NCBI RefSeq assembly: GCF_024055725.1
Contig: NZ_JAMXMX010000009.1
Span: 124,001 to 188,000 of the forward strand
Direction of reading: 5' to 3'
Origin: Actinoallomurus spadix
GTDB lineage: Bacteria; Actinomycetota; Actinomycetes; Streptosporangiales; Streptosporangiaceae
Length of the DNA stretch: 64,000 nucleotides
Part shown: positions 1-64,000 of the stretch, piece after piece
How the letters are laid out: every line of letters starts with the position of its first letter
Position numbering within the stretch: the stretch's first letter is position 1
The notes under the pieces: model-generated
Database searches by the model: none
The model's input: the letters and a program-made list of their open reading frames with translations, nothing else
What the model was told of the DNA's origin: nothing
Translations under genes and position numbers: made by a program

Positions 1-2
1 CC

Positions 3-521
3 GACGCCCGTAAGCCGAAGGTCACCTTCGGCGGCCCGTACGTCGTCACCCACCAGGACCTGATGGTCCGGGCGAACGACAACTCGATCACGAGCCTGCA
101 GTCGCTCAAGGGAAAGAAGCTGTGCGCGGTGTCCGGGTCGAACTCCTGGAAGAACATCACCGAGGGCACCAATAAGCTGAACGCCAAGGTCGCCGCGGTC
201 ACCGTCCCGGCCCAGGGCTACGAGGAGTGCATCACCAAGCTCAAGGGCGGCTCGGTCGACGCGGTCTCCACCGACGCGACCATCCTCGGCGGCTTCGCCG
301 TCCGTGAAGGCTCCCCGGTCAAGGTCGTCAACGCGCCGTTCACCGACGAGAAGTACGGCGTCGGCCTGAAGAAGGGCGACACCAAGACCTGCAACGCCGT
401 GAACGACGCCATCAAGTCGATGTACTCCGACGGCACCGCCAAGCAGCTGTGGGAGAAGTGGTTCGCCAAGGCGAACCTCCCGTTCGACGCGACCGCCCCC
501 GCCCCGGAAGGCTGCAGCTGA
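3..521 (+). CDS. gluB: Glutamate ABC transporter substrate-binding protein (3' part)
   Basis: The last 172 codons of a solute-binding protein are visible; the start lies before the window. The frame is open from base 3. It carries the hallmarks of the polar amino-acid binding family (SBP_bac_3): a GPYVVTHQDLMV strand, a CAVSGSNSW stretch, and the KYGVGLKKGDT and LWEKWFAKANLPF segments near the C-terminus. The mature protein would be tethered outside the membrane and deliver glutamate or a related amino acid to the permeases encoded just downstream. Two conserved Cys pairs (CAVSG/EECITK and KTCN/EGCS) fit the GluB subgroup. Calling the substrate glutamate rests on family resemblance and the gluBCD gene order. 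Confidence 0.88.
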   Translation, partial: DARKPKVTFGGPYVVTHQDLMVRANDNSITSLQSLKGKKLCAVSGSNSWKNITEGTNKLNAKVAAVTVPAQGYEECITKLKGGSVDAVSTDATILGGFAVREGSPVKVVNAPFTDEKYGVGLKKGDTKTCNAVNDAIKSMYSDGTAKQLWEKWFAKANLPFDATAPAPEGCS

Positions 522-593
522 GCCGCAGGTACGGGACCGGCGCCGGTGAGCCGCACGGCTCGCCGGCGCCGCTCGTAAGAGCGTAGGAGTGAG

Positions 594-1283
594 ATGAACT
601 GGAACGTACTCCTCGACTTCAGCCCGTTGGCGGACAACAGCGACAAGCTGCTCTCGGCGTTCTGGGCGAACATCCGGATCTCCGTGACGGTCGGCATCCT
701 GTCCCTGGTGCTCGGCACGCTGATCACCGCGATGCGCGTCTCGCCCGTCCGGGTGCTGCGGGTGGCCGGCGCGTTTTACGTCAACACGCTGCGGAACACC
801 CCGCTCACGCTGGTGCTGCTGTTCTGCAGCCTGGGGCTCAGTGACACGCTGAAGTTCAGGATCTCCCACACGCCGAGCATCAACTTCTTCTGGCTGGCGG
901 TCCTCGGCATGTCGGTCTACACGGCGGCCTTCGTGGCCGAGTCCCTGCGGGCCGGCATCAACACGGTGCCGATGGGGCAGGCGGAGGCGGCGCGGGCGAT
1001 CGGGCTCACCTTCACCCAGTCGCTGCGCATGGTGATCATGCCGCAGGCGTTCCGCGCCGTCATCGCGCCGCTCGGCAGCGTCATGATCGCGATGATCAAG
1101 AACACGACGGTGGTCCTGGTCGCCAGCTACTACGAGGCGGCGTCGCTGATGAAGGACATGTTCGAGCAGTACGGCGCGACCCTGCCGATCTTCATCGGTT
1201 TCGCGGTCGGCTTCATGTGCCTCACCCTGCCGACGGGCTTCTTCTTCAACTGGCTGGCCAAGCGGATGGCGGTGGTTCGATGA
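594..1283 (+). CDS. gluC: Glutamate ABC transporter permease GluC
   Basis: A 229-aa inner-membrane permease of the HisMQ/GlnP type. It has several hydrophobic segments and the cytoplasmic EAA loop (QAEAARAIGLTFTQSL, around residues 120-137) that docks the ATPase. The start ATG follows a GTAGGAGTGAG ribosome site about 70 bp after the binding-protein stop. It pairs with the next permease to form the heterodimeric channel of a polar amino-acid importer. The ATPase gene (gluA) is not in the window and should lie to the left of gluB, as is usual for gluABCD. Confidence 0.9.
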   Translation: MNWNVLLDFSPLADNSDKLLSAFWANIRISVTVGILSLVLGTLITAMRVSPVRVLRVAGAFYVNTLRNTPLTLVLLFCSLGLSDTLKFRISHTPSINFFWLAVLGMSVYTAAFVAESLRAGINTVPMGQAEAARAIGLTFTQSLRMVIMPQAFRAVIAPLGSVMIAMIKNTTVVLVASYYEAASLMKDMFEQYGATLPIFIGFAVGFMCLTLPTGFFFNWLAKRMAVVR

Positions 1284-2236
1284 GCACCGTGACGGAGACC
1301 AAGCCGGCGCCCCCGCGCGCCGCGAAGCGGCAGGCGTCCGTCCTGTTCGACGCGCCGGGTCCCAAGGCTCGGATGCGGCACAACATCCTGACGCTGATCT
1401 CGGCGATCGTCATCCTCGCGATCATCTACGTCGTCGTCGCGCGGTTCGACAAGGAGGGCCAGCTCCAGGGCAAGCTGTGGAAGCCGTTCATCGAGGTATC
1501 GACCTGGTCGGACTACATCCTCCCCGGCATCGGCGGCACGCTGAAGGCGGCGCTCGCCGGCGCCGTCCTGGCACTGCTCTTCGGAGTGCTGTTCGGGCTC
1601 GGGCGCATGTCCGACCACCGGTGGATCAGGATCCCGGCCGGCGCGGTCGTCGAGTTCTTCCGCGCCATCCCGCTGCTGATCCTCATCTTCTTCGTCTTCA
1701 GCGGCCCGCCCACGATCGCCAACGCGCTGAACCGCGAGTTCCCCGAGGTGACCGCCTTCACCGCGCTGGTCATCTCGCTGATGCTCTACAACGGCTCCGT
1801 GCTGGCGGAGATCTTCCGGGCGGGCATCAACGCGGTGCCCCGCGGCCAGTCGGAGGCGGCCTACGCGATCGGCCTGCGCAAGAGCGGCGTGATGCGGCTC
1901 ATCCTCATCCCGCAGGCCACGACCGCGATGATGCCCGCGATCGTCAGCCAGCTCGTCGTCCTGCTGAAGGACTCGGCGCTGGGCTGGATCATCTCCTATG
2001 AGGACCTGCTGAACACCGGGTACCGCCAGATCCCCACCCAGTACGGCAACCTCATCCCGGCCGCCATCGTCATCGCGCTGATCTACATCGCGATGAACCT
2101 CGCGCTCAGCTACCTGGCCACGTGGCTGGAGAAGCGCAGCCGGCGCAGCCGTAAGAGCGCCGCCAAGCCGATCGACGTGAGCACGGTGCCCGGCGCGGGC
2201 CTGACCGGCGAGGCCCCGGGAATGCCCTCCGCCTGA
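1280..2236 (+). CDS. gluD: Glutamate ABC transporter permease GluD
   Basis: A 318-aa partner permease that starts in an ATGA overlap with gluC, which signals translational coupling. It has a longer cytoplasmic N-terminus (about 35 residues, rich in Lys/Arg/Pro) before the first membrane segment (ILTLISAIVILAIIYVVVA). The EAA loop is QSEAAYAIGLRKSG. The C-terminal tail is cytoplasmic, and its last dozen codons lie inside a 32-bp tandem repeat that continues past the stop. The final residues LTGEAPGMPSA are therefore probably recent and not functional. Together with GluC it should form the membrane core of the importer. Confidence 0.9.
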   Translation: MSTVTETKPAPPRAAKRQASVLFDAPGPKARMRHNILTLISAIVILAIIYVVVARFDKEGQLQGKLWKPFIEVSTWSDYILPGIGGTLKAALAGAVLALLFGVLFGLGRMSDHRWIRIPAGAVVEFFRAIPLLILIFFVFSGPPTIANALNREFPEVTAFTALVISLMLYNGSVLAEIFRAGINAVPRGQSEAAYAIGLRKSGVMRLILIPQATTAMMPAIVSQLVVLLKDSALGWIISYEDLLNTGYRQIPTQYGNLIPAAIVIALIYIAMNLALSYLATWLEKRSRRSRKSAAKPIDVSTVPGAGLTGEAPGMPSA

Positions 2237-2350
2237 CCGGCGAGGCCTCCCGGGGGCCCCTCCGCCTGACGGCGAGGCTCCCCTGAGGTCGTCGGCCTGA
2301 CCCGCGAGGTGCCCCGGGACGCCCTTCGCGTGGCCCGGCGAGAGCCCGGA
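2200..2350 (+). repeat. 32-bp minisatellite across the gluD stop
   Basis: About 4.5 diverged copies of a unit beginning CCTGACCGGCGAGG start near 2200, 2232, 2265, 2296 and (weaker) 2329. Copy 1 encodes the C-terminus of GluD; the rest is non-coding. Unit length drifts between 31 and 33 bp. The array ends directly at the transcription terminator. Confidence 0.75.
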
Positions 2351-2379
2351 ACGGGCCGGTGGAAATCCACCGGCCCGTT
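2350..2379 (+). terminator. Strong hairpin terminator of the glu operon
   Basis: A perfect inverted repeat: AACGGGCCGGTGG, loop AAAT, CCACCGGCCCGTT, followed by TCGTGTTT. It lies about 115 bp after the gluD stop and before the next gene's start, so it most likely ends the glutamate-transporter transcript. Confidence 0.85.
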
Positions 2380-2471
2380 TCGTGTTTCCCCGGCCACACC
2401 CGGCGATGTTCAGGCGGGTCAAGTATCGGGTCGAGGTCCCATCGGCGTCCTGTTTGCGAGACGATTCCGAT

Positions 2472-4475
2472 ATGACCGCTCGCGCTACCGCCCCCTATGG
2501 ATCCTGGTCCTCTCCGATCTCCGCCGCCGACGTGGCCCGCGCGCGCCTGCGACTCAGTTACCCCACCATCCACGGTGATCGCGTGTGGTGGCAGGAGACC
2601 CGTCCGGAGAAGGGCGGCCGGACGACGATCGTGCGGTCCGGCGTGGACCTGCTGCCCGCGCCGTGGGACGCCCGTACCCGCGTGCACGAGTACGGCGGGC
2701 GGTCCTACCTTCCCCTCCCCGACGGCGACTTCGTCTTCGCCAACTACGAGGACCAGCGGCTGTACCGCCTCACCCCGGGCGAGCTGCCCCGGCCGCTGAC
2801 CCCCGAACCCGCGCAGCCCGCCGGTCTGCGCTACGCCGACTTCGCGCTCTCCCCCGACGCGCGGCACCTGTGGTGCGTCTGCGAGGGCCACACCACCGCG
2901 GGCGTACGCCGGGCGATCGTCGCGGTCCCGGTCGACGGCAGCGCCGCGGAGGACGCCACGGCGATCCGCGAACTCGTCAGCGGCTCCGACTTCTACGCCT
3001 ACCCGACCCCGTCCCCGGAGGGCGGCCACCTCGCCTGGATGCAGTGGAGCCACCCGCGGATGCCGTGGGACGGCACCGAGGTGCGGGTCGCCGCGTTCGA
3101 CGAGACGGGCGCGCTGGACGCCCCGCGGCCGGTCAAGGGCGGGCTGAGCGAGTCGGCGCTCGCCCCCACGTGGCTGAGCGAGTCCCGGCTGTACGTCGTG
3201 TCCGACTGGCCGGGCTGGTGGAACCTGTACGAGGTCGGCCTGCACGGCGAGTCGCCGCAGGCGCTGTACCCGGCCGAGGAGGAGTTCGCCGGGCCGCTGT
3301 GGCAGCTCGGCGGCCGCCCGTACGCCGTCCTGGACGACGGCCGCATCGCCGTGCTGCACGGCCAGGGCGACCAGCGGCTCGGCCTGTACGACCCCGAGAC
3401 CGCCGACCTCGTCGACTTCGACCTGCCCTACACCGACTGGAAGCCGCAGCTGTCCGCCGACGGGACGAGCATCGTGGGCATCGCCGGCGCGCCCGACATC
3501 CCCTGGTCGGTGGTCGTCGTGGACGCCGACAGCGGCGAGGCGAAGGTGCTGCGCAGCGAGTTGGACTCCCCGCCCGAGGCGGCCTACCTCCCGCTGCCGC
3601 GCGCCCAGGAGCTCGAAGGCCCGTTCGGGCGTCCCGTGCACGCCTACGTGTACCCGCCGTCCAACCCGGCCTTCCAGGCCCCCGAGGGTGAGCTGCCGCC
3701 GTACGTCGTGTTCGTACACGGCGGCCCGACCGGGCACAGCACGAGCGTGCTGGACCTGGAGATCGCCTACTTCACCAGCCGGGGCATCGGCGTGGTCGAC
3801 GTGAACTACGGCGGCTCGACCGGGTACGGCCGCGCCTACCGCGAACGGCTGCGCCGCCAGTGGGGGATCGTGGACGTCGAGGACAGCGTCGCCGCCGCCG
3901 AGGCGCTCGTCCGCGGCGGCGCCGCCGACCCCGCGCGGCTGGCCATCCGCGGCGGCAGCGCCGGCGGCTGGACGACGCTGTGCGCGGTCACGCACACGGA
4001 CCTGTTCAAGGCGGGCACCTCCTACTTCGGCATCTCCGACCCGCAGAACTGGCTCAAGGAGACCCACGACTTCGAATCGACCTACCTGTACGGGCTGATC
4101 GGGCCGATCCCCGGCTTCGAGCGCACGTACGAGGAGCGCTCCCCCATCGCGCGCGCGTCGGAGGTCGCCTGCCCCGTGCTGCTCCTGCAGGGACTGGACG
4201 ACCCGATCGTCTCCCCGCCCCAGTCCGAGCGGTTCGCCGAGGCCATGGCGGGCAAGGGGACGCCGTACGCGTACCTGACGTTCGCGGGTGAGTCACACGG
4301 GTTCCGGCGGGCGGACACCGTCATCGCCTGCCTGGAGGCCGAGCTCGCCTTCTACGGGCAGACGCTCGGATTCGAACCGAAGGACGTCGCGCCGATCGAA
4401 CTCACCGCCGGCCGCCCGCCGGCCGGGTCGCCGGAGGAGGCCGCCGGTGCGGAGGAGGCGGACACGACGTCGTGA
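2472..4475 (+). CDS. Prolyl oligopeptidase-family (S9) serine peptidase
   Basis: A 667-aa protein with an N-terminal beta-propeller (roughly residues 1-400, WD40-like repeats such as DFALSPDARHLW) and a C-terminal alpha/beta-hydrolase domain. The catalytic triad is readable: Ser496 in GGSAGGW, Asp577 in LQGLDDPIV and His609 in GESHGF. This is the acyl-aminoacyl or dipeptidyl peptidase type found widely in actinomycetes. No signal peptide is seen, so it is expected in the cytoplasm, trimming short peptides. The ATG at 2472 is preferred over earlier in-frame codons because the upstream stretch is non-conserved, terminator-proximal DNA. The C-terminal 30 residues are Ala/Glu/Pro-rich and probably disordered. 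It is a single-gene transcript convergent with rny. Confidence 0.87.
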   Translation: MTARATAPYGSWSSPISAADVARARLRLSYPTIHGDRVWWQETRPEKGGRTTIVRSGVDLLPAPWDARTRVHEYGGRSYLPLPDGDFVFANYEDQRLYRLTPGELPRPLTPEPAQPAGLRYADFALSPDARHLWCVCEGHTTAGVRRAIVAVPVDGSAAEDATAIRELVSGSDFYAYPTPSPEGGHLAWMQWSHPRMPWDGTEVRVAAFDETGALDAPRPVKGGLSESALAPTWLSESRLYVVSDWPGWWNLYEVGLHGESPQALYPAEEEFAGPLWQLGGRPYAVLDDGRIAVLHGQGDQRLGLYDPETADLVDFDLPYTDWKPQLSADGTSIVGIAGAPDIPWSVVVVDADSGEAKVLRSELDSPPEAAYLPLPRAQELEGPFGRPVHAYVYPPSNPAFQAPEGELPPYVVFVHGGPTGHSTSVLDLEIAYFTSRGIGVVDVNYGGSTGYGRAYRERLRRQWGIVDVEDSVAAAEALVRGGAADPARLAIRGGSAGGWTTLCAVTHTDLFKAGTSYFGISDPQNWLKETHDFESTYLYGLIGPIPGFERTYEERSPIARASEVACPVLLLQGLDDPIVSPPQSERFAEAMAGKGTPYAYLTFAGESHGFRRADTVIACLEAELAFYGQTLGFEPKDVAPIELTAGRPPAGSPEEAAGAEEADTTS

Positions 4476-4505
4476 GGAGCGCGCCCCGGTCGCCGCGCCG
4501 GTCGC

Positions 4506-6089
4506 TCAGCGGGCGAACTCCGTGGCGCGCGACTCGCGGACCACGGTGATCCGGATCTGACCGGGGTAGGTCAGCTCCTCCTCGACCTGCTTGGCGATGT
4601 CGTGCGCGATGACCTGCGCCTGCAGGTCATCGACCGAGTCGGGCCGCACCATCACCCGGATCTCGCGGCCGGCCTGCATGGCGAAGACCTTCTCGACGCC
4701 CTCGCGGGTGGCCGCGATCTCCTCGAGCCGTTCGAGGCGCTTGACGTACGCCTCCAGCGACTCCCGCCGCGCGCCCGGACGGCCCCCGCTGATGGCGTCG
4801 GCCGCCTGGGTGAGCACCGCCTCCACGGTGCGTACCTCGACCTCGTTGTGGTGCGCCTCGATGGCGTGTACGACGTCCTCGTCCTCACCGTACCGCCGGG
4901 CGATCTCCGCGCCGATCAGCGCGTGGCTGCCCTCGACCTCGTGGGTCAGCGCCTTGCCGATGTCGTGCAGCAGCGTGCACCGCTTCAGCAGCGGAACCGG
5001 CAGCTTCAGCTCGGCCGCCATGATTCCGGCCAGGTGCGCCGACTCGATCAGGTGCGCCAGGACGTTCTGCCCGTACGACGTGCGGTATCGCAGGCGGCCC
5101 AGCAGCGTGATCAGCTCGGGGTGCATGTCGGTGAGCCCGAGTTCCATCAGGGCGTCCTCACCGGCGCGCACGCAGCGCTGCTCGACCTCGGCCTTGCTGT
5201 GCTCGTAGATCTCCTCGATCCGCTGCGGATGGATCCGGCCGTCGAGGACGAGCTTCTCCAGCGTCAGCCGGCCGACCTCCCGGCGTACGGGATCGAAGCA
5301 GCTGAGCAGCACGGCCTCGGGCGTGTCGTCGATGATGAGGTTCACGCCGGTCGTCGTCTCGAAGGACCGGATGTTGCGGCCCTCGCGGCCGATGATCCGG
5401 CCCTTCATCTCGTCGCTGGGCAGGTGCAGCACCGACACGACCGACTCGGCGGTCTGCTCGCTCGCGACCCGCTGGATCGCCAGCGTCACGATCTTGCGGG
5501 CGCGCTTCTCGCCCTCGTCGCGCGCCTCGTTCTCGATCTCCCGCGTGATCAGCGCGGCCTCGCGCTTGGCCTGGTTCTCGATCAGGGAGACAAGCTCGGT
5601 CTTGGCCTGGTCGGCGGTGAGCCCGGCGGCCTGCTCGAGCACGCTCTTGCGCTCGTCGTCGAGCCGGTCGAGTGCGGCCCGCCGTTCCTTCAGCGCCTGC
5701 TTGGCGTCGGCCAGTTCCCGGGCCCGCTCCTCGAGGCGGCGCACCTCATCGTCCAGCCGGTGCTCACGCTCGGCGAGCCGGGCCTCGCGGCGTTCGAGGT
5801 CCTCGCGGAGCGCCCGCAGGTCCTCCTTCAGCGACCTGATCTCGTCCTCGACCTCGGACCGGGCCGCCGCGGACAGCTCCCGGGCCCTCGCCTCGGCGTC
5901 GCTGAGGATCTCCTGGGCGTCGGAGCGGGCCTTCGCGACGATCTCGTCCGCGCCTCGCTGCGCCTCCGCCTGCTCCTCGTCCGCCGCCACGCGGCGCGCG
6001 GCGGTGTCGAGGCGGCGGAGCACGACGAGGACAAGGACGACCAGTGCCAGGATGACCACCAGTGCCGCACCTGTCACGACGTAGATCAC
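4506..6089 (-). CDS. rny: Ribonuclease Y
   Basis: A 527-aa membrane-anchored endoribonuclease that starts mRNA decay. It has one N-terminal transmembrane helix (residues about 2-25), a long charged coiled coil (about 30-200, rich in E/R/A heptads), a KH RNA-binding domain with GRIIGREGRNIRSFE, and an HD domain with the metal-binding LLHDIGKA motif. Length matches the family (about 520 aa). It follows recX in the actinobacterial recA-recX-rny neighbourhood, although here an AraC/VOC pair lies between them. The start is GTG or ATG at the N-terminus MIYVV, preceded by a GAGGAGAGGGG ribosome site. Confidence 0.95.
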   Translation of the reverse strand: MIYVVTGAALVVILALVVLVLVVLRRLDTAARRVAADEEQAEAQRGADEIVAKARSDAQEILSDAEARARELSAAARSEVEDEIRSLKEDLRALREDLERREARLAEREHRLDDEVRRLEERARELADAKQALKERRAALDRLDDERKSVLEQAAGLTADQAKTELVSLIENQAKREAALITREIENEARDEGEKRARKIVTLAIQRVASEQTAESVVSVLHLPSDEMKGRIIGREGRNIRSFETTTGVNLIIDDTPEAVLLSCFDPVRREVGRLTLEKLVLDGRIHPQRIEEIYEHSKAEVEQRCVRAGEDALMELGLTDMHPELITLLGRLRYRTSYGQNVLAHLIESAHLAGIMAAELKLPVPLLKRCTLLHDIGKALTHEVEGSHALIGAEIARRYGEDEDVVHAIEAHHNEVEVRTVEAVLTQAADAISGGRPGARRESLEAYVKRLERLEEIAATREGVEKVFAMQAGREIRVMVRPDSVDDLQAQVIAHDIAKQVEEELTYPGQIRITVVRESRATEFAR

Positions 6090-6534
6090 GGCACTGACCC
6101 CTCTCCTCGACGCTGCGCCACCAGGAGGCCCTGATGTCGGCGACGCGAGGCGTTACGGGCGCGCCGTGCGGTCGTCCCGGGACGGCCGCGACCAGCACCC
6201 CCGGCGAGCCGCCGGACGCGCGCGGTCAAGCGGGCTCCGGAGCGTTCCAGAACCCTGCTATGCGAACCACCGGCCGCGGGAGCCGGACACAACACTCTTC
6301 AGCTGGTCGAACGCGGTCAGTCCTATGGCAATCCGCACTGCGCGGAGTAACACCTCACTGCCGTAACCGTAAGCGGCCAAGAGGTAATGGGCAAGAAAAG
6401 ACCCCACGATCCGGACGATTCGCTCGATCTTTCTTGTAACGGTCCATGTCAGGGCCGGACCGGGGTGTGGGCGGGTCACCGCCATGATCGACTATGTGCA
6501 GCACGCCCGGTGAGGGCACGCAGTCATGATCGTG
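6090..6534. other. Gap upstream of rny with one weak small ORF
   Basis: A 445-bp stretch between rny and the AraC gene. It should hold the rny promoter and leader. Its GC content falls visibly in the middle (about 6290-6440), in contrast to neighbouring genes. The only open frame with a protein-like residue pattern is the 75-codon minus-strand ORF listed separately. I see no terminator hairpin or RNA gene. Confidence 0.5.
6258..6485 (-). CDS. Possible small amphipathic/membrane protein (weak)
   Basis: A 75-codon minus-strand ORF upstream of rny. After about 15 atypical residues, the translation has a plausible hydrophobic core: IERIVRIVGSFLAHYLLAAY, then LLRAVRIAIGLTAFDQLKSV. This could form one or two membrane-associated helices. 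Third-position G/C is clearly lower than in flanking genes, which argues against a normal long-resident gene. No convincing ribosome site is seen for the ATG, and a later start within the frame is possible. I do not recognise the family. It may be a real small protein co-oriented with rny or a chance frame in the rny leader. Confidence 0.28.
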   Translation of the reverse strand: MAVTRPHPGPALTWTVTRKIERIVRIVGSFLAHYLLAAYGYGSEVLLRAVRIAIGLTAFDQLKSVVSGSRGRWFA

Positions 6535-7317
6535 TCACCGAGCCGGCGCCGCGCCGCCTCCGGAGGCGCGGCGTTCGGCCAGCAGCCCGGATGGCGTCAG
6601 CCCCGCCAGAGCCCGCACCTCACGGCTCAGATGCGCCTGATCGGCGTACCCCGCGGCGGCCGCGAGCCCGGCCAGCGAACGCTCCGGGCCGGGCAGCGTT
6701 CCGGCCCGGTCGGACAGCGCCAGGAAACGCTGGAGGCGCGCCACGCGCCGCAGTGTGCGCGGCTCCAGCCCGGTACGGGCCAGGATCAGCCGGCGCAACT
6801 GCCGCTCGGACAGCCCGGCCTCCTCCGCGATGCCGGCGACCCGCGCTCCGGTCCCCATGAGACGGCGAACGGCGTACTCGGCCCGCCGGTCCTCCGGCCG
6901 GCGGGCCACGGCGGACGGCCAGGGCCGGCCACGCCGCACGGCGTCCGCGATCCGCCCGGCCTCCGCGGCCGGGAACACCTCGCCGAGCGGCACCTGGAGA
7001 TCGCGCAGCTCGTACGCCGGCAGGCCGAGCACCACGCCGATCATGGCGGGGCGGATGCGCAGCCCCCGCAGCCGCTCCCCACCGCGCAGCCACGGCAGGA
7101 CGGGCTCCGTCGCGGCTCCGACGACGACCGCGCTCCCGTCCACGGAGACGATCACGTCGGCGCAGGCGTCCGGCAGCACCCGCTGCACGTAACCGTCCAC
7201 ACGCTCATCGACGCGCTGCTCCCACCGGCACCGCGCGAACGGATGCGGTTCCGCCGGGGCGACCTCCCAGTAGACCGACCCGGTGTCCGAACCGGTGTCC
7301 GAACCGTTCAAGACCAC
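6535..7317 (-). CDS. AraC-family transcriptional regulator (DUF6597-type N-terminus)
   Basis: About 260 aa. The N-terminal half (to about residue 150) resembles the DUF6597 effector-like domain: WRYRVDGYVQRVLPDACADVIV-type core, then GLRIRPAM. The C-terminal part has the double helix-turn-helix of AraC: AGIAEEAGLSERQLRRL, then LAAAAGYADQAHLSREV and LAGLTPSGLL. It is divergent from the VOC gene, so it probably controls that gene and itself. A GGGGGAGG ribosome site abuts the GTG at 7317 but is well spaced (6 nt) for the in-frame TTG at 7311, which may be the true start. A 12-bp tandem duplication encodes the SDTGSDTG near the N-terminus. Confidence 0.82.
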   Translation of the reverse strand: MVLNGSDTGSDTGSVYWEVAPAEPHPFARCRWEQRVDERVDGYVQRVLPDACADVIVSVDGSAVVVGAATEPVLPWLRGGERLRGLRIRPAMIGVVLGLPAYELRDLQVPLGEVFPAAEAGRIADAVRRGRPWPSAVARRPEDRRAEYAVRRLMGTGARVAGIAEEAGLSERQLRRLILARTGLEPRTLRRVARLQRFLALSDRAGTLPGPERSLAGLAAAAGYADQAHLSREVRALAGLTPSGLLAERRASGGGAAPAR

Positions 7318-7346
7318 CCTCCCCCGCCCGCGCCATGCTGGGACGC

Positions 7347-7793
7347 ATGGAACAGCAGGCACACTTCATCACCCTGTCGACGCCCGACCTCGGCGCCGCC
7401 CGGGCCTTCTACCGCGACGGGCTCGGCTGGACACCGCTCCTGGACGTGCCCGGAGAGATCATCTTCTTCCAGATCGCCCCCGGCCTGGTCCTCGGCCTGT
7501 TCGATACAGCCAAGTTCGTCGCCGACCTGCAGGGCCGGCCGAACGACGGGAGACTCGGCGGCCTCACCCTCTCCCAGAACGTTCCGACCCCCACGGACGT
7601 CGACGCCACCGTGAAACGCGCCGTCGAGGCCGGCGGCAGGCTCGTCAAGAGCCCGCAGACCGCGGCGTTCGGCGGCTACCACGGCCACGTCGCCGACCCG
7701 AACGGCGTCGTCTGGGAGATCTGCCACAACCCCGGCTGGCGGGTCGACGAGACCGGCCGCGTCCACCTGGAACCGATCGCGGACACCCCTTAG
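7347..7793 (+). CDS. VOC-family (glyoxalase/bleomycin-resistance fold) protein
   Basis: A 148-aa single-domain vicinal-oxygen-chelate protein with the paired beta-alpha-beta-beta-beta modules: FITLSTPDLGAARAFYRDGLGW at the N-terminus and GGYHGHVADPNGVVWEICHNP at the C-terminus. The usual C-terminal metal-ligand Glu is present in VWEI. Members bind or detoxify small electrophiles, or act as dioxygenases; the substrate cannot be read from sequence. The ATG at 7347 gives the standard N-terminus (MEQQAHFITL); an ATG 12 bp earlier is possible. It is transcribed divergently from the AraC gene. Confidence 0.85.
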   Translation: MEQQAHFITLSTPDLGAARAFYRDGLGWTPLLDVPGEIIFFQIAPGLVLGLFDTAKFVADLQGRPNDGRLGGLTLSQNVPTPTDVDATVKRAVEAGGRLVKSPQTAAFGGYHGHVADPNGVVWEICHNPGWRVDETGRVHLEPIADTP

Positions 7794-7870
7794 GGAACCG
7801 GGCTCGGCCGTGGAGCACAAATTCGGAACGTCCTCGGCGCCTTCGACCCCCTCAACGTGTCAGCGACAGA

Positions 7871-7899
7871 CATTGCCGATAAGGGCGAAATAGGCAATG
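7871..7899. promoter_or_regulatory. Inverted repeat upstream of small secreted-protein gene
   Basis: CATTGCC and GGCAATG are perfect 7-bp arms separated by 15 nt. A further GTTGCCGATA repeats the left arm with its flank. It lies about 120 bp before the GTG of the secreted-protein gene in lower-GC DNA, so it may be an operator or leader hairpin. Confidence 0.4.
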
Positions 7900-8018
7900 T
7901 TGCCGATATTCCGGCCACCTACGCCGATGCCATACTCGGCCACATTCGTCACTCGACGTGGCCGAACCAGTCAGGCGAGTCGACATCCCCGACAAATCTG
8001 TCAAAACAAGGAGGACAA

Positions 8019-8282
8019 GTGCAACGTAGGGTACTCGGTAGATTGGGCATCGCCATCGGCGTCGCAGCCGCGGGAGCGGCGCTTTCCCTCTCCAGCGCGG
8101 CATCCGCTTTCGCGGACGACCCTGGGGTGCCGATCTCGCACGCACCGTTGGGTGCCGTGGGCCCCTACGCGACGTACACAGACTGTGTGTACGCGGGGAA
8201 CTCCGCTGCCCAGCAGGGCCTGCTTTGGGGATTCTCCTGCACCCAGCGCTCCGACGGTTGGTATTACCTGAACCCGCGGTGA
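8019..8282 (+). CDS. Small secreted protein with a disulfide-type cysteine pair
   Basis: 87 aa starting at GTG with an excellent AAGGAGGA ribosome site. Residues 1 to about 35 form a Sec signal peptide: QRRVLGRLGIAIGVAAAGAA, then ASAFA with likely cleavage before DDPG. The mature part is about 52 residues with two cysteines (DCVYAG and GFSCTQ) that could form one disulfide, and an aromatic C-terminus WYYLNPR. The pattern resembles the small secreted proteins abundant in Streptomyces-like genomes, whose function is unknown. A strong hairpin follows the gene, so it is probably monocistronic. Confidence 0.7.
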   Translation: MQRRVLGRLGIAIGVAAAGAALSLSSAASAFADDPGVPISHAPLGAVGPYATYTDCVYAGNSAAQQGLLWGFSCTQRSDGWYYLNPR

Positions 8283-8329
8283 TCGCGCCCTTCGGGTCGC
8301 AGCGACATCATCGCACACGCCCCTGAGCC

Positions 8330-8364
8330 GGCATGGTCAGGATCGGTGAGATCCCGACCATGCC
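8330..8364. terminator. Long hairpin between the secreted protein and recX
   Basis: GGCATGGTC pairs with GACCATGCC around an inner GGATC/GATCC stem, with one A-C mismatch. It lies between convergent genes, about 48 bp after the secreted-protein stop and 46 bp from the end of recX, so it can serve both. Confidence 0.75.
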
Positions 8365-8409
8365 GCTTCAAGGACCGCTTTCGTATCCCGGCCTGAAGGC
8401 ACTACGGAC

Positions 8410-9147
8410 TCAGTCGTCGAACGACAGATCCGGAAGCTCCCCGGCGCCTTCGGCCTCCAGTGCCTCGCGGACGACGCGGTAGGCGAGGCCGCCGGAGTAG
8501 CCCTTGCGGGCGAGCATGCCCATCAGCCGCCGGGTCCGCTTGACCGGGTCCAGGTTTCGGGTGCCGGGCAGCCTGCGGGCCACCAGCTCGCGGGCCGCCG
8601 CCTCCTCCTGCTCGGGGCCCAGCTCCTCCACGGCCTCGCTGACCGTCTCGTCGGCGACGCCGCGCCGCCGCAGCTCGGCGGCGAGGGCCCGGCGGGCCAG
8701 TCCACGGCCCACGTGCCGGGACTCGACCCACGCGCGGGCGAACGCCGCGTCGTCGATCAGCCCGACCTCGGAGTAGCGGCTCAGCACCCGCTCGGCGACG
8801 TCATCGGGCACGCCCTTGCGGCGCAGCGCGTCGGCAAGCTGCGCGCGCGTCTTCGGGGAGAACGACAGCTGCCGCAGGCAGATCTCGCGCGCCACCGCCT
8901 CCGGATCGGCGGGCGGGCCCTGCGCCGCCGGGCTGCCCGGCGTCGGGCCCTCGGGAGAGCGGCCCCTGCCGCGTCTGCGCCCACGCCGCCCCGACCGCCC
9001 GTCCTCCGTGGCCTCACCACTCGCCGGGGTCTCCGCCGCGCCGGCCACGTCATCCTCCTGAGCGGGGCCGGCGTCACCAGGGAAGGTCTCCGCGCCGGGG
9101 TCGGCCTGGCGCGGAGCGGGACGCCGCCACCCTTCAGGAGCGTTCAC
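8410..9147 (-). CDS. recX: Regulatory protein RecX
   Basis: 245 aa. The C-terminal 150 residues carry the three-helix RecX repeats: CLRQLSFSPKTRAQLADALRRKGV, then SEVGLIDDAAFARAWVESR, and the distal GYSGGLAYRVVREAL. RecX binds and restrains RecA filaments. The N-terminal 90 residues are a low-complexity Gly/Arg/Pro-rich extension, common in actinobacterial RecX proteins. It lies 42 bp downstream of recA on the same strand and is probably co-transcribed, so it shares the LexA-type control seen upstream of recA. Confidence 0.92.
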   Translation of the reverse strand: MNAPEGWRRPAPRQADPGAETFPGDAGPAQEDDVAGAAETPASGEATEDGRSGRRGRRRGRGRSPEGPTPGSPAAQGPPADPEAVAREICLRQLSFSPKTRAQLADALRRKGVPDDVAERVLSRYSEVGLIDDAAFARAWVESRHVGRGLARRALAAELRRRGVADETVSEAVEELGPEQEEAAARELVARRLPGTRNLDPVKRTRRLMGMLARKGYSGGLAYRVVREALEAEGAGELPDLSFDD

Positions 9148-9189
9148 GGGTCATCCCCCCGACCGATCCCGCCGCGGGGCGACCCGGGA

Positions 9190-11622
9190 TCACACGTCTC
9201 CCGGCTTCGGGGTCTTGGCGGCCCGCTTGGCCGGAGCAGCCTTGCCCGCCGGGGCGGCGGCCGCCGCCGGAGCCGCCGTGGGAGCGCCCGCCGGCTCGTC
9301 CGCCGGGGCGTCGACGCGCGGCCCCACGCCGAGCTTCTCCTTGATCTTCTTCTCGATCTCGTCGGCGATGTCGGGGTTCTCCTTGAGGAACCGCCGTGCG
9401 TTCTCCTTGCCCTGGCCGAGCTGGTCGTTGCCGTAGGTGTACCAGGCGCCGGACTTGCGCACGAAGCCGTGCTCGACGCCCATGTCGATCAGGCCGCCCT
9501 CGCGGCTGATCCCGACGCCGTACAGGATGTCGAAGTCGGCCACCTTGAACGGCGGGGCGCAGTTGTGCACCACCACGTCCTCCGCGACGAGGTTATGCAG
9601 TTCCTCCACCTCTACATCGAAGGTGCGGACCTTCTTGGCCGGCAGGACCTCCCGAATCGAGGAGAACCACAGCTGGTCCGCGAGGATCTCGTGGAGGAAG
9701 GTGTCGTCGAGAGCGTCGGCAAGACGCTGCACCCTGTCGCGCCGCAAGCGCTGCTTCCCGAGCACTTGGCGCATTCCGCCCCTCGGGTTCCCGGACATCT
9801 CTCCGAGAAAGCGCGCGGCGAGCGCTGGCGTCACGCCGCGGTTCTCCAGGTGCGCGAGTACAGGCTCGATGACATCTTCGGAGAGATATCCGCGACGCGA
9901 ACCATGGTGCCGCCCCTCGACCGCGCCCAGCTCTCGAACGAGGACCTGGCCACGGGGTCCCCACATCGGGATCGCCTGCGCGAAAGCCTCGGCGTTGTCG
10001 GCTCCACTCACCCGTACCTCCCACGTGGGGAGCTTGCCGCTGATCCGGCGTCCCTTGATCAGGCCGCCTCGTTGCGCACGGGGGTCCCGTTTCCGGACAC
10101 TGCTTCCGATCCCCCAACGCAGCAGGAGCCAGTGGATCTGATGGGCGAGTTGTTCAGACGTGGTGGTGAACCCTATACGGATGCCGCCGGTCTGCTCCCG
10201 TGAAATGTGTCCGTCGGACTCGAAGAGCCCAAAAATCAAGTTACCGACGACGTCCGCCGAGATGCCAGGAGAGAAGAAGAACCCGGGAAGCTTCTTTTCT
10301 GAAGCGAGCTTCCCCCAGACATCCGCCTCACGACAGAGCTCCAGGACTCCGTTCTTTTCTCCTGAACGATGAGAAAAACTGACGGCGATGCCACCATCTT
10401 TCGGCTTCGCCTCGCATCCGAGAGTGGATGCGATTTTCGCAGCATCCTCTTGCAGGGACTCTGCGACGTTGATGAAGGTAATCGGAGTCTTGCCGCCGAC
10501 GTATCCGTCGCCGATGAGATAGCCGAGCAGTCGAGCCTTGTCTGCTGTGATCGGCTCTTCCTGCCCGAATCCCGTAAGTGCCCTGGGACGTGCGACCCGA
10601 ACACCTGGCGCAAGCTCGCCGGCGAGTCTCCATCCCCGCTCGGTCAAGACCTTGTGATCGGGAGTGACCCACAGTTCGGTATTGTCGCCGAGCTTGAGGC
10701 CGATCACTTCTTGCTCCCCCTGGTCGAACCAGGAGGCGACCTCGCGGACTTGCAACTCCCCCTTCTTGTCGACGGCCACCACATGAATGGGCAGCAGCCC
10801 ATCGACCACATCCTCGATACGGTGTGTAACTCCGGTCAAGGGATCAAAGATTCGAGTGCCCTCGGCCAGGCATTTGTTTTTGACGACCTTGACGCGCGTA
10901 CGGTTCCCGACCGCATCCGTGCCGTCCTTCATTGTTTCGATTCTACGAACGTCCAGTCGAATGGATGCGTAGAACTTGAGCGCCTTTCCGCCAGTAGTGG
11001 TCTCTGGACTTCCGAACATCACACCTACCTTTTCCCGCAGCTGATTAATGAAAATCGCTGTGGTCCGGGTCTGGTGAATGGCGCCGGTGAGCTTGCGGAG
11101 GGCCTGGGACATGAGGCGGGCCTGGAGACCGACGTGGCTGTCGCCCATCTCGCCCTCGATCTCGGCGCGGGGCACGAGGGCCGCGACGGAGTCGATGACG
11201 ACGACGTCGATCGCGCCGGAGCGGATCAGCATGTCGGTGATCTCGAGGGCCTGCTCACCCGTGTCGGGCTGGGAGACGAGGAGGGCGTCGATGTCGACAC
11301 CGATCTTCTTGGCGTACTCCGGGTCGAGCGCGTGCTCGGCGTCGACGAACGCGGCGATGCCGCCCGCCTTCTGCGCGCTCGCCACGGCGTGCAGGGCGAG
11401 GGACGTCTTACCGGAGGACTCCGGACCGTAGATCTCGACCACGCGGCCACGCGGGAGACCGCCGATGCCCAGGGCGACGTCGAGGGCGATCGAACCGGTC
11501 GGGATCACCTCGACCGGGGGGCGTCCCTCCTGGCCCAGCCGCATGACGGAACCCTTGCCGAACTGCCGCTCGATCTGCGCGAGCGCCGCCTCGAGGGCCT
11601 TCTCGCGATCGTTTGCTGCCAT
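9190..11622 (-). CDS. recA: Recombinase RecA precursor containing an in-frame intein
   Basis: An 810-codon gene. Residues 1-250 and 688-810 together make a normal 373-aa RecA: Walker [10 protein letters not shown] at 66-74, Walker [11 protein letters not shown] at 140-149, and loop L2 around 195-212. Residues 251-687 are an intein inserted after KVVKNK. RecA drives homologous recombination and LexA cleavage, so splicing is needed to make the active protein. The Ala/Pro/Lys-rich tail after residue 765 is typical for actinobacteria. recX lies 42 bp downstream. Codons 182-250, next to the intein, show far more A/T-ending codons than the rest of the gene (see findings). Confidence 0.96.
9562..10872 (-). 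mobile_element. RecA intein with LAGLIDADG homing endonuclease
   Basis: 437 residues from Cys251 to Asn687 of the precursor, followed by Cys688 as the +1 nucleophile. Splicing blocks are intact: N-terminal [18 protein letters not shown] (block B, TxxH), and a C-terminal block ending VVVHN before Cys. Both dodecapeptides of a LAGLIDADG endonuclease are present: LLGYLIGDG (intein residues 115-123, Asp122) and [11 protein letters not shown] (211-221, Asp220). The insertion point, length and sequence closely resemble the Mycobacterium tuberculosis RecA intein (440 aa) as I recall it, so this is the same allele class. Both splicing and homing appear competent. Base composition of the central part is lower in GC than the host gene. 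Confidence 0.95.
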
Positions 11623-11704
11623 GTGAGGTGTCCCTGTCGGGTCGATGCCTGTTGTTTGTCGGAAGCGACGTTACGGGGACCCGCCGACAGTTTTCGAGGA
11701 TCCG

Positions 11705-11720
11705 GTCCACCACTGTGGAC
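11705..11720. promoter_or_regulatory. Palindrome in the recA upstream region
   Basis: GTCCAC, 4-nt spacer CACT, GTGGAC. On the recA strand the surrounding TTGTCCACAGTGG is reminiscent of the upstream half of the LexA-independent (RecA-NDp/ClgR-type) promoters of mycobacteria. The matching downstream TAnnnT element is not clear, so this is only a candidate. Confidence 0.4.
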
Positions 11721-11747
11721 AACGCCGTCGCTTCCTTCACTCTAGCC

Positions 11748-11759
11748 GAACACGTGTTC
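11748..11759. promoter_or_regulatory. SOS box (LexA site) upstream of recA
   Basis: GAACACGTGTTC is a perfect match to the Gram-positive/actinobacterial LexA operator GAAC-N4-GTTC, inside the longer palindrome CGAACACGTGTTCG. It sits about 125 bp upstream of the recA start. The divergent ATP-grasp gene starts 70 bp on the other side and could also be affected. Confidence 0.85.
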
Positions 11760-11828
11760 GATCATGAACCAACGCGCCGATTCACCCGGGAAAGACGCGG
11801 CGTCTTGCCTTACGCTGAGGTCAGGATC

Positions 11829-12689
11829 ATGCCGGTGACCATCCTCATGTGCGCCGACCCGCTGAACCCCCGGCGGGTCGACGAGCACTACGCCCGGGAG
11901 GCCGAGGCCGTACGCGCGCTCGGCGGGTCGGTCGCGCTCATCGACCATGACGCCCTGCAGCGCGGCGACGTGGCCGAGGCCGTGCGCTGGGTGCCGGACG
12001 GGCTGGGGACCGCGTGGTACCGCGGCTGGATGACCACGCCGGCGCGGTACGCCGCGCTCGCCGGCGCGCTGGCCGCTCGCGACGTCGTCCTCGCCGTCCC
12101 GCCGGACGGCTACGAGAAGGCCCATGAGCTGCCCGGCTGGTACGAAACGTTCGCGGGCGTGACGCCGGCCAGCGTGTGGCTGCCGCTGTCCCCCGGGGTG
12201 AGGCCGGCGGCGGACGAACTGGCCGAGCTCGTACGCCCGCTGCGTCCCGGGGCGGCGGTCGTGAAGGACTACGTGAAGTCGCGTAAGCACGAGTGGGACG
12301 AGGCCTGTTACATCCCCGACCTCGCCGACGCCGAGCGGCTGCACGCCGTGGTCGCGCGATTCGTCGAACGCCAGGGCGAGTTCCTGGCCGGCGGTGTCGT
12401 CATCCGCGAGTACGAGCGGTTCGACGGCGGGGAGGCCCGCGTGTGGTGGATGGACGGCGAGCCGGTGCTGATGGGCCCGCACCCGGACACGCCGGACCGG
12501 TACCCACGCCCGCAGGCGGACCCGATCGCCCCGTGCGTGCGCGCGCTGGGCTGCCGGTTCATCACCACGGACCTGGCCCGGCGCGAGGACGGGGCCTGGC
12601 GGGTCGTCGAGGTCGGCGACGGTCAGGTGAGCGACCTGCCGTCGGTGTCCGAACCCGCCGATCTGTACCTCAGCTTCCCGATCAGGTAG
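11829..12689 (+). CDS. ATP-grasp protein of the R2K (DUF4343) type
   Basis: 286 aa. The C-terminal half has an ATP-grasp-like core: AAVVKDYVKSRKHEWDEACY (substrate or nucleotide lysines), VVIREYERFDGGEARVWW, and WRVVEVGDGQVSDLPS with the metal-binding E/D residues. This matches the R2K family-3 ATP-grasp (formerly DUF4343). Such enzymes join a carboxylate to an amine using ATP and often sit in peptide-tagging or small-metabolite operons. The ATG at 11829 fits the conserved start (MPVTILMCADPLNP). It is divergent from recA and followed, after a 56-bp gap, by a lipoprotein, a second ATP-grasp and a DUF350 protein on the same strand. The substrate is unknown. Confidence 0.75.
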   Translation: MPVTILMCADPLNPRRVDEHYAREAEAVRALGGSVALIDHDALQRGDVAEAVRWVPDGLGTAWYRGWMTTPARYAALAGALAARDVVLAVPPDGYEKAHELPGWYETFAGVTPASVWLPLSPGVRPAADELAELVRPLRPGAAVVKDYVKSRKHEWDEACYIPDLADAERLHAVVARFVERQGEFLAGGVVIREYERFDGGEARVWWMDGEPVLMGPHPDTPDRYPRPQADPIAPCVRALGCRFITTDLARREDGAWRVVEVGDGQVSDLPSVSEPADLYLSFPIR

Positions 12690-12745
12690 TGCTTTCGGCG
12701 GGATCTTGGCTCTAGACTTACCGGTCATTAGTCTCGACCCCGGAG

Positions 12746-13150
12746 ATGCGACCGCAAATGCCCCCAAAGGACGCGCGCAGGATGATGCGCTCCCACGTCG
12801 TCCAGCTGAGCGCGGTGAGCCTCCTGTCGCTGTCCATCGTCGGCTGCTCCCACCGCAGTGAGACCGCCTACTGCGTCGACGGCTGGGCGCCGGTCCACAG
12901 CTCCTACCGCGTCGTCCCCGACTACTACTGCGACAACGGCGGCTCGTACGGGCGTTACTACTGGTACTACGGCGGCAGCTACCGCAACGGGTACATCTCC
13001 CACGGCACGACCATCCGCCCGCGCGGCCCCCGCATCGTCTCGCGCGGCGGCCGGGTGATCTCCCGCGGCAGCAGCCGCAGCAGCCACAGCGGCCATGGCG
13101 TCTCGCGAGGCGGGTTCGGCCACCACGGCAGCAGCTCGCGGGGAGGCTGA
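12746..13150 (+). CDS. Small Ser/Gly/Arg/Tyr-rich putative lipoprotein (YgiB/YjfM-like position)
   Basis: 134 aa. A hydrophobic segment (VVQLSAVSLLSLSIVG) ends in a lipobox-like SIVGC, so the protein is probably lipid-anchored at Cys32 or so. The exported part has a Tyr/Gly-rich middle (YGRYYWYYGGSYRNGY) and a Ser/Arg/Gly/His-rich tail. I do not recognise a domain. It sits directly before a glutathionylspermidine-synthase-like gene. In enterobacteria the ygiB-ygiC and yjfM-yjfC pairs likewise combine a small lipoprotein with this ATP-grasp, which makes the association meaningful even though sequence similarity is not obvious. Several in-frame ATGs (12746, 12758, 12782, 12785) are possible starts. 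Confidence 0.65.
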   Translation: MRPQMPPKDARRMMRSHVVQLSAVSLLSLSIVGCSHRSETAYCVDGWAPVHSSYRVVPDYYCDNGGSYGRYYWYYGGSYRNGYISHGTTIRPRGPRIVSRGGRVISRGSSRSSHSGHGVSRGGFGHHGSSSRGG

Positions 13151-13153
13151 GCG

Positions 13154-14359
13154 GTGCGGCGCGGGCGTTCGGCGCCCCGGGAGCGCTGGGACCAGATCGT
13201 CGAGTCGCAGGGGCTGGCCTACCACCGCACCTCGCACCCCGGACATCTGCCCCGGCCGTACTGGGACGAGTCAGTGCACTACACGTTCGAGATGGACGAG
13301 GTGCTGGCCCTCGAGGAGACGGTCGAGGAGCTGCACCGGATGTGCCTGGCGGCGGTGGAGCACGTCGTCAGCACCCGCCGGTACGCCGTGTTCGGCATCC
13401 CGCCGTGGGTGTGGCCGCTGATCGAGGCGTCGTGGCGGCGCCGCGACCCGCACCTGTACGGGCGGTTCGACCTGTGGTACGACGGCTCGGGCCCGGCGAA
13501 GCTGCTGGAGTACAACGCCGACACCCCCACCTCGCTGCTGGAGAGCTCGATCGTCCAGTGGTACTGGGTGCGCGACACGCACTCCGACGACGACCAGTGG
13601 AACTCCATCCACGAGCGGCTCGTCGACCGCTGGAAGGAGATCGCCCCCACGGTCCTGTCCGGTCCGCCGGGGCTGCCCGGAGGGCCGGCCGTCCACTTCG
13701 CCTGGACGAACGAGGACGAGACCGGCGAGGAGGTCATGACGATCGCGTACCTGCAGGAGACCGCCGAGCAGGCGGGCGTGCCGGGCATCGCGATCGCCAT
13801 GGAGGACATCGGCTGGCACCACGACCGCGGTCGGTTCGTCGACCTGGAGAACCGCGACATCACGGCGTTCTGCAAGCTGTACCCGTGGGAGTGGATCGTC
13901 GGCGAGCCGTTCGGGCGGCAGGTGCCGCGGGCCGGCTGGGTCGAGCCGATCTGGAAGATGCTCCTGTCCAACAAGGCGCTGCTCGTCCTGCTGTGGGAGC
14001 TTTACCCCGGCCACCCGAACCTGCTGCCCGCCTACCTCGGCACGCCCGGCCCCCTCACCTCGTACGTCCAGAAGCCGCTGCTGGGACGCGAGGGCGCGAG
14101 CATGCGTATCGTCACGCCGGACGGCGTCCACGCGGACACGCCGGGCGAGTACGGCGCCGAGGGTTACGTCTTCCAGGAGTTCCGCCCGCTGCCGGACTTC
14201 GCGGGCGAGCACCCGGTACTCGGGGCCTGGGTCGTCGGCGACGAGGCGGCCGGCCTGGGCATCCGCGAGACCTCCGGCCTGATCACCGACGACACGTCGT
14301 CGTTCGTCCCGCACCGCATCCCGGCCGAGCCCGAGGACGGCGGAGTGGGCCCCTCGTGA
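13154..14359 (+). CDS. Glutathionylspermidine synthase-like ATP-grasp protein (YgiC/YjfC family)
   Basis: 401 aa, the full length of the stand-alone C-terminal ATP-grasp ligase domain of glutathionylspermidine synthase. Recognisable blocks include WDESVHYTFEMDEVLALEE, DLWYDGSGPAKLLEYNADTP, the KLYPWEWIVGEPFG segment, NLLPAYL, YVQKPLLGREGASMRI and the C-terminal FVPHRI. The family ligates a peptide or amino acid to an amine, using ATP. Actinomycetes do not make glutathione, so the true substrate must differ. It starts at GTG only 3 nt after the lipoprotein stop, with a GGGGAGG ribosome site inside the preceding gene, so the two are co-transcribed. A DUF350 gene follows 47 bp later. Confidence 0.85.
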   Translation: MRRGRSAPRERWDQIVESQGLAYHRTSHPGHLPRPYWDESVHYTFEMDEVLALEETVEELHRMCLAAVEHVVSTRRYAVFGIPPWVWPLIEASWRRRDPHLYGRFDLWYDGSGPAKLLEYNADTPTSLLESSIVQWYWVRDTHSDDDQWNSIHERLVDRWKEIAPTVLSGPPGLPGGPAVHFAWTNEDETGEEVMTIAYLQETAEQAGVPGIAIAMEDIGWHHDRGRFVDLENRDITAFCKLYPWEWIVGEPFGRQVPRAGWVEPIWKMLLSNKALLVLLWELYPGHPNLLPAYLGTPGPLTSYVQKPLLGREGASMRIVTPDGVHADTPGEYGAEGYVFQEFRPLPDFAGEHPVLGAWVVGDEAAGLGIRETSGLITDDTSSFVPHRIPAEPEDGGVGPS

Positions 14360-14406
14360 CCGTTTCCCCGGGCACTTCCCCGACCTCGGCTAAGGAGAGT
14401 AGACAG

Positions 14407-14856
14407 ATGGTCCTGGCGTTCTCAGACGGCTTCGGCACGGCGCTGGGCAAGGGCGCGGGCGCGATCGCCGCGTACACCGCCGTCGGCCTGGTGCTGCTGC
14501 TCATCGGCTTCTTCGCGGTCGACGTCACCACGCCGGGACGGCTTACCTCGATCATCCGGCACGGGCGGAACACGAACGCCGCGCTGCTGGCCGTCTGCGG
14601 CGTCGTGGGGGTCGGGCTGGTCGTCGCGTCCTCGATCTACGCCTCCGGCGGCCGGCTCAGCGAGGGCCTGATCGCGACGCTCGTGTGGGGCCTCGTCGGC
14701 ATCGTGGCCCAGCAGGTCGGCGCGCTGATCGTCCGGGCGCTGTTCCGCGTCGACGTGGCGGCGCTCATGCGCGCGGAGTCCCTCGAACCGTCCGCCGTGC
14801 TCCTCGGCGCGACGCAGGCGACGATCGGCCTGATCACCGCCGTCGCCGTCATCTGA
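14407..14856 (+). CDS. DUF350 (YjfL-type) four-helix membrane protein
   Basis: 149 aa with four predicted membrane helices: AIAAYTAVGLVLLLIGFFAV, AALLAVCGVVGVGLVVASSI, LIATLVWGLVGIVAQQVGAL and AVLLGATQATIGLITAVAVI. This is the usual DUF350/YjfL architecture. Its role is unknown; repeated linkage with YjfC-like ATP-grasp enzymes suggests a transporter or membrane partner for their product. An AAGGAG ribosome site precedes the ATG. It is the last gene of the ATP-grasp cluster. A 19-bp repeat pair lies just past the stop (14861-14879 and 14903-14921). Confidence 0.82.
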   Translation: MVLAFSDGFGTALGKGAGAIAAYTAVGLVLLLIGFFAVDVTTPGRLTSIIRHGRNTNAALLAVCGVVGVGLVVASSIYASGGRLSEGLIATLVWGLVGIVAQQVGALIVRALFRVDVAALMRAESLEPSAVLLGATQATIGLITAVAVI

Positions 14857-14860
14857 GGGC

Positions 14861-14921
14861 GGCGGCGTCACCTCACGGCGGGGGCGTCGTCGCCCGACGG
14901 CGGGCGGCGTCACCTGACGGC
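14861..14921. repeat. 19-bp direct repeat pair after the DUF350 gene
   Basis: GGCGGCGTCACCTCACGGC at 14861 recurs as GGCGGCGTCACCTGACGGC at 14903 (one mismatch, 42-bp period) in the short convergent gap. Confidence 0.6.
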
Positions 14922-14953
14922 CCGCCGGGACGGCCGTGGACCGGCCGGAACGG

Positions 14954-15373
14954 TCACCGGGCGTCGTACGGGGCGAGCCGGGGCCGTACGGGCGACGCGC
15001 CGCGGTGCACCGGCAGCCCGGCGGCCCGCCATTCCTGGAACCCGCCGATGACGTCGGTGGCGTTGACCAGCCCGAGCGCGCGCAGCGACGCGGCGGCCAG
15101 CGAGGACGAGTAGCCCTCGTCGCAGATCACGATCCACCGCACGTCATGGCCGGTGGCCTCCGGGATGCGGAATTCGCCGTCCGGATCGAGCCGCCACTCC
15201 AGATGGTTGCGCTCGACGACGATCGCGCCGGGAACGTCCCCGTCGGCCCGCCTCTGGTACTCCGGGCGCGTGTCGACGAGACGAGCCCCCTCGCGCACCG
15301 CCTCCGCGGCCTCCAGCGGCTTGAGCCGGACCAGCCGCGCACGCGCCTCGCCGAGCAGCCGGTCGACGCTCAC
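14954..15373 (-). CDS. Rhodanese-like domain protein
   Basis: 139 aa, essentially one rhodanese domain. The N-terminal VREGARLVDTRPEYQRRADGDVPGAI corresponds to the substrate-loop side; the active-site loop is VICDEGYSSSLAA with the catalytic Cys (about residue 89) present, so it may carry persulfide sulfur. The sulfur acceptor cannot be inferred. Its GTG start overlaps the DUF3046 stop (GTGA), so the two are translationally coupled. It is read toward recA, but the plus-strand ATP-grasp cluster lies between them. Confidence 0.85.
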   Translation of the reverse strand: MSVDRLLGEARARLVRLKPLEAAEAVREGARLVDTRPEYQRRADGDVPGAIVVERNHLEWRLDPDGEFRIPEATGHDVRWIVICDEGYSSSLAAASLRALGLVNATDVIGGFQEWRAAGLPVHRGASPVRPRLAPYDAR

Positions 15374-15564
15374 CGGAGCCGTTGCGGCACGTCGAAGGTG
15401 GCGCAGACGGCCCGCCAGACGTTCTTGGCGTCCTCGCCGTCGGCCAGCGCCTGCTCGACGGTGCGACCGCCGAGTTCGGACAGGACGTAGTCCTTGGCCA
15501 CGCTCTCGGCGTAGCCCGCGCCGAACTGCTGGTTCATCCGATCCCAGAACACCGTGAGTCGCAC
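15370..15564 (-). CDS. DUF3046 protein
   Basis: 64 aa matching the short actinobacterial DUF3046 family: MRLTVFWDRMNQQFGAGYAE, then SEL-GGRTV and EDAKNVWRAVC. The GTG at 15564 gives the canonical MRLTVF N-terminus. Function is unknown, but the gene is habitually found close to recA and lhr-like helicase genes in actinobacteria, as here. It shares a 68-bp divergent promoter region with the helicase. Confidence 0.85.
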   Translation of the reverse strand: MRLTVFWDRMNQQFGAGYAESVAKDYVLSELGGRTVEQALADGEDAKNVWRAVCATFDVPQRLR

Positions 15565-15632
15565 GGTCCCCACGCTACCGTTCCGGTCTCGCCGCGGCCG
15601 ATTCGGTCGGTGGGGCCGTGCACACTGGCAGC

Positions 15633-18600
15633 ATGAACCCCGTCGACCGTTTCTCGGCCCCGACCCGGGCCTGGTTCACCGGGGCCTTCGCCGCGCCCAC
15701 GGCGGCCCAGACGGGCGCCTGGGAGTCGATCGCCCGGGGTGACAACACCCTCGTCGTGGCGCCGACCGGGTCCGGCAAGACCCTCGCCGCGTTCCTGTGG
15801 TCGCTGGACCGGCTGGCCTCGATCCCCCCGCCGGAGGACCCGAAGCGGCGCTGCCGGGTCGTGTACGTCTCGCCGCTCAAGGCCCTGGCCGTGGACATCG
15901 AGCGGAACCTCCGCGCTCCGCTGACCGGCCTGCGGCAGACGGCGCGGCGGCTCGGGCTGGACGAGCCGGACATCGGCGTCTCGCTGCGCTCCGGGGACAC
16001 ACCGGCCGACGAGCGCCGCCGCTTCGCGACGAAGCCGTCCGACATCCTGATCACGACGCCGGAGTCCTTGTTCCTGATCCTGACCTCGCAGGCCCGTGAC
16101 GCGCTGCGCGGCGTGGAGACGGTGATCGTCGACGAGGTGCACGCCGTGGCGGGCACCAAGCGCGGCGCGCATCTCGCGCTGTCCCTCGAACGGCTGGACG
16201 CGCTGCTGGAGCGCCCCGCGCAGCGGATCGGGCTGTCGGCGACGGTGCGCCCGGTGACGGAGGTGGCGACGTTCCTCGGCGGGACGCGGCCCGCGACGGT
16301 GGTGCAGCCGCCGCACGAGAAGGAGGTCGACCTGCGGATCTCGGTGCCGGTGGAGGACATGACCGAGCTTCCGCCCGACCCCGGCGCCGAGGACGGCTCC
16401 CCGCTGCGGGGCCGCAACCTGTGGCCGCACGTCGAGGACGCCGTGCTCACTCTCATCGAGGAGCACCGGTCGACGATCGTGTTCGCCAACTCCCGGCGCC
16501 TGGCCGAGCGCCTGAGCGGCCGGCTGAACGAGCTTTCCTGGGAACGGCGGAACGGCGAGGCGCGGCCGCAGGACTCCTCGCCGGCGGAGATGATGGCGCA
16601 GGCGGGGGCGGCGCGCGGGGCGCCCGCCGACGTCGTGCGCGCGCACCACGGCTCGGTCTCCAAGGAGGAGCGGGCCGGCATCGAGGAGTCGCTGAAGGCC
16701 GGCCGGCTGCCGGCCGTGGTGGCGACCTCCAGCCTGGAGCTGGGCATCGACATGGGCGCGGTCGACCTGGTCGTGCAGGTGGAGTCGCCGCCGTCCGTGG
16801 CGGCCGGACTGCAGCGGATCGGCCGGGCCGGGCATCAGGTCGGGGCCGTCTCCAAGGGCGTGATCTTCCCGAAGTACCGCGGCGACCTCGTGCAGACGGC
16901 CGTCGTGGCCGAGCGGATGCGCGACGGGCGGATCGAGGAGCTGCGGTATCCGCGCAACCCCCTCGACGTGCTGGCCCAGCAGATCGTGGCGATGACCGCG
17001 ATGGACGAGTGGCCGGTGGACGAGCTGGAGACGCTCGTACGCCGGGCGGCGCCGTTCGCGACGCTGCCCCGGTCGGTGCTGGAGGCGACCCTCGACATGC
17101 TCGCGGGCCGCTACCCCAGCGACGAGTTCGGCGAGCTGCGCCCCCGCCTGGTCTGGGACCGCGTCGCCGGCGTGCTGCGCGGCCGTCCCGGGGCGCAGCG
17201 GCTGGCGGTGACCAGCGGCGGCACGATCCCCGACCGCGGTCTGTTCGGCGTGTTCCTCGTCGGCGAGAAGGCCTCGCGGGTCGGTGAGCTCGACGAGGAG
17301 ATGGTGTACGAATCGCGGGTCGGCGACGTGTTCGTCCTGGGCGCCAGCTCGTGGCGGATCGAGGACATCACCCCGGACCGGGTGCTGGTCTCCCCGGCGC
17401 CGGGGCATCCGGGGAAGCTGCCGTTCTGGCACGGCGACGCGCCGGGACGTCCGGCGGAGCTGGGCCGGGCGCTGGGCGCGTTCAGCCGCGAGCTGTCGGC
17501 GCTGGAGCCGGACCGGGCGCGCGAGCGGCTGCGGGCGAGCGGCCTGGACGACTGGGCGGCCGGGAACCTCGTGGCGTACCTCGCCGAGCAGCGGGACGCC
17601 ACCGGCTACGTCCCCGACGACCGGACCCTGGTGGTCGAGCGGTTCCGCGACGAGCTCGGCGACTGGCGGGTGGTGGTGCACTCGCCGTTCGGCGCGCGGG
17701 TGCACGCGCCGTGGGCCCTGGCCATGGCCGCGCGGCTGCGGGAGCGGTACGGCGTGGACGCGCAGGCCGCGCACTCCGACGACGGCATCGTGCTGCGCAT
17801 CCCCGACACGGGCGCCGCGTTCGACGAGACCGGCGCGGCCCCGCCGGCGGGCGACCTGGCGGTGTTCGATCCGGAGGAGATCGAGCGGATCGTCACCGAC
17901 GAGCTGGGCAACTCCGCGCTGTTCGCGTCGCGGTTCCGGGAGTGCGCGGCGCGGGCGCTGCTGCTGCCGCGCCGCAATCCGGGCAAACGGATGCCGCTGT
18001 GGCAGCAGCGGCAGCGGGCCGCACAGCTGCTGTCGGTCGCGAGCCGGTACCCCTCGTTCCCGATCGTGCTGGAGACGGTGCGCGAGTGCCTGCAGGACGT
18101 CTTCGACGTGCCGGGCCTGGTCGCGCTGATGCGTGAGCTGGCGAGCCGCAAGGCGCGGCTCGTCGAGGTCGAGACGCCGGTGCCGTCGCCGTACGCCCGG
18201 TCGCTGCTGTTCGCCTACATCGGCGCGTTCATGTACGAGGGCGACGCGCCCCTGGCGGAGCGGCGCGCGCAGGCCCTCGCCCTGGACTCGACGCTGCTGG
18301 CGGAGCTGCTGGGCCAGGCCGACCTGCGGGAGCTGCTCGACCCGGAGGTGGTCGCGGAGGCCGACCGTGAGCTGCGGCGGCTGACGCCCGAGCGGCGCGC
18401 CCGGGACCGGGAGGGCACCGCCGACCTGCTGCGGGAGCTCGGCCCGCTGAGCACCGGCGAACTGATCGAGCGGGGCGTCGACCCGCACTGGCCGGCCGAG
18501 CTGGAAGAGGCGCGCCGGGCCATCCGGGTGCGGATCGGCGGCGTCGAGCGGTGGGCCGCGATCGAGGACGCCGCCCGGCTGCGCGACGCGCTCGGCGTCC

Positions 18601-20117
18601 CGCTGCCGGTGGGCATCCCGGAGGCGTTCCTGGAGCCGGTCGCCGATCCCCTCGCCGACCTGCTCAGCCGGTACGCCCGTACGCACGGGCCGTTCCACGC
18701 GGCCGACGTGGCGGCACGGTTCGGGCTGGGCGTCGCGGTGGTCACCGACGGGCTGCGGCGGCTCGCCGCGGCGGGCCGGGTCGCCGAGGGCGACTTCACG
18801 CCCGGCGAGCGCGGCACGGAGTGGTGCGACGCGGGTGTGCTGCGGATGCTGCGCCGCCGGTCCCTCGCCCGGCTGCGGGCCGAGGTGGAGCCGTCGCCGC
18901 CGGAGGCGCTCGCCCGGTTCCTGCCCGCCTGGCACGGGATCACATCGCGCGGCTCGCTGCGGGGCATCGACGCCCTCGTCCACGCGATCGAGCAGCTGCA
19001 GGGCGCGGCGGTGCCCGCCTCCGCCCTGGAGTCGCTGGTCCTGCCCGCGCGCGTGCCCGGCTACTCCCCAACGATGCTCGACGAGCTCACCGCCTCCGGC
19101 GAGGTCGTGTGGGTCGGGCAGGGCGGCCTGCCGGGCGGTGACGGCTGGGTGTCCCTGTACCTCGCGGACACCGCGCCGCTGCTGATGCCCGAGGCCGCCG
19201 AGATCACGCTGACGCCGCTGCACGAGCGCGTGCTGGAGTCCCTCTCCGACGGCGGCGCGGTGTTCTTCCGCACGCTGTCCGACCGCGTCGGGTCGCTGAA
19301 CGACACCGAGCTCGTCACCGCGCTGTGGGACCTGGTGTGGGCCGGCCGGCTCACCAACGACACCCTCGCGCCGCTGCGCGCCCGGCTCGGCTCCACCCGT
19401 ACGACGCACCGGTCCCGGACCCGGCGACGGCCTGCCCTGCCGTCACGCACCGGCCCGCCGGCCGCGGCGGGCCGCTGGTGGCTGCTGCCCGAGGCGGAGA
19501 CCGACACGACACGACGCGGCCACGCACTGGCCGAGACCCTCCTCGACCGCTACGGCGTCGTCATCCGCGGGGCCGTCATGGCCGAGCGGACACCCGGCGG
19601 CTTCGCGGCGGTGTACCCCGTGCTCAAGGCGTTCGAGGAGTCCGGCCGGGCCCGGCGCGGCTACTTCGTCGAGGGCCTGGGCGCGGCGCAGTTCGCGCTG
19701 CCCGGGGCCGTGGACCGGCTGCGGGCGACACGCCCCGACGCCGACGCGCCGCGCGCGGTGGTGCTCGCCGCGACCGACCCGGCCAACCCGTACGGCGCGG
19801 CGCTGACCTGGCCGGAGCGGTCCGGTGAGGTGGCGAGCGGGCACAAGCCCGGGCGTAAGGCGGGCGCGCTCGTCGTGCTGGTCGACGGCCGGCTCACGCT
19901 GTACGTCGAGCGCGGCGGCAAGACCCTGCTGTCCTGGGACGAGGAGGGCCTGCAGCCCGCCGTGGACGCCCTCGCCCTGGCCGTACGCGAGGGCGCGCTG
20001 GGCAAGCTCACCGTCGAACGCGCCGACGGCACGTCGATCGTCGACTCCCCGCTCGCGGCCGCCCTGGAGGCCGCCGGCTTCCATCCCACCCCCCGCGGCC
20101 TCCGCCTCCGCGCCTGA
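15633..20117 (+). CDS. lhr: Large Lhr-type ATP-dependent DNA helicase
   Basis: 1494 aa, the typical size of bacterial Lhr. The N-terminal superfamily-2 core includes the Q-motif-like PTAAQTGAW, Walker A VAPTGSGKT (about residues 45-53), Walker B VDEVHAV, and motif VI-like QRIGRAGH. A winged-helix and Lhr-core region follows (to about 860), then a long C-terminal domain to about 1490 characteristic of full-length Lhr. These enzymes move 3'-5' on single-stranded DNA, unwind RNA-DNA hybrids, and are linked to mitomycin or UV damage responses in mycobacteria. The ATG at 15633 is preferred; an in-frame GTG at 15618 is alternative. Divergent from DUF3046. Confidence 0.93.
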   Translation: MNPVDRFSAPTRAWFTGAFAAPTAAQTGAWESIARGDNTLVVAPTGSGKTLAAFLWSLDRLASIPPPEDPKRRCRVVYVSPLKALAVDIERNLRAPLTGLRQTARRLGLDEPDIGVSLRSGDTPADERRRFATKPSDILITTPESLFLILTSQARDALRGVETVIVDEVHAVAGTKRGAHLALSLERLDALLERPAQRIGLSATVRPVTEVATFLGGTRPATVVQPPHEKEVDLRISVPVEDMTELPPDPGAEDGSPLRGRNLWPHVEDAVLTLIEEHRSTIVFANSRRLAERLSGRLNELSWERRNGEARPQDSSPAEMMAQAGAARGAPADVVRAHHGSVSKEERAGIEESLKAGRLPAVVATSSLELGIDMGAVDLVVQVESPPSVAAGLQRIGRAGHQVGAVSKGVIFPKYRGDLVQTAVVAERMRDGRIEELRYPRNPLDVLAQQIVAMTAMDEWPVDELETLVRRAAPFATLPRSVLEATLDMLAGRYPSDEFGELRPRLVWDRVAGVLRGRPGAQRLAVTSGGTIPDRGLFGVFLVGEKASRVGELDEEMVYESRVGDVFVLGASSWRIEDITPDRVLVSPAPGHPGKLPFWHGDAPGRPAELGRALGAFSRELSALEPDRARERLRASGLDDWAAGNLVAYLAEQRDATGYVPDDRTLVVERFRDELGDWRVVVHSPFGARVHAPWALAMAARLRERYGVDAQAAHSDDGIVLRIPDTGAAFDETGAAPPAGDLAVFDPEEIERIVTDELGNSALFASRFRECAARALLLPRRNPGKRMPLWQQRQRAAQLLSVASRYPSFPIVLETVRECLQDVFDVPGLVALMRELASRKARLVEVETPVPSPYARSLLFAYIGAFMYEGDAPLAERRAQALALDSTLLAELLGQADLRELLDPEVVAEADRELRRLTPERRARDREGTADLLRELGPLSTGELIERGVDPHWPAELEEARRAIRVRIGGVERWAAIEDAARLRDALGVPLPVGIPEAFLEPVADPLADLLSRYARTHGPFHAADVAARFGLGVAVVTDGLRRLAAAGRVAEGDFTPGERGTEWCDAGVLRMLRRRSLARLRAEVEPSPPEALARFLPAWHGITSRGSLRGIDALVHAIEQLQGAAVPASALESLVLPARVPGYSPTMLDELTASGEVVWVGQGGLPGGDGWVSLYLADTAPLLMPEAAEITLTPLHERVLESLSDGGAVFFRTLSDRVGSLNDTELVTALWDLVWAGRLTNDTLAPLRARLGSTRTTHRSRTRRRPALPSRTGPPAAAGRWWLLPEAETDTTRRGHALAETLLDRYGVVIRGAVMAERTPGGFAAVYPVLKAFEESGRARRGYFVEGLGAAQFALPGAVDRLRATRPDADAPRAVVLAATDPANPYGAALTWPERSGEVASGHKPGRKAGALVVLVDGRLTLYVERGGKTLLSWDEEGLQPAVDALALAVREGALGKLTVERADGTSIVDSPLAAALEAAGFHPTPRGLRLRA

Positions 20118-20191
20118 CCGCCCGCCCGAGAGAATGAGCCCGACGGCGGGAATTTCGAATACCAATACGCGACATGATCTGCAAGGGCCGG

Positions 20192-20226
20192 GTATCGACG
20201 CCCGACCGATCTCGGGAAGTCGATAC
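20192..20226. terminator. Nested hairpin between lhr and the secreted-protein gene
   Basis: GTATCGAC pairs with GTCGATAC around an inner CCCGA/TCGGG stem. It lies in the convergent gap, 75 bp after the lhr stop and 79 bp beyond the end of the minus-strand gene, so it may terminate both. Confidence 0.65.
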
Positions 20227-20304
20227 GGTGCCCCTGAGGATTCAGGTGCGCGACAGGAAAAGATACGTGGCGGCGGGAGCACGCGGAGCGCCGCCACGCG
20301 AGAA

Positions 20305-20646
20305 TCAGTTGAAGTGGATTGCTTCGAACACGACTCCGGCCGGACCGAAGTACATTTCCTGGTGGTTCCCGAAGCGCACGTGCCTGCCGTCACTCCCCCG
20401 GATGAGGTATCCGCTGGTGTTCCCGGCCCGGATCAGGTCGACGGCGAAGCCCATGTCGTACGTGATGTCGTGTCCCTCGAGGCACTCGCTCAGGGGCGTG
20501 CCGCCGTTGGTGGTCGAGGCGTGCAGGACGAAGAACGTGTCGGGAGTGCAGTTGACGTCCGCGTGCGCCGGGGAGCCGACCATCCCCGCCGACAAGGCGG
20601 CGAGACCCGCTGCGGCCAATCCGGCCGCGATCACTCGCTTGAACAT
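20305..20646 (-). CDS. Small secreted protein, family not recognised
   Basis: 113 aa. The ATG at 20646 has a GGAAGGAG ribosome site and opens a Sec signal peptide (FKRVIAAGLAAAGLAALSAG, cleavage likely after AHA). The mature part of about 85 residues has two cysteines (NCTPD and SECLEG) and several aromatic and Gly residues: FFVLHASTTNGGTPLSE, YLIRGSDGRHVRFG and a C-terminal VVFEAIHFN. This suggests a compact beta-rich extracellular domain with one disulfide. I cannot name a family. It is single-standing, with a long AT-richer upstream region (20647-20871). Confidence 0.72.
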   Translation of the reverse strand: MFKRVIAAGLAAAGLAALSAGMVGSPAHADVNCTPDTFFVLHASTTNGGTPLSECLEGHDITYDMGFAVDLIRAGNTSGYLIRGSDGRHVRFGNHQEMYFGPAGVVFEAIHFN

Positions 20647-20871
20647 TACGGCTCCTTCCAAAGCCTCCGTAGCCTTCAGGAAATAGGACGTGGACATATA
20701 CAGGAGGGTTTACGCCGCATGACCACCATTTTCCGCGCAGTTCGCCGAAGGCCGACACCGCCCTGTCGCTTCTGGCGTGTCATGGCCGCCGGCGAAGTCT
20801 GTACCACTGCGGGTCGGTCCTGTTCATCGGCCGGCCCAGACCTGCGGTCTCCGCGGGTTCGACCGTGAGCC

Positions 20872-21672
20872 TCAGCCGAGGGTTTCCAGGAAATCCCTGA
20901 CGGCGGTGGCGAAACCGTCCGGGTCGGTGGTGTGGGCGAAGTGGTCGCCGTCGAGTTCCGAGAGCCGGGTGCCGGCGCGGCGGCCGACGATCTGCCGGGC
21001 CTCCTCGGGAGTGATGACCTGGCTGCTGCGGGCGTGCACGAACAGGGCAGGGCAGCCGGTGGCGGTCCAGTCGGCCCAGTGGTCGCCGCGCGTTCCCTGC
21101 TCCGAGGCGATGGTGTCCTGGGGATGGAACGGCAGGCGCCAGCCGCCGTCGGCGGTGGGGCGCAGCTTGTCCCCCAGCATCGGGGCCAGCGGGCCCATGG
21201 CGCCCAGGAGCGCCTGCCGGTCGGGCGCCGTGTAGGGCATCGACAGGACGAACGACAGCGGACTGGGGCCCTCGTCGAGGTCGCGGACCGGGCCCTCGAC
21301 GTTGACGATCGCCGGCACGCGCTCGGGATGCCGGGCGGCGATCTGGTAGGCGGTGATGCCGCCGCCGGAGTGGCCGAGCGTCACGGCCTGATCGATGCCG
21401 AGGTGGTCCAGGAGGGCGATCGCGTCGGCGACGTAGTCCTCGCGGGTGTAGGAGGCGGCGCGGTCGGAGTCACCGTGCCCGCGCTGGTCCGGTGCGATGA
21501 TCCGCCACCGCGGCGCGAGCGCCTCGGCCAGCGGCGCCCAGGTCCGCCCCTCGTACAGGTGGCCGTGCAGGGCCAGCAGCGGCCGGCCGGTCCCGCCGAA
21601 GTCCAGGTAGGACAGTCGGCGGCCGTCGAGGTCGAGCTCGCCGCGGATTCCGGTGACGCTGGTGCCGTTCAT
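20872..21672 (-). CDS. Alpha/beta-fold hydrolase
   Basis: 266 aa. It has the oxyanion-hole LLALHGHLYEGRTW, the nucleophile elbow LGHSGGGITA (Ser about 97), PDQRGHGDSD, and a C-terminal LDGDHFAHTTDPDGF with the catalytic His. These features place it among soluble esterase/epoxide-hydrolase-like enzymes; the substrate is not inferable. The chosen ATG has a clean GGAGG ribosome site (ATGGAGGTTCGATC) and yields a normal N-terminus. It is a single gene, with no partner on the same strand. Confidence 0.85.
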   Translation of the reverse strand: MNGTSVTGIRGELDLDGRRLSYLDFGGTGRPLLALHGHLYEGRTWAPLAEALAPRWRIIAPDQRGHGDSDRAASYTREDYVADAIALLDHLGIDQAVTLGHSGGGITAYQIAARHPERVPAIVNVEGPVRDLDEGPSPLSFVLSMPYTAPDRQALLGAMGPLAPMLGDKLRPTADGGWRLPFHPQDTIASEQGTRGDHWADWTATGCPALFVHARSSQVITPEEARQIVGRRAGTRLSELDGDHFAHTTDPDGFATAVRDFLETLG

Positions 21673-22040
21673 GATCGAACCTCCATCGGGTTTCCGTCTC
21701 GATGAACGGCACTCTGTCCGCGCCCGCTGACCATCGGCGCACCGGCCGCTGACCACCCGCGGTATCTCGGCGTACGGTCGACCGGGAGGCTTCCGTTGGC
21801 TGCTGCAAGCGGGCACCGCTAGGCCACCAGCCCCCCGCTGGGGCGAAGCCAGCGGGCCCAGCCGCCCCTATCCACCACAGCCGACGGCCTGCCCCTGCCC
21901 CTTCCTCCTCATTGTCACGCTGCGGCTCTGTCACGCTGCGGCTCTGGCTTCCTCCCAGCCCTACGGAGGGGATGATCTCCCAGGTCCAGCCGCCATCGAG
22001 GCGAACTCTGTAAGCTCTGCGGCAGGGAGAGGAGGCAAGG
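21673..22040. other. Gap between hydrolase and toxin-antitoxin-like pair
   Basis: A 368-bp divergent region containing the promoters of both neighbours. The only structure seen is an exact 16-bp tandem duplication, TGTCACGCTGCGGCTC at 21913-21928 and 21929-21944, and the AGGGAGAGGAGG ribosome site for the gene at 22041. No further gene is supported. Confidence 0.55.
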
Positions 22041-22373
22041 ATGACCGCGCAATCACACGATCCCGTCCCTGCCGGTGCGCCCGACCCAGCTAAGACTCTG
22101 CGTGCCATCAGGGCCGCCCTGGTCGTACCTCAAGACCGTGAGGCGTTCGATGCTGGGCTCAAAGCGGTACTTGATGAGGTGCGAGTCAACCTCGACCTCG
22201 GCGTGCTGAGCGACTTCGTGCATCGCTGGTGGATCTCAGCCTGCGACTCGACTCGAGACCCCGAAGGTCGACGGCGCATGCACGCCCGTGCTGACCGAAT
22301 CCTTGCCGGGGAGCCGACACCGCAGACGAAGCCGTGGCGCGAGATCCTCGCCGAACGCGAAGGCAGCCGGTAG
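22041..22373 (+). CDS. DUF6247-type protein, putative antitoxin of a TA pair
   Basis: 110 aa, helical and charged, with AKTLRAIRAALVVPQDREAFDAGLKAVLDE near the N-terminus and DLGVLSDFVHRWWISA in the middle. This resembles the DUF6247 family that commonly precedes a RelE/ParE-like gene in actinomycetes. It has a good GGAGAGGAGG ribosome site. Its TAG stop abuts the GTG start of the next gene with no gap, the tight coupling expected of antitoxin-toxin operons. The antitoxin role is inference from arrangement. Confidence 0.7.
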   Translation: MTAQSHDPVPAGAPDPAKTLRAIRAALVVPQDREAFDAGLKAVLDEVRVNLDLGVLSDFVHRWWISACDSTRDPEGRRRMHARADRILAGEPTPQTKPWREILAEREGSR

Positions 22374-22619
22374 GTGTATCGACTCGACCTGGATTCGCTC
22401 GCCGAGGAGCAGATCAACGCCGTCCCGCAGGAAGCTCTGGGTCCACTCGCCGAGCTGTTCACCCTGCTCGAGACGGCACCCTGGAGCGGACAACCGTTCA
22501 ACCCGGCCAACCCTCGGGGCAACATGCTCACCCACGCCTTCGGAGAGCTCGGCCTGGCGACCTATCTCGTGTTAGAAGAACATCGCGAGGTGTATCTACT
22601 CCGCATCGAATGGCCCTGA
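22374..22619 (+). CDS. Small RelE-like putative toxin
   Basis: 81 aa from a GTG that directly follows the stop of the preceding gene. It has RelE-type features: a helical N-terminus (YRLDLDSLAEEQINAVPQEA), PLAELFTLLETAPWSG, a central NPRGNMLTHAFGELG, and a terminal strand EHREVYLLRIEWP. This matches the alpha-alpha-beta-beta-beta plan of mRNA interferases and gyrase-poison toxins of the RelE/ParE superfamily, though catalytic residues are not clearly conserved. I infer a toxin or its inactive relative. Confidence 0.65.
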   Translation: MYRLDLDSLAEEQINAVPQEALGPLAELFTLLETAPWSGQPFNPANPRGNMLTHAFGELGLATYLVLEEHREVYLLRIEWP

Positions 22620-22766
22620 ATCTCAACACCGATCAGCACGATCATCGGCGGCTTCTCGGCGGCAACGTCACCGACCGACGCCCACCCGCTCACGAACGGA
22701 TCGCGCAGGCAGCTTACGGTCCAGCATGAAGCCTGCCACCGTCTGCATCGGCCTCACCGCCTGGGC

Positions 22767-23108
22767 TTGCTAGAGCCGGCGGCCCCCTCGTCGACCGACG
22801 GCACCGTGCAGCCCTGGCCTGAGGGAGTCGTGCACGGTTGCCCGTTCATCCACGCCGCGGCGGAGCATCCCGATCCCGCCGGCCGCGTGCGCGCCTTCGC
22901 CCGCGAGCAGAAGCTCGTCATGCTCGCGCTGGTGACCGGGCTCGTGGCCGAGCTGGGCATCGACGAGCCGGAACCACTCGCCGAGCAGTTGGTCACCCTC
23001 TCCGACGGCGCCGCGAGCCGCGCGATGGTGCTCAACGACCCTGACCATGGCCGCCATGCCCGCGCGGCCGCTGAGACCCTCCTCGACCACGCGCCACCCC
23101 GCGCCTGA
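22767..23108 (+). pseudogene. C-terminal remnant of a TetR-family regulator
   Basis: An open frame of 113 codons corresponds only to the ligand-binding half of a TetR protein: GCPFIHAAAEHPDPAGRVRAFAREQK, then ELGIDEPEPLAEQLVTLSDGAASRAMV and HARAAAETLLD. No DNA-binding helix-turn-helix precedes it. About 30 codons upstream, in another frame, HERIAQAAYGP (near 22694-22726) faintly recalls the first helix of a TetR domain, so the middle may have been deleted. There is no ribosome site at the TTG that opens the frame. It is best read as a decayed gene. Confidence 0.6.
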
Positions 23109-23159
23109 GTCCCGCGGCGGGAACAGGCGACGAGGACGGCCGGGCGGCCGTACCCCTCG

Positions 23160-24887
23160 TCAGGTGCAGTGGGTCCAGCCGCTGTTCCAGGCGCCCGTCG
23201 GCGAGGAGCCGCCCCAGCGTACGCACTTGCCCTTGGCGGCCAGGCGTACCGGGCCGGCGAAGAACGGGCTGGTCGCCGACCGGGAGCCCTGCCCGCCGCC
23301 CTTGACCGCCAGCGACGCGCTCATCCGGGGCCTGTCGCCGTTCGACTTCGGGACCATCGTGACGACGCAGTTCACGCCGCTGCCGTCGTTGTAGAGCAGG
23401 TGAACGGTCGCCCCGCCGAGCCCGTGACTGTCGATCGTGTGGAAGCCGGGGCCGCACAGGCGCTCGGGGGTGTACGGGTTGGCCTTCGCGGTCTTCTTCG
23501 GGGTCGGCGAGTGCGACGGCGTCTTCTTCCGCGTCGGCCGGTGGGTGGGGGTGTGCCGCTTCGCCTTGTGCTTCTTGGTGCTGGGGCTGGGCTCGGCGGC
23601 GTTCTGGTCGTCCCCGCCGTTGTTCATCGCCGCGTACACGACGCCGCCGCCGGCCAGCAGGATGACGCCGGCGATGACCGCGGCGACGACGCCGCTCGTG
23701 CCGCCTCGTCTCCGCGCCGGCTCCCCGCCGTACGCGGGCGGCGGCGGTGTCACGGGCGGAAGGTTGTACGTGCCGCCGTCGGACGGGTGATGGCCGGCGG
23801 AGCCCGGGCCGTACGGGGGCATCCGCCGGGTGCCCGCCGTGGGCGGGCCGGCCGGGGGCATCCGCATCGTGCCGGCGCCCTGCGGGCCGGTCGGGGGCAG
23901 CACCCTGGTCCCGGCGCCCTGCGGGCCGGCGGGCGGGAGCACCTCGGTGGCGCCTCCGGGCCGGCCGCCCGGCGGCAGCACCTCGGTCGCGCCGCCCGTC
24001 GCACCGGCGGGCGGGACCGAGCCCATTCCGGGCATCGGAGTTCCAGGCGCGCCGGAGAGGTCGAGGAGCCCGGTGGCGCCCTGCTGGCCCATCAGGGCGT
24101 CCATGAGCTGCCGGGCGGTGGGCCGCCGCGCCGGGTCCTTCACGAGGCAGGCCGCGACGATGCCCCGCAGCCGTCCGTCGAGGGCGCCGAGGTCGGGTTC
24201 CTCGTGGAGGATCCGGTGGATCACCGTCGGGATGGACTTGTTGCCGAACGGAGGGGTTCCCGTCGCGGCGCAGACCATTGTGACGCCCCAGGCGAAGATG
24301 TCGGTCGCCGGGCCGACGCGCCCGTCGGCCAGCTGCTCGGGCGCCATGAAGGCGGGCGTGCCGACGACCTGGCTGGCGGCGGTCATGCCGGTCGCGTCGA
24401 GCGCGCGGGCGATGCCGAAGTCGATCACCACGGGGCCGTCGGGGCCCATGAGGACGTTACCGGGCTTGAAATCGCGGTGGACCACGCCGGCCTGGTGGAT
24501 GGCCGCGAGCGCGGTGGCCGTGTTGACGGCGAGCCGGTCGAGGGCGGCGCCCTGGCGCGGGCCCTCCTGCCGGAGCTGCTCCTGCAGTGAGGGACCGGGA
24601 ACGTACTCGCTGACGATGTAGGGGCGGTCGTCGGCCATGCCGACGTGCAGGACCTGGGCGGTGCAGAAGCGGGCGACCCGCTTGGTGGTCTCGACCTCGC
24701 GGACGAACCGGGACTTGGCCCCGGCGTCCTCCATCAGCTGCGCCTGCATGACCTTGATCGCGACGGACCCGGTGGCGCTGCGGCCGAGGTAGACGATGCC
24801 CTGACCGCCCTCGCCGAGCCGCCCGATGACCTCGTACTCCCCCAGCCGCCGGGGATCCCCGTTCGTCAGCGGCTGGACATTCGGCAC
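23160..24887 (-). CDS. Membrane-anchored eukaryotic-type Ser/Thr protein kinase
   Basis: 575 aa. Kinase domain about residues 15-268: glycine loop GRLGEGGQG, Lys45 in VAIKV, Glu66 region, catalytic HRDFKPGNVL (Asp139), DFG at 156-158, and activation segment with GTPAFMAPE. A proline/glycine linker (about 280-395) holds five evenly spaced TxxL/M motifs. One transmembrane helix follows (about 398-420), then a Lys/Thr/Pro-rich stalk and an extracellular domain of about 100 residues with two cysteines (LCGPG, NCVVT) and no PASTA repeats. Such kinases sense external signals and phosphorylate cytoplasmic or FHA-domain partners. It is a single gene on this strand. Confidence 0.92.
   Translation of the reverse strand: MPNVQPLTNGDPRRLGEYEVIGRLGEGGQGIVYLGRSATGSVAIKVMQAQLMEDAGAKSRFVREVETTKRVARFCTAQVLHVGMADDRPYIVSEYVPGPSLQEQLRQEGPRQGAALDRLAVNTATALAAIHQAGVVHRDFKPGNVLMGPDGPVVIDFGIARALDATGMTAASQVVGTPAFMAPEQLADGRVGPATDIFAWGVTMVCAATGTPPFGNKSIPTVIHRILHEEPDLGALDGRLRGIVAACLVKDPARRPTARQLMDALMGQQGATGLLDLSGAPGTPMPGMGSVPPAGATGGATEVLPPGGRPGGATEVLPPAGPQGAGTRVLPPTGPQGAGTMRMPPAGPPTAGTRRMPPYGPGSAGHHPSDGGTYNLPPVTPPPPAYGGEPARRRGGTSGVVAAVIAGVILLAGGGVVYAAMNNGGDDQNAAEPSPSTKKHKAKRHTPTHRPTRKKTPSHSPTPKKTAKANPYTPERLCGPGFHTIDSHGLGGATVHLLYNDGSGVNCVVTMVPKSNGDRPRMSASLAVKGGGQGSRSATSPFFAGPVRLAAKGKCVRWGGSSPTGAWNSGWTHCT
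23808..24002 (-). repeat. In-frame 39-bp repeats in the kinase linker
   Basis: Five consecutive 13-residue units in the kinase, each with Thr followed by xx[L/M]PP. The threonines fall at residues 301, 314, 327, 340 and 353. Units read GATEVLPP, GATEVLPP, AGTRVLPP, AGTMRMPP and AGTRRMPP. Confidence 0.8.
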
Positions 24888-25030
24888 GGCGCCTCCCGAT
24901 TGATCACGATCACCGCCGCAGAACCTATCAACGCCGTCCGCGCGATCCGTACGCGACTGCGCAGAACGTACGCCTGCTGACGCTCGGTGATCGGTCCGCG
25001 CCGTTCGGCTCTGCCGGGAGGCCGCTCCCG

Positions 25031-26218
25031 TCAGGCGGAGGCGGAGAAGACGTCGTCGCGGGCGCGGTCGACCGCGGCGAACAGCGCGCCGCGCAGGACG
25101 GGGTTGCCCTCCACCTCGGTGAGGACCACGCGGGGGCGGGTCGGGCAGATCCGGCCGACGGCCTCCTCCACGAGCCCGGCGAGGCGTTCCCCGCCGGCCC
25201 GCCCGATGTCGCCGGCCATCACGACCAGCCCGGGGTCCAGCACGATCGTCACGGAGGCGACGCCGTACGCCAGGCGCGCGGCGAGCTCATGCATGAAGGG
25301 GTCGCCGGCCGCTCCGGCCTCGGCCGCCGTCCGCACGCACTCGGTCGCGGTCGGGGCGGCGAAGCCGTGCCGGCCGGCGAGTTCGCGGATCGCGTCGGCA
25401 CCGACGAGCGCGCCGAGGCCGCCGCCGAGGGCTTTCATGCCCCAGGTCACGGACTCGGTGTCCCGCTCGGGCAGCGGCATGCCCGGGACGGGCAGGTAGC
25501 CGATCTCCCCGGCGCCGCCGGAGACGCCGCGGTGCAGCCGGCCGCCGAGCATGACGGCGAGCCCGATGCCGCGGGCGGCCCACAGCAGGGCGAAGTCGCC
25601 GGTGTCGCGGGCCGCGCCGTCGGCGCGCTCGGCGAGCGCGGCGAGGTTCACGTCGTTCTCGATGGTGACCTCGAGGCGCAGGTCGCGGCGGAGGGCCTCG
25701 AGGATGCCCGCGTGCCAGTGCGGCAGGTCGAAGACGAACTGCACGTCCCCGGTGCGCGGGTCGACGACGCCGGGGGTGCCGATGACGAGGGCGTGGAGTC
25801 TGCCGAGGGGGATCCGGGCCGAGCGGCACGCCTTGACGACGGCGTCGTGGATCACGGACACCGGGTCGTCGGCGCCGTTCGGGTCGACGGCCACTTCCGC
25901 GGTGACCTCCCCGGTGATGTCGGCGATGCCGGCCGTCACGCGGTTGGGGCCGACCTCGAGGCCGGCGACGTACGCGCTGGAGGGCACGACGGCGTACAGC
26001 GCCGCGTTGGGCCCCCGGCCGCCGGCCTGCTCGCCGACGACGGCCACGAGGCCGCGCTCCTGGAGCCGGGAGAGCAGCTGGGAGGCGGTGACCTTGGACA
26101 GACCCGTGTTCTGCCCGATCTGCGCCCGGGTGAGCGGGCCCGAGCTCACGAGGAGATCCAGGGCGGATCGGTCGTTGAGCTCGCGCAGCAGCCTCGGTGT
26201 CCCCGGGCGACTCGGCAT
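25031..26218 (-). CDS. ROK-family transcriptional repressor
   Basis: 395 aa. The N-terminal winged helix (about residues 10-75: ALDLLVSSGPLTRAQIGQ, then LSKVTASQLLSRLQERGLV) is joined to a ROK/sugar-kinase-like domain. That domain contains AGLEVGPNRVTAGIADITGEV, IENDVNLAALAE and GGAGEIGYLPVPG. The zinc-binding CxCGxxGC cluster of true ROK kinases is absent, so it is a pure regulator. It is divergent from a sugar ABC importer and GH3 enzyme, which it probably represses until a sugar or sugar phosphate binds. The likely operator lies between them. Confidence 0.9.
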   Translation of the reverse strand: MPSRPGTPRLLRELNDRSALDLLVSSGPLTRAQIGQNTGLSKVTASQLLSRLQERGLVAVVGEQAGGRGPNAALYAVVPSSAYVAGLEVGPNRVTAGIADITGEVTAEVAVDPNGADDPVSVIHDAVVKACRSARIPLGRLHALVIGTPGVVDPRTGDVQFVFDLPHWHAGILEALRRDLRLEVTIENDVNLAALAERADGAARDTGDFALLWAARGIGLAVMLGGRLHRGVSGGAGEIGYLPVPGMPLPERDTESVTWGMKALGGGLGALVGADAIRELAGRHGFAAPTATECVRTAAEAGAAGDPFMHELAARLAYGVASVTIVLDPGLVVMAGDIGRAGGERLAGLVEEAVGRICPTRPRVVLTEVEGNPVLRGALFAAVDRARDDVFSASA

Positions 26219-26258
26219 CCGGGCCCCCTTCCGTATCGATTTGGTGACGGCCTATTAC

Positions 26259-26278
26259 TTAGGAAAGTTTCTTGTTAG
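26259..26278. promoter_or_regulatory. Candidate ROK operator
   Basis: TTAGGAAAGTTTCTTGTTAG is an imperfect palindrome built on TTAGGAAA and TTTC..TTA. It resembles the TTAGGAAA-TTTCCTAA operators bound by ROK repressors of Streptomyces sugar operons. It sits 40 bp upstream of the ROK start and about 155 bp upstream of the binding-protein gene. Confidence 0.6.
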
Positions 26279-26434
26279 TTTACAGCACAAGCAACCCCGT
26301 ATCTCGAGCCAGGGCACGAGCTCCTCCCGCGCCGCCCGCAGGAGTGCTCCACCACCAGTGCATACGACCGCCGCACGATTCCAATGCCCCGCGGCGGCGT
26401 TCGCGCCGGTGGCGTGACCGAAGGGAGTTCCATT

Positions 26435-27721
26435 ATGCGGTTCACCAAGGCCGCCGCCACAGCCGCCGTCCTCACGGTCGCCGTCGCGGGCTGCGGCGGC
26501 AACGACAAGAAGGACGCCTCGGCCGGAGGGAAGGACCCAGCGAAGATCGTCGTTTGGCAGATGGGCGACGGCAGCCCCGAGCAGACGAAGTTCCTCGACG
26601 GCGTGAAGGCCGAGTTCCAGCAGAAGCACCCCAAGACCGACGTCCAGGTGCAGTACATCCCCTGGCCGCAGGCCACCCAGAAGTTCCAGACCGCGATCGC
26701 CGGCGGCTCCGGCCCCGACGTGACCGAGGTCGGCAACACCGACGTGCAGTCCTGGATCGAGCAGGGCGCGTTCGCCGACATCAGCGACAAGCTGAAGGGC
26801 TGGGCCGAGGGCAAGGACCTCAACAAGGGCGCCCTCGCCAACGACCAGGCGGACGGCAAGACCTACGCCGCTCCCTGGTACGGCGGCGTCCGGGCCGTCT
26901 GGTACCACAAGGACTGGTTCCAGGCGCTGGGCATCCAGCCGCCGACCTCCTGGGCCGGCCTCGTCGAGGCGGCCAAGAAGATCCAGGACAAGAAGAACGT
27001 GCCGGGCATCGCCGCGCCGAGCGACTGGACGAACGGCATCCTCAGCTTCGTCTGGGCGGGCGGCGGTGACGTCGCCGTCAAGCAGGGCGGCAAGTGGACG
27101 GGCACCCTCGCGCAGCCCCAGGCCAAGGAGGCCGTCCAGTTCTACGCGGGCCTCGTCACCAAGGACAAGGTCGCCCCGGACAAGTACGTCGGCAAGAACG
27201 AGCTGCAGGGCCCCCAGCAGGACTTCGCGCTCGGCAAGGTCGGCATGTACATGGACGGCAGCTGGGCCCTCCCCCAGCTGGAGAAGATCAACGGTAAGGA
27301 CGCCAAGAACTGGGGCGTCTTCCCGATCCCCGGCAAGGACGGCGGGCTCGCCCCGGTCTTCTCCGGCGGCTCCGACCTGGCGGTCTGGAAGGACAGCAAG
27401 TACAAGGACGTCGCGTTCGACTACCTGACCGTGCTGGACAGCAAGAAGAACGCCCAGGCCTTCGCCTCGACCCTCAAGTTCCTCCCGCAGTTCACCGACG
27501 TCCTGCAGAGCGCGACGTACAAGAACGACCCGATCATGGGCCCGTTCGCACAGGCCGCCGCCAGTGGCGTCCGGTTCACGCCCACGAGCAAGGGCTGGGC
27601 CGACTACGAGGGCGCCAAGAAGGTGCTGCCCAACGCCGTCAAGGCCGTCATGCAGGGTAAGTCCCCCGACGATGAACTGAGGAAGGCCGACGAGCAGGCC
27701 GGCTCCCTGCTCAACCAGTAG
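26435..27721 (+). CDS. Sugar ABC transporter substrate-binding lipoprotein
   Basis: 428 aa. A lipoprotein signal (TKAAATAAVLTVAVAGCGG) ends in a lipobox, with lipidation expected at Cys20. The rest is an SBP_bac_1 fold: KIVVWQMGDGSPEQ, VQVQYIPWPQATQKFQTAIAGGSGPDVTEVGNT, then GKVGMYMDGSW and VFSGGSDLAVW. This is typical of oligosaccharide binders (cluster CUT1). The ATG has an AAGGGAG ribosome site. It is the first gene of an operon with two permeases and a GH3 enzyme. The linked NagZ-like enzyme suggests N-acetylglucosamine or a beta-linked amino-sugar oligomer as ligand. No ATPase gene is present; an MsiK-type shared ATPase elsewhere is likely. Confidence 0.9.
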   Translation: MRFTKAAATAAVLTVAVAGCGGNDKKDASAGGKDPAKIVVWQMGDGSPEQTKFLDGVKAEFQQKHPKTDVQVQYIPWPQATQKFQTAIAGGSGPDVTEVGNTDVQSWIEQGAFADISDKLKGWAEGKDLNKGALANDQADGKTYAAPWYGGVRAVWYHKDWFQALGIQPPTSWAGLVEAAKKIQDKKNVPGIAAPSDWTNGILSFVWAGGGDVAVKQGGKWTGTLAQPQAKEAVQFYAGLVTKDKVAPDKYVGKNELQGPQQDFALGKVGMYMDGSWALPQLEKINGKDAKNWGVFPIPGKDGGLAPVFSGGSDLAVWKDSKYKDVAFDYLTVLDSKKNAQAFASTLKFLPQFTDVLQSATYKNDPIMGPFAQAAASGVRFTPTSKGWADYEGAKKVLPNAVKAVMQGKSPDDELRKADEQAGSLLNQ

Positions 27722-27734
27722 AGGGACCGCCTCC

Positions 27735-28706
27735 ATGCTCGACACCGCTCAGCCGGTGCGGCGGACGCCGGGCCGGGACACCACCCGCCCGGCCCGGCGT
27801 CGTCGCCGCCCCCGCTCCGGGCCGTACCTCCTCATCCTCCCGGCGCTCGTGGTCATCGGCGTGCTGCTCATCTGGCCCGTCGTCCAGATCGGCCGGATGT
27901 CGTTCGAGAAGGTCGGCGTGCGCCAGCTCCGCGGTGAGCCGGCCGAGAACGTCGGCCTCGCCAACTACCGGCAGATCCTCGGCGACGGGTTCTTCTGGAC
28001 GACGTTCCGCCACACGGTCCTGTTCGCGGTCGTGGCGGTCGCCGCGACGCTGCTGGTCGGGACGCTCGTCGGCCTGCTGATCAACCGGCTCGGCACGAAG
28101 ATGTCGGCCTTCGTCGCGGGAGGCGTGCTGGTCGCGTGGGCGACCCCGCCGATCACCGCCGCGATCATCTTCTCCTGGCTGTTCGGCACCACCGGCGGCC
28201 TGGTGAACTGGTTCCTCGACGCCCTGCCGGACGCGCTCGTGGGATCGGGCTGGGCGAACTACAACTGGTTCGGCACGCCGCTGCCGACGTACACCGTCCT
28301 GACGATCTGCGTCGTGTGGATGTCGTTCCCGTTCGTCGCGGTCTCGGTGCTCGCCGGGCTGCGGACGGTGCCGCGCGAGCTGTACGAGGCCGCCCGGGTG
28401 GACGGTTCCAGCGCCTGGCAGAGCTTCTGGGGCATCACCTTCCCGCTGCTGCGCCCGATCTTCGGCGTGCTGCTGGTGCTCTCGGTGATCTGGGACTTCC
28501 GCGTGTTCACCCAGCTGTTCGTCATGTCGGGACTGGCCAACCGCGACGCGTTCAACCTGTCGCTGTACGGCTACTCCGAGGCGTTCGGGTCGCTCAACGC
28601 GAGGTACGGCCTCGGCTCGGCGATCGCCGTGGTCCTCACCCTCATCGTCCTGCTCGTCACCGCGATGTACGCGCGGATGGTCATCCGTCAGGAGGGGACG
28701 TCATGA
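27735..28706 (+). CDS. Sugar ABC transporter permease (MalF/NgcF type)
   Basis: 323 aa with six membrane helices and the EAA loop ELYEAARVDGSSAWQSFWGITFPLLRP near residues 215-241, cut in two by the conserved G. It starts 14 nt after the binding-protein stop. The cytoplasmic N-terminus is Arg-rich. It pairs with the next gene product to form the channel of a CUT1 importer. Confidence 0.92.
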   Translation: MLDTAQPVRRTPGRDTTRPARRRRRPRSGPYLLILPALVVIGVLLIWPVVQIGRMSFEKVGVRQLRGEPAENVGLANYRQILGDGFFWTTFRHTVLFAVVAVAATLLVGTLVGLLINRLGTKMSAFVAGGVLVAWATPPITAAIIFSWLFGTTGGLVNWFLDALPDALVGSGWANYNWFGTPLPTYTVLTICVVWMSFPFVAVSVLAGLRTVPRELYEAARVDGSSAWQSFWGITFPLLRPIFGVLLVLSVIWDFRVFTQLFVMSGLANRDAFNLSLYGYSEAFGSLNARYGLGSAIAVVLTLIVLLVTAMYARMVIRQEGTS

Positions 28707-29545
28707 GGGCCCCGCTGTGGCGCCGTGTCGCGCTGAACGCCGCCGGCGTCGGCGTGTTCCTCGTGTCGGCCTTCCCGGTGTTCTGGATGATCTCCACGGC
28801 GTTCAAGCCGAACGGGGAGATCTTCAGCTCCACGCCGCACCCGCTGCCGGAGCATCCGACCCTGCGGCACTTCGGCTCCGTGGTGGACGGCAGCGTCGCC
28901 GGCGTCTCCTTCTGGAGCTACTTCGCCAACAGCGCGGCCGTGGCGATCGCGACCGTGGTGATCTCCGGGCTGCTCGCGCTCCTGGCCGCGACGGCGGTGG
29001 CACGCTTCCGGTTCCGCTTCCGCACGACCTTCCTGGTCCTGCTGCTCGTCGTGCAGATGGTCCCGTGCGAGGCGCTGGTCATCCCGCTGTTCATCGACCT
29101 CAAGCGGATGGAGATGCTGAACAGCCTCGTCGGCCTGATCGCCGTGTACGTCGGGTTCGCGCTGCCGTTCGGCGTCTGGATGCTGCGCGGTTTCGTCGCG
29201 GCCGTGCCGAAGGAGCTGGAGGAGGCCGCGGCGCTCGACGGCGCCGGCCCCCTGCGGATCTTCTTCCGCGTCCTGCTCCCCCTCGTCGCGCCCGGTCTCG
29301 TGGCGACGAGCGTCTTCTCCTTCATCACCGCCTGGAACGAGTTCCTTTTCGCCTACACGTTCCTCAAGGACCAGGACAAAGCCACCTTGCCCATCATGCT
29401 GCAGTTCTTCTTCGGCCGTTCCGGAAACGATTGGGGCCCGATCATGGCGGCGTCCACGCTGCTCACCCTGCCCGTCATCGCGTTCTTCCTCCTCGTCCAG
29501 CGCCGGATGGTGTCCGGCCTGGTGGCCGGGGCGGTGAAGGGCTGA
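28703..29545 (+). CDS. Sugar ABC transporter permease (MalG/NgcG type)
   Basis: 280 aa with six helices. The EAA loop is ELEEAAALDGAGPLRIFFRVLLPLVAPG, close to the family consensus. It overlaps the preceding permease gene by ATGA and ends inside the ATG of the GH3 gene (TGATG), so the whole operon is translationally coupled. Confidence 0.92.
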   Translation: MRAPLWRRVALNAAGVGVFLVSAFPVFWMISTAFKPNGEIFSSTPHPLPEHPTLRHFGSVVDGSVAGVSFWSYFANSAAVAIATVVISGLLALLAATAVARFRFRFRTTFLVLLLVVQMVPCEALVIPLFIDLKRMEMLNSLVGLIAVYVGFALPFGVWMLRGFVAAVPKELEEAAALDGAGPLRIFFRVLLPLVAPGLVATSVFSFITAWNEFLFAYTFLKDQDKATLPIMLQFFFGRSGNDWGPIMAASTLLTLPVIAFFLLVQRRMVSGLVAGAVKG

Positions 29546-31005
29546 TGAGCGACCCGTCCCTCGAGCGCCTCGCCAACGCCACGCTGCTCGCCCCTTTCCC
29601 CGGTGCCGTTCCGCCGCGCTGGATCCTGGAGGGCCTGGAGCGGGGCATGACCGGTGTGACCCTCTTCGCCATCAACGGCAACGTGCCGGGCGCCGGCGAG
29701 CTGGCCGGGCTCACCGGCGAGCTGCGGCGGTACGCCGATCCGCTCATCTCCATCGACGAGGAGGGCGGCGACGTCACGCGGCTCGCCCATGACACCGGCA
29801 GCCCGTACCCGGGCAGCGCCGCGCTCGGCGCCTTGGACGACCCCGCCGTCACCCGGCGCGTGCACCGCTCGCTCGGCGCCGAGCTGCGGGAGGTGGGCGT
29901 CAACCTGGACTTCGCGCCGTCCGCGGACGTCAACACCGCCGACGACAATCCGATCATCGGCACGCGGGCGTTCGGCTCCGACCCGGAGACCGTCGCGCGG
30001 CACGTCGCCGCCGCGGTCGCCGGGCTGCAGGAGGCCGGGGTCGCCGCCTGCGCCAAGCACTTCCCCGGCCACGGCGCGACCTCCCAGGACTCCCACCTGG
30101 AGATCCCGACCGTGGACGCCGACCTGCCGCTGCTGGAACGCCGCGAGCTCGTCCCGTTCCGCGCCGCCATCGAGGCCGGGGTCGCCTCCGTCATGACGGG
30201 TCACCTGCGCGTCCCGGCCCTCACCGGCGACACGCCCGCGACCCTCTCCCACGCCGCGGTCACCGGGCTGCTGCGCGGCGCCCTCGGGTACACGGGGGTG
30301 GTCGTCACCGACGCCCTGGACATGCGCGCCGCCAGCGACGCGATCGGCATCCCCGAGGCGTCCGTCCGCGCCCTCCTGGCGGGCTCGGACCTGCTCTGCC
30401 TGGGCTCGAAGGAGTTCGAGGACAGCGTGCGCGCCATCCGCGAGCACATCGTCGAGGCCGTACGCCAGGGCCGGCTGCCCGGCGAGCGGCTCGAAGAGGC
30501 CGCGTCGCGGGTCGACGGCCTGAAGGCGTGGCTCACCAAGGCCGGGAGCGCCGAGGTCGACCGCGTGGCCGGGCTGGCGGCCGCCCGCCGTGCCGTCCGC
30601 GTCACCGGCACCCCGTCGCTCGCCCCGAAGCCCCTCGTCGTCGAGTTCCAGGCGCCGTCGAACATCGCGGTCGGGCCGGTCCCGTGGGGTTTCGGTCCCT
30701 GGGTGCCGGACGTTCTGCGCGTCGACGCCGACCAGGCCGACGCCCGGGAACTCCTGGAACGTGCCCACGGGCGCTCGCTCGTCCTCGTCGTCCGTGACGC
30801 GCACCGGTACGCCGGGCACCGCGATCTGGTCACGGCACTGCTGGCCGCGCGCCCGGACGCCGTCCTGGTCGAGATGGGGCTACCGGTCTGGCGGCCGGAG
30901 GCGGTCCCCTACGTCGCGACGTACGGGGCCACGCGCGCCAACGCCCGGGCCGCCGCCGAGGCGATCGGCCTGCTCGAACCGGTGACCGGTGACGCCCTGA
31001 CGTAG
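29545..31005 (+). CDS. GH3 beta-N-acetylhexosaminidase-like enzyme (NagZ type)
   Basis: 486 aa. The first 330 residues are a GH3 barrel with the NagZ signature KHFPGHG at 171-177 and the His/Asp dyad of the DSH motif at 182-184. The nucleophile Asp256 sits in VVTDALDM. The C-terminal 150 residues form an extra alpha/beta domain (from about LAPKPLVVEFQAP) absent from short NagZ. There is no signal peptide, so it should act in the cytoplasm on imported N-acetylglucosaminides, cell-wall fragments or chitooligosaccharides. Its start overlaps the stop of the permease gene, and it completes the ROK-controlled operon. Confidence 0.88.
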   Translation: MSDPSLERLANATLLAPFPGAVPPRWILEGLERGMTGVTLFAINGNVPGAGELAGLTGELRRYADPLISIDEEGGDVTRLAHDTGSPYPGSAALGALDDPAVTRRVHRSLGAELREVGVNLDFAPSADVNTADDNPIIGTRAFGSDPETVARHVAAAVAGLQEAGVAACAKHFPGHGATSQDSHLEIPTVDADLPLLERRELVPFRAAIEAGVASVMTGHLRVPALTGDTPATLSHAAVTGLLRGALGYTGVVVTDALDMRAASDAIGIPEASVRALLAGSDLLCLGSKEFEDSVRAIREHIVEAVRQGRLPGERLEEAASRVDGLKAWLTKAGSAEVDRVAGLAAARRAVRVTGTPSLAPKPLVVEFQAPSNIAVGPVPWGFGPWVPDVLRVDADQADARELLERAHGRSLVLVVRDAHRYAGHRDLVTALLAARPDAVLVEMGLPVWRPEAVPYVATYGATRANARAAAEAIGLLEPVTGDALT

Positions 31006-31112
31006 GAACCGGCCCGAAACAGGGCCCCGAAACGGGAGAGAATTCCCGAACGCCGATCGGAAAACGGGGATGCGTGGCGTGATCAGCTCCGTCGAGGCGG
31101 GATAATCGGACC

Positions 31113-31580
31113 ATGCGATTGTCCGCCCGGGTCGATTACGCGCTCCGCGCGTCCGCCGAGCTGGCCGTCGGCGGCGAACGCCCCGTGACGGCCGTCCAGC
31201 TGGCTGAGGCACAACAGATCCCCCCGAAGTTCCTGGAGAACATCCTCAGCCAGCTGCGCCGTTCGGGTCTGGTCCGTAGCCAGCGCGGTCCGGAGGGCGG
31301 CTACTGGCTCGCCCGCCCGGCGGACCAGATCTCGCTGGCCGACATCATCCGGGCCATCGACGGCCCGCTGGTCGGCGTGCGCGGGGAGCGACCGGAGCAC
31401 CTGGGGTACGAAGGACCGGCCCGCGCGCTGCAGACCGTCTGGATCGCCCTGCGCGCCAGCGAGCGGGCGATCCTCGAGCAGGTGACCCTCGCCGACGTGG
31501 CCTCCGGCGAGCTGCCGCCCGCCGTGCAGAAGCTGACCGAGGACCCGGCCGCCTGGGACTCCCCCGCCTTCCGGAGTTAA
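31113..31580 (+). CDS. Rrf2-family transcriptional regulator without Fe-S cysteines
   Basis: 155 aa. The N-terminal winged helix is typical of Rrf2: MRLSARVDYALRASAELA, then QLAEAQQIPPKFLENILSQLRRSGLV and RGPEGGYWLARP. The three C-terminal cysteines that bind iron-sulfur clusters in IscR or NsrR are absent, as in the subgroup that responds to other ligands or to nothing known. It is followed 5 nt later by the Nei glycosylase gene and is probably co-transcribed with it. Confidence 0.9.
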   Translation: MRLSARVDYALRASAELAVGGERPVTAVQLAEAQQIPPKFLENILSQLRRSGLVRSQRGPEGGYWLARPADQISLADIIRAIDGPLVGVRGERPEHLGYEGPARALQTVWIALRASERAILEQVTLADVASGELPPAVQKLTEDPAAWDSPAFRS

Positions 31581-31585
31581 TCCGG

Positions 31586-32380
31586 GTGCCCGAGGGAGAC
31601 GTCGTCTGGGCGGCCGCCAAGCGGCTGCACGCGGCGCTCTCCGGGCGTGTCCTCACCCGCAGCGACTTCCGGGTGCCGCGCTACGCCACCACCGACCTGA
31701 CCGGCCGTTCGGTCCTCGAGACGGTCTCCCGCGGCAAGCACCTGCTCACCCGGGTCGAGGGCGACGTGACCGTGCACACGCACCTGCGGATGGAGGGGAC
31801 CTGGCGGATCCGGCGGGCCGGCCCGCCGCCCCCGCGGAACCACCGTCTCCGGCTCGTCCTGGCGAACACCGAGTGGCAGGCGCTCGGGTACTCCCTCGGC
31901 GTGGTCGAGGTCGTGCGCACCTCGCACGAGGACCGCGTCGTCGGCCACCTCGGGCCGGACCTGCTCGGCCCGGACTGGGACGCGGCCGAGGCGGTGCGCC
32001 GCCTGCTGGAGCGCCCGGAGCGGGCGATCGGCGAGGCGCTGCTCGACCAGACCCGCCTGGCGGGCATCGGCAACGTCTACAAGGCGGAGGTGCTGTTCCT
32101 GCGGGGCGTGGACCCGTGGCGCCCCGTCGGCGAGGTGCCCGGCCTGGACGCGCTCGTCGAGCTCGCCCGGCGGCTGCTCGACCTCAACAAGGATCACCCC
32201 GACCAGATCACCACGGGCGAACGCCGGCCGGGCGCGCAGCACTGGGTGTACGGCCGGGCCCGCCGCCCCTGCCGGCGCTGCGGCACGCCCATCCGGCGGG
32301 CCGACCAGGGCGACCGGCCCGAGGAGCGGATCACCTACTGGTGCCCCTCCTGCCAGCCGGGGCCGGGCGCGCCGTCCTGA
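31586..32380 (+). CDS. nei: Fpg/Nei-family DNA glycosylase (endonuclease VIII-like)
   Basis: 264 aa. After removal of the initiator Met the protein begins PEGD, with the catalytic N-terminal Pro and Glu. The helix-two-turn-helix contains LLDQTRLAGIGNVYKAEVLF, and the C-terminal zinc finger has the C-x2-C ... C-x2-C pairs (CRRCG and CPSCQ). These enzymes remove oxidised pyrimidines and nick the abasic site. It starts at GTG 5 nt after the Rrf2 stop. PEGDVVWAAAKRL matches the actinobacterial Nei2 subgroup and not MutM. Confidence 0.92.
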   Translation: MPEGDVVWAAAKRLHAALSGRVLTRSDFRVPRYATTDLTGRSVLETVSRGKHLLTRVEGDVTVHTHLRMEGTWRIRRAGPPPPRNHRLRLVLANTEWQALGYSLGVVEVVRTSHEDRVVGHLGPDLLGPDWDAAEAVRRLLERPERAIGEALLDQTRLAGIGNVYKAEVLFLRGVDPWRPVGEVPGLDALVELARRLLDLNKDHPDQITTGERRPGAQHWVYGRARRPCRRCGTPIRRADQGDRPEERITYWCPSCQPGPGAPS

Positions 32381-32386
32381 ACGACC

Positions 32387-32413
32387 ATGGCGGCGGAGAC
32401 GCTCCGCCGCCAT
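32387..32413. terminator. Bidirectional terminator between nei and dps
   Basis: A perfect 12-bp stem, ATGGCGGCGGAG and CTCCGCCGCCAT, with a 3-nt loop. It sits 6 bp after the nei stop and 38 bp past the dps stop of the convergent gene. Confidence 0.85.
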
Positions 32414-32450
32414 TCGATGTGGCGGGTTCCTCGCCCGCCGCGTCGCGCGC

Positions 32451-32918
32451 TCAGCGCTGGGCCTCGAACATCCAGTGCTGCTTCTCCAGGTCCTGCGCGA
32501 TGTCGATGAGCAGGTCCTGGGAGACCAGGTCCGAGTCGTCCGTCGTCTCAATGCGGTCGCGGAACCGCTGGATCATCTGGGCGAGCAGGTCCGTGATCGC
32601 CGCGATCACCTTGTCGTCCTGCAGATGGCCGGCGTCCAGCTGGTGGACCTTGGTCGTGTCGGCGACCGTCCGCGCCCGGCCGTCCGGGTGCACCCCGATC
32701 GCCACCGCCCGCTCGGCCACCGTGTCCGCGTGCGTACGGGCCACCTCGACGAGCTCGTCGAGCTGCAGGTGGAGCGAGCGGAAGTTGCGCCCGGTCAAAT
32801 TCCAGTGCGCCTGCTTGCCCAGCAGGTGCAGATCGACGAGATCCACCAGCGACTCCTGCAGAACGGCACCGGTGACCTTGCGCGCGTCGTCGGAAAGCGG
32901 GCTCTTCACGGTCGACAT
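32451..32918 (-). CDS. dps: Dps-family DNA-binding/ferritin-like protein
   Basis: 155 aa, the usual Dps size. The ferroxidase-site residues are visible in LGKQAHWNLTGRNFRSLHLQLDE (His and the second-helix His/Asp) and in HADTVAERAVAIG. Dps assembles as a dodecamer that stores iron, removes peroxide and can condense DNA. The ATG at 32918 has a GGAGAAGGAGA ribosome site. Its upstream region holds the palindrome CCCCT-TGTC-AGGGG (32952-32965). It lies downstream of clgR on the same strand but is separated by a minisatellite, so it probably has its own promoter. Confidence 0.9.
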   Translation of the reverse strand: MSTVKSPLSDDARKVTGAVLQESLVDLVDLHLLGKQAHWNLTGRNFRSLHLQLDELVEVARTHADTVAERAVAIGVHPDGRARTVADTTKVHQLDAGHLQDDKVIAAITDLLAQMIQRFRDRIETTDDSDLVSQDLLIDIAQDLEKQHWMFEAQR

Positions 32919-33024
32919 CGCCGAGTCTCCTTCTCCAGTACAGGTCGATATCCCCTTGTCAGGGGCGACCCTTCCCGGGAAGGCACCCGGTAACCGTGTG
33001 ACCCGGCTCCCGTCGGCCCGCCCA

Positions 33025-33105
33025 CCGGCGGACGGGCCCGTAGACGGCACACGCCGGCGGACAGGCCCGGTAGACGGCACACGCCGGCGGACGGGCCCGT
33101 GGACG
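33025..33105. repeat. 29-30 bp tandem repeat between clgR and dps
   Basis: Three copies begin CCGGCGGACGGGCCCG at 33025, 33054 and 33084 (the last partial, 22 bp). The middle copy has one substitution and one inserted G. Confidence 0.85.
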
Positions 33106-33163
33106 CCAAAGCCCCGGCCGCGGGCTTCCGCGACCGGGGCGCTGCGTGCGTTCGGGACGGCCG

Positions 33164-33535
33164 TCAGGCCGCGACCATGTCGGCGCGAAGCGCGCTCTCG
33201 ATCGTCTCGGGGGTGGCGGGAATGGCGTCGGCCGAGATCGCCTCGCCGTCGAGCCGCTCGTGCTCCGGCGGCGCACCGGCCATCACCGGCTCCTGCTGCA
33301 GCTCGGCCAGCGCCAGCTGATCGGAGACGTCGCGCAGCACGTGCGAGAGGGGCACGCCGAGGGCTTTGCAGATCGAGGCGAGCAGCTCCGAGGAGGCTTC
33401 CTTCTGTCCCCGCTCAACCTCGGACAGATAACCCAGCGACACGCGTGCCGCCGCGGAAACTTCCCGGAGGGTACGGCCTTGGCGCAGCCGCAGCTGCCGG
33501 AGTACGTCGCCGAGCAGCTGACGAAGCAGGACCAT
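33164..33535 (-). CDS. clgR: ClgR-type XRE transcriptional activator
   Basis: 123 aa. The N-terminus [16 protein letters not shown] and HTH core [29 protein letters not shown] match ClgR, which activates clp protease and, in some actinobacteria, DNA repair genes. The C-terminus ends MVAA. The Ala-Ala end is the known signal for ClpP degradation of ClgR in Streptomyces and Corynebacterium, so the protein is probably unstable. The ATG at 33535 has a CGGAGGGAG ribosome site. Position after cinA matches the usual pgsA-cinA-clgR order. Confidence 0.9.
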
Positions 33536-33621
33536 GTCTCGCTCCCTCCGTGTGTCCTGACTCATCTACCGGTTCCACCGTACCTGTCTTCACGATGCAC
33601 GTGGCAGACCGAAACTTTCAT

Positions 33622-33639
33622 GTTCGCTTCGGACGTAAC
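33622..33639. promoter_or_regulatory. Candidate ClgR box (autoregulation)
   Basis: GTTCGC, 6-nt spacer, CGTAAC. The left half matches the GTTCGC half of ClgR operators; the right half is degenerate. It lies 87 bp upstream of the clgR start, just beyond the end of cinA. Confidence 0.4.
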
Positions 33640-33646
33640 GCTGTAA

Positions 33647-34921
33647 TCACCCCGGTTCTTCCCGGTTGCCCGCCGTGACGACCCAACCATCACTGGCTTC
33701 CAGTGTGAGCAGATGACGCCGCAGCAGGTCAAGTGCGTGGACGACCGTCATCCGCCGAATCGGGCCGCGGGCGCGCTCACCATCGCCGGCGACCGGCAGC
33801 CGGACCGAGCGGACCACCGGCGGACCACCGGCCTCGGCCACCCCGATGTGCACCGTGCCGACCGGCTGCCCGTCCTGCGGGTCCGGCCCGGCCACGCCGG
33901 TCACGGCAAGGCCGTAGGAGGCGCCCAGACGCTCACGGACCCCGGTGGCCATGGCGGCGGCGACGTCCGGATGGATGGCGCCGTGCGCGGCCAGCAGGTC
34001 CGCGGGAACGCCGAGAAGCGAATGTTTGAGAGGAGTCGCGTACGCGACCACACCTCCTAGGAACGTCGCGGACGACCCGGGCATTCCCGTGAGCTCCGCG
34101 CCGAGCAGGCCGCCCGTGAGCGACTCGGCCACCGCGACGGTGGCGTTCCGCGCCGCCAGCAGGCGATGGACGACGCGGTCGAGGTCGAGGTCCTCCTCGG
34201 CGTACACCGCGCCGCCGAGCAGGTCGCGTGCCATCGCGGCGGCCTCGGTGACCCGTTCCTCCCCGGCGGCCGTGATCCGCACCCGGACCTCGCCCGGCGA
34301 CGGGTAATAAGCCAGCCGCACGCCGGGGAGCGCCTCGACCGGCGCGAGCCGCGCGGCGACCACCGACTCCCACACCGTGGCCGTGCGCAGCACGCGCGCC
34401 GCCACCGGGGTTCCGGTCAGCTCGGGCAGCACCTGCTCGTCGACGATGGCGCGCATCTCCTCCGGCACGCCGGGCACGGCGTACGCCACGCCGCCGTGGA
34501 GCTCCACGCGCAGGCCCGGCGCGGTCCCGGCCGGGTTGGGCAGCCGCCGGGCGCCCTCGGGGACGTCGGCCATCCGCAGCGCCGACTCCCCCATCGGCAC
34601 GCCGCGCGTGACGGCCCGCTCGCGGATCCGGGCCTCCAGCGCCGGATCGCGGCGCAGGGCGACCCCCGCGGCGCGGGCGAGCGCGTCCCGCGTCACGTCG
34701 TCGGAGGTGCCGCCGAGACCGCCCGTGACGATGACGGCGTCCGCGCGCTCCAGGGCCTCCCGCAGCGCCGCGACGATCGTCTCGGTGTCGTCGGGGACGA
34801 CGACGTCCCGGACGACCTCCACGCCCGCCTCCGTGAGGCGCCTGCCGAGCCACCCGGCGTTCCCGTTGGAGATGTCGCCGCGCAGGATCTCGTCACCGAC
34901 GTTCAGCAGCTCGACTCGCAC
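33647..34921 (-). CDS. cinA: CinA (competence/damage-inducible protein; nicotinamide-nucleotide amidohydrolase)
   Basis: 424 aa. The N-terminal domain is MoeA/MogA-like ([22 protein letters not shown], then VTGGLGGTSDDVT). The C-terminal domain is PncC-like (about 260-415: AVAESLTGGLLGAELT, FLGGVVAYATPLKHSLLGV and YGLAVTGVAGP). CinA proteins hydrolyse NMN or ADP-ribose as part of pyridine-nucleotide salvage. Its start lies 29 bp inside the end of pgsA, so the genes are coupled. clgR follows. Confidence 0.93.
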   Translation of the reverse strand: MRVELLNVGDEILRGDISNGNAGWLGRRLTEAGVEVVRDVVVPDDTETIVAALREALERADAVIVTGGLGGTSDDVTRDALARAAGVALRRDPALEARIRERAVTRGVPMGESALRMADVPEGARRLPNPAGTAPGLRVELHGGVAYAVPGVPEEMRAIVDEQVLPELTGTPVAARVLRTATVWESVVAARLAPVEALPGVRLAYYPSPGEVRVRITAAGEERVTEAAAMARDLLGGAVYAEEDLDLDRVVHRLLAARNATVAVAESLTGGLLGAELTGMPGSSATFLGGVVAYATPLKHSLLGVPADLLAAHGAIHPDVAAAMATGVRERLGASYGLAVTGVAGPDPQDGQPVGTVHIGVAEAGGPPVVRSVRLPVAGDGERARGPIRRMTVVHALDLLRRHLLTLEASDGWVVTAGNREEPG

Positions 34922-35501
34922 GCCCGTCCCTCCAGAGTCTCCATGCCTTGACGAGGTAGTCCAGGCCCGTCACCACGGTGACCACCGTCGCGGCCCCCAT
35001 GACGACCCAGCGCAGCGGATCGATCGGGCCGGGCATGACGTACAGCCCGATCGCGATCACCTGCAGCATGGTCTTGAGTTTCCCGCCGCGGCTGGCGGCC
35101 ATCACGCCGTACCGGATGACGACGAACCGCAGCACCGTGATGCCCAGCTCGCGGACGAGGATCGCGATGGTCACCCACCACCACAGCCGGCCGAGCAGCG
35201 AGAGCGCGACGAGCGCCGACCCGACGAGCGCCTTGTCGGCGATCGGGTCGGCGATCTTGCCGAAGTCGGTGATGAGGTTGCGCCGGCGGGCGAGCTCCCC
35301 GTCGACGCGGTCGGTGAGCGACGCCACGACGAACATCCCCAGCGCGGCGACCCGCCACCACGTGCCGTCGAGGAACAGCAGCCAGACGAAGAATGGGACG
35401 AGCACCAGGCGGACGACGGTCAGCAGGTTCGCGACGTTGAGCACGCCCGCCTGCGGGGCCGCCGGCGGGGGGAGCGGGTCGTCGCCGGCGGAGGCCGTCA
35501 T
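34893..35501 (-). CDS. pgsA: CDP-diacylglycerol-glycerol-3-phosphate 3-phosphatidyltransferase
   Basis: 202 aa membrane enzyme making phosphatidylglycerol phosphate. The CDP-alcohol phosphotransferase motif is complete: [20 protein letters not shown], continuing to ADPIADK, with all three to four metal-binding Asp residues. About five or six membrane segments follow. It starts in an ATGA overlap with rimO and overlaps cinA by 29 bp. Confidence 0.93.
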
Positions 35502-36940
35502 GCGCCTTCCACGACGGCGAGGAGGTCGACGCCCATCGCCTCGACCACACGCGCGCGGACGATCCGCCCCACCGGCGCGTCGCCCTTGAGCGTCACCACG
35601 CCGTCGATCTCGGGCGCCTGGTGCGCGGCCCGCCCCTCGCCGGGCTCCTCGACCAGCACCTCCACCGTCGAGCCGATGCGCTCCTCGGCGCGCTGGGCGG
35701 TGAGCTCCTCCGCGAGCGAGGACAGGTCCGCGACACGGACGTCGATCTCGGCCGCGTCGAGCTTGCCGTCGAAACCGACCGCCTCGGTGCCCTCCTCGTC
35801 GGAGTAACCGAACACGCCGATCGCGTCGAGGCGGGCGGCGGTGAGGAACTGCGCCAGCTCCTCGACGTCCTCCTCGGTCTCGCCGGGGAAGCCGACGATG
35901 AAGTTGGAGCGCACGCCGGCCTCGGGGGCCAGGGCGCGGATCTGCTCGAGCAGCCCCAGGAACCGCTCGCGGTCGCCGAACCGCTTCATCCGGCGCAGCA
36001 GCGGCCCGCTGGCGTGCTGGAACGACAGGTCGAAGTACGGCGCGACGCCGGGCGTCGTCGCGATGGCCTCGATCAGCCCGGGCCGCAGCTCGGCGGGCTG
36101 CAGGTAGCTGACCCGGACCCGCTCGATCCCGGGAACGGCGGCGAGCTCGGGCAGCAGCGTCTCCAGCAGGCGGAGGTCGCCGAGGTCCTTGCCGTACGAG
36201 GTGGAATTCTCGCTGACCAGGACGATCTCGCGGACGCCCTGACCGGCCAGCCAGTGGGCCTCGTCCAGGACGTCGGTGGGCCGGCGCGAGACGTACGCGC
36301 CGCGGAAGGCCGGGATGGCGCAGAACGTACATCGCCGGTCGCAGCCGGAGGCGAGCTTGAGCGGGGCGGCGGGGCCACCGCCGAGGCGCCGGCGCAGCAC
36401 GCGCGGGCCGCTCGCCGGGGCGACGCCCTCGGGCAGGTCCGGCGCGTCGAGGGCGGCCGGCGGATCACCGTGGCCCGGGACGTGGACGTCGGCCCCGGAC
36501 CGCTGCACCGGGCTGAGCGGCAGCAGCTTGCGCCGGTCCTGCGGCGTGTGGGCCCGGTGCGGCCGGCCGGCGAGCACGTCGTCGAGGCGTTCGCCGATGG
36601 CGGCGTAGTCGTCGAAGCTCAGCACCGCGTCGGCCTCGGGCAGCGACTCGGCCAGCTCCGCGCCGTACCGCTCGGCGAGGCACCCGGCCGCCACGACGCG
36701 GGCGCCGGAGTCGGACGCCGCCAGCAGGGTGTCGATCGAGTCCTTCTTCGCGGCGTCGATGAAGCCGCAGGTGTTGACGAGGACGACCGAGGCGTCACCG
36801 GAGTCGTCGAGCGTCCAGCCCGCGCTCTCCAGGCGTGCCGCGAGCTCCTCGGAGTCGACCTCGTTGCGGGCGCAGCCGAGGGTGACGAGGGAGACGGTCC
36901 GGCGATCCGCCGAGTCGGTGGAATGGTCGGCGGTGGTCAC
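35498..36940 (-). CDS. rimO: Ribosomal protein S12 methylthiotransferase RimO
   Basis: 480 aa radical-SAM enzyme that methylthiolates Asp of ribosomal protein S12. It has the N-terminal MTTase domain ([19 protein letters not shown] and NTCGF), the radical-SAM loop CDRRCTFC in [18 protein letters not shown], and a C-terminal TRAM-like region from about residue 415. GCARN-VDSE distinguishes RimO from MiaB, which reads GCQMN. It is coupled to pgsA by overlap. Confidence 0.94.
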
Positions 36941-37046
36941 GCGCGGCGCTCCCCTCTCGCGGGGCGCGTGCGGGGCGCGACCGCGGGCTCAGTACGCGGG
37001 GTGGACATGCCCCATACGGTACTGGCCCGCGGAAGACGGGTGGCCC

Positions 37047-37784
37047 TCAGCCTTTCTGCGGATCTTTCGGGCCGAGGTCGAGCCGGACGACCTGGCCGTC
37101 CTGACCGGGCGAGCCGACGTCCTTGCCGTTCACGGTGAGGCGCACTCCGCCGCCGTTGCCGATGACCAGGCGGATGTGCTTCTTGGCCGTCCACTCCTGG
37201 GACTGACCGGGGCGGATGACGCCGCTGAACAGCTGCTTGCCCTTGTCGTCCTGGACGCTGAGCCAGCTCGCCCGCTTCGCCTTGAGGCGTACGGTGACCT
37301 CTTTGCGGGGCGCCTGGGCCACGGCTGCGGTGTGCGAGGGGCGGACGGTCGCCGACGGGGTCGCGGCGGGCGCGGCGGCCCGTTCGGCGGTCTTGTGCCG
37401 GTCCGGTCCCGTGACGACCCGGAAGATCCCGTACGCCACGATGAGGACCAGGGCGGCGGCCATGGCGGCGCTCCAGTTCGGCGAGCGCCGCTCCAGGATC
37501 TTGACCGGGGTCTTCGCCTCGAAGGCCAGCCGGGCCGAGATGGCCTGCGGCGCGCCCCCGTGCGCGTCGTCGTACTCCTGGACCAGCGGCTCGGGGTCGA
37601 TCCCCGTGGCGCGCGCGATGCTGCGGATGTGGCCGCGGGCGTAGAAGTCCCCGCCGCACATGCTGTAGTCGTCGCGCTCGATGGCCTGGATCACCGTCTC
37701 GCGGATCCGGGTCCGGCCGGCGACCTGCGGGACGCTGAGGCCCGCCTCCTGGCGGGCCTTCGCGAGGGTGCCACCGATCGTCAC
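37047..37784 (-). CDS. RodZ-like helix-turn-helix membrane protein
   Basis: 245 aa. An N-terminal XRE-type HTH (MTIGGTLAKARQEAGLSVPQVAGRT region, then YARGHIRSIARATGIDP) is followed by one transmembrane helix (about 105-125: WSAAMAAALVLIVAYGIFRVV). An extracellular DUF4115 domain follows (VTVRLKAKRASWLSVQDDKGKQL and VIRPGQSQEWT). RodZ proteins link MreB to the cell wall in rods; in actinomycetes the role is less clear. It lies between ftsK and rimO as in many relatives. Confidence 0.87.
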   Translation of the reverse strand: MTIGGTLAKARQEAGLSVPQVAGRTRIRETVIQAIERDDYSMCGGDFYARGHIRSIARATGIDPEPLVQEYDDAHGGAPQAISARLAFEAKTPVKILERRSPNWSAAMAAALVLIVAYGIFRVVTGPDRHKTAERAAAPAATPSATVRPSHTAAVAQAPRKEVTVRLKAKRASWLSVQDDKGKQLFSGVIRPGQSQEWTAKKHIRLVIGNGGGVRLTVNGKDVGSPGQDGQVVRLDLGPKDPQKG

Positions 37785-37926
37785 GACACGCCTCCTGGGA
37801 ACCTCGTGGCGGTGTTCAGGTCCACGCCGCCGAGTCGCCTCCCCGATCCGTGATCAGTCTATGAAGACGGGGCGTGAGAAGCGATGTGCAACGCGCAATA
37901 AGTCAGCTACCCCAAGATCTCGATCG

Positions 37927-40506
37927 CTACTCTCCGCGCAGGGATGCCAGCACACCGGGTAGATCGTCGGGTTTGACCAGGACGTCACGTGCCTTCGACC
38001 CCTCGCTGGGCCCCACTATGTCCCGGCTTTCCAGCAGGTCCATGAGGCGTCCGGCCTTCGCGAAGCCGACGCGCAGCTTCCGCTGCAACATCGAGGTCGA
38101 GCCGAACTGCGTCGAGACGATCAACTCGGCCGCCTGGATCAGCAGCTCCAGGTCGTCGCCGATGTCCTCGTCGATCTCCTTCTTGCGCGTCTCCCCGGCG
38201 GCGACGTCCTCGCGGTAGTCGGGCTCGGCCTGCTTCTTGCAGTGCTCGACGACCTCGTGGATCTCCTTCTCGGAGACGTAGGCGTTCTGCAGGCGCATGG
38301 GCTTGCTCGCGCCCATCGGCAGGAACAGCGCGTCACCCTGGCCGACCAGCTTCTCGGCGCCCGGCTGGTCGAGGATGACGCGGCTGTCGGCGAGGCTGGA
38401 GGTCGCGAACGCCAGCCGCGACGGGACGTTCGCCTTGATCAGGCCGGTGACGACGTCGACGCTGGGCCGCTGCGTGGCCAGCACCAGGTGGATCCCCGCC
38501 GCGCGGGCCAGCTGGGTGATGCGCACGACCGAGTCCTCGACGTCACGGGGCGCGACCATCATCAGGTCGGCCAGCTCGTCGACGATCACGAGGAGATAGG
38601 GGTACGGCTGGTAGACGCGCTCGCTGCCCGGCGGCGCGGTGAGCTTACCCGCGACGACGGCCTTGTTGAAGTCGTCGATGTGGCGGTACCCGGAGGCGGC
38701 GAGGTCGTCGTAGCGGCGATCCATCTCGCCGACCACCCACTGCAGCGCCTCGGCGGCCTTCTTGGGGTTGGTGATGATCGGCGTGATCAGGTGCGGGATG
38801 CCGGCGTACGAGGTGAGCTCGACGCGCTTGGGATCGACGAGGACCATGCGGACCTCGTCCGGCGTCGACCGCATGAGGATCGAGGTGATCAGGCCGTTGA
38901 TGCACGTCGACTTACCGGCGCCGGTGGCGCCCGCGATGAGCATGTGCGGCATCTTGGCGAGGTTGGCCACGACGGTGCGGCCCTCGACGTCCTTGCCGAG
39001 GCCGACGACCATCGGGTGGTGGTCGTTCGCCGCCACCGGGGACCGCAGGATGTCGCCCAGGCTGACGATGTCCTTGTCGGTGTTGGGGATCTCGACGCCG
39101 ATCGCGGACTTGCCGGGGATCGGGGAGATGATCCGCACGTCGGCGCTCTTCACGGCGAGCGCGATGTTCTTGGCCAGCGCGGTGATCCGCTCGACCTTGA
39201 CGGCGGGGCCGAGCTCGATCTCGTACCGGGTGATCGTCGGGCCCCGCGTGAAGCCGGTGACCTGGGCGTCGATGTTGAACTGGTCGAGCACCTCGGACAG
39301 GGCGTTCACGACGACGTCGTTGGCCTTGGTACGCGGTTTGACGACCGATCCGGCCTTCAGAACACCGGGTGCCGGCAGCGTGTAGGACCCGTCGCCCGGC
39401 GGCGACGTCGACAGGGTGAGCTGCTCGGTGATCCGCGGCGCCGGCGTCGGGTCCGGCGGCGCCGGGATGGCCGGCGGCTCCGGAGGCTCCAGCAGCTCGT
39501 CGGCGAGGCTCGGCCGGTCGTCCTCCTCGAAGATCTCGTCGGCCCGGACGACCTTGGTCTCGGCCATGACCGGCGTGTCGTACGGCTGGTGGTGCTCGCC
39601 GACCTCGACCTCGGTCTTGCGGGACCGTTTCCCATTCTTTGCGGTCTTTCGCCCCGGCTCCGGCTCGAGATCCAGCGCCTCCGCCTCGCGCAGCAGCATC
39701 CGGTCGCGCAGCTCCATGAGCCGGTCCGGCACCCGGTGCACGGGCGTCGCGGTCACCACGAGAACGCCGAAGCCGACCAGCAGCAACTGCAGCGGGACCG
39801 CGACGAAGGCGGTGACGGTGCTGGTGAGGGGCGCGGACAGCAGCCAGCCGAACAGGCCGCCGCTGCCTTGCAAGGCGTGCTCGCCCGCGCTGGGGTACGG
39901 CGTGCCGTGCGCGATGTGCACGATGCCGACGATTCCGCCGACCAGGGCCGCGCAGCCGATGAGGATGCGGCCGACGTCGCCGTTGCGCTCGGGGTGGCGC
40001 AGCAGCCGCCAGGCCGGCAGCAGGCAGATCAGCGGCAGCACCATGGCCAGCGAGCCCAGGCAGTCGCGGATCAGCCGGCCGAGGTTCTTCAGCACCCACG
40101 TCTGCGGGTCGAACCAGGTCGCCGCGGCCAGGACGATGGCCAGGCCGAGGAAGGCGAGGCCCTGTCCGTCCCTGCGGTGCTCCACGTCCAGCTCGCGGGC
40201 GCCGCGCCCGAAGGCCCGCGCCAGCCCGCCGACGCCCCGCGCCAGAAGCAGCCACACCTGGGCCACGAACTGCCAGAAGCCGAGGAACAGGGTGCTGATC
40301 GGGTCGGGCCGCTGCGGGGCGCGGGAACGCGCCGCCGGCCGGGACGCGGCCGGTGCGCGCTTGCGCGCGTTGGACGAGCGCGCCGGGGTCTTCGCGGCCG
40401 ATGCCCTGCCCCCGGCCGCCGGTTTACGGGCGGCGGGCCTTCGCGCCGTGCCGCCACGCGTACCTGAGGAGGAGCCCTTCGCACCTCCGGGCGTACGTGT
40501 GGCCAT
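37927..40506 (-). CDS. ftsK: FtsK/SpoIIIE DNA translocase
   Basis: 859 aa. The N-terminal 75 residues are basic and low complexity. Four membrane helices follow (about 75-270). Then come an acidic linker, the RecA-like motor with Walker A GATGAGKST (around residue 520) and Walker B LLVIVDELADLMM, and the C-terminal gamma winged-helix (STSMLQRKLRVGFAKAGRLMDLLE) that reads polar sequences. It pumps chromosomes through the division or sporulation septum. It lies about 190 bp downstream of rnj, after a strong terminator, so it probably has its own promoter. Confidence 0.95.
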   Translation of the reverse strand: MATRTPGGAKGSSSGTRGGTARRPAARKPAAGGRASAAKTPARSSNARKRAPAASRPAARSRAPQRPDPISTLFLGFWQFVAQVWLLLARGVGGLARAFGRGARELDVEHRRDGQGLAFLGLAIVLAAATWFDPQTWVLKNLGRLIRDCLGSLAMVLPLICLLPAWRLLRHPERNGDVGRILIGCAALVGGIVGIVHIAHGTPYPSAGEHALQGSGGLFGWLLSAPLTSTVTAFVAVPLQLLLVGFGVLVVTATPVHRVPDRLMELRDRMLLREAEALDLEPEPGRKTAKNGKRSRKTEVEVGEHHQPYDTPVMAETKVVRADEIFEEDDRPSLADELLEPPEPPAIPAPPDPTPAPRITEQLTLSTSPPGDGSYTLPAPGVLKAGSVVKPRTKANDVVVNALSEVLDQFNIDAQVTGFTRGPTITRYEIELGPAVKVERITALAKNIALAVKSADVRIISPIPGKSAIGVEIPNTDKDIVSLGDILRSPVAANDHHPMVVGLGKDVEGRTVVANLAKMPHMLIAGATGAGKSTCINGLITSILMRSTPDEVRMVLVDPKRVELTSYAGIPHLITPIITNPKKAAEALQWVVGEMDRRYDDLAASGYRHIDDFNKAVVAGKLTAPPGSERVYQPYPYLLVIVDELADLMMVAPRDVEDSVVRITQLARAAGIHLVLATQRPSVDVVTGLIKANVPSRLAFATSSLADSRVILDQPGAEKLVGQGDALFLPMGASKPMRLQNAYVSEKEIHEVVEHCKKQAEPDYREDVAAGETRKKEIDEDIGDDLELLIQAAELIVSTQFGSTSMLQRKLRVGFAKAGRLMDLLESRDIVGPSEGSKARDVLVKPDDLPGVLASLRGE

Positions 40507-40587
40507 GATGGCGAGACTAGCGGCGGCCCGCCCGCTCGCCGGTGAACCTCGCCGTACGGCGTGTCGCCGGCCGGCGGTCGGGCGAAC

Positions 40588-40670
40588 CGAACCGCCCCGT
40601 CCCGTCCCCGCCCCACCTGCCGAACCGCCCGGTCCCGTCCAGGCCCCACCTGCCGAACCGGTCCGGTCCG
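40588..40670. repeat. 33-bp tandem repeat between rnj and ftsK
   Basis: Two full copies (40588-40620 and 40621-40653) of a unit beginning CGAACCGCCC and ending CCCCACCTGC, with four mismatches, plus a partial third that merges into the rnj terminator. Confidence 0.85.
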
Positions 40671-40688
40671 TGTGGACCGGACCGGTTC
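40655..40688 (-). terminator. Very strong rnj terminator
   Basis: A perfect 15-bp stem, GAACCGGTCCGGTCC and GGACCGGACCGGTTC, with loop GTGT, 11 bp after the rnj stop. Its left arm is formed by the third copy of the adjacent minisatellite. Confidence 0.88.
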
Positions 40689-40698
40689 GCGGGCGCGA

Positions 40699-42378
40699 TC
40701 AGACCTCGACGATCACCGGGATGATCATCGGGCGGCGGCCGAAGGTCTCGTTGACCCAGCGGCCCACCGCGCGGCGTACGAGCTGCCGGAGCTGGTGGAT
40801 GTCGTTGATGCCGTCGGCGGCCGCGGTGTCCAGGACATCCTCGATGCGCGGGATGACCGGCTCGAAGCTGTCGATGCCGGCCCCACGCGCGTGGATCTCC
40901 GGGCCGCCGAGGGGCTTGCCGCTCTCGGAGTCGACCACGACGACGATGGAGACGAAGCCCTCGTCGCCGAGGATGCGGCGGTCCTTCAGCGACGTCTCGG
41001 TGATCTCACCGACCGACAGGCCGTCGACGTAGACGTACCCGGCGCGGACGGCTCCGGCGACCTGCGCCTTGCCGTCCACCAGGTCGACCACCACGCCGTC
41101 CTCGGCGATGATGATGTTCTCGTGGGGGACGCCGGTGAGCTCGGCCAGCCGGGCGTGCGCGCGCAGGTGACGCCACTCGCCGTGGACCGGCATGAAGTTG
41201 CTCGGCCGGGTCATGTTCAGGACGTACAGCAGCTCACCGGCCGGGGAGTGGCCGGAGACGTGCACGAGCGCGTTGCCCTTGTGCACGACCCGCGCGCCCC
41301 AGCGGGTGAGGCCGTTGATGACGCGGTTGACGGCGTTCTCGTTACCGGGGATGAGGGACGACGCGAGGATCACCGTGTCGCCCTCCTCGATCCGGATCTG
41401 GTGGTCCCGGTTGGCCATCCGCGACAGCGCCGACATCGGCTCGCCCTGTGAGCCGGTGCAGACCAGCACCACCTTGTCCGCGGGCAGGTTGTCGATCTCC
41501 TTCTGGTCGACCATGATCCCGCCGGGCACGTTGAGGTAGCCCAGGTCCCGGGCGACGCCCATGTTGCGCACCATCGACCGGCCGACGAGGCAGACCTTGC
41601 GGCCGCAGGCGTGCGCGGCGTCCAGGACCTGCTGGACACGGTGGACGTGCGAGGCGAAGCAGGCGACGATGACGCGCTTCTCCGCCACGCGGATCACGTC
41701 GCTCAGGACGACGCCGATGTCGCGCTCGCTGGTGACGAAGCCGGGGACCTCGGCGTTGGTGGAGTCCGACAGGAGAAGGTCGATGCCCTCGGCGCCGAGG
41801 CGGGCGAACCCGCCGAGGTCGGTGAGCCGGCCGTCCAGCGGCAACTGATCCATCTTGAAGTCGCCGGTGGCCAGGACCAGGCCCGCCGGCGTACGGATCG
41901 CGACCGCGAGGGCGTCGGGGATGGAGTGGTTGACCGAGAGGAACTCGCAGTCGAACGGTCCAAAGGACCGCTGGTCGCCCTCGGCGACGCGGACCAGGAC
42001 CGGCTTGATGCGATGCTCGGCGAGCTTGGCCTCCAGCAGCGCGAGGGTCAGCCGCGAGCCCACGACGGGGATGTCCGGCCGCTCGCGCAGCAGGTACGGC
42101 ACGGCGCCGATGTGGTCCTCGTGTCCGTGGGTGAGGACCACCGCGTCGACGTCGTCGAGACGGTCCCGGATGTAGTCGAAGTCCGGCAGGATCAGGTCGA
42201 CGCCGGGCTGCTCGGTCTCGGGGAACAGCACGCCGCAGTCGACGATCAGCAACCGGCCGTCGTACTCGAAGACCGTCATGTTGCGGCCGATCTCGCCGAG
42301 GCCGCCGAGCGGCACGATGCGCAGGCCGCCCTGGACGAGCGGTCGCGGCGCACCGAGACCGGGATGCGGATGACTCAT
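40699..42378 (-). CDS. rnj: Ribonuclease J
   Basis: 559 aa metallo-beta-lactamase/beta-CASP nuclease. The metal site HGHEDH (about residues 80-90), then VNHSIPDAL, ATGDFKMDQLP, the beta-CASP stretch VIVACFASHVHRVQQVLDAA, and HVSGHSPAGELL are all present. RNase J has 5'-3' exonuclease and endonuclease activity in mRNA and rRNA processing. The N-terminus is read as MSHPHPGLG (ATG at 42378); an ATG two codons earlier is possible. It is downstream of dapA in the conserved order. Confidence 0.95.
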   Translation of the reverse strand: MSHPHPGLGAPRPLVQGGLRIVPLGGLGEIGRNMTVFEYDGRLLIVDCGVLFPETEQPGVDLILPDFDYIRDRLDDVDAVVLTHGHEDHIGAVPYLLRERPDIPVVGSRLTLALLEAKLAEHRIKPVLVRVAEGDQRSFGPFDCEFLSVNHSIPDALAVAIRTPAGLVLATGDFKMDQLPLDGRLTDLGGFARLGAEGIDLLLSDSTNAEVPGFVTSERDIGVVLSDVIRVAEKRVIVACFASHVHRVQQVLDAAHACGRKVCLVGRSMVRNMGVARDLGYLNVPGGIMVDQKEIDNLPADKVVLVCTGSQGEPMSALSRMANRDHQIRIEEGDTVILASSLIPGNENAVNRVINGLTRWGARVVHKGNALVHVSGHSPAGELLYVLNMTRPSNFMPVHGEWRHLRAHARLAELTGVPHENIIIAEDGVVVDLVDGKAQVAGAVRAGYVYVDGLSVGEITETSLKDRRILGDEGFVSIVVVVDSESGKPLGGPEIHARGAGIDSFEPVIPRIEDVLDTAAADGINDIHQLRQLVRRAVGRWVNETFGRRPMIIPVIVEV

Positions 42379-42493
42379 CGCCACGCCCCTTCGCGGGTTC
42401 GCACGGGGGCGTGGTCATGCGCGTTGGTCACGCGCCCTCCTACCTATTCAGCGGCTCGCCTCTCCGGCGATGCCTGGGGAACCTGTGGTCCGC

Positions 42494-43432
42494 TCACGGA
42501 CCCTCCACGATCTTGACGCCGCCGGCGATGAGGTCCTCGCGCAGCGCGGCGGTGAACTCCGGCGTCGCGTCCACCAAGGGCGGGCGGACGGTGCCGCCGG
42601 GCAGCCCGAGCAGGGACAGCGCGGCCTTGGTGGCGATGACGCCCTGGGTGCGGGTCATGATGGCGGTGATGACGGGCACGAGCCTGCGGTGGATCTCCGT
42701 GGCGCGCCGGACGTCGCCGCCGAGGAACGCGTCGATCATCTCGCGCAGGTCGGCGCCGACGACGTGGCCGACCACGCTCACGAACCCGACGGCGCCGACC
42801 GACAGCCACGGCAGGTTCAGCGCGTCGTCACCGGAGTAGAAGGCCAGGTCCGTCTCGGTCATCAGCCTGGAGGCCCCGAACAGGTCGCCCTTCGCCTCCT
42901 TCACCGCGACGATGCGCGGGTGGCCGGCGAGCCGCAGCAGCGTCTCGGGCGCGATGGCCGTACCGGTACGGCCGGGGATGTCATAGAGCATCACCGGCAG
43001 GCCGGTCGCGTCGGCCACGGTGGCGAAGTGGCGCGCGAGTCCTTCCTGCGGCGGCTTGTTGTAGTACGGGGTGACGACCAGGAGGCCGTGGGCGCCGGCC
43101 TGCTCGGCCTGGCGCGCCAGGCGCAGCGTGTGCTCGGTGTGGTTCGTGCCGACGCCGGCGACGATCGTCGCGCGGTCGCCGACCGCCTCGAGGACCGTGC
43201 GCAGCAGGCGGTCGTCCTCCTCGTCGCTCGTCGTCGGCGACTCCCCCGTCGTCCCGCTGATGACGAGGCCGTCGTTGCGCTGCTCGTCCACCAGGTACGC
43301 GGCCAGACGCGCCGCCCCGTCGTAGTCGATGGTGCCGTCGGCGGCCATGGGGGTGACCATCGCGGTCAGCATCCGCCCGAAGGGCGCGGATTCGTCACGT
43401 CCCTGCGGCAGGGCGTTCGTGCTGGGTGCCAT
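42494..43432 (-). CDS. dapA: 4-hydroxy-tetrahydrodipicolinate synthase
   Basis: 312 aa class-I aldolase condensing pyruvate with aspartate semialdehyde, the first step of the lysine/diaminopimelate branch. The Schiff-base Lys is in RIVAVKEAKGD. The catalytic Tyr lies in LLVVTPYYNKP, and the GTTGESPT substrate loop is intact. Its partner dapB is also in this window, about 18.5 kb away on the same strand. Transcription continues toward rnj. Confidence 0.95.
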   Translation of the reverse strand: MAPSTNALPQGRDESAPFGRMLTAMVTPMAADGTIDYDGAARLAAYLVDEQRNDGLVISGTTGESPTTSDEEDDRLLRTVLEAVGDRATIVAGVGTNHTEHTLRLARQAEQAGAHGLLVVTPYYNKPPQEGLARHFATVADATGLPVMLYDIPGRTGTAIAPETLLRLAGHPRIVAVKEAKGDLFGASRLMTETDLAFYSGDDALNLPWLSVGAVGFVSVVGHVVGADLREMIDAFLGGDVRRATEIHRRLVPVITAIMTRTQGVIATKAALSLLGLPGGTVRPPLVDATPEFTAALREDLIAGGVKIVEGP

Positions 43433-43845
43433 GTTCCGAACTTACCGGGCATCGGCGGTGGCCGGGAGCCGCGGGGACCTCCGTGTCGCCCCGCCCGGCC
43501 CTCGTCCCGGAGCGCGGGACGGCCCGTGCCGGCGGGCCCTCGGACCCGCCGGTACGGCCGTGACGAGGAAGACGCCGCCAGAACACGCTCGGGGGTACGC
43601 GTTCTGACGACGTCACCTTCAGCATCGGAATTCAGAAAACCGGCGTTACCGGAGAACCTTGACGGCCTCTCGTACGTTGGAGTGATTGGGACGGGGTTCC
43701 GCCGGGGTCTGGCGGGGCTGGCGGAGCTCCTCCCGGCGGAGGATGCGCGCCTCGGTGGCAGGGGTCTGGGGCTCTCCGCGCCGGTCACCCACCCGACCGG
43801 CGCACCGGCCACCGAGGCGCGCGCATCCGCGCCTTCGCCCGCCCG
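43433..43845. other. Gap upstream of dapA, with a hairpin
   Basis: A 413-bp stretch without a supported gene. It holds a hairpin at 43525-43556: CGTGCCGGCGGG pairs with CCCGCCGGTACG (one mismatch), loop CCCTCGGA, with ACGGCC/GCCGT extending the stem. This could be the terminator of the small gene upstream or part of the dapA leader. DNA at about 43600-43690 is lower in GC and is the likeliest dapA promoter region. No thyX gene is found here, although it often neighbours dapA. Confidence 0.5.
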
Positions 43846-44037
43846 TCAGGCGTCCTGCCGGGCGTCGAGATGCTCACGCAGCTTCAGCTCGAGCTCTTCC
43901 CTGCTCGGCGCGCGCAGGCACTCGTTGCGGCGTACCGCCCACCAGTGCCCTGAACCCCCGAGCCCGAACCGCCAACCGGAGTAAACGGCCGTCAGCTGCT
44001 GCAGCTGAAGGGCCGTCCCCTGGACAGTGTCCTCCAT
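43846..44037 (-). CDS. Small conserved-looking protein of unknown function
   Basis: 63 aa. The translation MEDTVQGTALQLQQLTAVYS, then GWRFGLGGSGHWWAVRRNEC and SREELELKLREHLDARQDA, suggests a short beta-hairpin with exposed Trp/Arg and a C-terminal helix. Similar small proteins, in which a W-x-(7-10)-W-A/T-RR motif is followed by a helix, often accompany XRE/Scr1-type regulators in actinomycetes, but no such regulator is adjacent. A GGGAGAG ribosome site is 8 nt from the ATG at 44037; an ATG two codons earlier directly abuts it. Function unknown. Confidence 0.5.
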   Translation of the reverse strand: MEDTVQGTALQLQQLTAVYSGWRFGLGGSGHWWAVRRNECLRAPSREELELKLREHLDARQDA

Positions 44038-44368
44038 GTGCATCTCTCCCGAACCTCCCACACCGCCAGCCGAGGCGATCCGCGCCACGGTCGCCGGAAA
44101 TCCTTCCCCGCGTGAGGACGAATCGACCACATGGCCGCGAGCGGTCAGGAGGCCTGCGGGGAAGGTGCTTCACCTGCGAAGACGAGTCATTTAATCAGCT
44201 TTTGCGGCATGTATCGCAAGGGTCAGATTTAGTTGTCCGCCGGCGTCCCGCCCGCACTGACGGACGGTTGCCGCGCGCGTACGGTGGGAAGTGGCCGTAC
44301 GTCCGCCTGCGCGTTCTCGCCCGGACAAGAGTCAGCGCGGTCCACCCGGGCGCCCGGCGCGCCTCCCC
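44038..44368. other. Gap with an AT-rich promoter-like stretch
   Basis: 331 bp. Around 44188-44230 the DNA drops sharply in GC (ATTTAATCAGCTTTTGCGG, with TTGCG and CGCAA arms nearby). On the minus strand this gives a plausible promoter for the small gene that ends at 43846. The rest is GC-rich with no supported gene. Confidence 0.45.
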
Positions 44369-45385
44369 TCATCCGGGTCGGCGCGGTTCACCCAGCCACC
44401 CGGCGCGGTACGCCGCCCACTCCCGGTCGTCCGTCGTCCAGTCGGCGTAGATCGCGACTCCGTACGGCCGCCGGGGCGGGCGGCGCAGCCGCGCGACGCC
44501 CTGCCGCACACCGCGCAGCGCGGTGGGCAGGTCCTCGGCCCACGGGGTCGGCGACCGGTAGGTGGGCACCCCCATGAACACGGTCACGCGGTCCCCGATC
44601 AGCGAGAGCGTCCGCTCGGTGTGGTGGGCGAAGTGCCATCCGGCGAGCGCCCGGGTCGGCGCCTCCGAGTCGTACGTCATGATCGCCACCTGGTCGACGC
44701 GGTCCGCGACCGCCGTCAGGTACGCCGCCGTCGGGCGCGGCGGATAGTGGGCCGCCCCGCGCGGCAGCACGAGGCGGAACAGCGGCTCTGTCCGGTCGGT
44801 GAGCCCCGGCTGCTCCAGCGCGACCGACAGCAGCCGCCCGCGGGCCCGGGTGAGCTCCCGGGTGCGCGTCAGGAGGTCGAGGAAGTCCCGGTCACCGGGG
44901 TAGACCGGCTCGATGTCGTAGTGGATGCCGGCGAAGCCCGTGTCCAGGAGGGCGCGGTCGGTGTCCAGGATGTTCGCCCGCGTCGCCGCCGCGCGCAGGT
45001 TCAGGGGGCCGCCGCCGGAACGCTCGACCTGCCCGACGTACGCCTGGGCGCGCACGCCCGGCGCGAGCCGGCGCAGCGCCGCGAGCAGTTCTCCCGCGTG
45101 GGCGTACCGCGCCGGCGGGATCCTCCCGTCCCCGGTCAGCGGGCCGACGTGGAAGAAGACGTCGGTGATCCGGCCCCGGGCGAGGGTGCCGGCGAGCGCG
45201 CGATACTCGCCCTCGGTGTGCGCGTCCCCCGCCCACTGGTGCCGGGCCCACAGCGCGTTGGCGGTGCCGCCGTACACCGGCGGTTCCGGCTGCCAGCGGA
45301 ACCAGGCGTACCCGAAGAAGATCACCGATGCGCCGAGCAGGGTCGCGCAGACCCACGCCACCGCGCGGACGAGTCGCCGCGTCAT
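44369..45385 (-). CDS. Membrane-anchored GH18-like (TIM-barrel) protein
   Basis: 338 aa with one N-terminal membrane anchor (AVAWVCATLLGASVIFFGYAWF) and an extracellular domain. Two elements point to a GH18-like barrel: GFAGIHYDIEPVYPGD, equivalent to the DxxDxDxE strand-4 motif with the Asp-x-Glu end kept, and VDQVAIMTYDSEAP, equivalent to the strand-6 MxYD. The N-terminal strand ITDVFFHVGPL also fits. The preceding Asp residues of the chitinase motif are not conserved, so activity on chitin is doubtful. A role in wall or surface polysaccharide processing is possible. Single gene. Confidence 0.68.
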   Translation of the reverse strand: MTRRLVRAVAWVCATLLGASVIFFGYAWFRWQPEPPVYGGTANALWARHQWAGDAHTEGEYRALAGTLARGRITDVFFHVGPLTGDGRIPPARYAHAGELLAALRRLAPGVRAQAYVGQVERSGGGPLNLRAAATRANILDTDRALLDTGFAGIHYDIEPVYPGDRDFLDLLTRTRELTRARGRLLSVALEQPGLTDRTEPLFRLVLPRGAAHYPPRPTAAYLTAVADRVDQVAIMTYDSEAPTRALAGWHFAHHTERTLSLIGDRVTVFMGVPTYRSPTPWAEDLPTALRGVRQGVARLRRPPRRPYGVAIYADWTTDDREWAAYRAGWLGEPRRPG

Positions 45386-45497
45386 GCCCCTCCTTGATCA
45401 GGAGTTCGGACGCCCTGGACCGCCCGCGGGTTCGCCGAGGCGCGTGATCAGCGTTCGGCGGCGCCGGCCCGGCACGTACGGTCGGCGCCGGCCGAGG

Positions 45498-45974
45498 TCA
45501 GCTCGGCTCGGACCGCAGGCGGGCGAGCGTCTCCGGCGTCAGCCGCCGGGCCAGCGTCTCGAGCAGGGCGGTGACCTCGGCGACCTCCTCGGGTTCGTCG
45601 GTGCCGAGGGCGGCGGCGAGGGCGCCGTCGATGGTCGTCGCGCGGACCACCGACACCCGTTCGGACGCCTGGGGCGCCTGCCGGACGAGCATCCGCCGCC
45701 GGTCCCGGGGGTCGGGCTCCGTCACGACGGACCCGGCCTCGCGCAGGCGGGCGACGGAGCCTGAGACCTGGCTCTGCGGCAGGCCCGTGCGGGCGGCGAT
45801 CTCGCCGATCGCGCTGCCGGGGTGCGCCAGGATGTCGCTCGCCACGATCAGGACCGTCCGGACGCTGGTCGAGTACTCCGGCAGCCCCTCGGTCGGCATG
45901 GCCTCTTCGCCGATCTTCATCAGCGTCCTGCCCAGCAGGAACAACTCAACTCCGTTCACCCGGCGAGAATACAT
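45498..45974 (-). CDS. MarR-family transcriptional regulator
   Basis: 158 aa. The winged helix reads SAIGEIAARTGLPQSQVSGSVARLREAGSVVTEPDPRDRRRMLV, with flanking helices for dimerisation. It is divergent from an alpha/beta hydrolase gene that starts 80 bp away. The AT-rich repeats between them are the probable operator. The start could also be a later GTG or ATG codon, since no clear ribosome site precedes the ATG at 45974. Confidence 0.78.
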   Translation of the reverse strand: MYSRRVNGVELFLLGRTLMKIGEEAMPTEGLPEYSTSVRTVLIVASDILAHPGSAIGEIAARTGLPQSQVSGSVARLREAGSVVTEPDPRDRRRMLVRQAPQASERVSVVRATTIDGALAAALGTDEPEEVAEVTALLETLARRLTPETLARLRSEPS

Positions 45975-45979
45975 CGGAA

Positions 45980-46005
45980 AAGATGCATCTATCTTGATAC
46001 ATCTG
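45980..46005. promoter_or_regulatory. Candidate MarR operator (GATGCATC/GATACATC repeats)
   Basis: AAGATGCATCTATCTT is near-palindromic, and GATGCATC recurs as GATACATC 14 bp on. It is the only AT-rich island between the divergent MarR and hydrolase genes and overlaps the likely promoters of both. Confidence 0.6.
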
Positions 46006-46053
46006 TTTCGATGGTTTACGGTCGTGATCATCGACCTGATCGAAGGAGCGCAC

Positions 46054-46881
46054 ATGAAGACCGCCACCTCCGCCGTTCCGGGAGCCACGCTGTACTACGA
46101 GATCCGCGGCGCCGGCCCGCTGCTGCTCGTCCTCCAGGGCGGCGACGGCGACGCGGGGCGCAACGCCGACCTCGTCCGCCGGCTCGCCGACGACTACACC
46201 GTGGTCACCTACGACCGCCGGGGGCTGTCCCGCAGCCGCCTCGACGACCCCGAGGCACCGGTGACGCTGGAGACCCACGCCGACGACGCCCACCGCCTCC
46301 TCGCCGAGCTCACCGACCGCCCGGCCCTGCTGTTCGGCTCCAGCTTCGGCGCCCTCGCCGGCCTCATGCTGGCGCGCCGCCACCCCGAGCAGGTCGACAC
46401 GCTGGTGGCCCACGACCCGGCCACCGCCCGCCTCCTGGACGACGCCGGAGTGGCCCGGATCACCGGGGAGCTCGCCGACCTCGACGAGATCTACCGCCGC
46501 GACGGCGTCCTCGCCGCGCTGAAGCGCCTCGGCGAGATCGTCGCCGCCGACTTCACCGACCGCGAGCCCGACGCGGGCCTCCCCGAGCCGCCCGACGCCC
46601 AGCGCCTCGCCAACCTGGAGTTCTTCTTCTCCCGCGACGTCACCGCGATGGTCGAGGCACCGTTCTACCCGGCCGACGCCACCGCGCTGAAGGAGTCGCC
46701 GGTGCGGGTCGTCACGGCCGCCGGCCGCGCCTCCCGGCGCATCTGGAACTACGACTGCGCCCAGGCGCTGGCCGCCCTCCTCGGAACCGAGATCGTCGAG
46801 TTCCCCGGCGGCCACACCCTCTCCACCCACCCGAAGGCGTTCGCCGCCCGCCTCCACGAGGTCCTCACCGACCGCGGATGA
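46054..46881 (+). CDS. Alpha/beta-fold hydrolase
   Basis: 275 aa. It has GATLYYEIRGAGPLLLVLQGGDGDAG (oxyanion region), YDRRGLSRS, the nucleophile elbow LFGSSFGALAGLML (Ser about 99) and a C-terminal EFPGGHTLSTHPKAF with the catalytic His. The Gln-Gly-Gly in place of His-Gly near the oxyanion hole is common in this subgroup. The ATG has a GAAGGAG ribosome site. It is divergent from, and likely repressed by, the MarR protein. Confidence 0.83.
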   Translation: MKTATSAVPGATLYYEIRGAGPLLLVLQGGDGDAGRNADLVRRLADDYTVVTYDRRGLSRSRLDDPEAPVTLETHADDAHRLLAELTDRPALLFGSSFGALAGLMLARRHPEQVDTLVAHDPATARLLDDAGVARITGELADLDEIYRRDGVLAALKRLGEIVAADFTDREPDAGLPEPPDAQRLANLEFFFSRDVTAMVEAPFYPADATALKESPVRVVTAAGRASRRIWNYDCAQALAALLGTEIVEFPGGHTLSTHPKAFAARLHEVLTDRG

Positions 46882-46908
46882 GCGCTCCCGCGTACGGCGG
46901 CGGGCACG

Positions 46909-46983
46909 ACGCTCGGTAAAAACTCGCGATCCCGTCCCTTTCGGCGCGGTTTGCCGCCTTCCGCGGGAACCTTTGCCGAGCGT
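46909..46983. repeat. 12-nt inverted repeat in the convergent hydrolase/EamA gap
   Basis: ACGCTCGGTAAA and TTTGCCGAGCGT (one mismatch) flank a 51-bp segment. It could be a long-loop terminator for either gene or the terminal repeats of a tiny inserted element. No target duplication is obvious. Confidence 0.45.
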
Positions 46984-46999
46984 TCCGGTGGGTTCGCCG

Positions 47000-47971
47000 T
47001 CAGCCCTTCCCGGCCGCGCCGTGCGGCACCGCCTCGGAGGCGCCCGCCGGGCGGGCCGGGGCGGCGGCGCGCGCGACACGGGCCCGCTGGGCGACGAGGA
47101 CGCAGACCAGCACCCCGGCCGCCGCGGCGACCGTGCTCACACCGGCGGCCTCGCCGAGCAGCAGCCACGACCAGAGGAGGGTGAGCAGCGGCTGGGCGAG
47201 CTGCACCTGACTCGCCCGCGCCACCCCGGCCTTCGCGAGCCCGGCGTACCAGGCGAAGAACCCGAGGAACATCGACACACCCGACACGTACGCCAGACCG
47301 GCCACCACCGCGCCACTCCAGTGCGCCGTGGTCTCCGCGAACAGCACCACCGTGACCGGCACCGTGATCGGGGCCACGAGGACGAGCGCCCACGACACCA
47401 CCTGCGGGCCGGGCATCTCACGGGCCAGCCGGCCGCCCTCGGCGTATCCCAGGCCGCAGGTCACCAGCGCGCCGAACAGCAGCGCGTCGGCGAGTGAGAA
47501 GCGCCCCACCCCGTTCCGGAGGGTGAACGCCACGACGAACGCCGCACCCGCCAGGCTCGCCGCCCAGAAGACGGGAGAGGGACGCTCACCCGCCCGCACG
47601 ACGGCGAAGACGGCGGTCGCCACGGGGAGCAGGCCGACCACCACGGCGGCGTGGGACGAGGAGGACCCGTGGGCCAGGGCGAGCGTGGACAGGACCGGGA
47701 ACCCGAACACGATGCCGAGGGCGACCACGGCCAGGGAGGCCCACTGACGTCCCCGTAGCCGCCGGGCCCGCATCAGCCGCAGCGCGACGGCGGCGAGGAC
47801 CGCGGCGATCCCGGCCCGCCCGATGCCGATCAGGTACGGGTCGAGGCCGCGCAGGGCGAACTCGGTGGCCGGAAGCGTGAAGGAGAAGGCGAGGACGCCG
47901 AGCGCCGCGGCGCCGAACCCCGCGGGCAGCGCTACCGCGCTCCGGAGCGTAGCGTTATCCTGATTTCTCAT
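47000..47971 (-). CDS. EamA-family (DMT) transporter
   Basis: 323 aa with ten predicted membrane helices in two EamA repeats (for example VLAFSFTLPATEFALRGLDPYLIGIGRAG and SQVQLAQPLLTLLWSWLLLGEA). Relatives export amino acids or metabolites; the substrate is unknown. The N-terminus is read as MRNQDNATLRSAVALP. Its ATG shares the CATG at 47969-47972 with the ATG of the divergent MocR gene. Many EamA genes are controlled by a divergent MocR-type regulator, which fits here. Confidence 0.85.
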   Translation of the reverse strand: MRNQDNATLRSAVALPAGFGAAALGVLAFSFTLPATEFALRGLDPYLIGIGRAGIAAVLAAVALRLMRARRLRGRQWASLAVVALGIVFGFPVLSTLALAHGSSSSHAAVVVGLLPVATAVFAVVRAGERPSPVFWAASLAGAAFVVAFTLRNGVGRFSLADALLFGALVTCGLGYAEGGRLAREMPGPQVVSWALVLVAPITVPVTVVLFAETTAHWSGAVVAGLAYVSGVSMFLGFFAWYAGLAKAGVARASQVQLAQPLLTLLWSWLLLGEAAGVSTVAAAAGVLVCVLVAQRARVARAAAPARPAGASEAVPHGAAGKG

Positions 47972-49370
47972 GAACAACGATAGCAGTATCGCCGGTCTCG
48001 CCCAGGAGCTGCGGGCCGAGATCGCGAGACTGCGCCCTGGCGACCGGCTGCCCTCCAGCCGGTCGCTGATGAGCCGGCACCAGGTCAGCCCCGTCACCGT
48101 CGCCCGCGCGATCCGGCTGCTCGCCGCCGAGGGCCTCCTCGTCGCCCGGCCCGGCAGCGGCACGTACGTCGCCGAGCGGCCGCGGCCGGCACCGGCCGAG
48201 CCGGCGGATCTGGACTGGCAGGCGGTGGCCCTCGGCGACCGCACCGTCGACGCGGAGGGCGTGGTGGGTCTGCTCTCCCAGGCGCCCGAAGGAGTGATCG
48301 CGCTCAGCGGCGGCTATCTGGCGCCCGCCCTGCAGCCCGTACGGGCGCTGGCCGCGGCGGCCGCGCGGGCGGCCCGCCGGCCGGACGCGTGGGAGCGCCC
48401 GCCCCTCTGGGGCCTGCGCGACCTGCGCGAATGGTTCGCCCGTACGGCGGGCGGCGACGTCACCGCGGCCGACGTGACCATCACCAGCGGCGGGCAGAGC
48501 GCGATCGGCCTGATCCTGCGCGCCCTGCTGCCGCCCGGCGCCCCGCTCCTCGTCGAGTCGCCGACCTACCTCGGCGCGCTCGCCTCGGCACGCGCCGCCG
48601 GACTGCGGCCCGTGCCGGTGCCGATCGACGACCAGGGCCTGCGCACCGACCTGCTGGCCGACGCGTTCGCGGCGACGGGAGCGCGTGCGCTGTTCTGCCA
48701 GCCGACGTTCCACAACCCCACCGGCACGGTGCTGTCGCGCCCGCGCCGCGAGCAGGTCCTGGACGTCGCCCGCGCGGCGGGCGCGTTCGTGGTCGAGGAC
48801 GACTACAGCCGTCACCTGGCGATCGACCCGCCTCCCCCGCCCCTCGTCGCCTCGGACCGGGACGGCCGGGTCGTGCACATCGCGTCACTCACCAAGATCA
48901 CCGCGCCGAGCCTGCGGGTCGCCGCCGTGATCGCCCGGGGAGCCGTCGCCGAGCGCATCCGTTCGGCGCAGGTCGTCGAGTCGTTCTTCGTCGCCCGCCC
49001 GCTCCAGGAGACCGCCCTGGAGCTGGTCACCTCCTCCGCCTGGCCGCGCCACCTGCGCACCGTCGGAGAGGAGCTGCGCCGGCGGCGTGACGCGCTCACC
49101 ACCGCGCTCGCGGCGGCCGGCCTGCGCCCCGCCGTCCGGCCGCACGGGGGCCTGCACCTGTGGGTCGGCCTGCCGGAGGGCGTCGACGACGTCGCGCTCG
49201 CCGAGGCCGCGCTGCGGGCCGGCGTCCTGGTCAGCCCCGGACGCCGGTACTTCCCGGCGGAATCGCCGAGGCCGCGCGTGCGGCTGAGCTACGGAACGGC
49301 GGCCGGCGAGACGGAACTCGCCGAAGGCGCCGCCCGCTTCGCCCGGATCCTGGCCGCGACGGCCCGCTAG
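47970..49370 (+). CDS. MocR-type GntR/aminotransferase transcriptional regulator
   Basis: 466 aa. An N-terminal GntR winged helix (LRPGDRLPSSRSLMSRHQVSPVTVARAIRLLAAEGLLVARPGSGTYV) is fused to a fold-type-I PLP aminotransferase domain. The PLP lysine is in ASLTKITAPSLRVA, and FCQPTFHNPTGTVLS and VVEDDYSRHLAID are also present. MocR proteins sense PLP or amino-acid adducts and usually regulate a neighbouring gene. Its start codon overlaps that of the divergent EamA gene. Confidence 0.9.
   Translation: MNNDSSIAGLAQELRAEIARLRPGDRLPSSRSLMSRHQVSPVTVARAIRLLAAEGLLVARPGSGTYVAERPRPAPAEPADLDWQAVALGDRTVDAEGVVGLLSQAPEGVIALSGGYLAPALQPVRALAAAAARAARRPDAWERPPLWGLRDLREWFARTAGGDVTAADVTITSGGQSAIGLILRALLPPGAPLLVESPTYLGALASARAAGLRPVPVPIDDQGLRTDLLADAFAATGARALFCQPTFHNPTGTVLSRPRREQVLDVARAAGAFVVEDDYSRHLAIDPPPPPLVASDRDGRVVHIASLTKITAPSLRVAAVIARGAVAERIRSAQVVESFFVARPLQETALELVTSSAWPRHLRTVGEELRRRRDALTTALAAAGLRPAVRPHGGLHLWVGLPEGVDDVALAEAALRAGVLVSPGRRYFPAESPRPRVRLSYGTAAGETELAEGAARFARILAATAR
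47978..47991. promoter_or_regulatory. Inverted repeat at the MocR/EamA start
   Basis: CGATA-GCAG-TATCG, 5-bp perfect arms, within the first codons of the MocR gene and just upstream of the EamA start. It could be the MocR operator, placed inside coding sequence because there is no intergenic space. Confidence 0.4.
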
Positions 49371-49458
49371 AACCCGTCTCGACGCGGCGCTTCGAGACGG
49401 CCGTGGCGCCCGCCCACCACCGGTGATGGAAGTACGCTGGTGTCGAGACGGAGGGCGC

Positions 49459-50070
49459 GTGAGTCAGCGGAGTGAGCGAACCACGGGACCGGCGCCTCTG
49501 GTCGCTCCCCCGGCGAAGGAGGGCGCCTCGGCGCTGCTGCTGCGGGACTTCGTCAACACGTACGACGTCGACTGCGACATCGACGACTTCGGCGCGCCCT
49601 GTGACCTCGGCGACTGGCTGGTCGAGCGCGGGCTGGCGCCGTCCGGCGCCCGCGCGGACGACTCCGACCTGGCGCTGGCGGTGGCCCTCCGCGAAGGTCT
49701 CCGGGCCGCGATGCTCGGCCATCACGAGCCGGGCGCGGCGGGTCCGCCCGCCGACCTGGACCGGATCCTGGCCGCGCTCCCCCTGCGCGTGTCCCTGACC
49801 GGCCCGGCGCTGCTCCCCCTGGTGGGCGGCGTCCGCGGCGGGCTCGCGGCCATCGCGGCGGCGGTCATGCGGAGCGTCGCCGAGGGCGACTGGACCCGGC
49901 TGAAGGTCTGCCGTGAGACGACGTGCCGGTGGGCGTTCCTCGACACCTCGAAGAACCGCTCCCGCAGCTGGTGCTCGATGCGGATGTGCGGCAACCGCAC
50001 GAAGACCCGTGCGTACCGCGCCCGCCGCCGCGCCGCCGCCACCGGCACCGGCACCGGCACCGGCACCTGA
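49459..50070 (+). CDS. CGNR zinc-finger protein (ABATE domain)
   Basis: 203 aa. The N-terminal ABATE (stress-sensing) region includes LLLRDFVNTYDVD and a GDWLVERGL segment. The C-terminal CGNR zinc finger reads VCRETTCRWAFLDTSKNRSR, then WCSMRMCGNRTKTRAYRARR, with four cysteines in C-x4-C and C-x4-C spacing. This family is presumed to bind DNA. The protein ends in a Thr-Gly repeat encoded by a perfect hexanucleotide array. GTG at 49459 has a GGAGG ribosome site. Confidence 0.85.
   Translation: MSQRSERTTGPAPLVAPPAKEGASALLLRDFVNTYDVDCDIDDFGAPCDLGDWLVERGLAPSGARADDSDLALAVALREGLRAAMLGHHEPGAAGPPADLDRILAALPLRVSLTGPALLPLVGGVRGGLAAIAAAVMRSVAEGDWTRLKVCRETTCRWAFLDTSKNRSRSWCSMRMCGNRTKTRAYRARRRAAATGTGTGTGT
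50041..50067 (+). repeat. (ACCGGC)n hexanucleotide repeat in the CGNR gene
   Basis: Four perfect ACCGGC units plus ACC encode TGTGTGTGT at the extreme C-terminus. Length changes would add or remove Thr-Gly pairs without a frameshift. Confidence 0.85.
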
Positions 50071-50176
50071 CGCTTCGCGTACCGCCGGGGGTTCTGGTCG
50101 TCCACCCGACCAGGACCCCCGGCCGGGACCGAGGCTCAGTGGCGCGGGGACGATACGGTCGTCGCGTCGGAGAAGT

Positions 50177-50740
50177 GTGACAGGAGCGGGGGTCGAGGCA
50201 CCGGTGGGCGTGGTGGGGGTGCGTGCGGCATATCCGGGAGACGTGGCCGCCGTCGCGGAGATCCAGGTACGGGCCTGGCGCGAGGGGTACCCCGGCGTCA
50301 TCCCCGAGGCGGCGCTGGCCGAGATGACCGCCCCGGAGGCGGTCGCCCTGTGGCGGGATCGCTGGACGGAGGCCGTGGCCGCGCCGCCGAGCCCGCGGCA
50401 CCGGCTCCTGGTCGCCGTGGACGAGGGCGTGATCACCGGGTTCGCCGCGCACGCCCCGGCCGGGGACCCCGATCAGGACCCGCAGACGACGGGCGAGCTG
50501 CTCACCCTGCTGGTCGACCCGGCTCACGGGCGCGCCGGGCACGGCAGCCGCCTGCTCGCCGCCACCGTCGACCACCTGCGCGAGGACGGCTGCACGACGG
50601 CCGTCGCCTGGGTGTTCGCCGCCGACGACGTCCTCCGGGGCTTCCTGTCCTCGGCGGGCTGGGCGCCGGACGGGGCGCACAGCAAGGTCGACATGGGCGA
50701 GCCGGTCGCGATGGTGCGCCTGCACACCGCCCTCGTCTGA
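50177..50740 (+). CDS. GNAT-family N-acetyltransferase
   Basis: 187 aa. Typical N-terminus VGVVGVRAAYPGDVAAVAEIQVRAWREGYPGV. The acetyl-CoA loop is LLTLLVDPAHGRAGHGSRLL, the R/Q-x-x-G-x-G/A motif in slightly altered form, and FLSSAGWAPDG closes the fold. The acceptor is unknown. GTG at 50177 follows a CGGAGAA ribosome site. A perfect terminator hairpin follows the gene. Confidence 0.87.
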   Translation: MTGAGVEAPVGVVGVRAAYPGDVAAVAEIQVRAWREGYPGVIPEAALAEMTAPEAVALWRDRWTEAVAAPPSPRHRLLVAVDEGVITGFAAHAPAGDPDQDPQTTGELLTLLVDPAHGRAGHGSRLLAATVDHLREDGCTTAVAWVFAADDVLRGFLSSAGWAPDGAHSKVDMGEPVAMVRLHTALV

Positions 50741-50750
50741 GCGGAGCGCC

Positions 50751-50774
50751 GCCGCCCGGCCGGAGCCGGGCGGC
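50751..50774. terminator. Terminator after the GNAT gene
   Basis: GCCGCCCGGC, loop CGGA, GCCGGGCGGC: a perfect 10-bp stem 10 bp past the stop codon. Confidence 0.82.
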
Positions 50775-50882
50775 CACACCCGCAGGCCGGCCCCGCGTCC
50801 AGGCCGACCCCGTGTCGCCGGGTCGGATGTCGCCACGATGAGGCAGGGCACCCGCCGACCGAGGCCGGCTCGCCGCGAAGCC

Positions 50883-51572
50883 CTACTCCGGGCGGTCGAG
50901 GGTCCAGTCGATCTCCGGCTCCCCGGCGTCGGCCAGGGCCTTGTTGACCGCGCTGAAGGGCCGGCTGCCGAGGAAGCCGCGAGGGTTCATCGGGCTGGGG
51001 TGCCCGGCCTCGAACACCACGTGCCGCGCGCCGGTGACCAGGTCGCGCTTCTTGCGGGCGTAGGCGCCCCAGAGCACGAACACGACCCGGTCGCTCTTGG
51101 CGTCCAGGGCCCGGATCACGGCGTCGGTGAACTCCTCCCAGCCCTTGCCCGCGTGGGAGCCCGCCTTTCCGGCGCGCACGGTCAGCACCGAGTTGAGCAG
51201 GAGCACGCCCCGCTCGGCCCACGGCGTGAGGTCCCCGGTCTTCGGGACGGGGACGCCGAGGTCGTCGTGGAGCTCCTTGAACACGTTGCGCAGGGACGGC
51301 GGGATCCGCACGCCCGGCCGCACGCTGAAACTGAGCCCGTGCGCCTGGCCCGCGCCGTGGTAGGGGTCCTGCCCGAGGATGAGCACCCGGGCGTCGTCGG
51401 GCGCGCACAGGCGGAAGGCGCTGAACAGGTCGGACTGCGGCGGGTAGACGGTGCCCGCGGCGTACTCCGCGGCCACGAAGTCGCTCAGCCGCCGGGTGGC
51501 GTCGGGGTCGAGCAGCGGCTCCACGCGCTCACGCCAGGCGTCGGGAAGGAGCTCCAGCAGGTCGAAGGACAT
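50883..51572 (-). CDS. ung: Uracil-DNA glycosylase (family 1)
   Basis: 229 aa. Catalytic motif LILGQDPYHGAGQAHGL (Asp in GQDPYHG) and the minor-groove loop HPSPMNPRGF are both present, as is LLLNSVLTVRAG. It removes uracil from DNA to start base-excision repair. The start MSFDLLELLP is preferred over an ATG three codons earlier. Isolated on this strand. Confidence 0.94.
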   Translation of the reverse strand: MSFDLLELLPDAWRERVEPLLDPDATRRLSDFVAAEYAAGTVYPPQSDLFSAFRLCAPDDARVLILGQDPYHGAGQAHGLSFSVRPGVRIPPSLRNVFKELHDDLGVPVPKTGDLTPWAERGVLLLNSVLTVRAGKAGSHAGKGWEEFTDAVIRALDAKSDRVVFVLWGAYARKKRDLVTGARHVVFEAGHPSPMNPRGFLGSRPFSAVNKALADAGEPEIDWTLDRPE

Positions 51573-51662
51573 GCGCGGCAACCTAACATCGCGCGCGGAC
51601 AGATTCCGCCGCTCCGCTCCTTGCCGTGTTCACGCCATCCGCGGGTGCTCCCGCGGCGCGGG

Positions 51663-52160
51663 TCAGAGGCGTTCGGTGCCGGCGCCGGCCGGGCCGGCCA
51701 GGGCGTCGTCCTCCGACTGGAAGCGCTCCTCGGTGGCGAGGAGGAAGTCGCGGACGATCCGTTCGTCGGCCGGGGGCAGGTGGTCGAGCATCGGCTCCAT
51801 CTCGCGGCCGGCCGCGTCCTGCGCCTGCCGGAGCTGACGGCGTCCGGTCTCGGTGAGCGCGAGGCGGACGAGGCGGCGGTCGGCGACGTCCCGGCGCCGT
51901 TCGATCCAGCCCGAGCGCTCGAGGTGGTCGACCGTGTGGTTGAGTGTCGAGGGGGCCACGCCGCAGCGCCTGGCGAGTTCGCGCTGGGTGAGCGCCGATC
52001 CCCGTTCGAGGGAGGCGAGGACGGCGAGGCCGTGGGGGGTCAGGCCGTAGCCGCCCATGAGCCGTTGCCAGTGCATGGCGACGAGGTGACCGGCGACGGC
52101 CAGCAGGCGGGACAGCGACATGCGTTCGAGGTCGGCCTCAGAGGTTCGCACGCCAGACAT
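51663..52160 (-). CDS. MarR-family transcriptional regulator
   Basis: 165 aa. Winged helix LTQRELARRCGVAPSTLNHTVDHLERSGWIERRRDVADRRLVRLALTETG, flanked by dimerisation helices. The ATG at 52160 gives MSGVRTSEADL, a normal N-terminus. It is divergent from an EmrB/QacA-type efflux pump, the common regulator-pump pairing, so it probably represses that gene. Confidence 0.87.
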   Translation of the reverse strand: MSGVRTSEADLERMSLSRLLAVAGHLVAMHWQRLMGGYGLTPHGLAVLASLERGSALTQRELARRCGVAPSTLNHTVDHLERSGWIERRRDVADRRLVRLALTETGRRQLRQAQDAAGREMEPMLDHLPPADERIVRDFLLATEERFQSEDDALAGPAGAGTERL

Positions 52161-52303
52161 TCTCCGTGCCCAGGGCGTGGAGGGCCAGCGGGAGACCCGA
52201 GCCGTGAGGTCACCGTGAGGGGGCCCGGCGGAGGTCCGGGAGGGCGGGGGTAGGTTTGACGCCGAACGACTCACGATCGAACAGACCGCTCTGGAACCCT
52301 TCC

Positions 52304-53929
52304 ATGACCTTGCGCTCGGCTCCTCCCCTGCCCGCGCCCTCGACCGGCTCGCCCGGACGGCGCCGCTGGCTGGGGATGGTGGTGATCAGCCTCGCGGTCT
52401 CGCTGATCATCGTCGACGCCACGATCGTCAACGTCATGCTGCCCCGGATCGTCGCCGAGCTGCGGTTGACGACGACCGGCGCGGAGTGGGTCACGTCGAT
52501 CTACTCGCTGGTCTTCGCGGCGCTGCTGATCCCGTTCGGGCGGGCGGCCGACGCGTACGGCAGGCGCCGGATGATCCTGCTCGGCACCGGCGTGTTCGTC
52601 GTGGCGAGCGTGCTGGCGGCCCTGTCCGGCGGCGGGTCCGCGCTGGTCGGGGCACGGGCGCTGCAGGGGATCGGCGCGTCGATGATCCTGCCGGGGGCGC
52701 TGTCCACGGTGACGGCCGTCTTCACCGGCCGGGACCGCGCGGTCGCGTTCGGGATCTGGGGGTCGCTCATCGGCGGCATGGCCGCCCTGGGCCCGCTGCT
52801 CGGCGGCTGGCTCGCGACGTCGTACGGCTGGCGCTGGGCGTTCGGCGTGAACCTGCCGCTGGGCGCGCTGATCGTCGCGGGCGCGGCGCTCCTGGTGCCC
52901 GAGACGCGTGATCCGGCGGTGCGCCGCGTGGGCGACCTGCCGGGTACGGTCCTCAGCGCGGGCGGTCTCGCGACGATCGTGTTCGCCCTGATCGAGGGCC
53001 AGCGGTACGGCTGGTGGTCGGCCACCCACGCGTTCTCCGCGGGCCCGTTCCGCTGGCCGGACGCAGGCCTGTCGCCGATTCCGGTGGCGCTGGCCGCCGG
53101 GGTCGTGATGCTGGTCACGCTGGTCGTCGTGGAACGGGCGCGGGCGGCGGCGGGACGGCCGGTCGTCCTCGACCTGTCGCTGTTCCGCATCCCCGACTTC
53201 CGGCGCGGCAACGCGGCGGCCTCGCTGATCAGCGTCGGCGAGCTCGGGCTGATGTTCGTCCTGCCGCTCTTCCTCCAGGACGTGCACGGGAACTCCCCGC
53301 TCCAGGTGAGCGTCGCGATCCTGCCCCTCGCCGTCGGGACGTTCCTGGCCGGCGGGATGTCGGCGCGGCTGTCGCGCCGCCTGGGCGCCGCCCGGATGCT
53401 GCAGGCCGGGATGGCCCTCGAGGCGATCGCCGCCGCGCTGATCGGCCTGACCACGCGCGCCGACACCACCGGGTTCGACCTCGCCCCGTGGATGCTCCTC
53501 TACGGCCTCGGGCTGGGCCTGACCACCGGCCAGCTCGCCCGGATCGTGCTGCGCGACGTCCCGCCCGCCAGCACGGGTCTCGCCTCCGGCACCCAGTCGA
53601 CGGCCCGTCAGGTCGGCTCGGCGCTGGGGATCGCGCTGATCGGCGCGGTGTTCGCCGTGGGGCTGAGTCACGCGATGACCACCCGGCTGCGCGAGGCGGG
53701 CCTGCCGGCCCGTCAGGGCGCGGCGTACGCCGAGCGGCTGCGCGACAGCGCCGGGACGTTCGCCCGCGACCTGCGCCGGGAGGATCCCCGGCTGTCCCGC
53801 GCGGCGAACGAGAGCCTCGCCGCGGCCACCGACCGCGCGGCCTTCGCCACCGCCGCGCTCCTGGCCGTCGGCCTGCTGCTGACCCTCCGGCTGCGGCCCG
53901 GCACGGGTCCGGAAGAATCACCCGCATGA
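52304..53929 (+). CDS. DHA2-family (EmrB/QacA, 14-TM) MFS drug efflux transporter
   Basis: 541 aa with 14 predicted membrane helices. MFS motif A reads GRAADAYGRRRMILLG, motif C-like GIGASMILPGALSTV, and D1 residue in SLIIVDATIVNVMLPRI. It is a proton-driven exporter of lipophilic drugs or metabolites. The ATG at 52304 begins MTLRSAPPLP; earlier in-frame starts are possible. It ends 26 bp before menA. The short gap encodes a nine-codon frame (MIIGFEEGR) ending right before the menA GTG, possibly a chance leader. Confidence 0.9.
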   Translation: MTLRSAPPLPAPSTGSPGRRRWLGMVVISLAVSLIIVDATIVNVMLPRIVAELRLTTTGAEWVTSIYSLVFAALLIPFGRAADAYGRRRMILLGTGVFVVASVLAALSGGGSALVGARALQGIGASMILPGALSTVTAVFTGRDRAVAFGIWGSLIGGMAALGPLLGGWLATSYGWRWAFGVNLPLGALIVAGAALLVPETRDPAVRRVGDLPGTVLSAGGLATIVFALIEGQRYGWWSATHAFSAGPFRWPDAGLSPIPVALAAGVVMLVTLVVVERARAAAGRPVVLDLSLFRIPDFRRGNAAASLISVGELGLMFVLPLFLQDVHGNSPLQVSVAILPLAVGTFLAGGMSARLSRRLGAARMLQAGMALEAIAAALIGLTTRADTTGFDLAPWMLLYGLGLGLTTGQLARIVLRDVPPASTGLASGTQSTARQVGSALGIALIGAVFAVGLSHAMTTRLREAGLPARQGAAYAERLRDSAGTFARDLRREDPRLSRAANESLAAATDRAAFATAALLAVGLLLTLRLRPGTGPEESPA

Positions 53930-53954
53930 TCATCGGCTTCGAGGAAGGGCGATA

Positions 53955-54821
53955 GTGGCGACCCTCTCCCAGTGGGTCGCCGGCTCGCGGCCCCGGACCC
54001 TCCCCAACTCCATCGTCCCCGTCGCCGTCGGCACCGGCGTGGCGATCGGCTACGGCCACTTCGTGTGGTGGCGCGCGCTGCTGGCGCTGGTGGTCGCGCT
54101 GCTGCTGCAGATCGGCGTTAACTACGCCAACGACTACAGCGACGGCATCCGCGGGACCGACGAGGTCCGCGTCGGCCCGATGCGGCTGGTCGGCTCGAAG
54201 GTCGCGCCGCCGAAGCAGGTCCTGGCGGCTGCGCTCGGCTGCTTCCTGCTCGCCGCGGTGGCCGGTCTGGTCCTCGCGGCGGTGACAAGCTGGTGGCTGG
54301 TGCTGATCGGCGCGGTGGCGATCGCGGCCGCCTGGTTCTACACCGGGGGGTCCCGCCCGTACGGCTACCGGGCGCTGGGTGAGCTGTCGGTCTTCGTGTT
54401 CTTCGGCCTCGTCTCGGTGGTCGGCACGGCGTACGTGCAGTTGGAGAGCCTGCCGTGGGCGGCGTGGGTGGCGGCGGTGCCGGTGGGGCTGCTGTCCTGC
54501 TCGATGCTGGTCGTCAACAACCTGCGGGACATTCCCACGGACGCCGCGGCGGTCAAGCGCACGCTCGCGGTCGTGCTCGGCGACGGGCGTACGCGCCTGC
54601 TGTACACCGGGGCCTTCGTGGCGGCCTACCTGTGCGTGGTCGTCGTCGCGGTCTCCCGGCCGTGGGCGATGGTCACGCTGCTGTCCGCGCTGTGGGCGAT
54701 CGCGCCGAGCCTCCGGGTGCTGCGGGGCGCGAAGGGCCCGGCGCTGATCGCGGTGCTGGGTGAGACCGGCCGCCTGCAGATCATCTTCGGCGCGCTCTTC
54801 ACCCTGGGCCTCGCCCTGTAG
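53955..54821 (+). CDS. menA: 1,4-dihydroxy-2-naphthoate polyprenyltransferase
   Basis: 288 aa UbiA-family membrane prenyltransferase of menaquinone synthesis. N-terminal WVAGSRPRTLPNSIVPVAVG, first Asp-rich motif NYANDYSDG, and the SKVAPPKQV segment are characteristic; the second Asp motif is in NNLRDIPTD. It starts at GTG just after the tiny frame that follows the MFS gene. Other men genes are not in the window. Confidence 0.93.
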   Translation: MATLSQWVAGSRPRTLPNSIVPVAVGTGVAIGYGHFVWWRALLALVVALLLQIGVNYANDYSDGIRGTDEVRVGPMRLVGSKVAPPKQVLAAALGCFLLAAVAGLVLAAVTSWWLVLIGAVAIAAAWFYTGGSRPYGYRALGELSVFVFFGLVSVVGTAYVQLESLPWAAWVAAVPVGLLSCSMLVVNNLRDIPTDAAAVKRTLAVVLGDGRTRLLYTGAFVAAYLCVVVVAVSRPWAMVTLLSALWAIAPSLRVLRGAKGPALIAVLGETGRLQIIFGALFTLGLAL

Positions 54822-54860
54822 CGGCTCGGCCTGTGATCCGGATCACACGACCGAACGGAA

Positions 54861-54878
54861 TGATTGAAGTTTCAATCA
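54861..54878. promoter_or_regulatory. Perfect operator-like palindrome before the nitroreductase gene
   Basis: TGATTGAA-GT-TTCAATCA has perfect 8-bp arms and lies 4 bp before a TTGACA (54882-54887) that could be the -35 element. This is the form of MarR/DUF24-type operators. Confidence 0.65.
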
Positions 54879-54935
54879 CCGTTGACATCCTCTGTCGGTG
54901 GAACGCCCACCCGACACGACGAAAGAGGAGTCATC

Positions 54936-55535
54936 GTGAGCGACCCGCTGAGCATCGACCCCACCGCTCAGGACATCCTGTTCCGCGAGGCCCGTACGGC
55001 GAACACCTTCACGGACGAGCCGGTGTCGGACGAGCAGATGCGCGCCATCTACGACCTCGTCAAATGGGCGCCCACGGCGATGAACACCCAGCCGCTGCGC
55101 GTCGTCCTGGTCCGGTCCCCGGAGGCCCGTGAGCGCCTCGTCGCGCACATGGCCGAGGGCAACAAGGCCAAGACCGCCACCGCGCCGCTGGTGGCGGTCC
55201 TCGCCGCCGACGGCGACTTCCACGAGCACCTGCCGACCGTCTTCCCGCACCGCCCCGGGGCCCGGGACGACCTGCACGGCGCGCCTGAGGCCCGCGCCAG
55301 GATGGCCGCCTTCAACGGCGCCATCCAGGTCGGCTACTTCATCATCGGCGTGCGCGCCGCCGGCCTGGCGGCCGGGCCGATGGCCGGCTTCGACGCCGAA
55401 GGGGTCGCCAAAGAGTTCTTCCCCGAGGGCGGCCACCAGGTCCTCGCGGTCGTCAACATCGGCAAGCCCGGCCCGGACGCCTGGTTCCCGCGCAACCCGC
55501 GCCTGGAGTACGACCAGGTGGTCACCACCGTCTGA
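54936..55535 (+). CDS. Nitroreductase-family protein (RutE/HadB-like)
   Basis: 199 aa flavoprotein. FMN-binding and fold motifs: REARTANTFTDEPVSDEQMRAIYDLVKWAPTAMNTQP at the N-terminus, GYFIIGVRAAGLAAGPMAGFD in the middle. It matches the malonic-semialdehyde reductase (RutE) subgroup, although no rut genes are nearby, so a general NAD(P)H:quinone or nitro reductase role is equally possible. GTG at 54936 has a GAAAGAGGAG ribosome site. The perfect palindrome upstream predicts tight regulation. Confidence 0.87.
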   Translation: MSDPLSIDPTAQDILFREARTANTFTDEPVSDEQMRAIYDLVKWAPTAMNTQPLRVVLVRSPEARERLVAHMAEGNKAKTATAPLVAVLAADGDFHEHLPTVFPHRPGARDDLHGAPEARARMAAFNGAIQVGYFIIGVRAAGLAAGPMAGFDAEGVAKEFFPEGGHQVLAVVNIGKPGPDAWFPRNPRLEYDQVVTTV

Positions 55536-55630
55536 CGCCGCGATCACGAGGCCGGACGAGCCTTTCCCCTCGCATCCGATATCGGAAATCGCCTCAGTCG
55601 GTGGCATCCACGAGGGTTACACTGATCGGC

Positions 55631-56017
55631 GTGACGGCGTTCCGGATCAGTGAGGTCGCGTCCCTGCTCGGCGTCAGCGCCGACACGGTGCGCCGGTGGA
55701 TCGACTCGGAGAGACTGCCGGCCCGGCGTGACGAGCAGGGCCACCGGATCGTCTCGGGAGCGGACCTGGCGGCCTTCGTCCGCTCCCCCGCCGACCGGGG
55801 CGGCACGGCGTCGTCCTCGGCGCGCAACCGGCTGCGCGGCATCGTCACCGAGGTCGTACGCGACGGCGTCATGGCACAGGTCGAGATCCAGGCCGGGCCG
55901 TTCCGCGTCGTCTCCCTCATGAGCCGGGAGGCGGCCGACGAGCTCGGCCTGGAGCCCGGCGTGGTCGCCGTGGGGGTCATCAAGTCCACCAACGTCGTCG
56001 TGGAGCTGCCCCAGTGA
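55631..56017 (+). CDS. HTH-TOBE (molybdopterin-binding-like) regulator of the mod operon
   Basis: 128 aa. An N-terminal MerR/excisionase-type helix-turn-helix (FRISEVASLLGVSADTVRRWID, RLPARRDEQGHRIV) is followed by a single TOBE/Mop domain (ARNRLRGIVTEVVRDGVMAQ, then SREAADELGLEPGVVAVGVIKSTNVVVELP) that binds molybdate. This fusion is the usual actinobacterial substitute for ModE and is expected to sense molybdate. GTG at 55631 gives VTAFRISEV. The stop overlaps the modA GTG (GTGA). Confidence 0.88.
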   Translation: MTAFRISEVASLLGVSADTVRRWIDSERLPARRDEQGHRIVSGADLAAFVRSPADRGGTASSSARNRLRGIVTEVVRDGVMAQVEIQAGPFRVVSLMSREAADELGLEPGVVAVGVIKSTNVVVELPQ

Positions 56018-56793
56018 GAAGCCGCCGCACCGGGCTCCGGACCGCCTCGATCACCGCCCTCACGGCCGCGCTCGCGGCCGGCTGCGGCGACGTGAAGGAG
56101 GGACCCGGCGCGAAGGCCGCCACGCGGACGGTCGTGGTCTTCGCCGCGGCCTCCCTCACCGAGTCGTTCACCGCCCTGGGCAGGACGTTCGAGTCGGGTC
56201 ATCCGGGCGCCCGGGTGAAGTTCAACTTCGGCGGCAGCTCGGCCCTCGCCCAGCAGATCGACCAGGGCGCCCCCGCGGACGTGTTCGCCGCGGCCAGCCC
56301 CGCGACGATGAAGCAGGTCACCGACGCGGGCCGGGCGTCGACGCCGCGCGTGTTCGCCCGCAACCGCCTGGAGATCGCGGTCCCGAAGAGCGCCTCCGCC
56401 ACGGTCACATCGCTCAACGACCTGACGAACCCGAAGGTGAAGGTCGTGCTCTGCGCCCCGCAGGTGCCCTGCGGCGCGGCGGCGCTCAAGGCCCTCAAGT
56501 CCGCCGGGCTCACCGTGCGGCCGGTCTCTCAGGAGCAGGACGTCAAGGCCGCCCTCACGAAGGTCCGGCTGAACGAGGCGGACGCCGCCCTCGTCTACCG
56601 CACGGACGTCAAGGCCGCCGCCGGGCAGGTCCGGGGCGTCGACTTCCCCGAGGCGGCCCAGGCGGTCAACGACTACCCGATCGCCGCGCTCACCAAGGCG
56701 CCGCAGCCCGGCCTCGCCGGGGACTTCGTCCGGTCGGTGCTCTCCCCCCAGGGCCGGGCGACGCTGCGGCAGGCGGGATTCGAGCAGCCGTGA
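56014..56793 (+). CDS. modA: Molybdate ABC transporter substrate-binding protein
   Basis: 259 aa lipoprotein: lipobox LAAGCGD, then VVVFAAASLTESFTALG, FNFGGSSALAQQIDQGAPADVFAAAS and a C-terminal YPIAALTKAP. The SSALA and AAASL segments carry the oxyanion-binding Ser residues. It captures molybdate outside the membrane for ModBC. GTG overlaps the preceding stop, and its own stop overlaps the modB GTG, so translation is coupled. Confidence 0.93.
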   Translation: MRSRRTGLRTASITALTAALAAGCGDVKEGPGAKAATRTVVVFAAASLTESFTALGRTFESGHPGARVKFNFGGSSALAQQIDQGAPADVFAAASPATMKQVTDAGRASTPRVFARNRLEIAVPKSASATVTSLNDLTNPKVKVVLCAPQVPCGAAALKALKSAGLTVRPVSQEQDVKAALTKVRLNEADAALVYRTDVKAAAGQVRGVDFPEAAQAVNDYPIAALTKAPQPGLAGDFVRSVLSPQGRATLRQAGFEQP

Positions 56794-57566
56794 ACCGGCG
56801 GGCGCCCTGGATGCTGGTCCTGCCCGCACTCATCGGGCTCGCCTTCCTCGTCCTCCCGCTCCTCGGCCTGCTGGTGCGCGCGCCGTGGTCCACGCTCGGC
56901 ACGCGCCTGGCCCGGCCCGAGATCCTCGACGCGCTCCGGCTGTCACTGCTCAGCGCGACGCTCGCGACCCTGCTGTGCCTGCTCGTCGGAGTCCCGCTGG
57001 CCTGGGTGCTCGCGCGGGTCGACTTCCCCGGCCGGCGGCTGGTGCGCGCCCTCGTCACCGTGCCCCTCGTCCTCCCCCCGGTGGTCGGCGGCGTGGCGCT
57101 GCTCCTGGCGCTGGGCCGCAACGGCCTGGTGGGACGCTGGCTGGACCGCTGGTTCGGCCTGACGCTGCCCTTCACGACCGCGGGCGTGGTGCTGGCGGAG
57201 GCGTTCGTCGCCCTGCCGTTCCTCGTGATCAGCGTCGAGGGCGCGGTACGCGCCGCCGACCTGCGCTACGAGGACGCCGCCGCCACGCTCGGCGCCTCGC
57301 GGTGGACGACGTTCCGGCGCGTCACGCTGCCCTTGATCGCGCCCGGGGTCGGTGCCGGGGCGGTGCTGTGCTGGGCGCGGGCGCTCGGGGAGTTCGGCGC
57401 CACCATCACGTTCGCCGGCAACTTCCCCGGCCGTACCCAGACCATGCCCCTGGCCGTCTACCTCGCGCTGGAGAACGACCCGCAGGCCGCCATCGTGCTC
57501 AGCCTCGTCCTGCTGGCCGTCTCGGTCGTCGTGCTCGCCGGGCTACGGGGGCGATGGGTGTTGTGA
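56790..57566 (+). CDS. modB: Molybdate ABC transporter permease
   Basis: 258 aa with five to six membrane helices. The EAA loop RYEDAAATLGASRWTTFRRVTLPLIAPG and the C-terminal ALGEFGATITFAGNFPGRTQTMPLAVY are diagnostic of ModB. GTG start in a GTGA overlap with modA. Confidence 0.94.
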   Translation: MNRRAPWMLVLPALIGLAFLVLPLLGLLVRAPWSTLGTRLARPEILDALRLSLLSATLATLLCLLVGVPLAWVLARVDFPGRRLVRALVTVPLVLPPVVGGVALLLALGRNGLVGRWLDRWFGLTLPFTTAGVVLAEAFVALPFLVISVEGAVRAADLRYEDAAATLGASRWTTFRRVTLPLIAPGVGAGAVLCWARALGEFGATITFAGNFPGRTQTMPLAVYLALENDPQAAIVLSLVLLAVSVVVLAGLRGRWVL

Positions 57567-58597
57567 TCGACGCTCACCTGGTCGTACGGCGCGGGGCGTT
57601 CACGCTCGACCTGGCGCTCACCGCCGCGCCCGGCGAGGTCGTGGCGCTGCTGGGACCGAACGGTGCCGGGAAGACCACCGCGCTGCGCGCGCTCGCCGGC
57701 CTGACCCCGCTGTCGGAGGGCCACCTCCACGTCGACGGGGAGCCGTGGCACGACCGGCCCGCCGAGCGCCGCGCCGTCGGCGTCGTCTTCCAGGACCTTC
57801 TGCTCTTCCCGCACCTGTCCGCCCTGGAGAACGTCGCGTTCGGCCCGCGCTGCCAGGGGGTCCGGCGGAGGGAGGCCCGCCGGCTCGCCGCGGAGTGGCT
57901 GGACCGGGTCGGCCTCGCCGACCAGGCGGCCCGCCGGCCCCGCACGCTGTCCGGCGGGCAGGCGCAGCGCGTCGCGCTCGCCCGCGCACTGGCCGTACGG
58001 CCACGGCTGCTGCTGCTCGACGAGCCCCTGTCCGCGCTCGACGCGCACACCCGCCTGACCGTACGCGCCGGGTTGCGCCGCCACCTCGCCGCCTTCGACG
58101 GCGTCGCCGTCCTGGTCACGCACGACGCCCTCGACGCCATGGCGCTGGCCGACCGGCTCGTCGTCATCGAGGACGGCGCCGTCGTCCAGGAGGGGACGCC
58201 CGCCCACGTCGCCCGGCACCCGCGGACCGACTACGTCGCCCGGCTCGTCGGCCTGAACCTCTACCGGGGCACGGCCCGCGGCCACTCCGTCGCACTGCCC
58301 GGGGACACCGTCACCTTCAACGCCGCCGAGGCCCTCGACGGCGAGGTGTTCCTGGCCTTCCCCCCATCGGCGGTCGCGCTGTTCCGTACGCGCCCCGACG
58401 GCAGCCCGCGCAACCTCTGGGAGGCGACGGTCGGCGGCATCGAACCCCACGCGGACCAGATCCGGATCCACCTGGAGGGACCCGTGCCGGCCGCCGCCGA
58501 CGTGACGCCCGCCGCACTCGCCGAACTTCGCCTCACCGAGGGCGACCGTGTCTGGGCGGCGGTGAAGGCCGCCGAGACCCATGCATATCCGGCCTGA
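57554..58597 (+). CDS. modC: Molybdate ABC transporter ATP-binding protein
   Basis: 347 aa. Walker A LLGPNGAGKTTA, signature LSGGQAQRVALARAL, Walker B LLLLDEPLSALDAH, switch His in VLVTHDALDAMAL, and a C-terminal regulatory part (about 230-347) with one TOBE-like repeat. It powers molybdate import. The ATG at 57554 overlaps the end of modB by 13 bp; the GTG at 57563, which overlaps the modB stop as GTGA, is equally likely by analogy with the other junctions. Confidence 0.93.
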   Translation: MGVVIDAHLVVRRGAFTLDLALTAAPGEVVALLGPNGAGKTTALRALAGLTPLSEGHLHVDGEPWHDRPAERRAVGVVFQDLLLFPHLSALENVAFGPRCQGVRRREARRLAAEWLDRVGLADQAARRPRTLSGGQAQRVALARALAVRPRLLLLDEPLSALDAHTRLTVRAGLRRHLAAFDGVAVLVTHDALDAMALADRLVVIEDGAVVQEGTPAHVARHPRTDYVARLVGLNLYRGTARGHSVALPGDTVTFNAAEALDGEVFLAFPPSAVALFRTRPDGSPRNLWEATVGGIEPHADQIRIHLEGPVPAAADVTPAALAELRLTEGDRVWAAVKAAETHAYPA

Positions 58598-58673
58598 CGG
58601 CGACGCACGGATATCTGCGCCGACGGCGCGTTGTGCCGGGTAATGGCGGATGGGTCACCCTAAAGTAGCGCGC

Positions 58674-59420
58674 ATGCCCCCCATGCCACGCGTCGCCGCG
58701 CTGGCCGCGGCCGCGCTGGCGCTGACCGGCTGCGGCATCGCCTCCGGCGACGAGCGGATCACGCTGAACGTCCTGGCCGCCTCGTCACTGACCGAGGCGT
58801 TCGAGGAGCTCGGCACGGCCTACCACGCGGCCGCCAGGAACACGACCGTACGGTTCGAGTTCGCGGGCTCGCAGGACCTGGCGATGGACGTCCAGGAGCG
58901 AGAGCCCGCCGACGTACTGGCGACCGCGGACCAGGCGTCCATGGACACCGTCGCGGACAAGGTCACCGGCCGGCGCGCCTTCGCCTACAACTCCATGACC
59001 ATCGCCGTGGCGCCCGGCAACCCCCGGCACGTCCAGGGACTCTCCTCGCTCGCCGACCGCCGGCTCCGCGTCGTCGTGGGCGGCCCGATCGTCCCGGTGG
59101 GACGGTACGCCACCCAGGTCCTGGCCAAGGCGGGCGTCGCCGTACGGCCGCGGTCAGAGGAGGCGGACTCGCGTACCGTGCTCACCCGGGTCCGTACGGG
59201 CGCGGCCGACGCGGGCATCGTCTACGTGACCGACATGCGGTCGGCGGGCATCGCGGCGAGCAGCGTGCCGATCCCGGTCCAGCAGAACGTCACCGTGACC
59301 TACTTCGCCGCCGCGCTGCGCGCGAGCGCCCACGAGGAGGCGGCCAGGGCGTTCGTCTCCTGGCTCCGCTCCCCCACCGCAACCGCGATCCTGCGCAAGT
59401 ACGGCTTCCCGACCCCCTGA
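58674..59420 (+). CDS. Second ModA-like substrate-binding lipoprotein
   Basis: 248 aa. The lipobox is ALTGCGI; then LNVLAASSLTEAFEELGTAY and FEFAGSQDLAMDVQEREPADVLATAD mirror ModA. Later parts diverge from the first ModA (GPIVPVGRYATQVLAKAGV in place of CAPQVPCGAAAL). It lies 76 bp after modC, so it may belong to the same transcript or have its own promoter. It could deliver a second oxyanion, such as tungstate, to the same ModBC or be a duplicated molybdate binder. Confidence 0.85.
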   Translation: MPPMPRVAALAAAALALTGCGIASGDERITLNVLAASSLTEAFEELGTAYHAAARNTTVRFEFAGSQDLAMDVQEREPADVLATADQASMDTVADKVTGRRAFAYNSMTIAVAPGNPRHVQGLSSLADRRLRVVVGGPIVPVGRYATQVLAKAGVAVRPRSEEADSRTVLTRVRTGAADAGIVYVTDMRSAGIAASSVPIPVQQNVTVTYFAAALRASAHEEAARAFVSWLRSPTATAILRKYGFPTP

Positions 59421-59429
59421 GCAGCCGGG

Positions 59430-60653
59430 TCAGAACTCGAACTTCAGCCGCAGTTCCTCGGGGCGCCACTGCACGAGCACGGTCGTGGCGTCGTCGCCCA
59501 GCCGGCCGTGCTGGAAGTCGATCACGGCCCGGTTGAGGCGGCGCAACGTCTCCGGGGCCGGGATGCCGGCCGTGCTGTGGCGGATGACGAAGTCGCTGAG
59601 GCGCCGCACGCCGAACAGGCTGCCGTCGGCGGCCCGCGCCTCGACGACGCCGTCGGTGTAGAGCAGCAGCCGGTCACGCGGCTGGAGCTGCTCGGTATAG
59701 ACGGGCGGGCTCTCGTCGAAGCTCGGTCCGTCCCCGTCGCTCACCAGGCCCAGGGGAAGCCGCGGCCGGTGGAAGAGCTCCTTGACGACCTTGTTCTCCC
59801 GGATCAGCAGCGGTGGCGGATGCCCGCACGGGACCCAGCGGAACAGGCCCGTCTCGATGTCGAGATCGCACAGCAGCGCGGTCGCGAACCGGGACCGGCC
59901 GAACTGGCTGGCGATCGCGTGGTCCGCGTACGTCACCATGTCGGCGAGGTCCCCGCCGCCGCGGCGGGTGTTGCGGCAACTGGCCAGCGCGACGCTCGCG
60001 ATCAGCCCGGACGCGAGGTCGTGCCCGACCGCGTCCAGAATCGAGACGTGCAGATGGTCGCCGAGCAGCGAATAGTCGTAGGCGTCGCCGCCGACCCCGT
60101 ACATCGGCCTGATCCCGCAGGCGACGAGAACCTCGTCGGTGGCGAACGTCGGGGGCGCCATGAACGCCCACACCATCTCCGCCTGCAACGCCATCCGCTG
60201 GCTCCGCCGGACCTGAGCGTGGATGTCGCTGTAGTGGGCCTTGCTGACGACCATGAGGCCCGCCAGCGACGCGAGCGCCCGGCACCAGTTCAGCGTCTCC
60301 TCGTCCACGTCCCCGACGACGAGTTCGAGCACTCCCAGCCGCTCACTGCCGTCCATCAGCGGCAACCACACGTGGTGGAGCGCGTCCTCGTCCACCGGAC
60401 CGTACTGGATCTCGAGCGCCCGGTAGCTGCGCCCGGCGAGGGTCGAGTCGATCCGCAGCGCCGGCACGGCCCTGCCGTCCAGACGTGGCATCGACCGCAG
60501 GTAGTCCTGCTCGAGGTCGGCAAGGTAGACCGTGGCGTCCCGGACTCCCAGCGGACGCGCCTCCTCGAAGAGGATCTTCGCGACGAAGCCGGGCCGGAGC
60601 AGGTGCGCCCGGACCAGTATCCGCGAGAGGACCTCTCCCACCAGCCTGTCCAT
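59430..60653 (-). CDS. PP2C-type (SpoIIE) serine phosphatase with GAF-like sensor
   Basis: 407 aa. The N-terminal 165 residues form a GAF-like sensory domain (ATVYLADLEQDYLRSMP, ERLGVLELVVGD). The C-terminal SpoIIE domain has the metal-binding GGDAYDY and DAVGHDLASGL motifs, then LYTDGVVEARA and GRLGDDATTVLVQW. Such phosphatases dephosphorylate anti-anti-sigma factors and tune stress sigma factors. No anti-sigma or STAS gene is adjacent, so its partner is elsewhere or is the unknown gene on the other side of its promoter. Confidence 0.9.
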   Translation of the reverse strand: MDRLVGEVLSRILVRAHLLRPGFVAKILFEEARPLGVRDATVYLADLEQDYLRSMPRLDGRAVPALRIDSTLAGRSYRALEIQYGPVDEDALHHVWLPLMDGSERLGVLELVVGDVDEETLNWCRALASLAGLMVVSKAHYSDIHAQVRRSQRMALQAEMVWAFMAPPTFATDEVLVACGIRPMYGVGGDAYDYSLLGDHLHVSILDAVGHDLASGLIASVALASCRNTRRGGGDLADMVTYADHAIASQFGRSRFATALLCDLDIETGLFRWVPCGHPPPLLIRENKVVKELFHRPRLPLGLVSDGDGPSFDESPPVYTEQLQPRDRLLLYTDGVVEARAADGSLFGVRRLSDFVIRHSTAGIPAPETLRRLNRAVIDFQHGRLGDDATTVLVQWRPEELRLKFEF

Positions 60654-60805
60654 CTCGGAGAACGCCTACCCCGCCCCCATCCGCGGTAAACGGAAGCCCA
60701 CGCAGGGCGAGTCTCCGGCGCGCGGCGGGTCGAAGTGCACACGGATGCCCAACGGCGCGACAATGTTCGCCGCAGCGAACACTTCCCCCGTACGGAGTTC
60801 ATCCT

Positions 60806-61540
60806 GTGGGCCTCGCCGACCTCGACAGCGTCGACCTTGTGACAGGTCCCCCCGGCGGCGACCAGGGACTGTGGCTCGTGGCCGGCGACTGGGCGCCCGA
60901 CCGCGAGGCCCTGGAGTACGTCCAGCTCATGATCAAGGTGGCCGGCGCCCTCGCCCACGCCGAGCGGCTCGGAAACGAAGGCAACCGCTCCACGGTGTTG
61001 GTCCACAGCACCGGCGAACCGCCTGTGAGCGTGCTGCAGTTCCTGTGGGAACGTGACGTAGCGGCGACGATCGGTAGCCCGTCGCGCCCGCGCCCGGCCA
61101 AGGGACGCCCCGCCCGCCACCCCAACCTGCTCGACGGAACGCCTGACCTGGGCGCCCTGCAGAGCGCGAACGCCGCGGCCTTCGCCGCCACGAACGGGCT
61201 GGACGGCTCTGTCGAGTCCCTCGAGCTCGTCGACGACGCCCTCGAGGAACGGCGCCGCCTGCACGGCCTGCGCGCCGACGACGAGGACGAGAAGTTCAGC
61301 GACGGCGACCTGATCGTGCTCGCCGGGGCGTACGCGGGCGAGGTCCTGCGGCGGCACACCCGCGACGCCACCTGGTGGTTCGGCCCGCCGGGCCGCTCCG
61401 GCCCACTGCACCTGCGCGCGGGTCTGGGCCACGGCACCCGCGTCGACGTCCTCGGCCGCGTCCGCGCCTACCTCCGCCGAGGCTCCCGCGAGTCCGTCCA
61501 GACCATGGTCTCCACCCTGCTCACCCGCCTGAACGCCTAG
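60806..61540 (+). CDS. Protein of unknown function divergent from the SpoIIE phosphatase
   Basis: 244 aa from GTG with an ACGGAG ribosome site 7 nt away. There is no signal peptide or membrane segment. The N-terminal part (GDQGLWLVAGDWAPDREALEYVQLMIKVAGALAHAERLG) looks like a mixed alpha/beta fold. The middle is Pro/Arg-rich and basic; the second half is acidic and helical (ESLELVDDALEERRRLHGL, DDEDEKFSDGDLIVLAGAYA). The C-terminus is again basic. I cannot assign a family. It shares a 152-bp divergent upstream region with the phosphatase gene. Confidence 0.7.
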   Translation: MGLADLDSVDLVTGPPGGDQGLWLVAGDWAPDREALEYVQLMIKVAGALAHAERLGNEGNRSTVLVHSTGEPPVSVLQFLWERDVAATIGSPSRPRPAKGRPARHPNLLDGTPDLGALQSANAAAFAATNGLDGSVESLELVDDALEERRRLHGLRADDEDEKFSDGDLIVLAGAYAGEVLRRHTRDATWWFGPPGRSGPLHLRAGLGHGTRVDVLGRVRAYLRRGSRESVQTMVSTLLTRLNA

Positions 61541-61943
61541 ACCCCCGGAGCGAGGCGCGTCCACCGAGGCGAGACGGATTCGCCAGAACGAGGCAGCGCA
61601 AAGCAGGTTCGCCGCGGCGAGGCGGATCCGCCGCCGTAGCCGACTCGCCATCAGCGCGGCCGACTCGCCATCAGCGCGGCCGGCTTGCCGTCACCAGTGC
61701 CGTACCGCCTTGCCATCGACATGGTCGCTTCCCCGCCGCCCCTGCCAGTTCGCCGTCACCCGTGCCAGGTCGCCGTCGGCGTGGCGACGGAGTGCCCGGT
61801 TCGCCGCCTTCGGCCCGGCAACACCGACGGCGAGGTGGGATTTCGCGCCGGGCTCGGAGGTGGGTGGCTGGGGGTCGCCGTCACGGCCGAGGATCCTGGT
61901 TGCCGGCGGCACCACGATCCTCGGCGTTGTCCGCCCGACGGCC
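61541..61943. other. Convergent gap with decayed 20-bp minisatellite
   Basis: 403 bp between the unknown gene and dapB. Most of it is a degenerate tandem array (listed separately) of T/CTCGCCnTCA-containing units. No coding frame is supported and no clean terminator stem is seen. Confidence 0.6.
61641..61784. repeat. 20-bp tandem array, partly exact
   Basis: CGACTCGCCATCAGCGCGGC occurs exactly twice (61641-61660, 61661-61680). Diverged 20-bp units follow at 61681 and 61701 and again at 61745 and 61765 (CCAGTTCGCCGTCACCCGTG, CCAGGTCGCCGTCGGCGTGG). Confidence 0.8.
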
Positions 61944-63537
<1,594 letters not shown>

Positions 63538-64000
63538 ATGCGACTGGCCGGCAAGAGGGTACTCATCACCGGAACGGCGGGCGGCCAGGGAGAGGCCGCA
63601 CAGGCGATGTTCGCCAGGGAAGGCGCGCGCGTCGTCGGCTGCGACGTGCAGGAGGGCGGGGCGGAGCGGACCGCGGCCGCCGCGCGCCAGGAAGGCTACG
63701 ACGTCACCGGCCATACGGTCGACCTGAGCGACGCCGACGCGGCCCGGGAGTGGGTCGAGGAGGCCGTGGACGGCCTGGGTGGAATCGATGTCCTCTACAA
63801 CAACGCGTCCGGCTGGGGATTCGCGCCCTTCTCCGAGATGACCATTGAGCTGTGGCGGCATGTGATGCGCGTGGAACTCGACATCGTCTTCCACACCACG
63901 CAGCCGGCCTGGAGGCACCTGGTGGCGGCAGGCGGCGGGTCGATCATCAACACGGCGTCGATGTCGGCCATCCGCGGGATCGGCCCGCTCGGGCAGGCGG
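63538..64000 (+). CDS. Short-chain dehydrogenase/reductase (5' part)
   Basis: The first 154 codons are in the window; the gene runs off the right edge. Classical SDR features: LAGKRVLITGTAGGQGEAAQ (the TGxxGxG cofactor loop appears as TGTAGGQG), VVGCDVQ with Asp favouring NAD, VDLSDADAA, NNASG (equivalent to NNAG), and the catalytic Ser in INTASMSA. The active-site YxxxK lies beyond the window. AGGAAGGGAG is well spaced for the ATG at 63538; an ATG at 63532 is too close to it. Confidence 0.88.
   Translation, partial: MRLAGKRVLITGTAGGQGEAAQAMFAREGARVVGCDVQEGGAERTAAAARQEGYDVTGHTVDLSDADAAREWVEEAVDGLGGIDVLYNNASGWGFAPFSEMTIELWRHVMRVELDIVFHTTQPAWRHLVAAGGGSIINTASMSAIRGIGPLGQA

Follow-up and report, generated by a model that had tools for sequence, protein, structure and literature searches.

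A mosaic actinomycete recA with a probable 207-bp co-conversion tract upstream of its intein

The recA locus and its intein

The recA gene described here lies in a 64-kb window, by which we mean the whole stretch of DNA that was analysed, and its features are collected in Table 1. Its reading frame matches RecA (2.3e-137) and RecA_C in Pfam and is the only RecA-family match (n=1, at 9190-11622) in the 8.0-Mb actinomycete assembly. Pfam assigns the domains Intein_splicing and LAGLIDADG_3 to the intein, which, with the domain and both endonuclease motifs present, is a predicted carrier of a LAGLIDADG homing endonuclease. It has the features of the mycobacterial-type RecA intein of site 250/251, namely insertion after residue 250, Cys1, an HN end and a Cys+1. 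The nearest solved structures are those of PI-MtuI (PDB 2imz, 5.2e-64, a splicing-domain construct, and others), the mycobacterial RecA intein with which it shares intein family, insertion site and length class and from which it differs in host; over the full length, its identity is 63-64% to seven of ten mycobacterial inteins and 50-59% to the other three. A second recA intein site, 204/205, is empty in the window; other members of the family, as well as a genus that we take to be Mycobacterium, have an intein there. Two further inteins (L358 and L359) are found in the genome outside the window, at about 18.4 kb and 64.9 kb of G000:C71, in host genes that we judged by eye to be those of DnaG primase and PhoH; 83 of 321 and 21 of 360 of their intein codons end in A or T.

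Table 1. Features of the recA locus, in positions of the window
Feature	Position	Strand	Description or basis
recA ORF	9190..11622	-	810 codons, extein and intein in a single frame
Native N-extein, residues 1-181	11080..11622	-	Host-genus sequence
Probable co-conversion tract, residues 182-250, 207 bp	10873..11079	-	A/T-ending codons, identity fall, change point
Left breakpoint zone, codons 178 to 182	11077..11091	-	Codon alignments
Second recA intein site 204/205, empty, within the tract	11010..11011	-	
RecA intein, 437 aa, codons 251-687	9562..10872	-	Begins CLAEGT, ends VVHN
Homing endonuclease motif 1, LLGYLIGDG	10504..10530	-	Motif search and codon table
Homing endonuclease motif 2, GLFESDG	10210..10230	-	Motif search and codon table
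Codon 251, TGC, Cys+1, splicing nucleophile	9559..9561	-	Codon comparison
Native C-extein	9190..9558	-	Identity to L003 and codon usage

A foreign-looking tract adjoining the insertion site

Codons ending in A or T amount to 13/181 in residues 1-181, 26/69 in residues 182-250, 118/437 in the intein and 6/123 in the C-extein counted from residue 251. The original prediction had rested on this anomaly, and our recount reproduced its 26 of 69 codons exactly, together with the prevalence of G/C endings that it had described before and after the block. An interval scan placed the densest A/T-ending block of the extein at codons 188-230 (21/43), with a log-likelihood ratio of 21.5, compared to at most 14.4 when the codons were shuffled 100 times. 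We also counted such codons in 45 gene-like ORFs of the 64-kb window, where 13,561 overlapping stretches of 69 codons had at most 23 and none reached 26; these ORFs were chosen by codon composition and are unverified as genes, with recA itself lying below the composition filter. Along the insert the share of A/T-ending codons declines from 38% in the tract to 33% in the first 200 intein codons and 22% in the remaining intein.

Seven further genomes of the genus were searched, and each carries an uninterrupted recA. A similarly low GC3 at residues 182-250 of intein-free close relatives, which was looked for as a sign against an import, is absent from these genes (L002-L008), in which 4, 4, 3, 1, 3, 2 and 10 of 69 codons end in A or T; the mildest contrast is given by L008 (10/69), which has no intein and Met251. 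Identity to the nearest relative, L003, is 97% over residues 2-181 and follows a profile of 98.6% (residues 61-181), 81.6% (182-250) and 97.3% (252-300), in support of the proposal that some 200 bp of donor recA were carried in with the intein. From residues 61-150 to 182-250 identity drops by 0.169. In 124 control pairs of intein-free genes the corresponding drop averages 0.014 and never exceeds 0.094, so that the divergence of the tract lies beyond the natural variation of this region. In a change-point scan on codon differences to L003, from which residue 251 was excluded, the block extended over residues 182-254 (34/72 codons differing inside, 16/238 outside) and none of 2000 shuffles was equally strong; at its last difference, codon 254, the window has a codon that is also seen elsewhere in the genus. 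Scans against each of the six remaining genus members likewise placed the best interval within 182-254, with 0/300 shuffles as strong for four of them, 1/300 for L007 and 9/300 for L006, and no significant block was found in the three pairs of intein-free genus members compared. Codons absent from all seven genus members make up 28/69 of the tract, 2/180 of residues 2-181 and 1/49 of residues 252-300, while each genus member, tested against the other six, has 0-7/69 private codons in 182-250. In a tree of the N-terminal part, the window and the genus form one clade (100/99).

The foreign-looking stretch directly adjoins the insertion site after residue 250. On its left, the abrupt boundary that had been placed near 11079 was found again, with codons 152-181 the same as in L003 and codon 182 as first difference. 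Codon 178 is CTC as in the host, and ATG, ATA or ATC in the three nearest intein-bearing recA genes, which puts the break between codons 178 and 182, provided that the donor resembled these carriers there. On the right, the block stops at the very point where the intein is inserted: codon 250 differs, and then follow the intein, Cys251 and host sequence. Codon 251 is TGC here and ATG (Met) in 7/7 genus members, and since Cys251 is present in all 21 distinct site-250/251 rows (window included) and rare without an intein (2/133 intein-free rows), we take at least codon 251 as imported for splicing. The claim that donor DNA entered on the upstream side only therefore holds for the tract and fails for one downstream codon. 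The gene is thus a mosaic, in which host recA (codons 1-181) is followed by foreign-looking sequence at 182-250, the intein, Cys251 and again host recA.

Search for the donor

Among 297 genomes of the family, full-length relatives of the intein occur in three other genera (73, 69 and 68% identical), and the intein further matches a shortened copy in G415 and an end fragment in G567. The next relatives are found in mycobacteria and other actinobacteria, giving 24 loci in total, three of them the carriers of the same family. It should be noted that the family as defined by the tool includes Nocardiopsis sp. FIRDI 009 (G549 = L074), and that G415 has two recA matches (G415:C250 and G415:C31; L101 and L046), of which one lacks an intein and the other has a shortened one at site 250/251; contamination (7%) is possible in this assembly.

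For the tract, the best DNA identity over the whole length among 150 genomes of the family was 83%, a value reached by two intein carriers, by a genus member without intein and by one further genome; a set of 200 genomes from the order also gave 83% at best. No whole-tract match above 83%, and with it no donor sequence, was found in these two sets. Different best-hit taxa had been expected for tract and flanks, which was borne out only in part: the flanks belong to the host genus, but the tract has no close relative over its whole length in the collections searched, and intein-bearing recA genes of other genera share its top rank with recA of the host genus. Over its first 66 bases the tract is 88% identical to some carriers of a site-204/205 intein (G507, G432), which may point to a donor of another kind than the three carriers.

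In a tree of the tract, the window is placed beside the three intein carriers of other genera (80/61), but a position with the host genus was not rejected (AU p=0.288), whereas holding the carriers together was rejected for the N-terminal part (p=5e-93). This comparison used 36 rows, of which 25 were intein-free rows drawn at random from 64; another tree run, with 62/148 rows, used random draws too. The nearest row to the window by path in the tract tree, L043, is also the nearest by intein. Codons matching one of the three nearest intein-bearing recA genes and no genus member number 17/69 in the tract and 0/180 and 0/49 in the flanks. Triplets drawn from 64 intein-free family rows shared 5.1 such codons on average and at most 12 (3000 draws), whereas shuffling synonymous codons of the carriers gave a mean of 13.6 compared to the 17 seen, with 427/5000 shuffles as high, suggesting that the sharing lies only weakly above chance given the carriers' own codon use. 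A partial Mantel correlation between tract and intein distances (23 rows) was 0.43 and is unspecific, as the C-extein gave 0.35 too. Judged from these comparisons, the donor was likely of the intein-carrier kind.

Mobile elements were searched as candidate donors and rejected. When the tract was compared by tblastn with 50,697 phage records, the highest amino-acid identity among the best 20 of 475 matches was 79.7%; by DNA, all 143 matching phage records stayed below 80%, the best of the 20 listed reaching 75.0%. Relatives are encoded by 174 stretches of viral contigs, of which 80 were kept; these 80 reached at most 75.4% DNA identity to the tract, and no intein was detected in them at either site. 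Relatives of the intein were not found in viral contigs by peptide patterns, and 18 phage records match it, all below 60%. Plasmid records matching the tract (249) were all below 80%, with 77.6% for the top-ranked and 79.6% for the highest among the 20 listed.

Flanks of other recA inteins

We compared 207 distinct recA rows, comprising 133 without intein, 46 with an intein at site 204/205 (site a), 21 with one at site 250/251 (site b) and 7 with both. The flank survey covered the 50 carriers that have an intein-free relative of at least 88% identity, and 24 of the 74 intein-bearing rows, including L087, were dropped. In the segments 182-204, 205-227, 228-250 and 252-274, flanks above the 95% control limit were found in 5, 5, 4 and 3 of 11 site-b carriers and in 7, 5, 6 and 9 of 37 site-a carriers; in the remoter segments 141-160, 161-181 and 275-297, the counts were 1, 2 and 1 of 11 and 3, 3 and 5 of 37, respectively.

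Individual carriers differ in the side and extent of the block. For L045 the change points fall at 179-243 against L112 and 186-266 against L277, so that the upstream-only block there depends on the partner chosen, and L044 has a block on both sides, at 174-274 or 209-272 by partner. Two carriers with a site-204/205 intein, L232 and L244, display a foreign-looking block downstream (200-270 and 204-273), the mirror image of the window, and L319 (G544), compared with L214, shows a sharp block of 25 codons (201-225) beside its site-204/205 intein, in which 13 codons differ, compared to 12/285 elsewhere. Change points were placed at 204-299 for L317 and at 257-266 for L241, and weaker ones were obtained for L082 (195-254, 4/300 shuffles as strong), L080 (5/300) and L091 (8/300). 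The scan was unconvincing for L089 (22/300, residues 3-14) and L312 (48/300), and L235 gave no block (187/300). Taken together, the sequences suggest that flanks of recA inteins are often foreign-looking, on sides that vary, with some carriers having no block.

Origin of the tract

We propose that the tract arose during homing of the intein, when about 207 bp on the upstream side of the insertion site were co-converted, a reading to which we assign a probability of roughly 0.86. An intein-bearing donor recA would have entered the ancestor of this strain after its split from the nearest sampled relative, and the LAGLIDADG endonuclease, of which both motifs are present, would have cleaved the host gene, at that time without an intein, close to codon 250/251. 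The upstream broken end would then have been eroded by some 207 bp and the gap refilled by copying from the donor, while annealing just past the intein would have limited the downstream takeover to roughly a single codon at most, that of the obligatory Cys251. PI-MtuI reportedly cuts on the upstream side of its insertion site, and such a cut would likewise favour upstream loss.

Co-conversion by homing enzymes is already known, and the recA tract would be a clear natural case of it. For the td intron of T4, PMC2988022 describes double-strand-break homing by I-TevI in which flanking donor DNA is copied with a bias to one side, the enzyme staying on the exon II side and leaving exon I open to nucleases. 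That system is a group I intron with another type of enzyme in a phage, whereas here we probably see the natural footprint of a LAGLIDADG intein in a chromosomal recA. The haloarchaeal MCM-d intein, as treated in PMC10643990, offers a parallel to the forced change of the +1 nucleophile, since its invasion co-converts the +1 residue from proline to serine, corresponding to Met to Cys here; it concerns another gene and domain of life, and in that work the flanking residue is followed, whereas a 207-bp upstream tract is resolved here. Homing of the polB intein in Haloferax has been shown to proceed by gene conversion and to depend on flanking homology (PMC3024317).

The same end product would be expected if a larger piece of donor DNA had been imported and later recombination with native recA had restored the downstream and far upstream parts, leaving a one-sided remnant, and the block on both sides in the relative L044 shows that such an arrangement exists. 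This course of events requires an extra event whose end falls no more than about a codon from the intein, however, and the genus-absent codons outside the tract number only 3/229 in residues 2-181 and 252-300 and lie scattered, at codons 33, 108 and 294, so that we regard it as improbable. We give somewhat less credit still to the import of an ordinary recA fragment, independent of the intein and ending at the insertion site by chance; conserved genes do recombine, and no endonuclease would be necessary, but the edge coincides with the insertion point, and no intein-free pair among the 124 shows such a drop.

Changes made in place are very improbable, whether driven by selection or by mutation. 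An intein might require slow or A/T-ending codons upstream, and A/T-ending codons in 182-250 are indeed raised across site-b carriers as a class, as they are in 8 mycobacterial site-b carriers compared to 28 intein-free rows. The signal is absent in the site-a carriers L235 and L242, however, and among site-b carriers it is weak in L082 and L087. The two other inteins of this genome have ordinary flanks, with 1/23 and 2/23 A/T-ending codons for DnaG and 4/23 and 1/23 for PhoH, which argues against a codon requirement of inteins, and at codon 205 TCG was replaced by AGT, a change of three bases. Mutation beside the endonuclease break, by error-prone repair or deamination, would explain that the block adjoins the break site and that changes from G/C to A/T are the commonest (26 of the 38 base differences to L003). 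These differences are nonetheless divided equally into 19 transitions and 19 transversions, and 31 of them fall on third positions. They affect 33 codons, four of which have more than one base changed (among the multi-base switches, besides codon 205, CGG to AGA at 227), and cause three amino-acid changes, leaving 66/69 residues the same. The equal transitions and transversions and the multi-base switches point to a diverged homolog as source and disfavour mutation, and with the protein preserved the import is visible mainly in codon usage. By its composition, the tract has the look of a diverged functional recA, unlike damage.

Implications

If the tract arose by co-conversion, it represents a footprint, resolved to the base, of intein homing from one bacterial lineage to another, obtained without experiment, which gives the direction of the event, its length (about 207 bp upstream and about one codon downstream) and the forced change of a splicing residue. 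In the literature searched, with subscription papers mostly outside its coverage, we found no description of a natural tract next to a recA intein. Since the second recA intein site lies within the tract, mutual erasure of neighbouring inteins becomes testable. Blocks facing each other were seen upstream from 250/251 (the window, and L045 compared with its nearest relative) and downstream from 204/205 (L232 to residue 270, L244 to 273). As a speculative extension, which we consider rather unlikely in full, recA intein homing in actinobacteria might regularly bring about 200 bp of donor recA, with tracts of the two sites facing each other, the two inteins competing for one conversion interval and the donors belonging to an unsampled pool with fewer G/C-ending codons; each homing event would then overwrite the other site, 138 bp away. 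Trees of recA built from intein-bearing genes mix histories.

Cys251 was additionally observed in individual recA genes that carry no intein. L257 (G727) has 21/69 A/T-ending codons in residues 182-250 and is the nearest intein-free row to the site-b carrier L093, inside the tract too (0.91-0.94). An intein-free gene of this kind is a point against the co-conversion reading, but we read it as a probable case of intein loss in which the tract was left behind. In L123 (G406), also intein-free and with Cys251, residues 182-250 nevertheless have ordinary codons (3/69).
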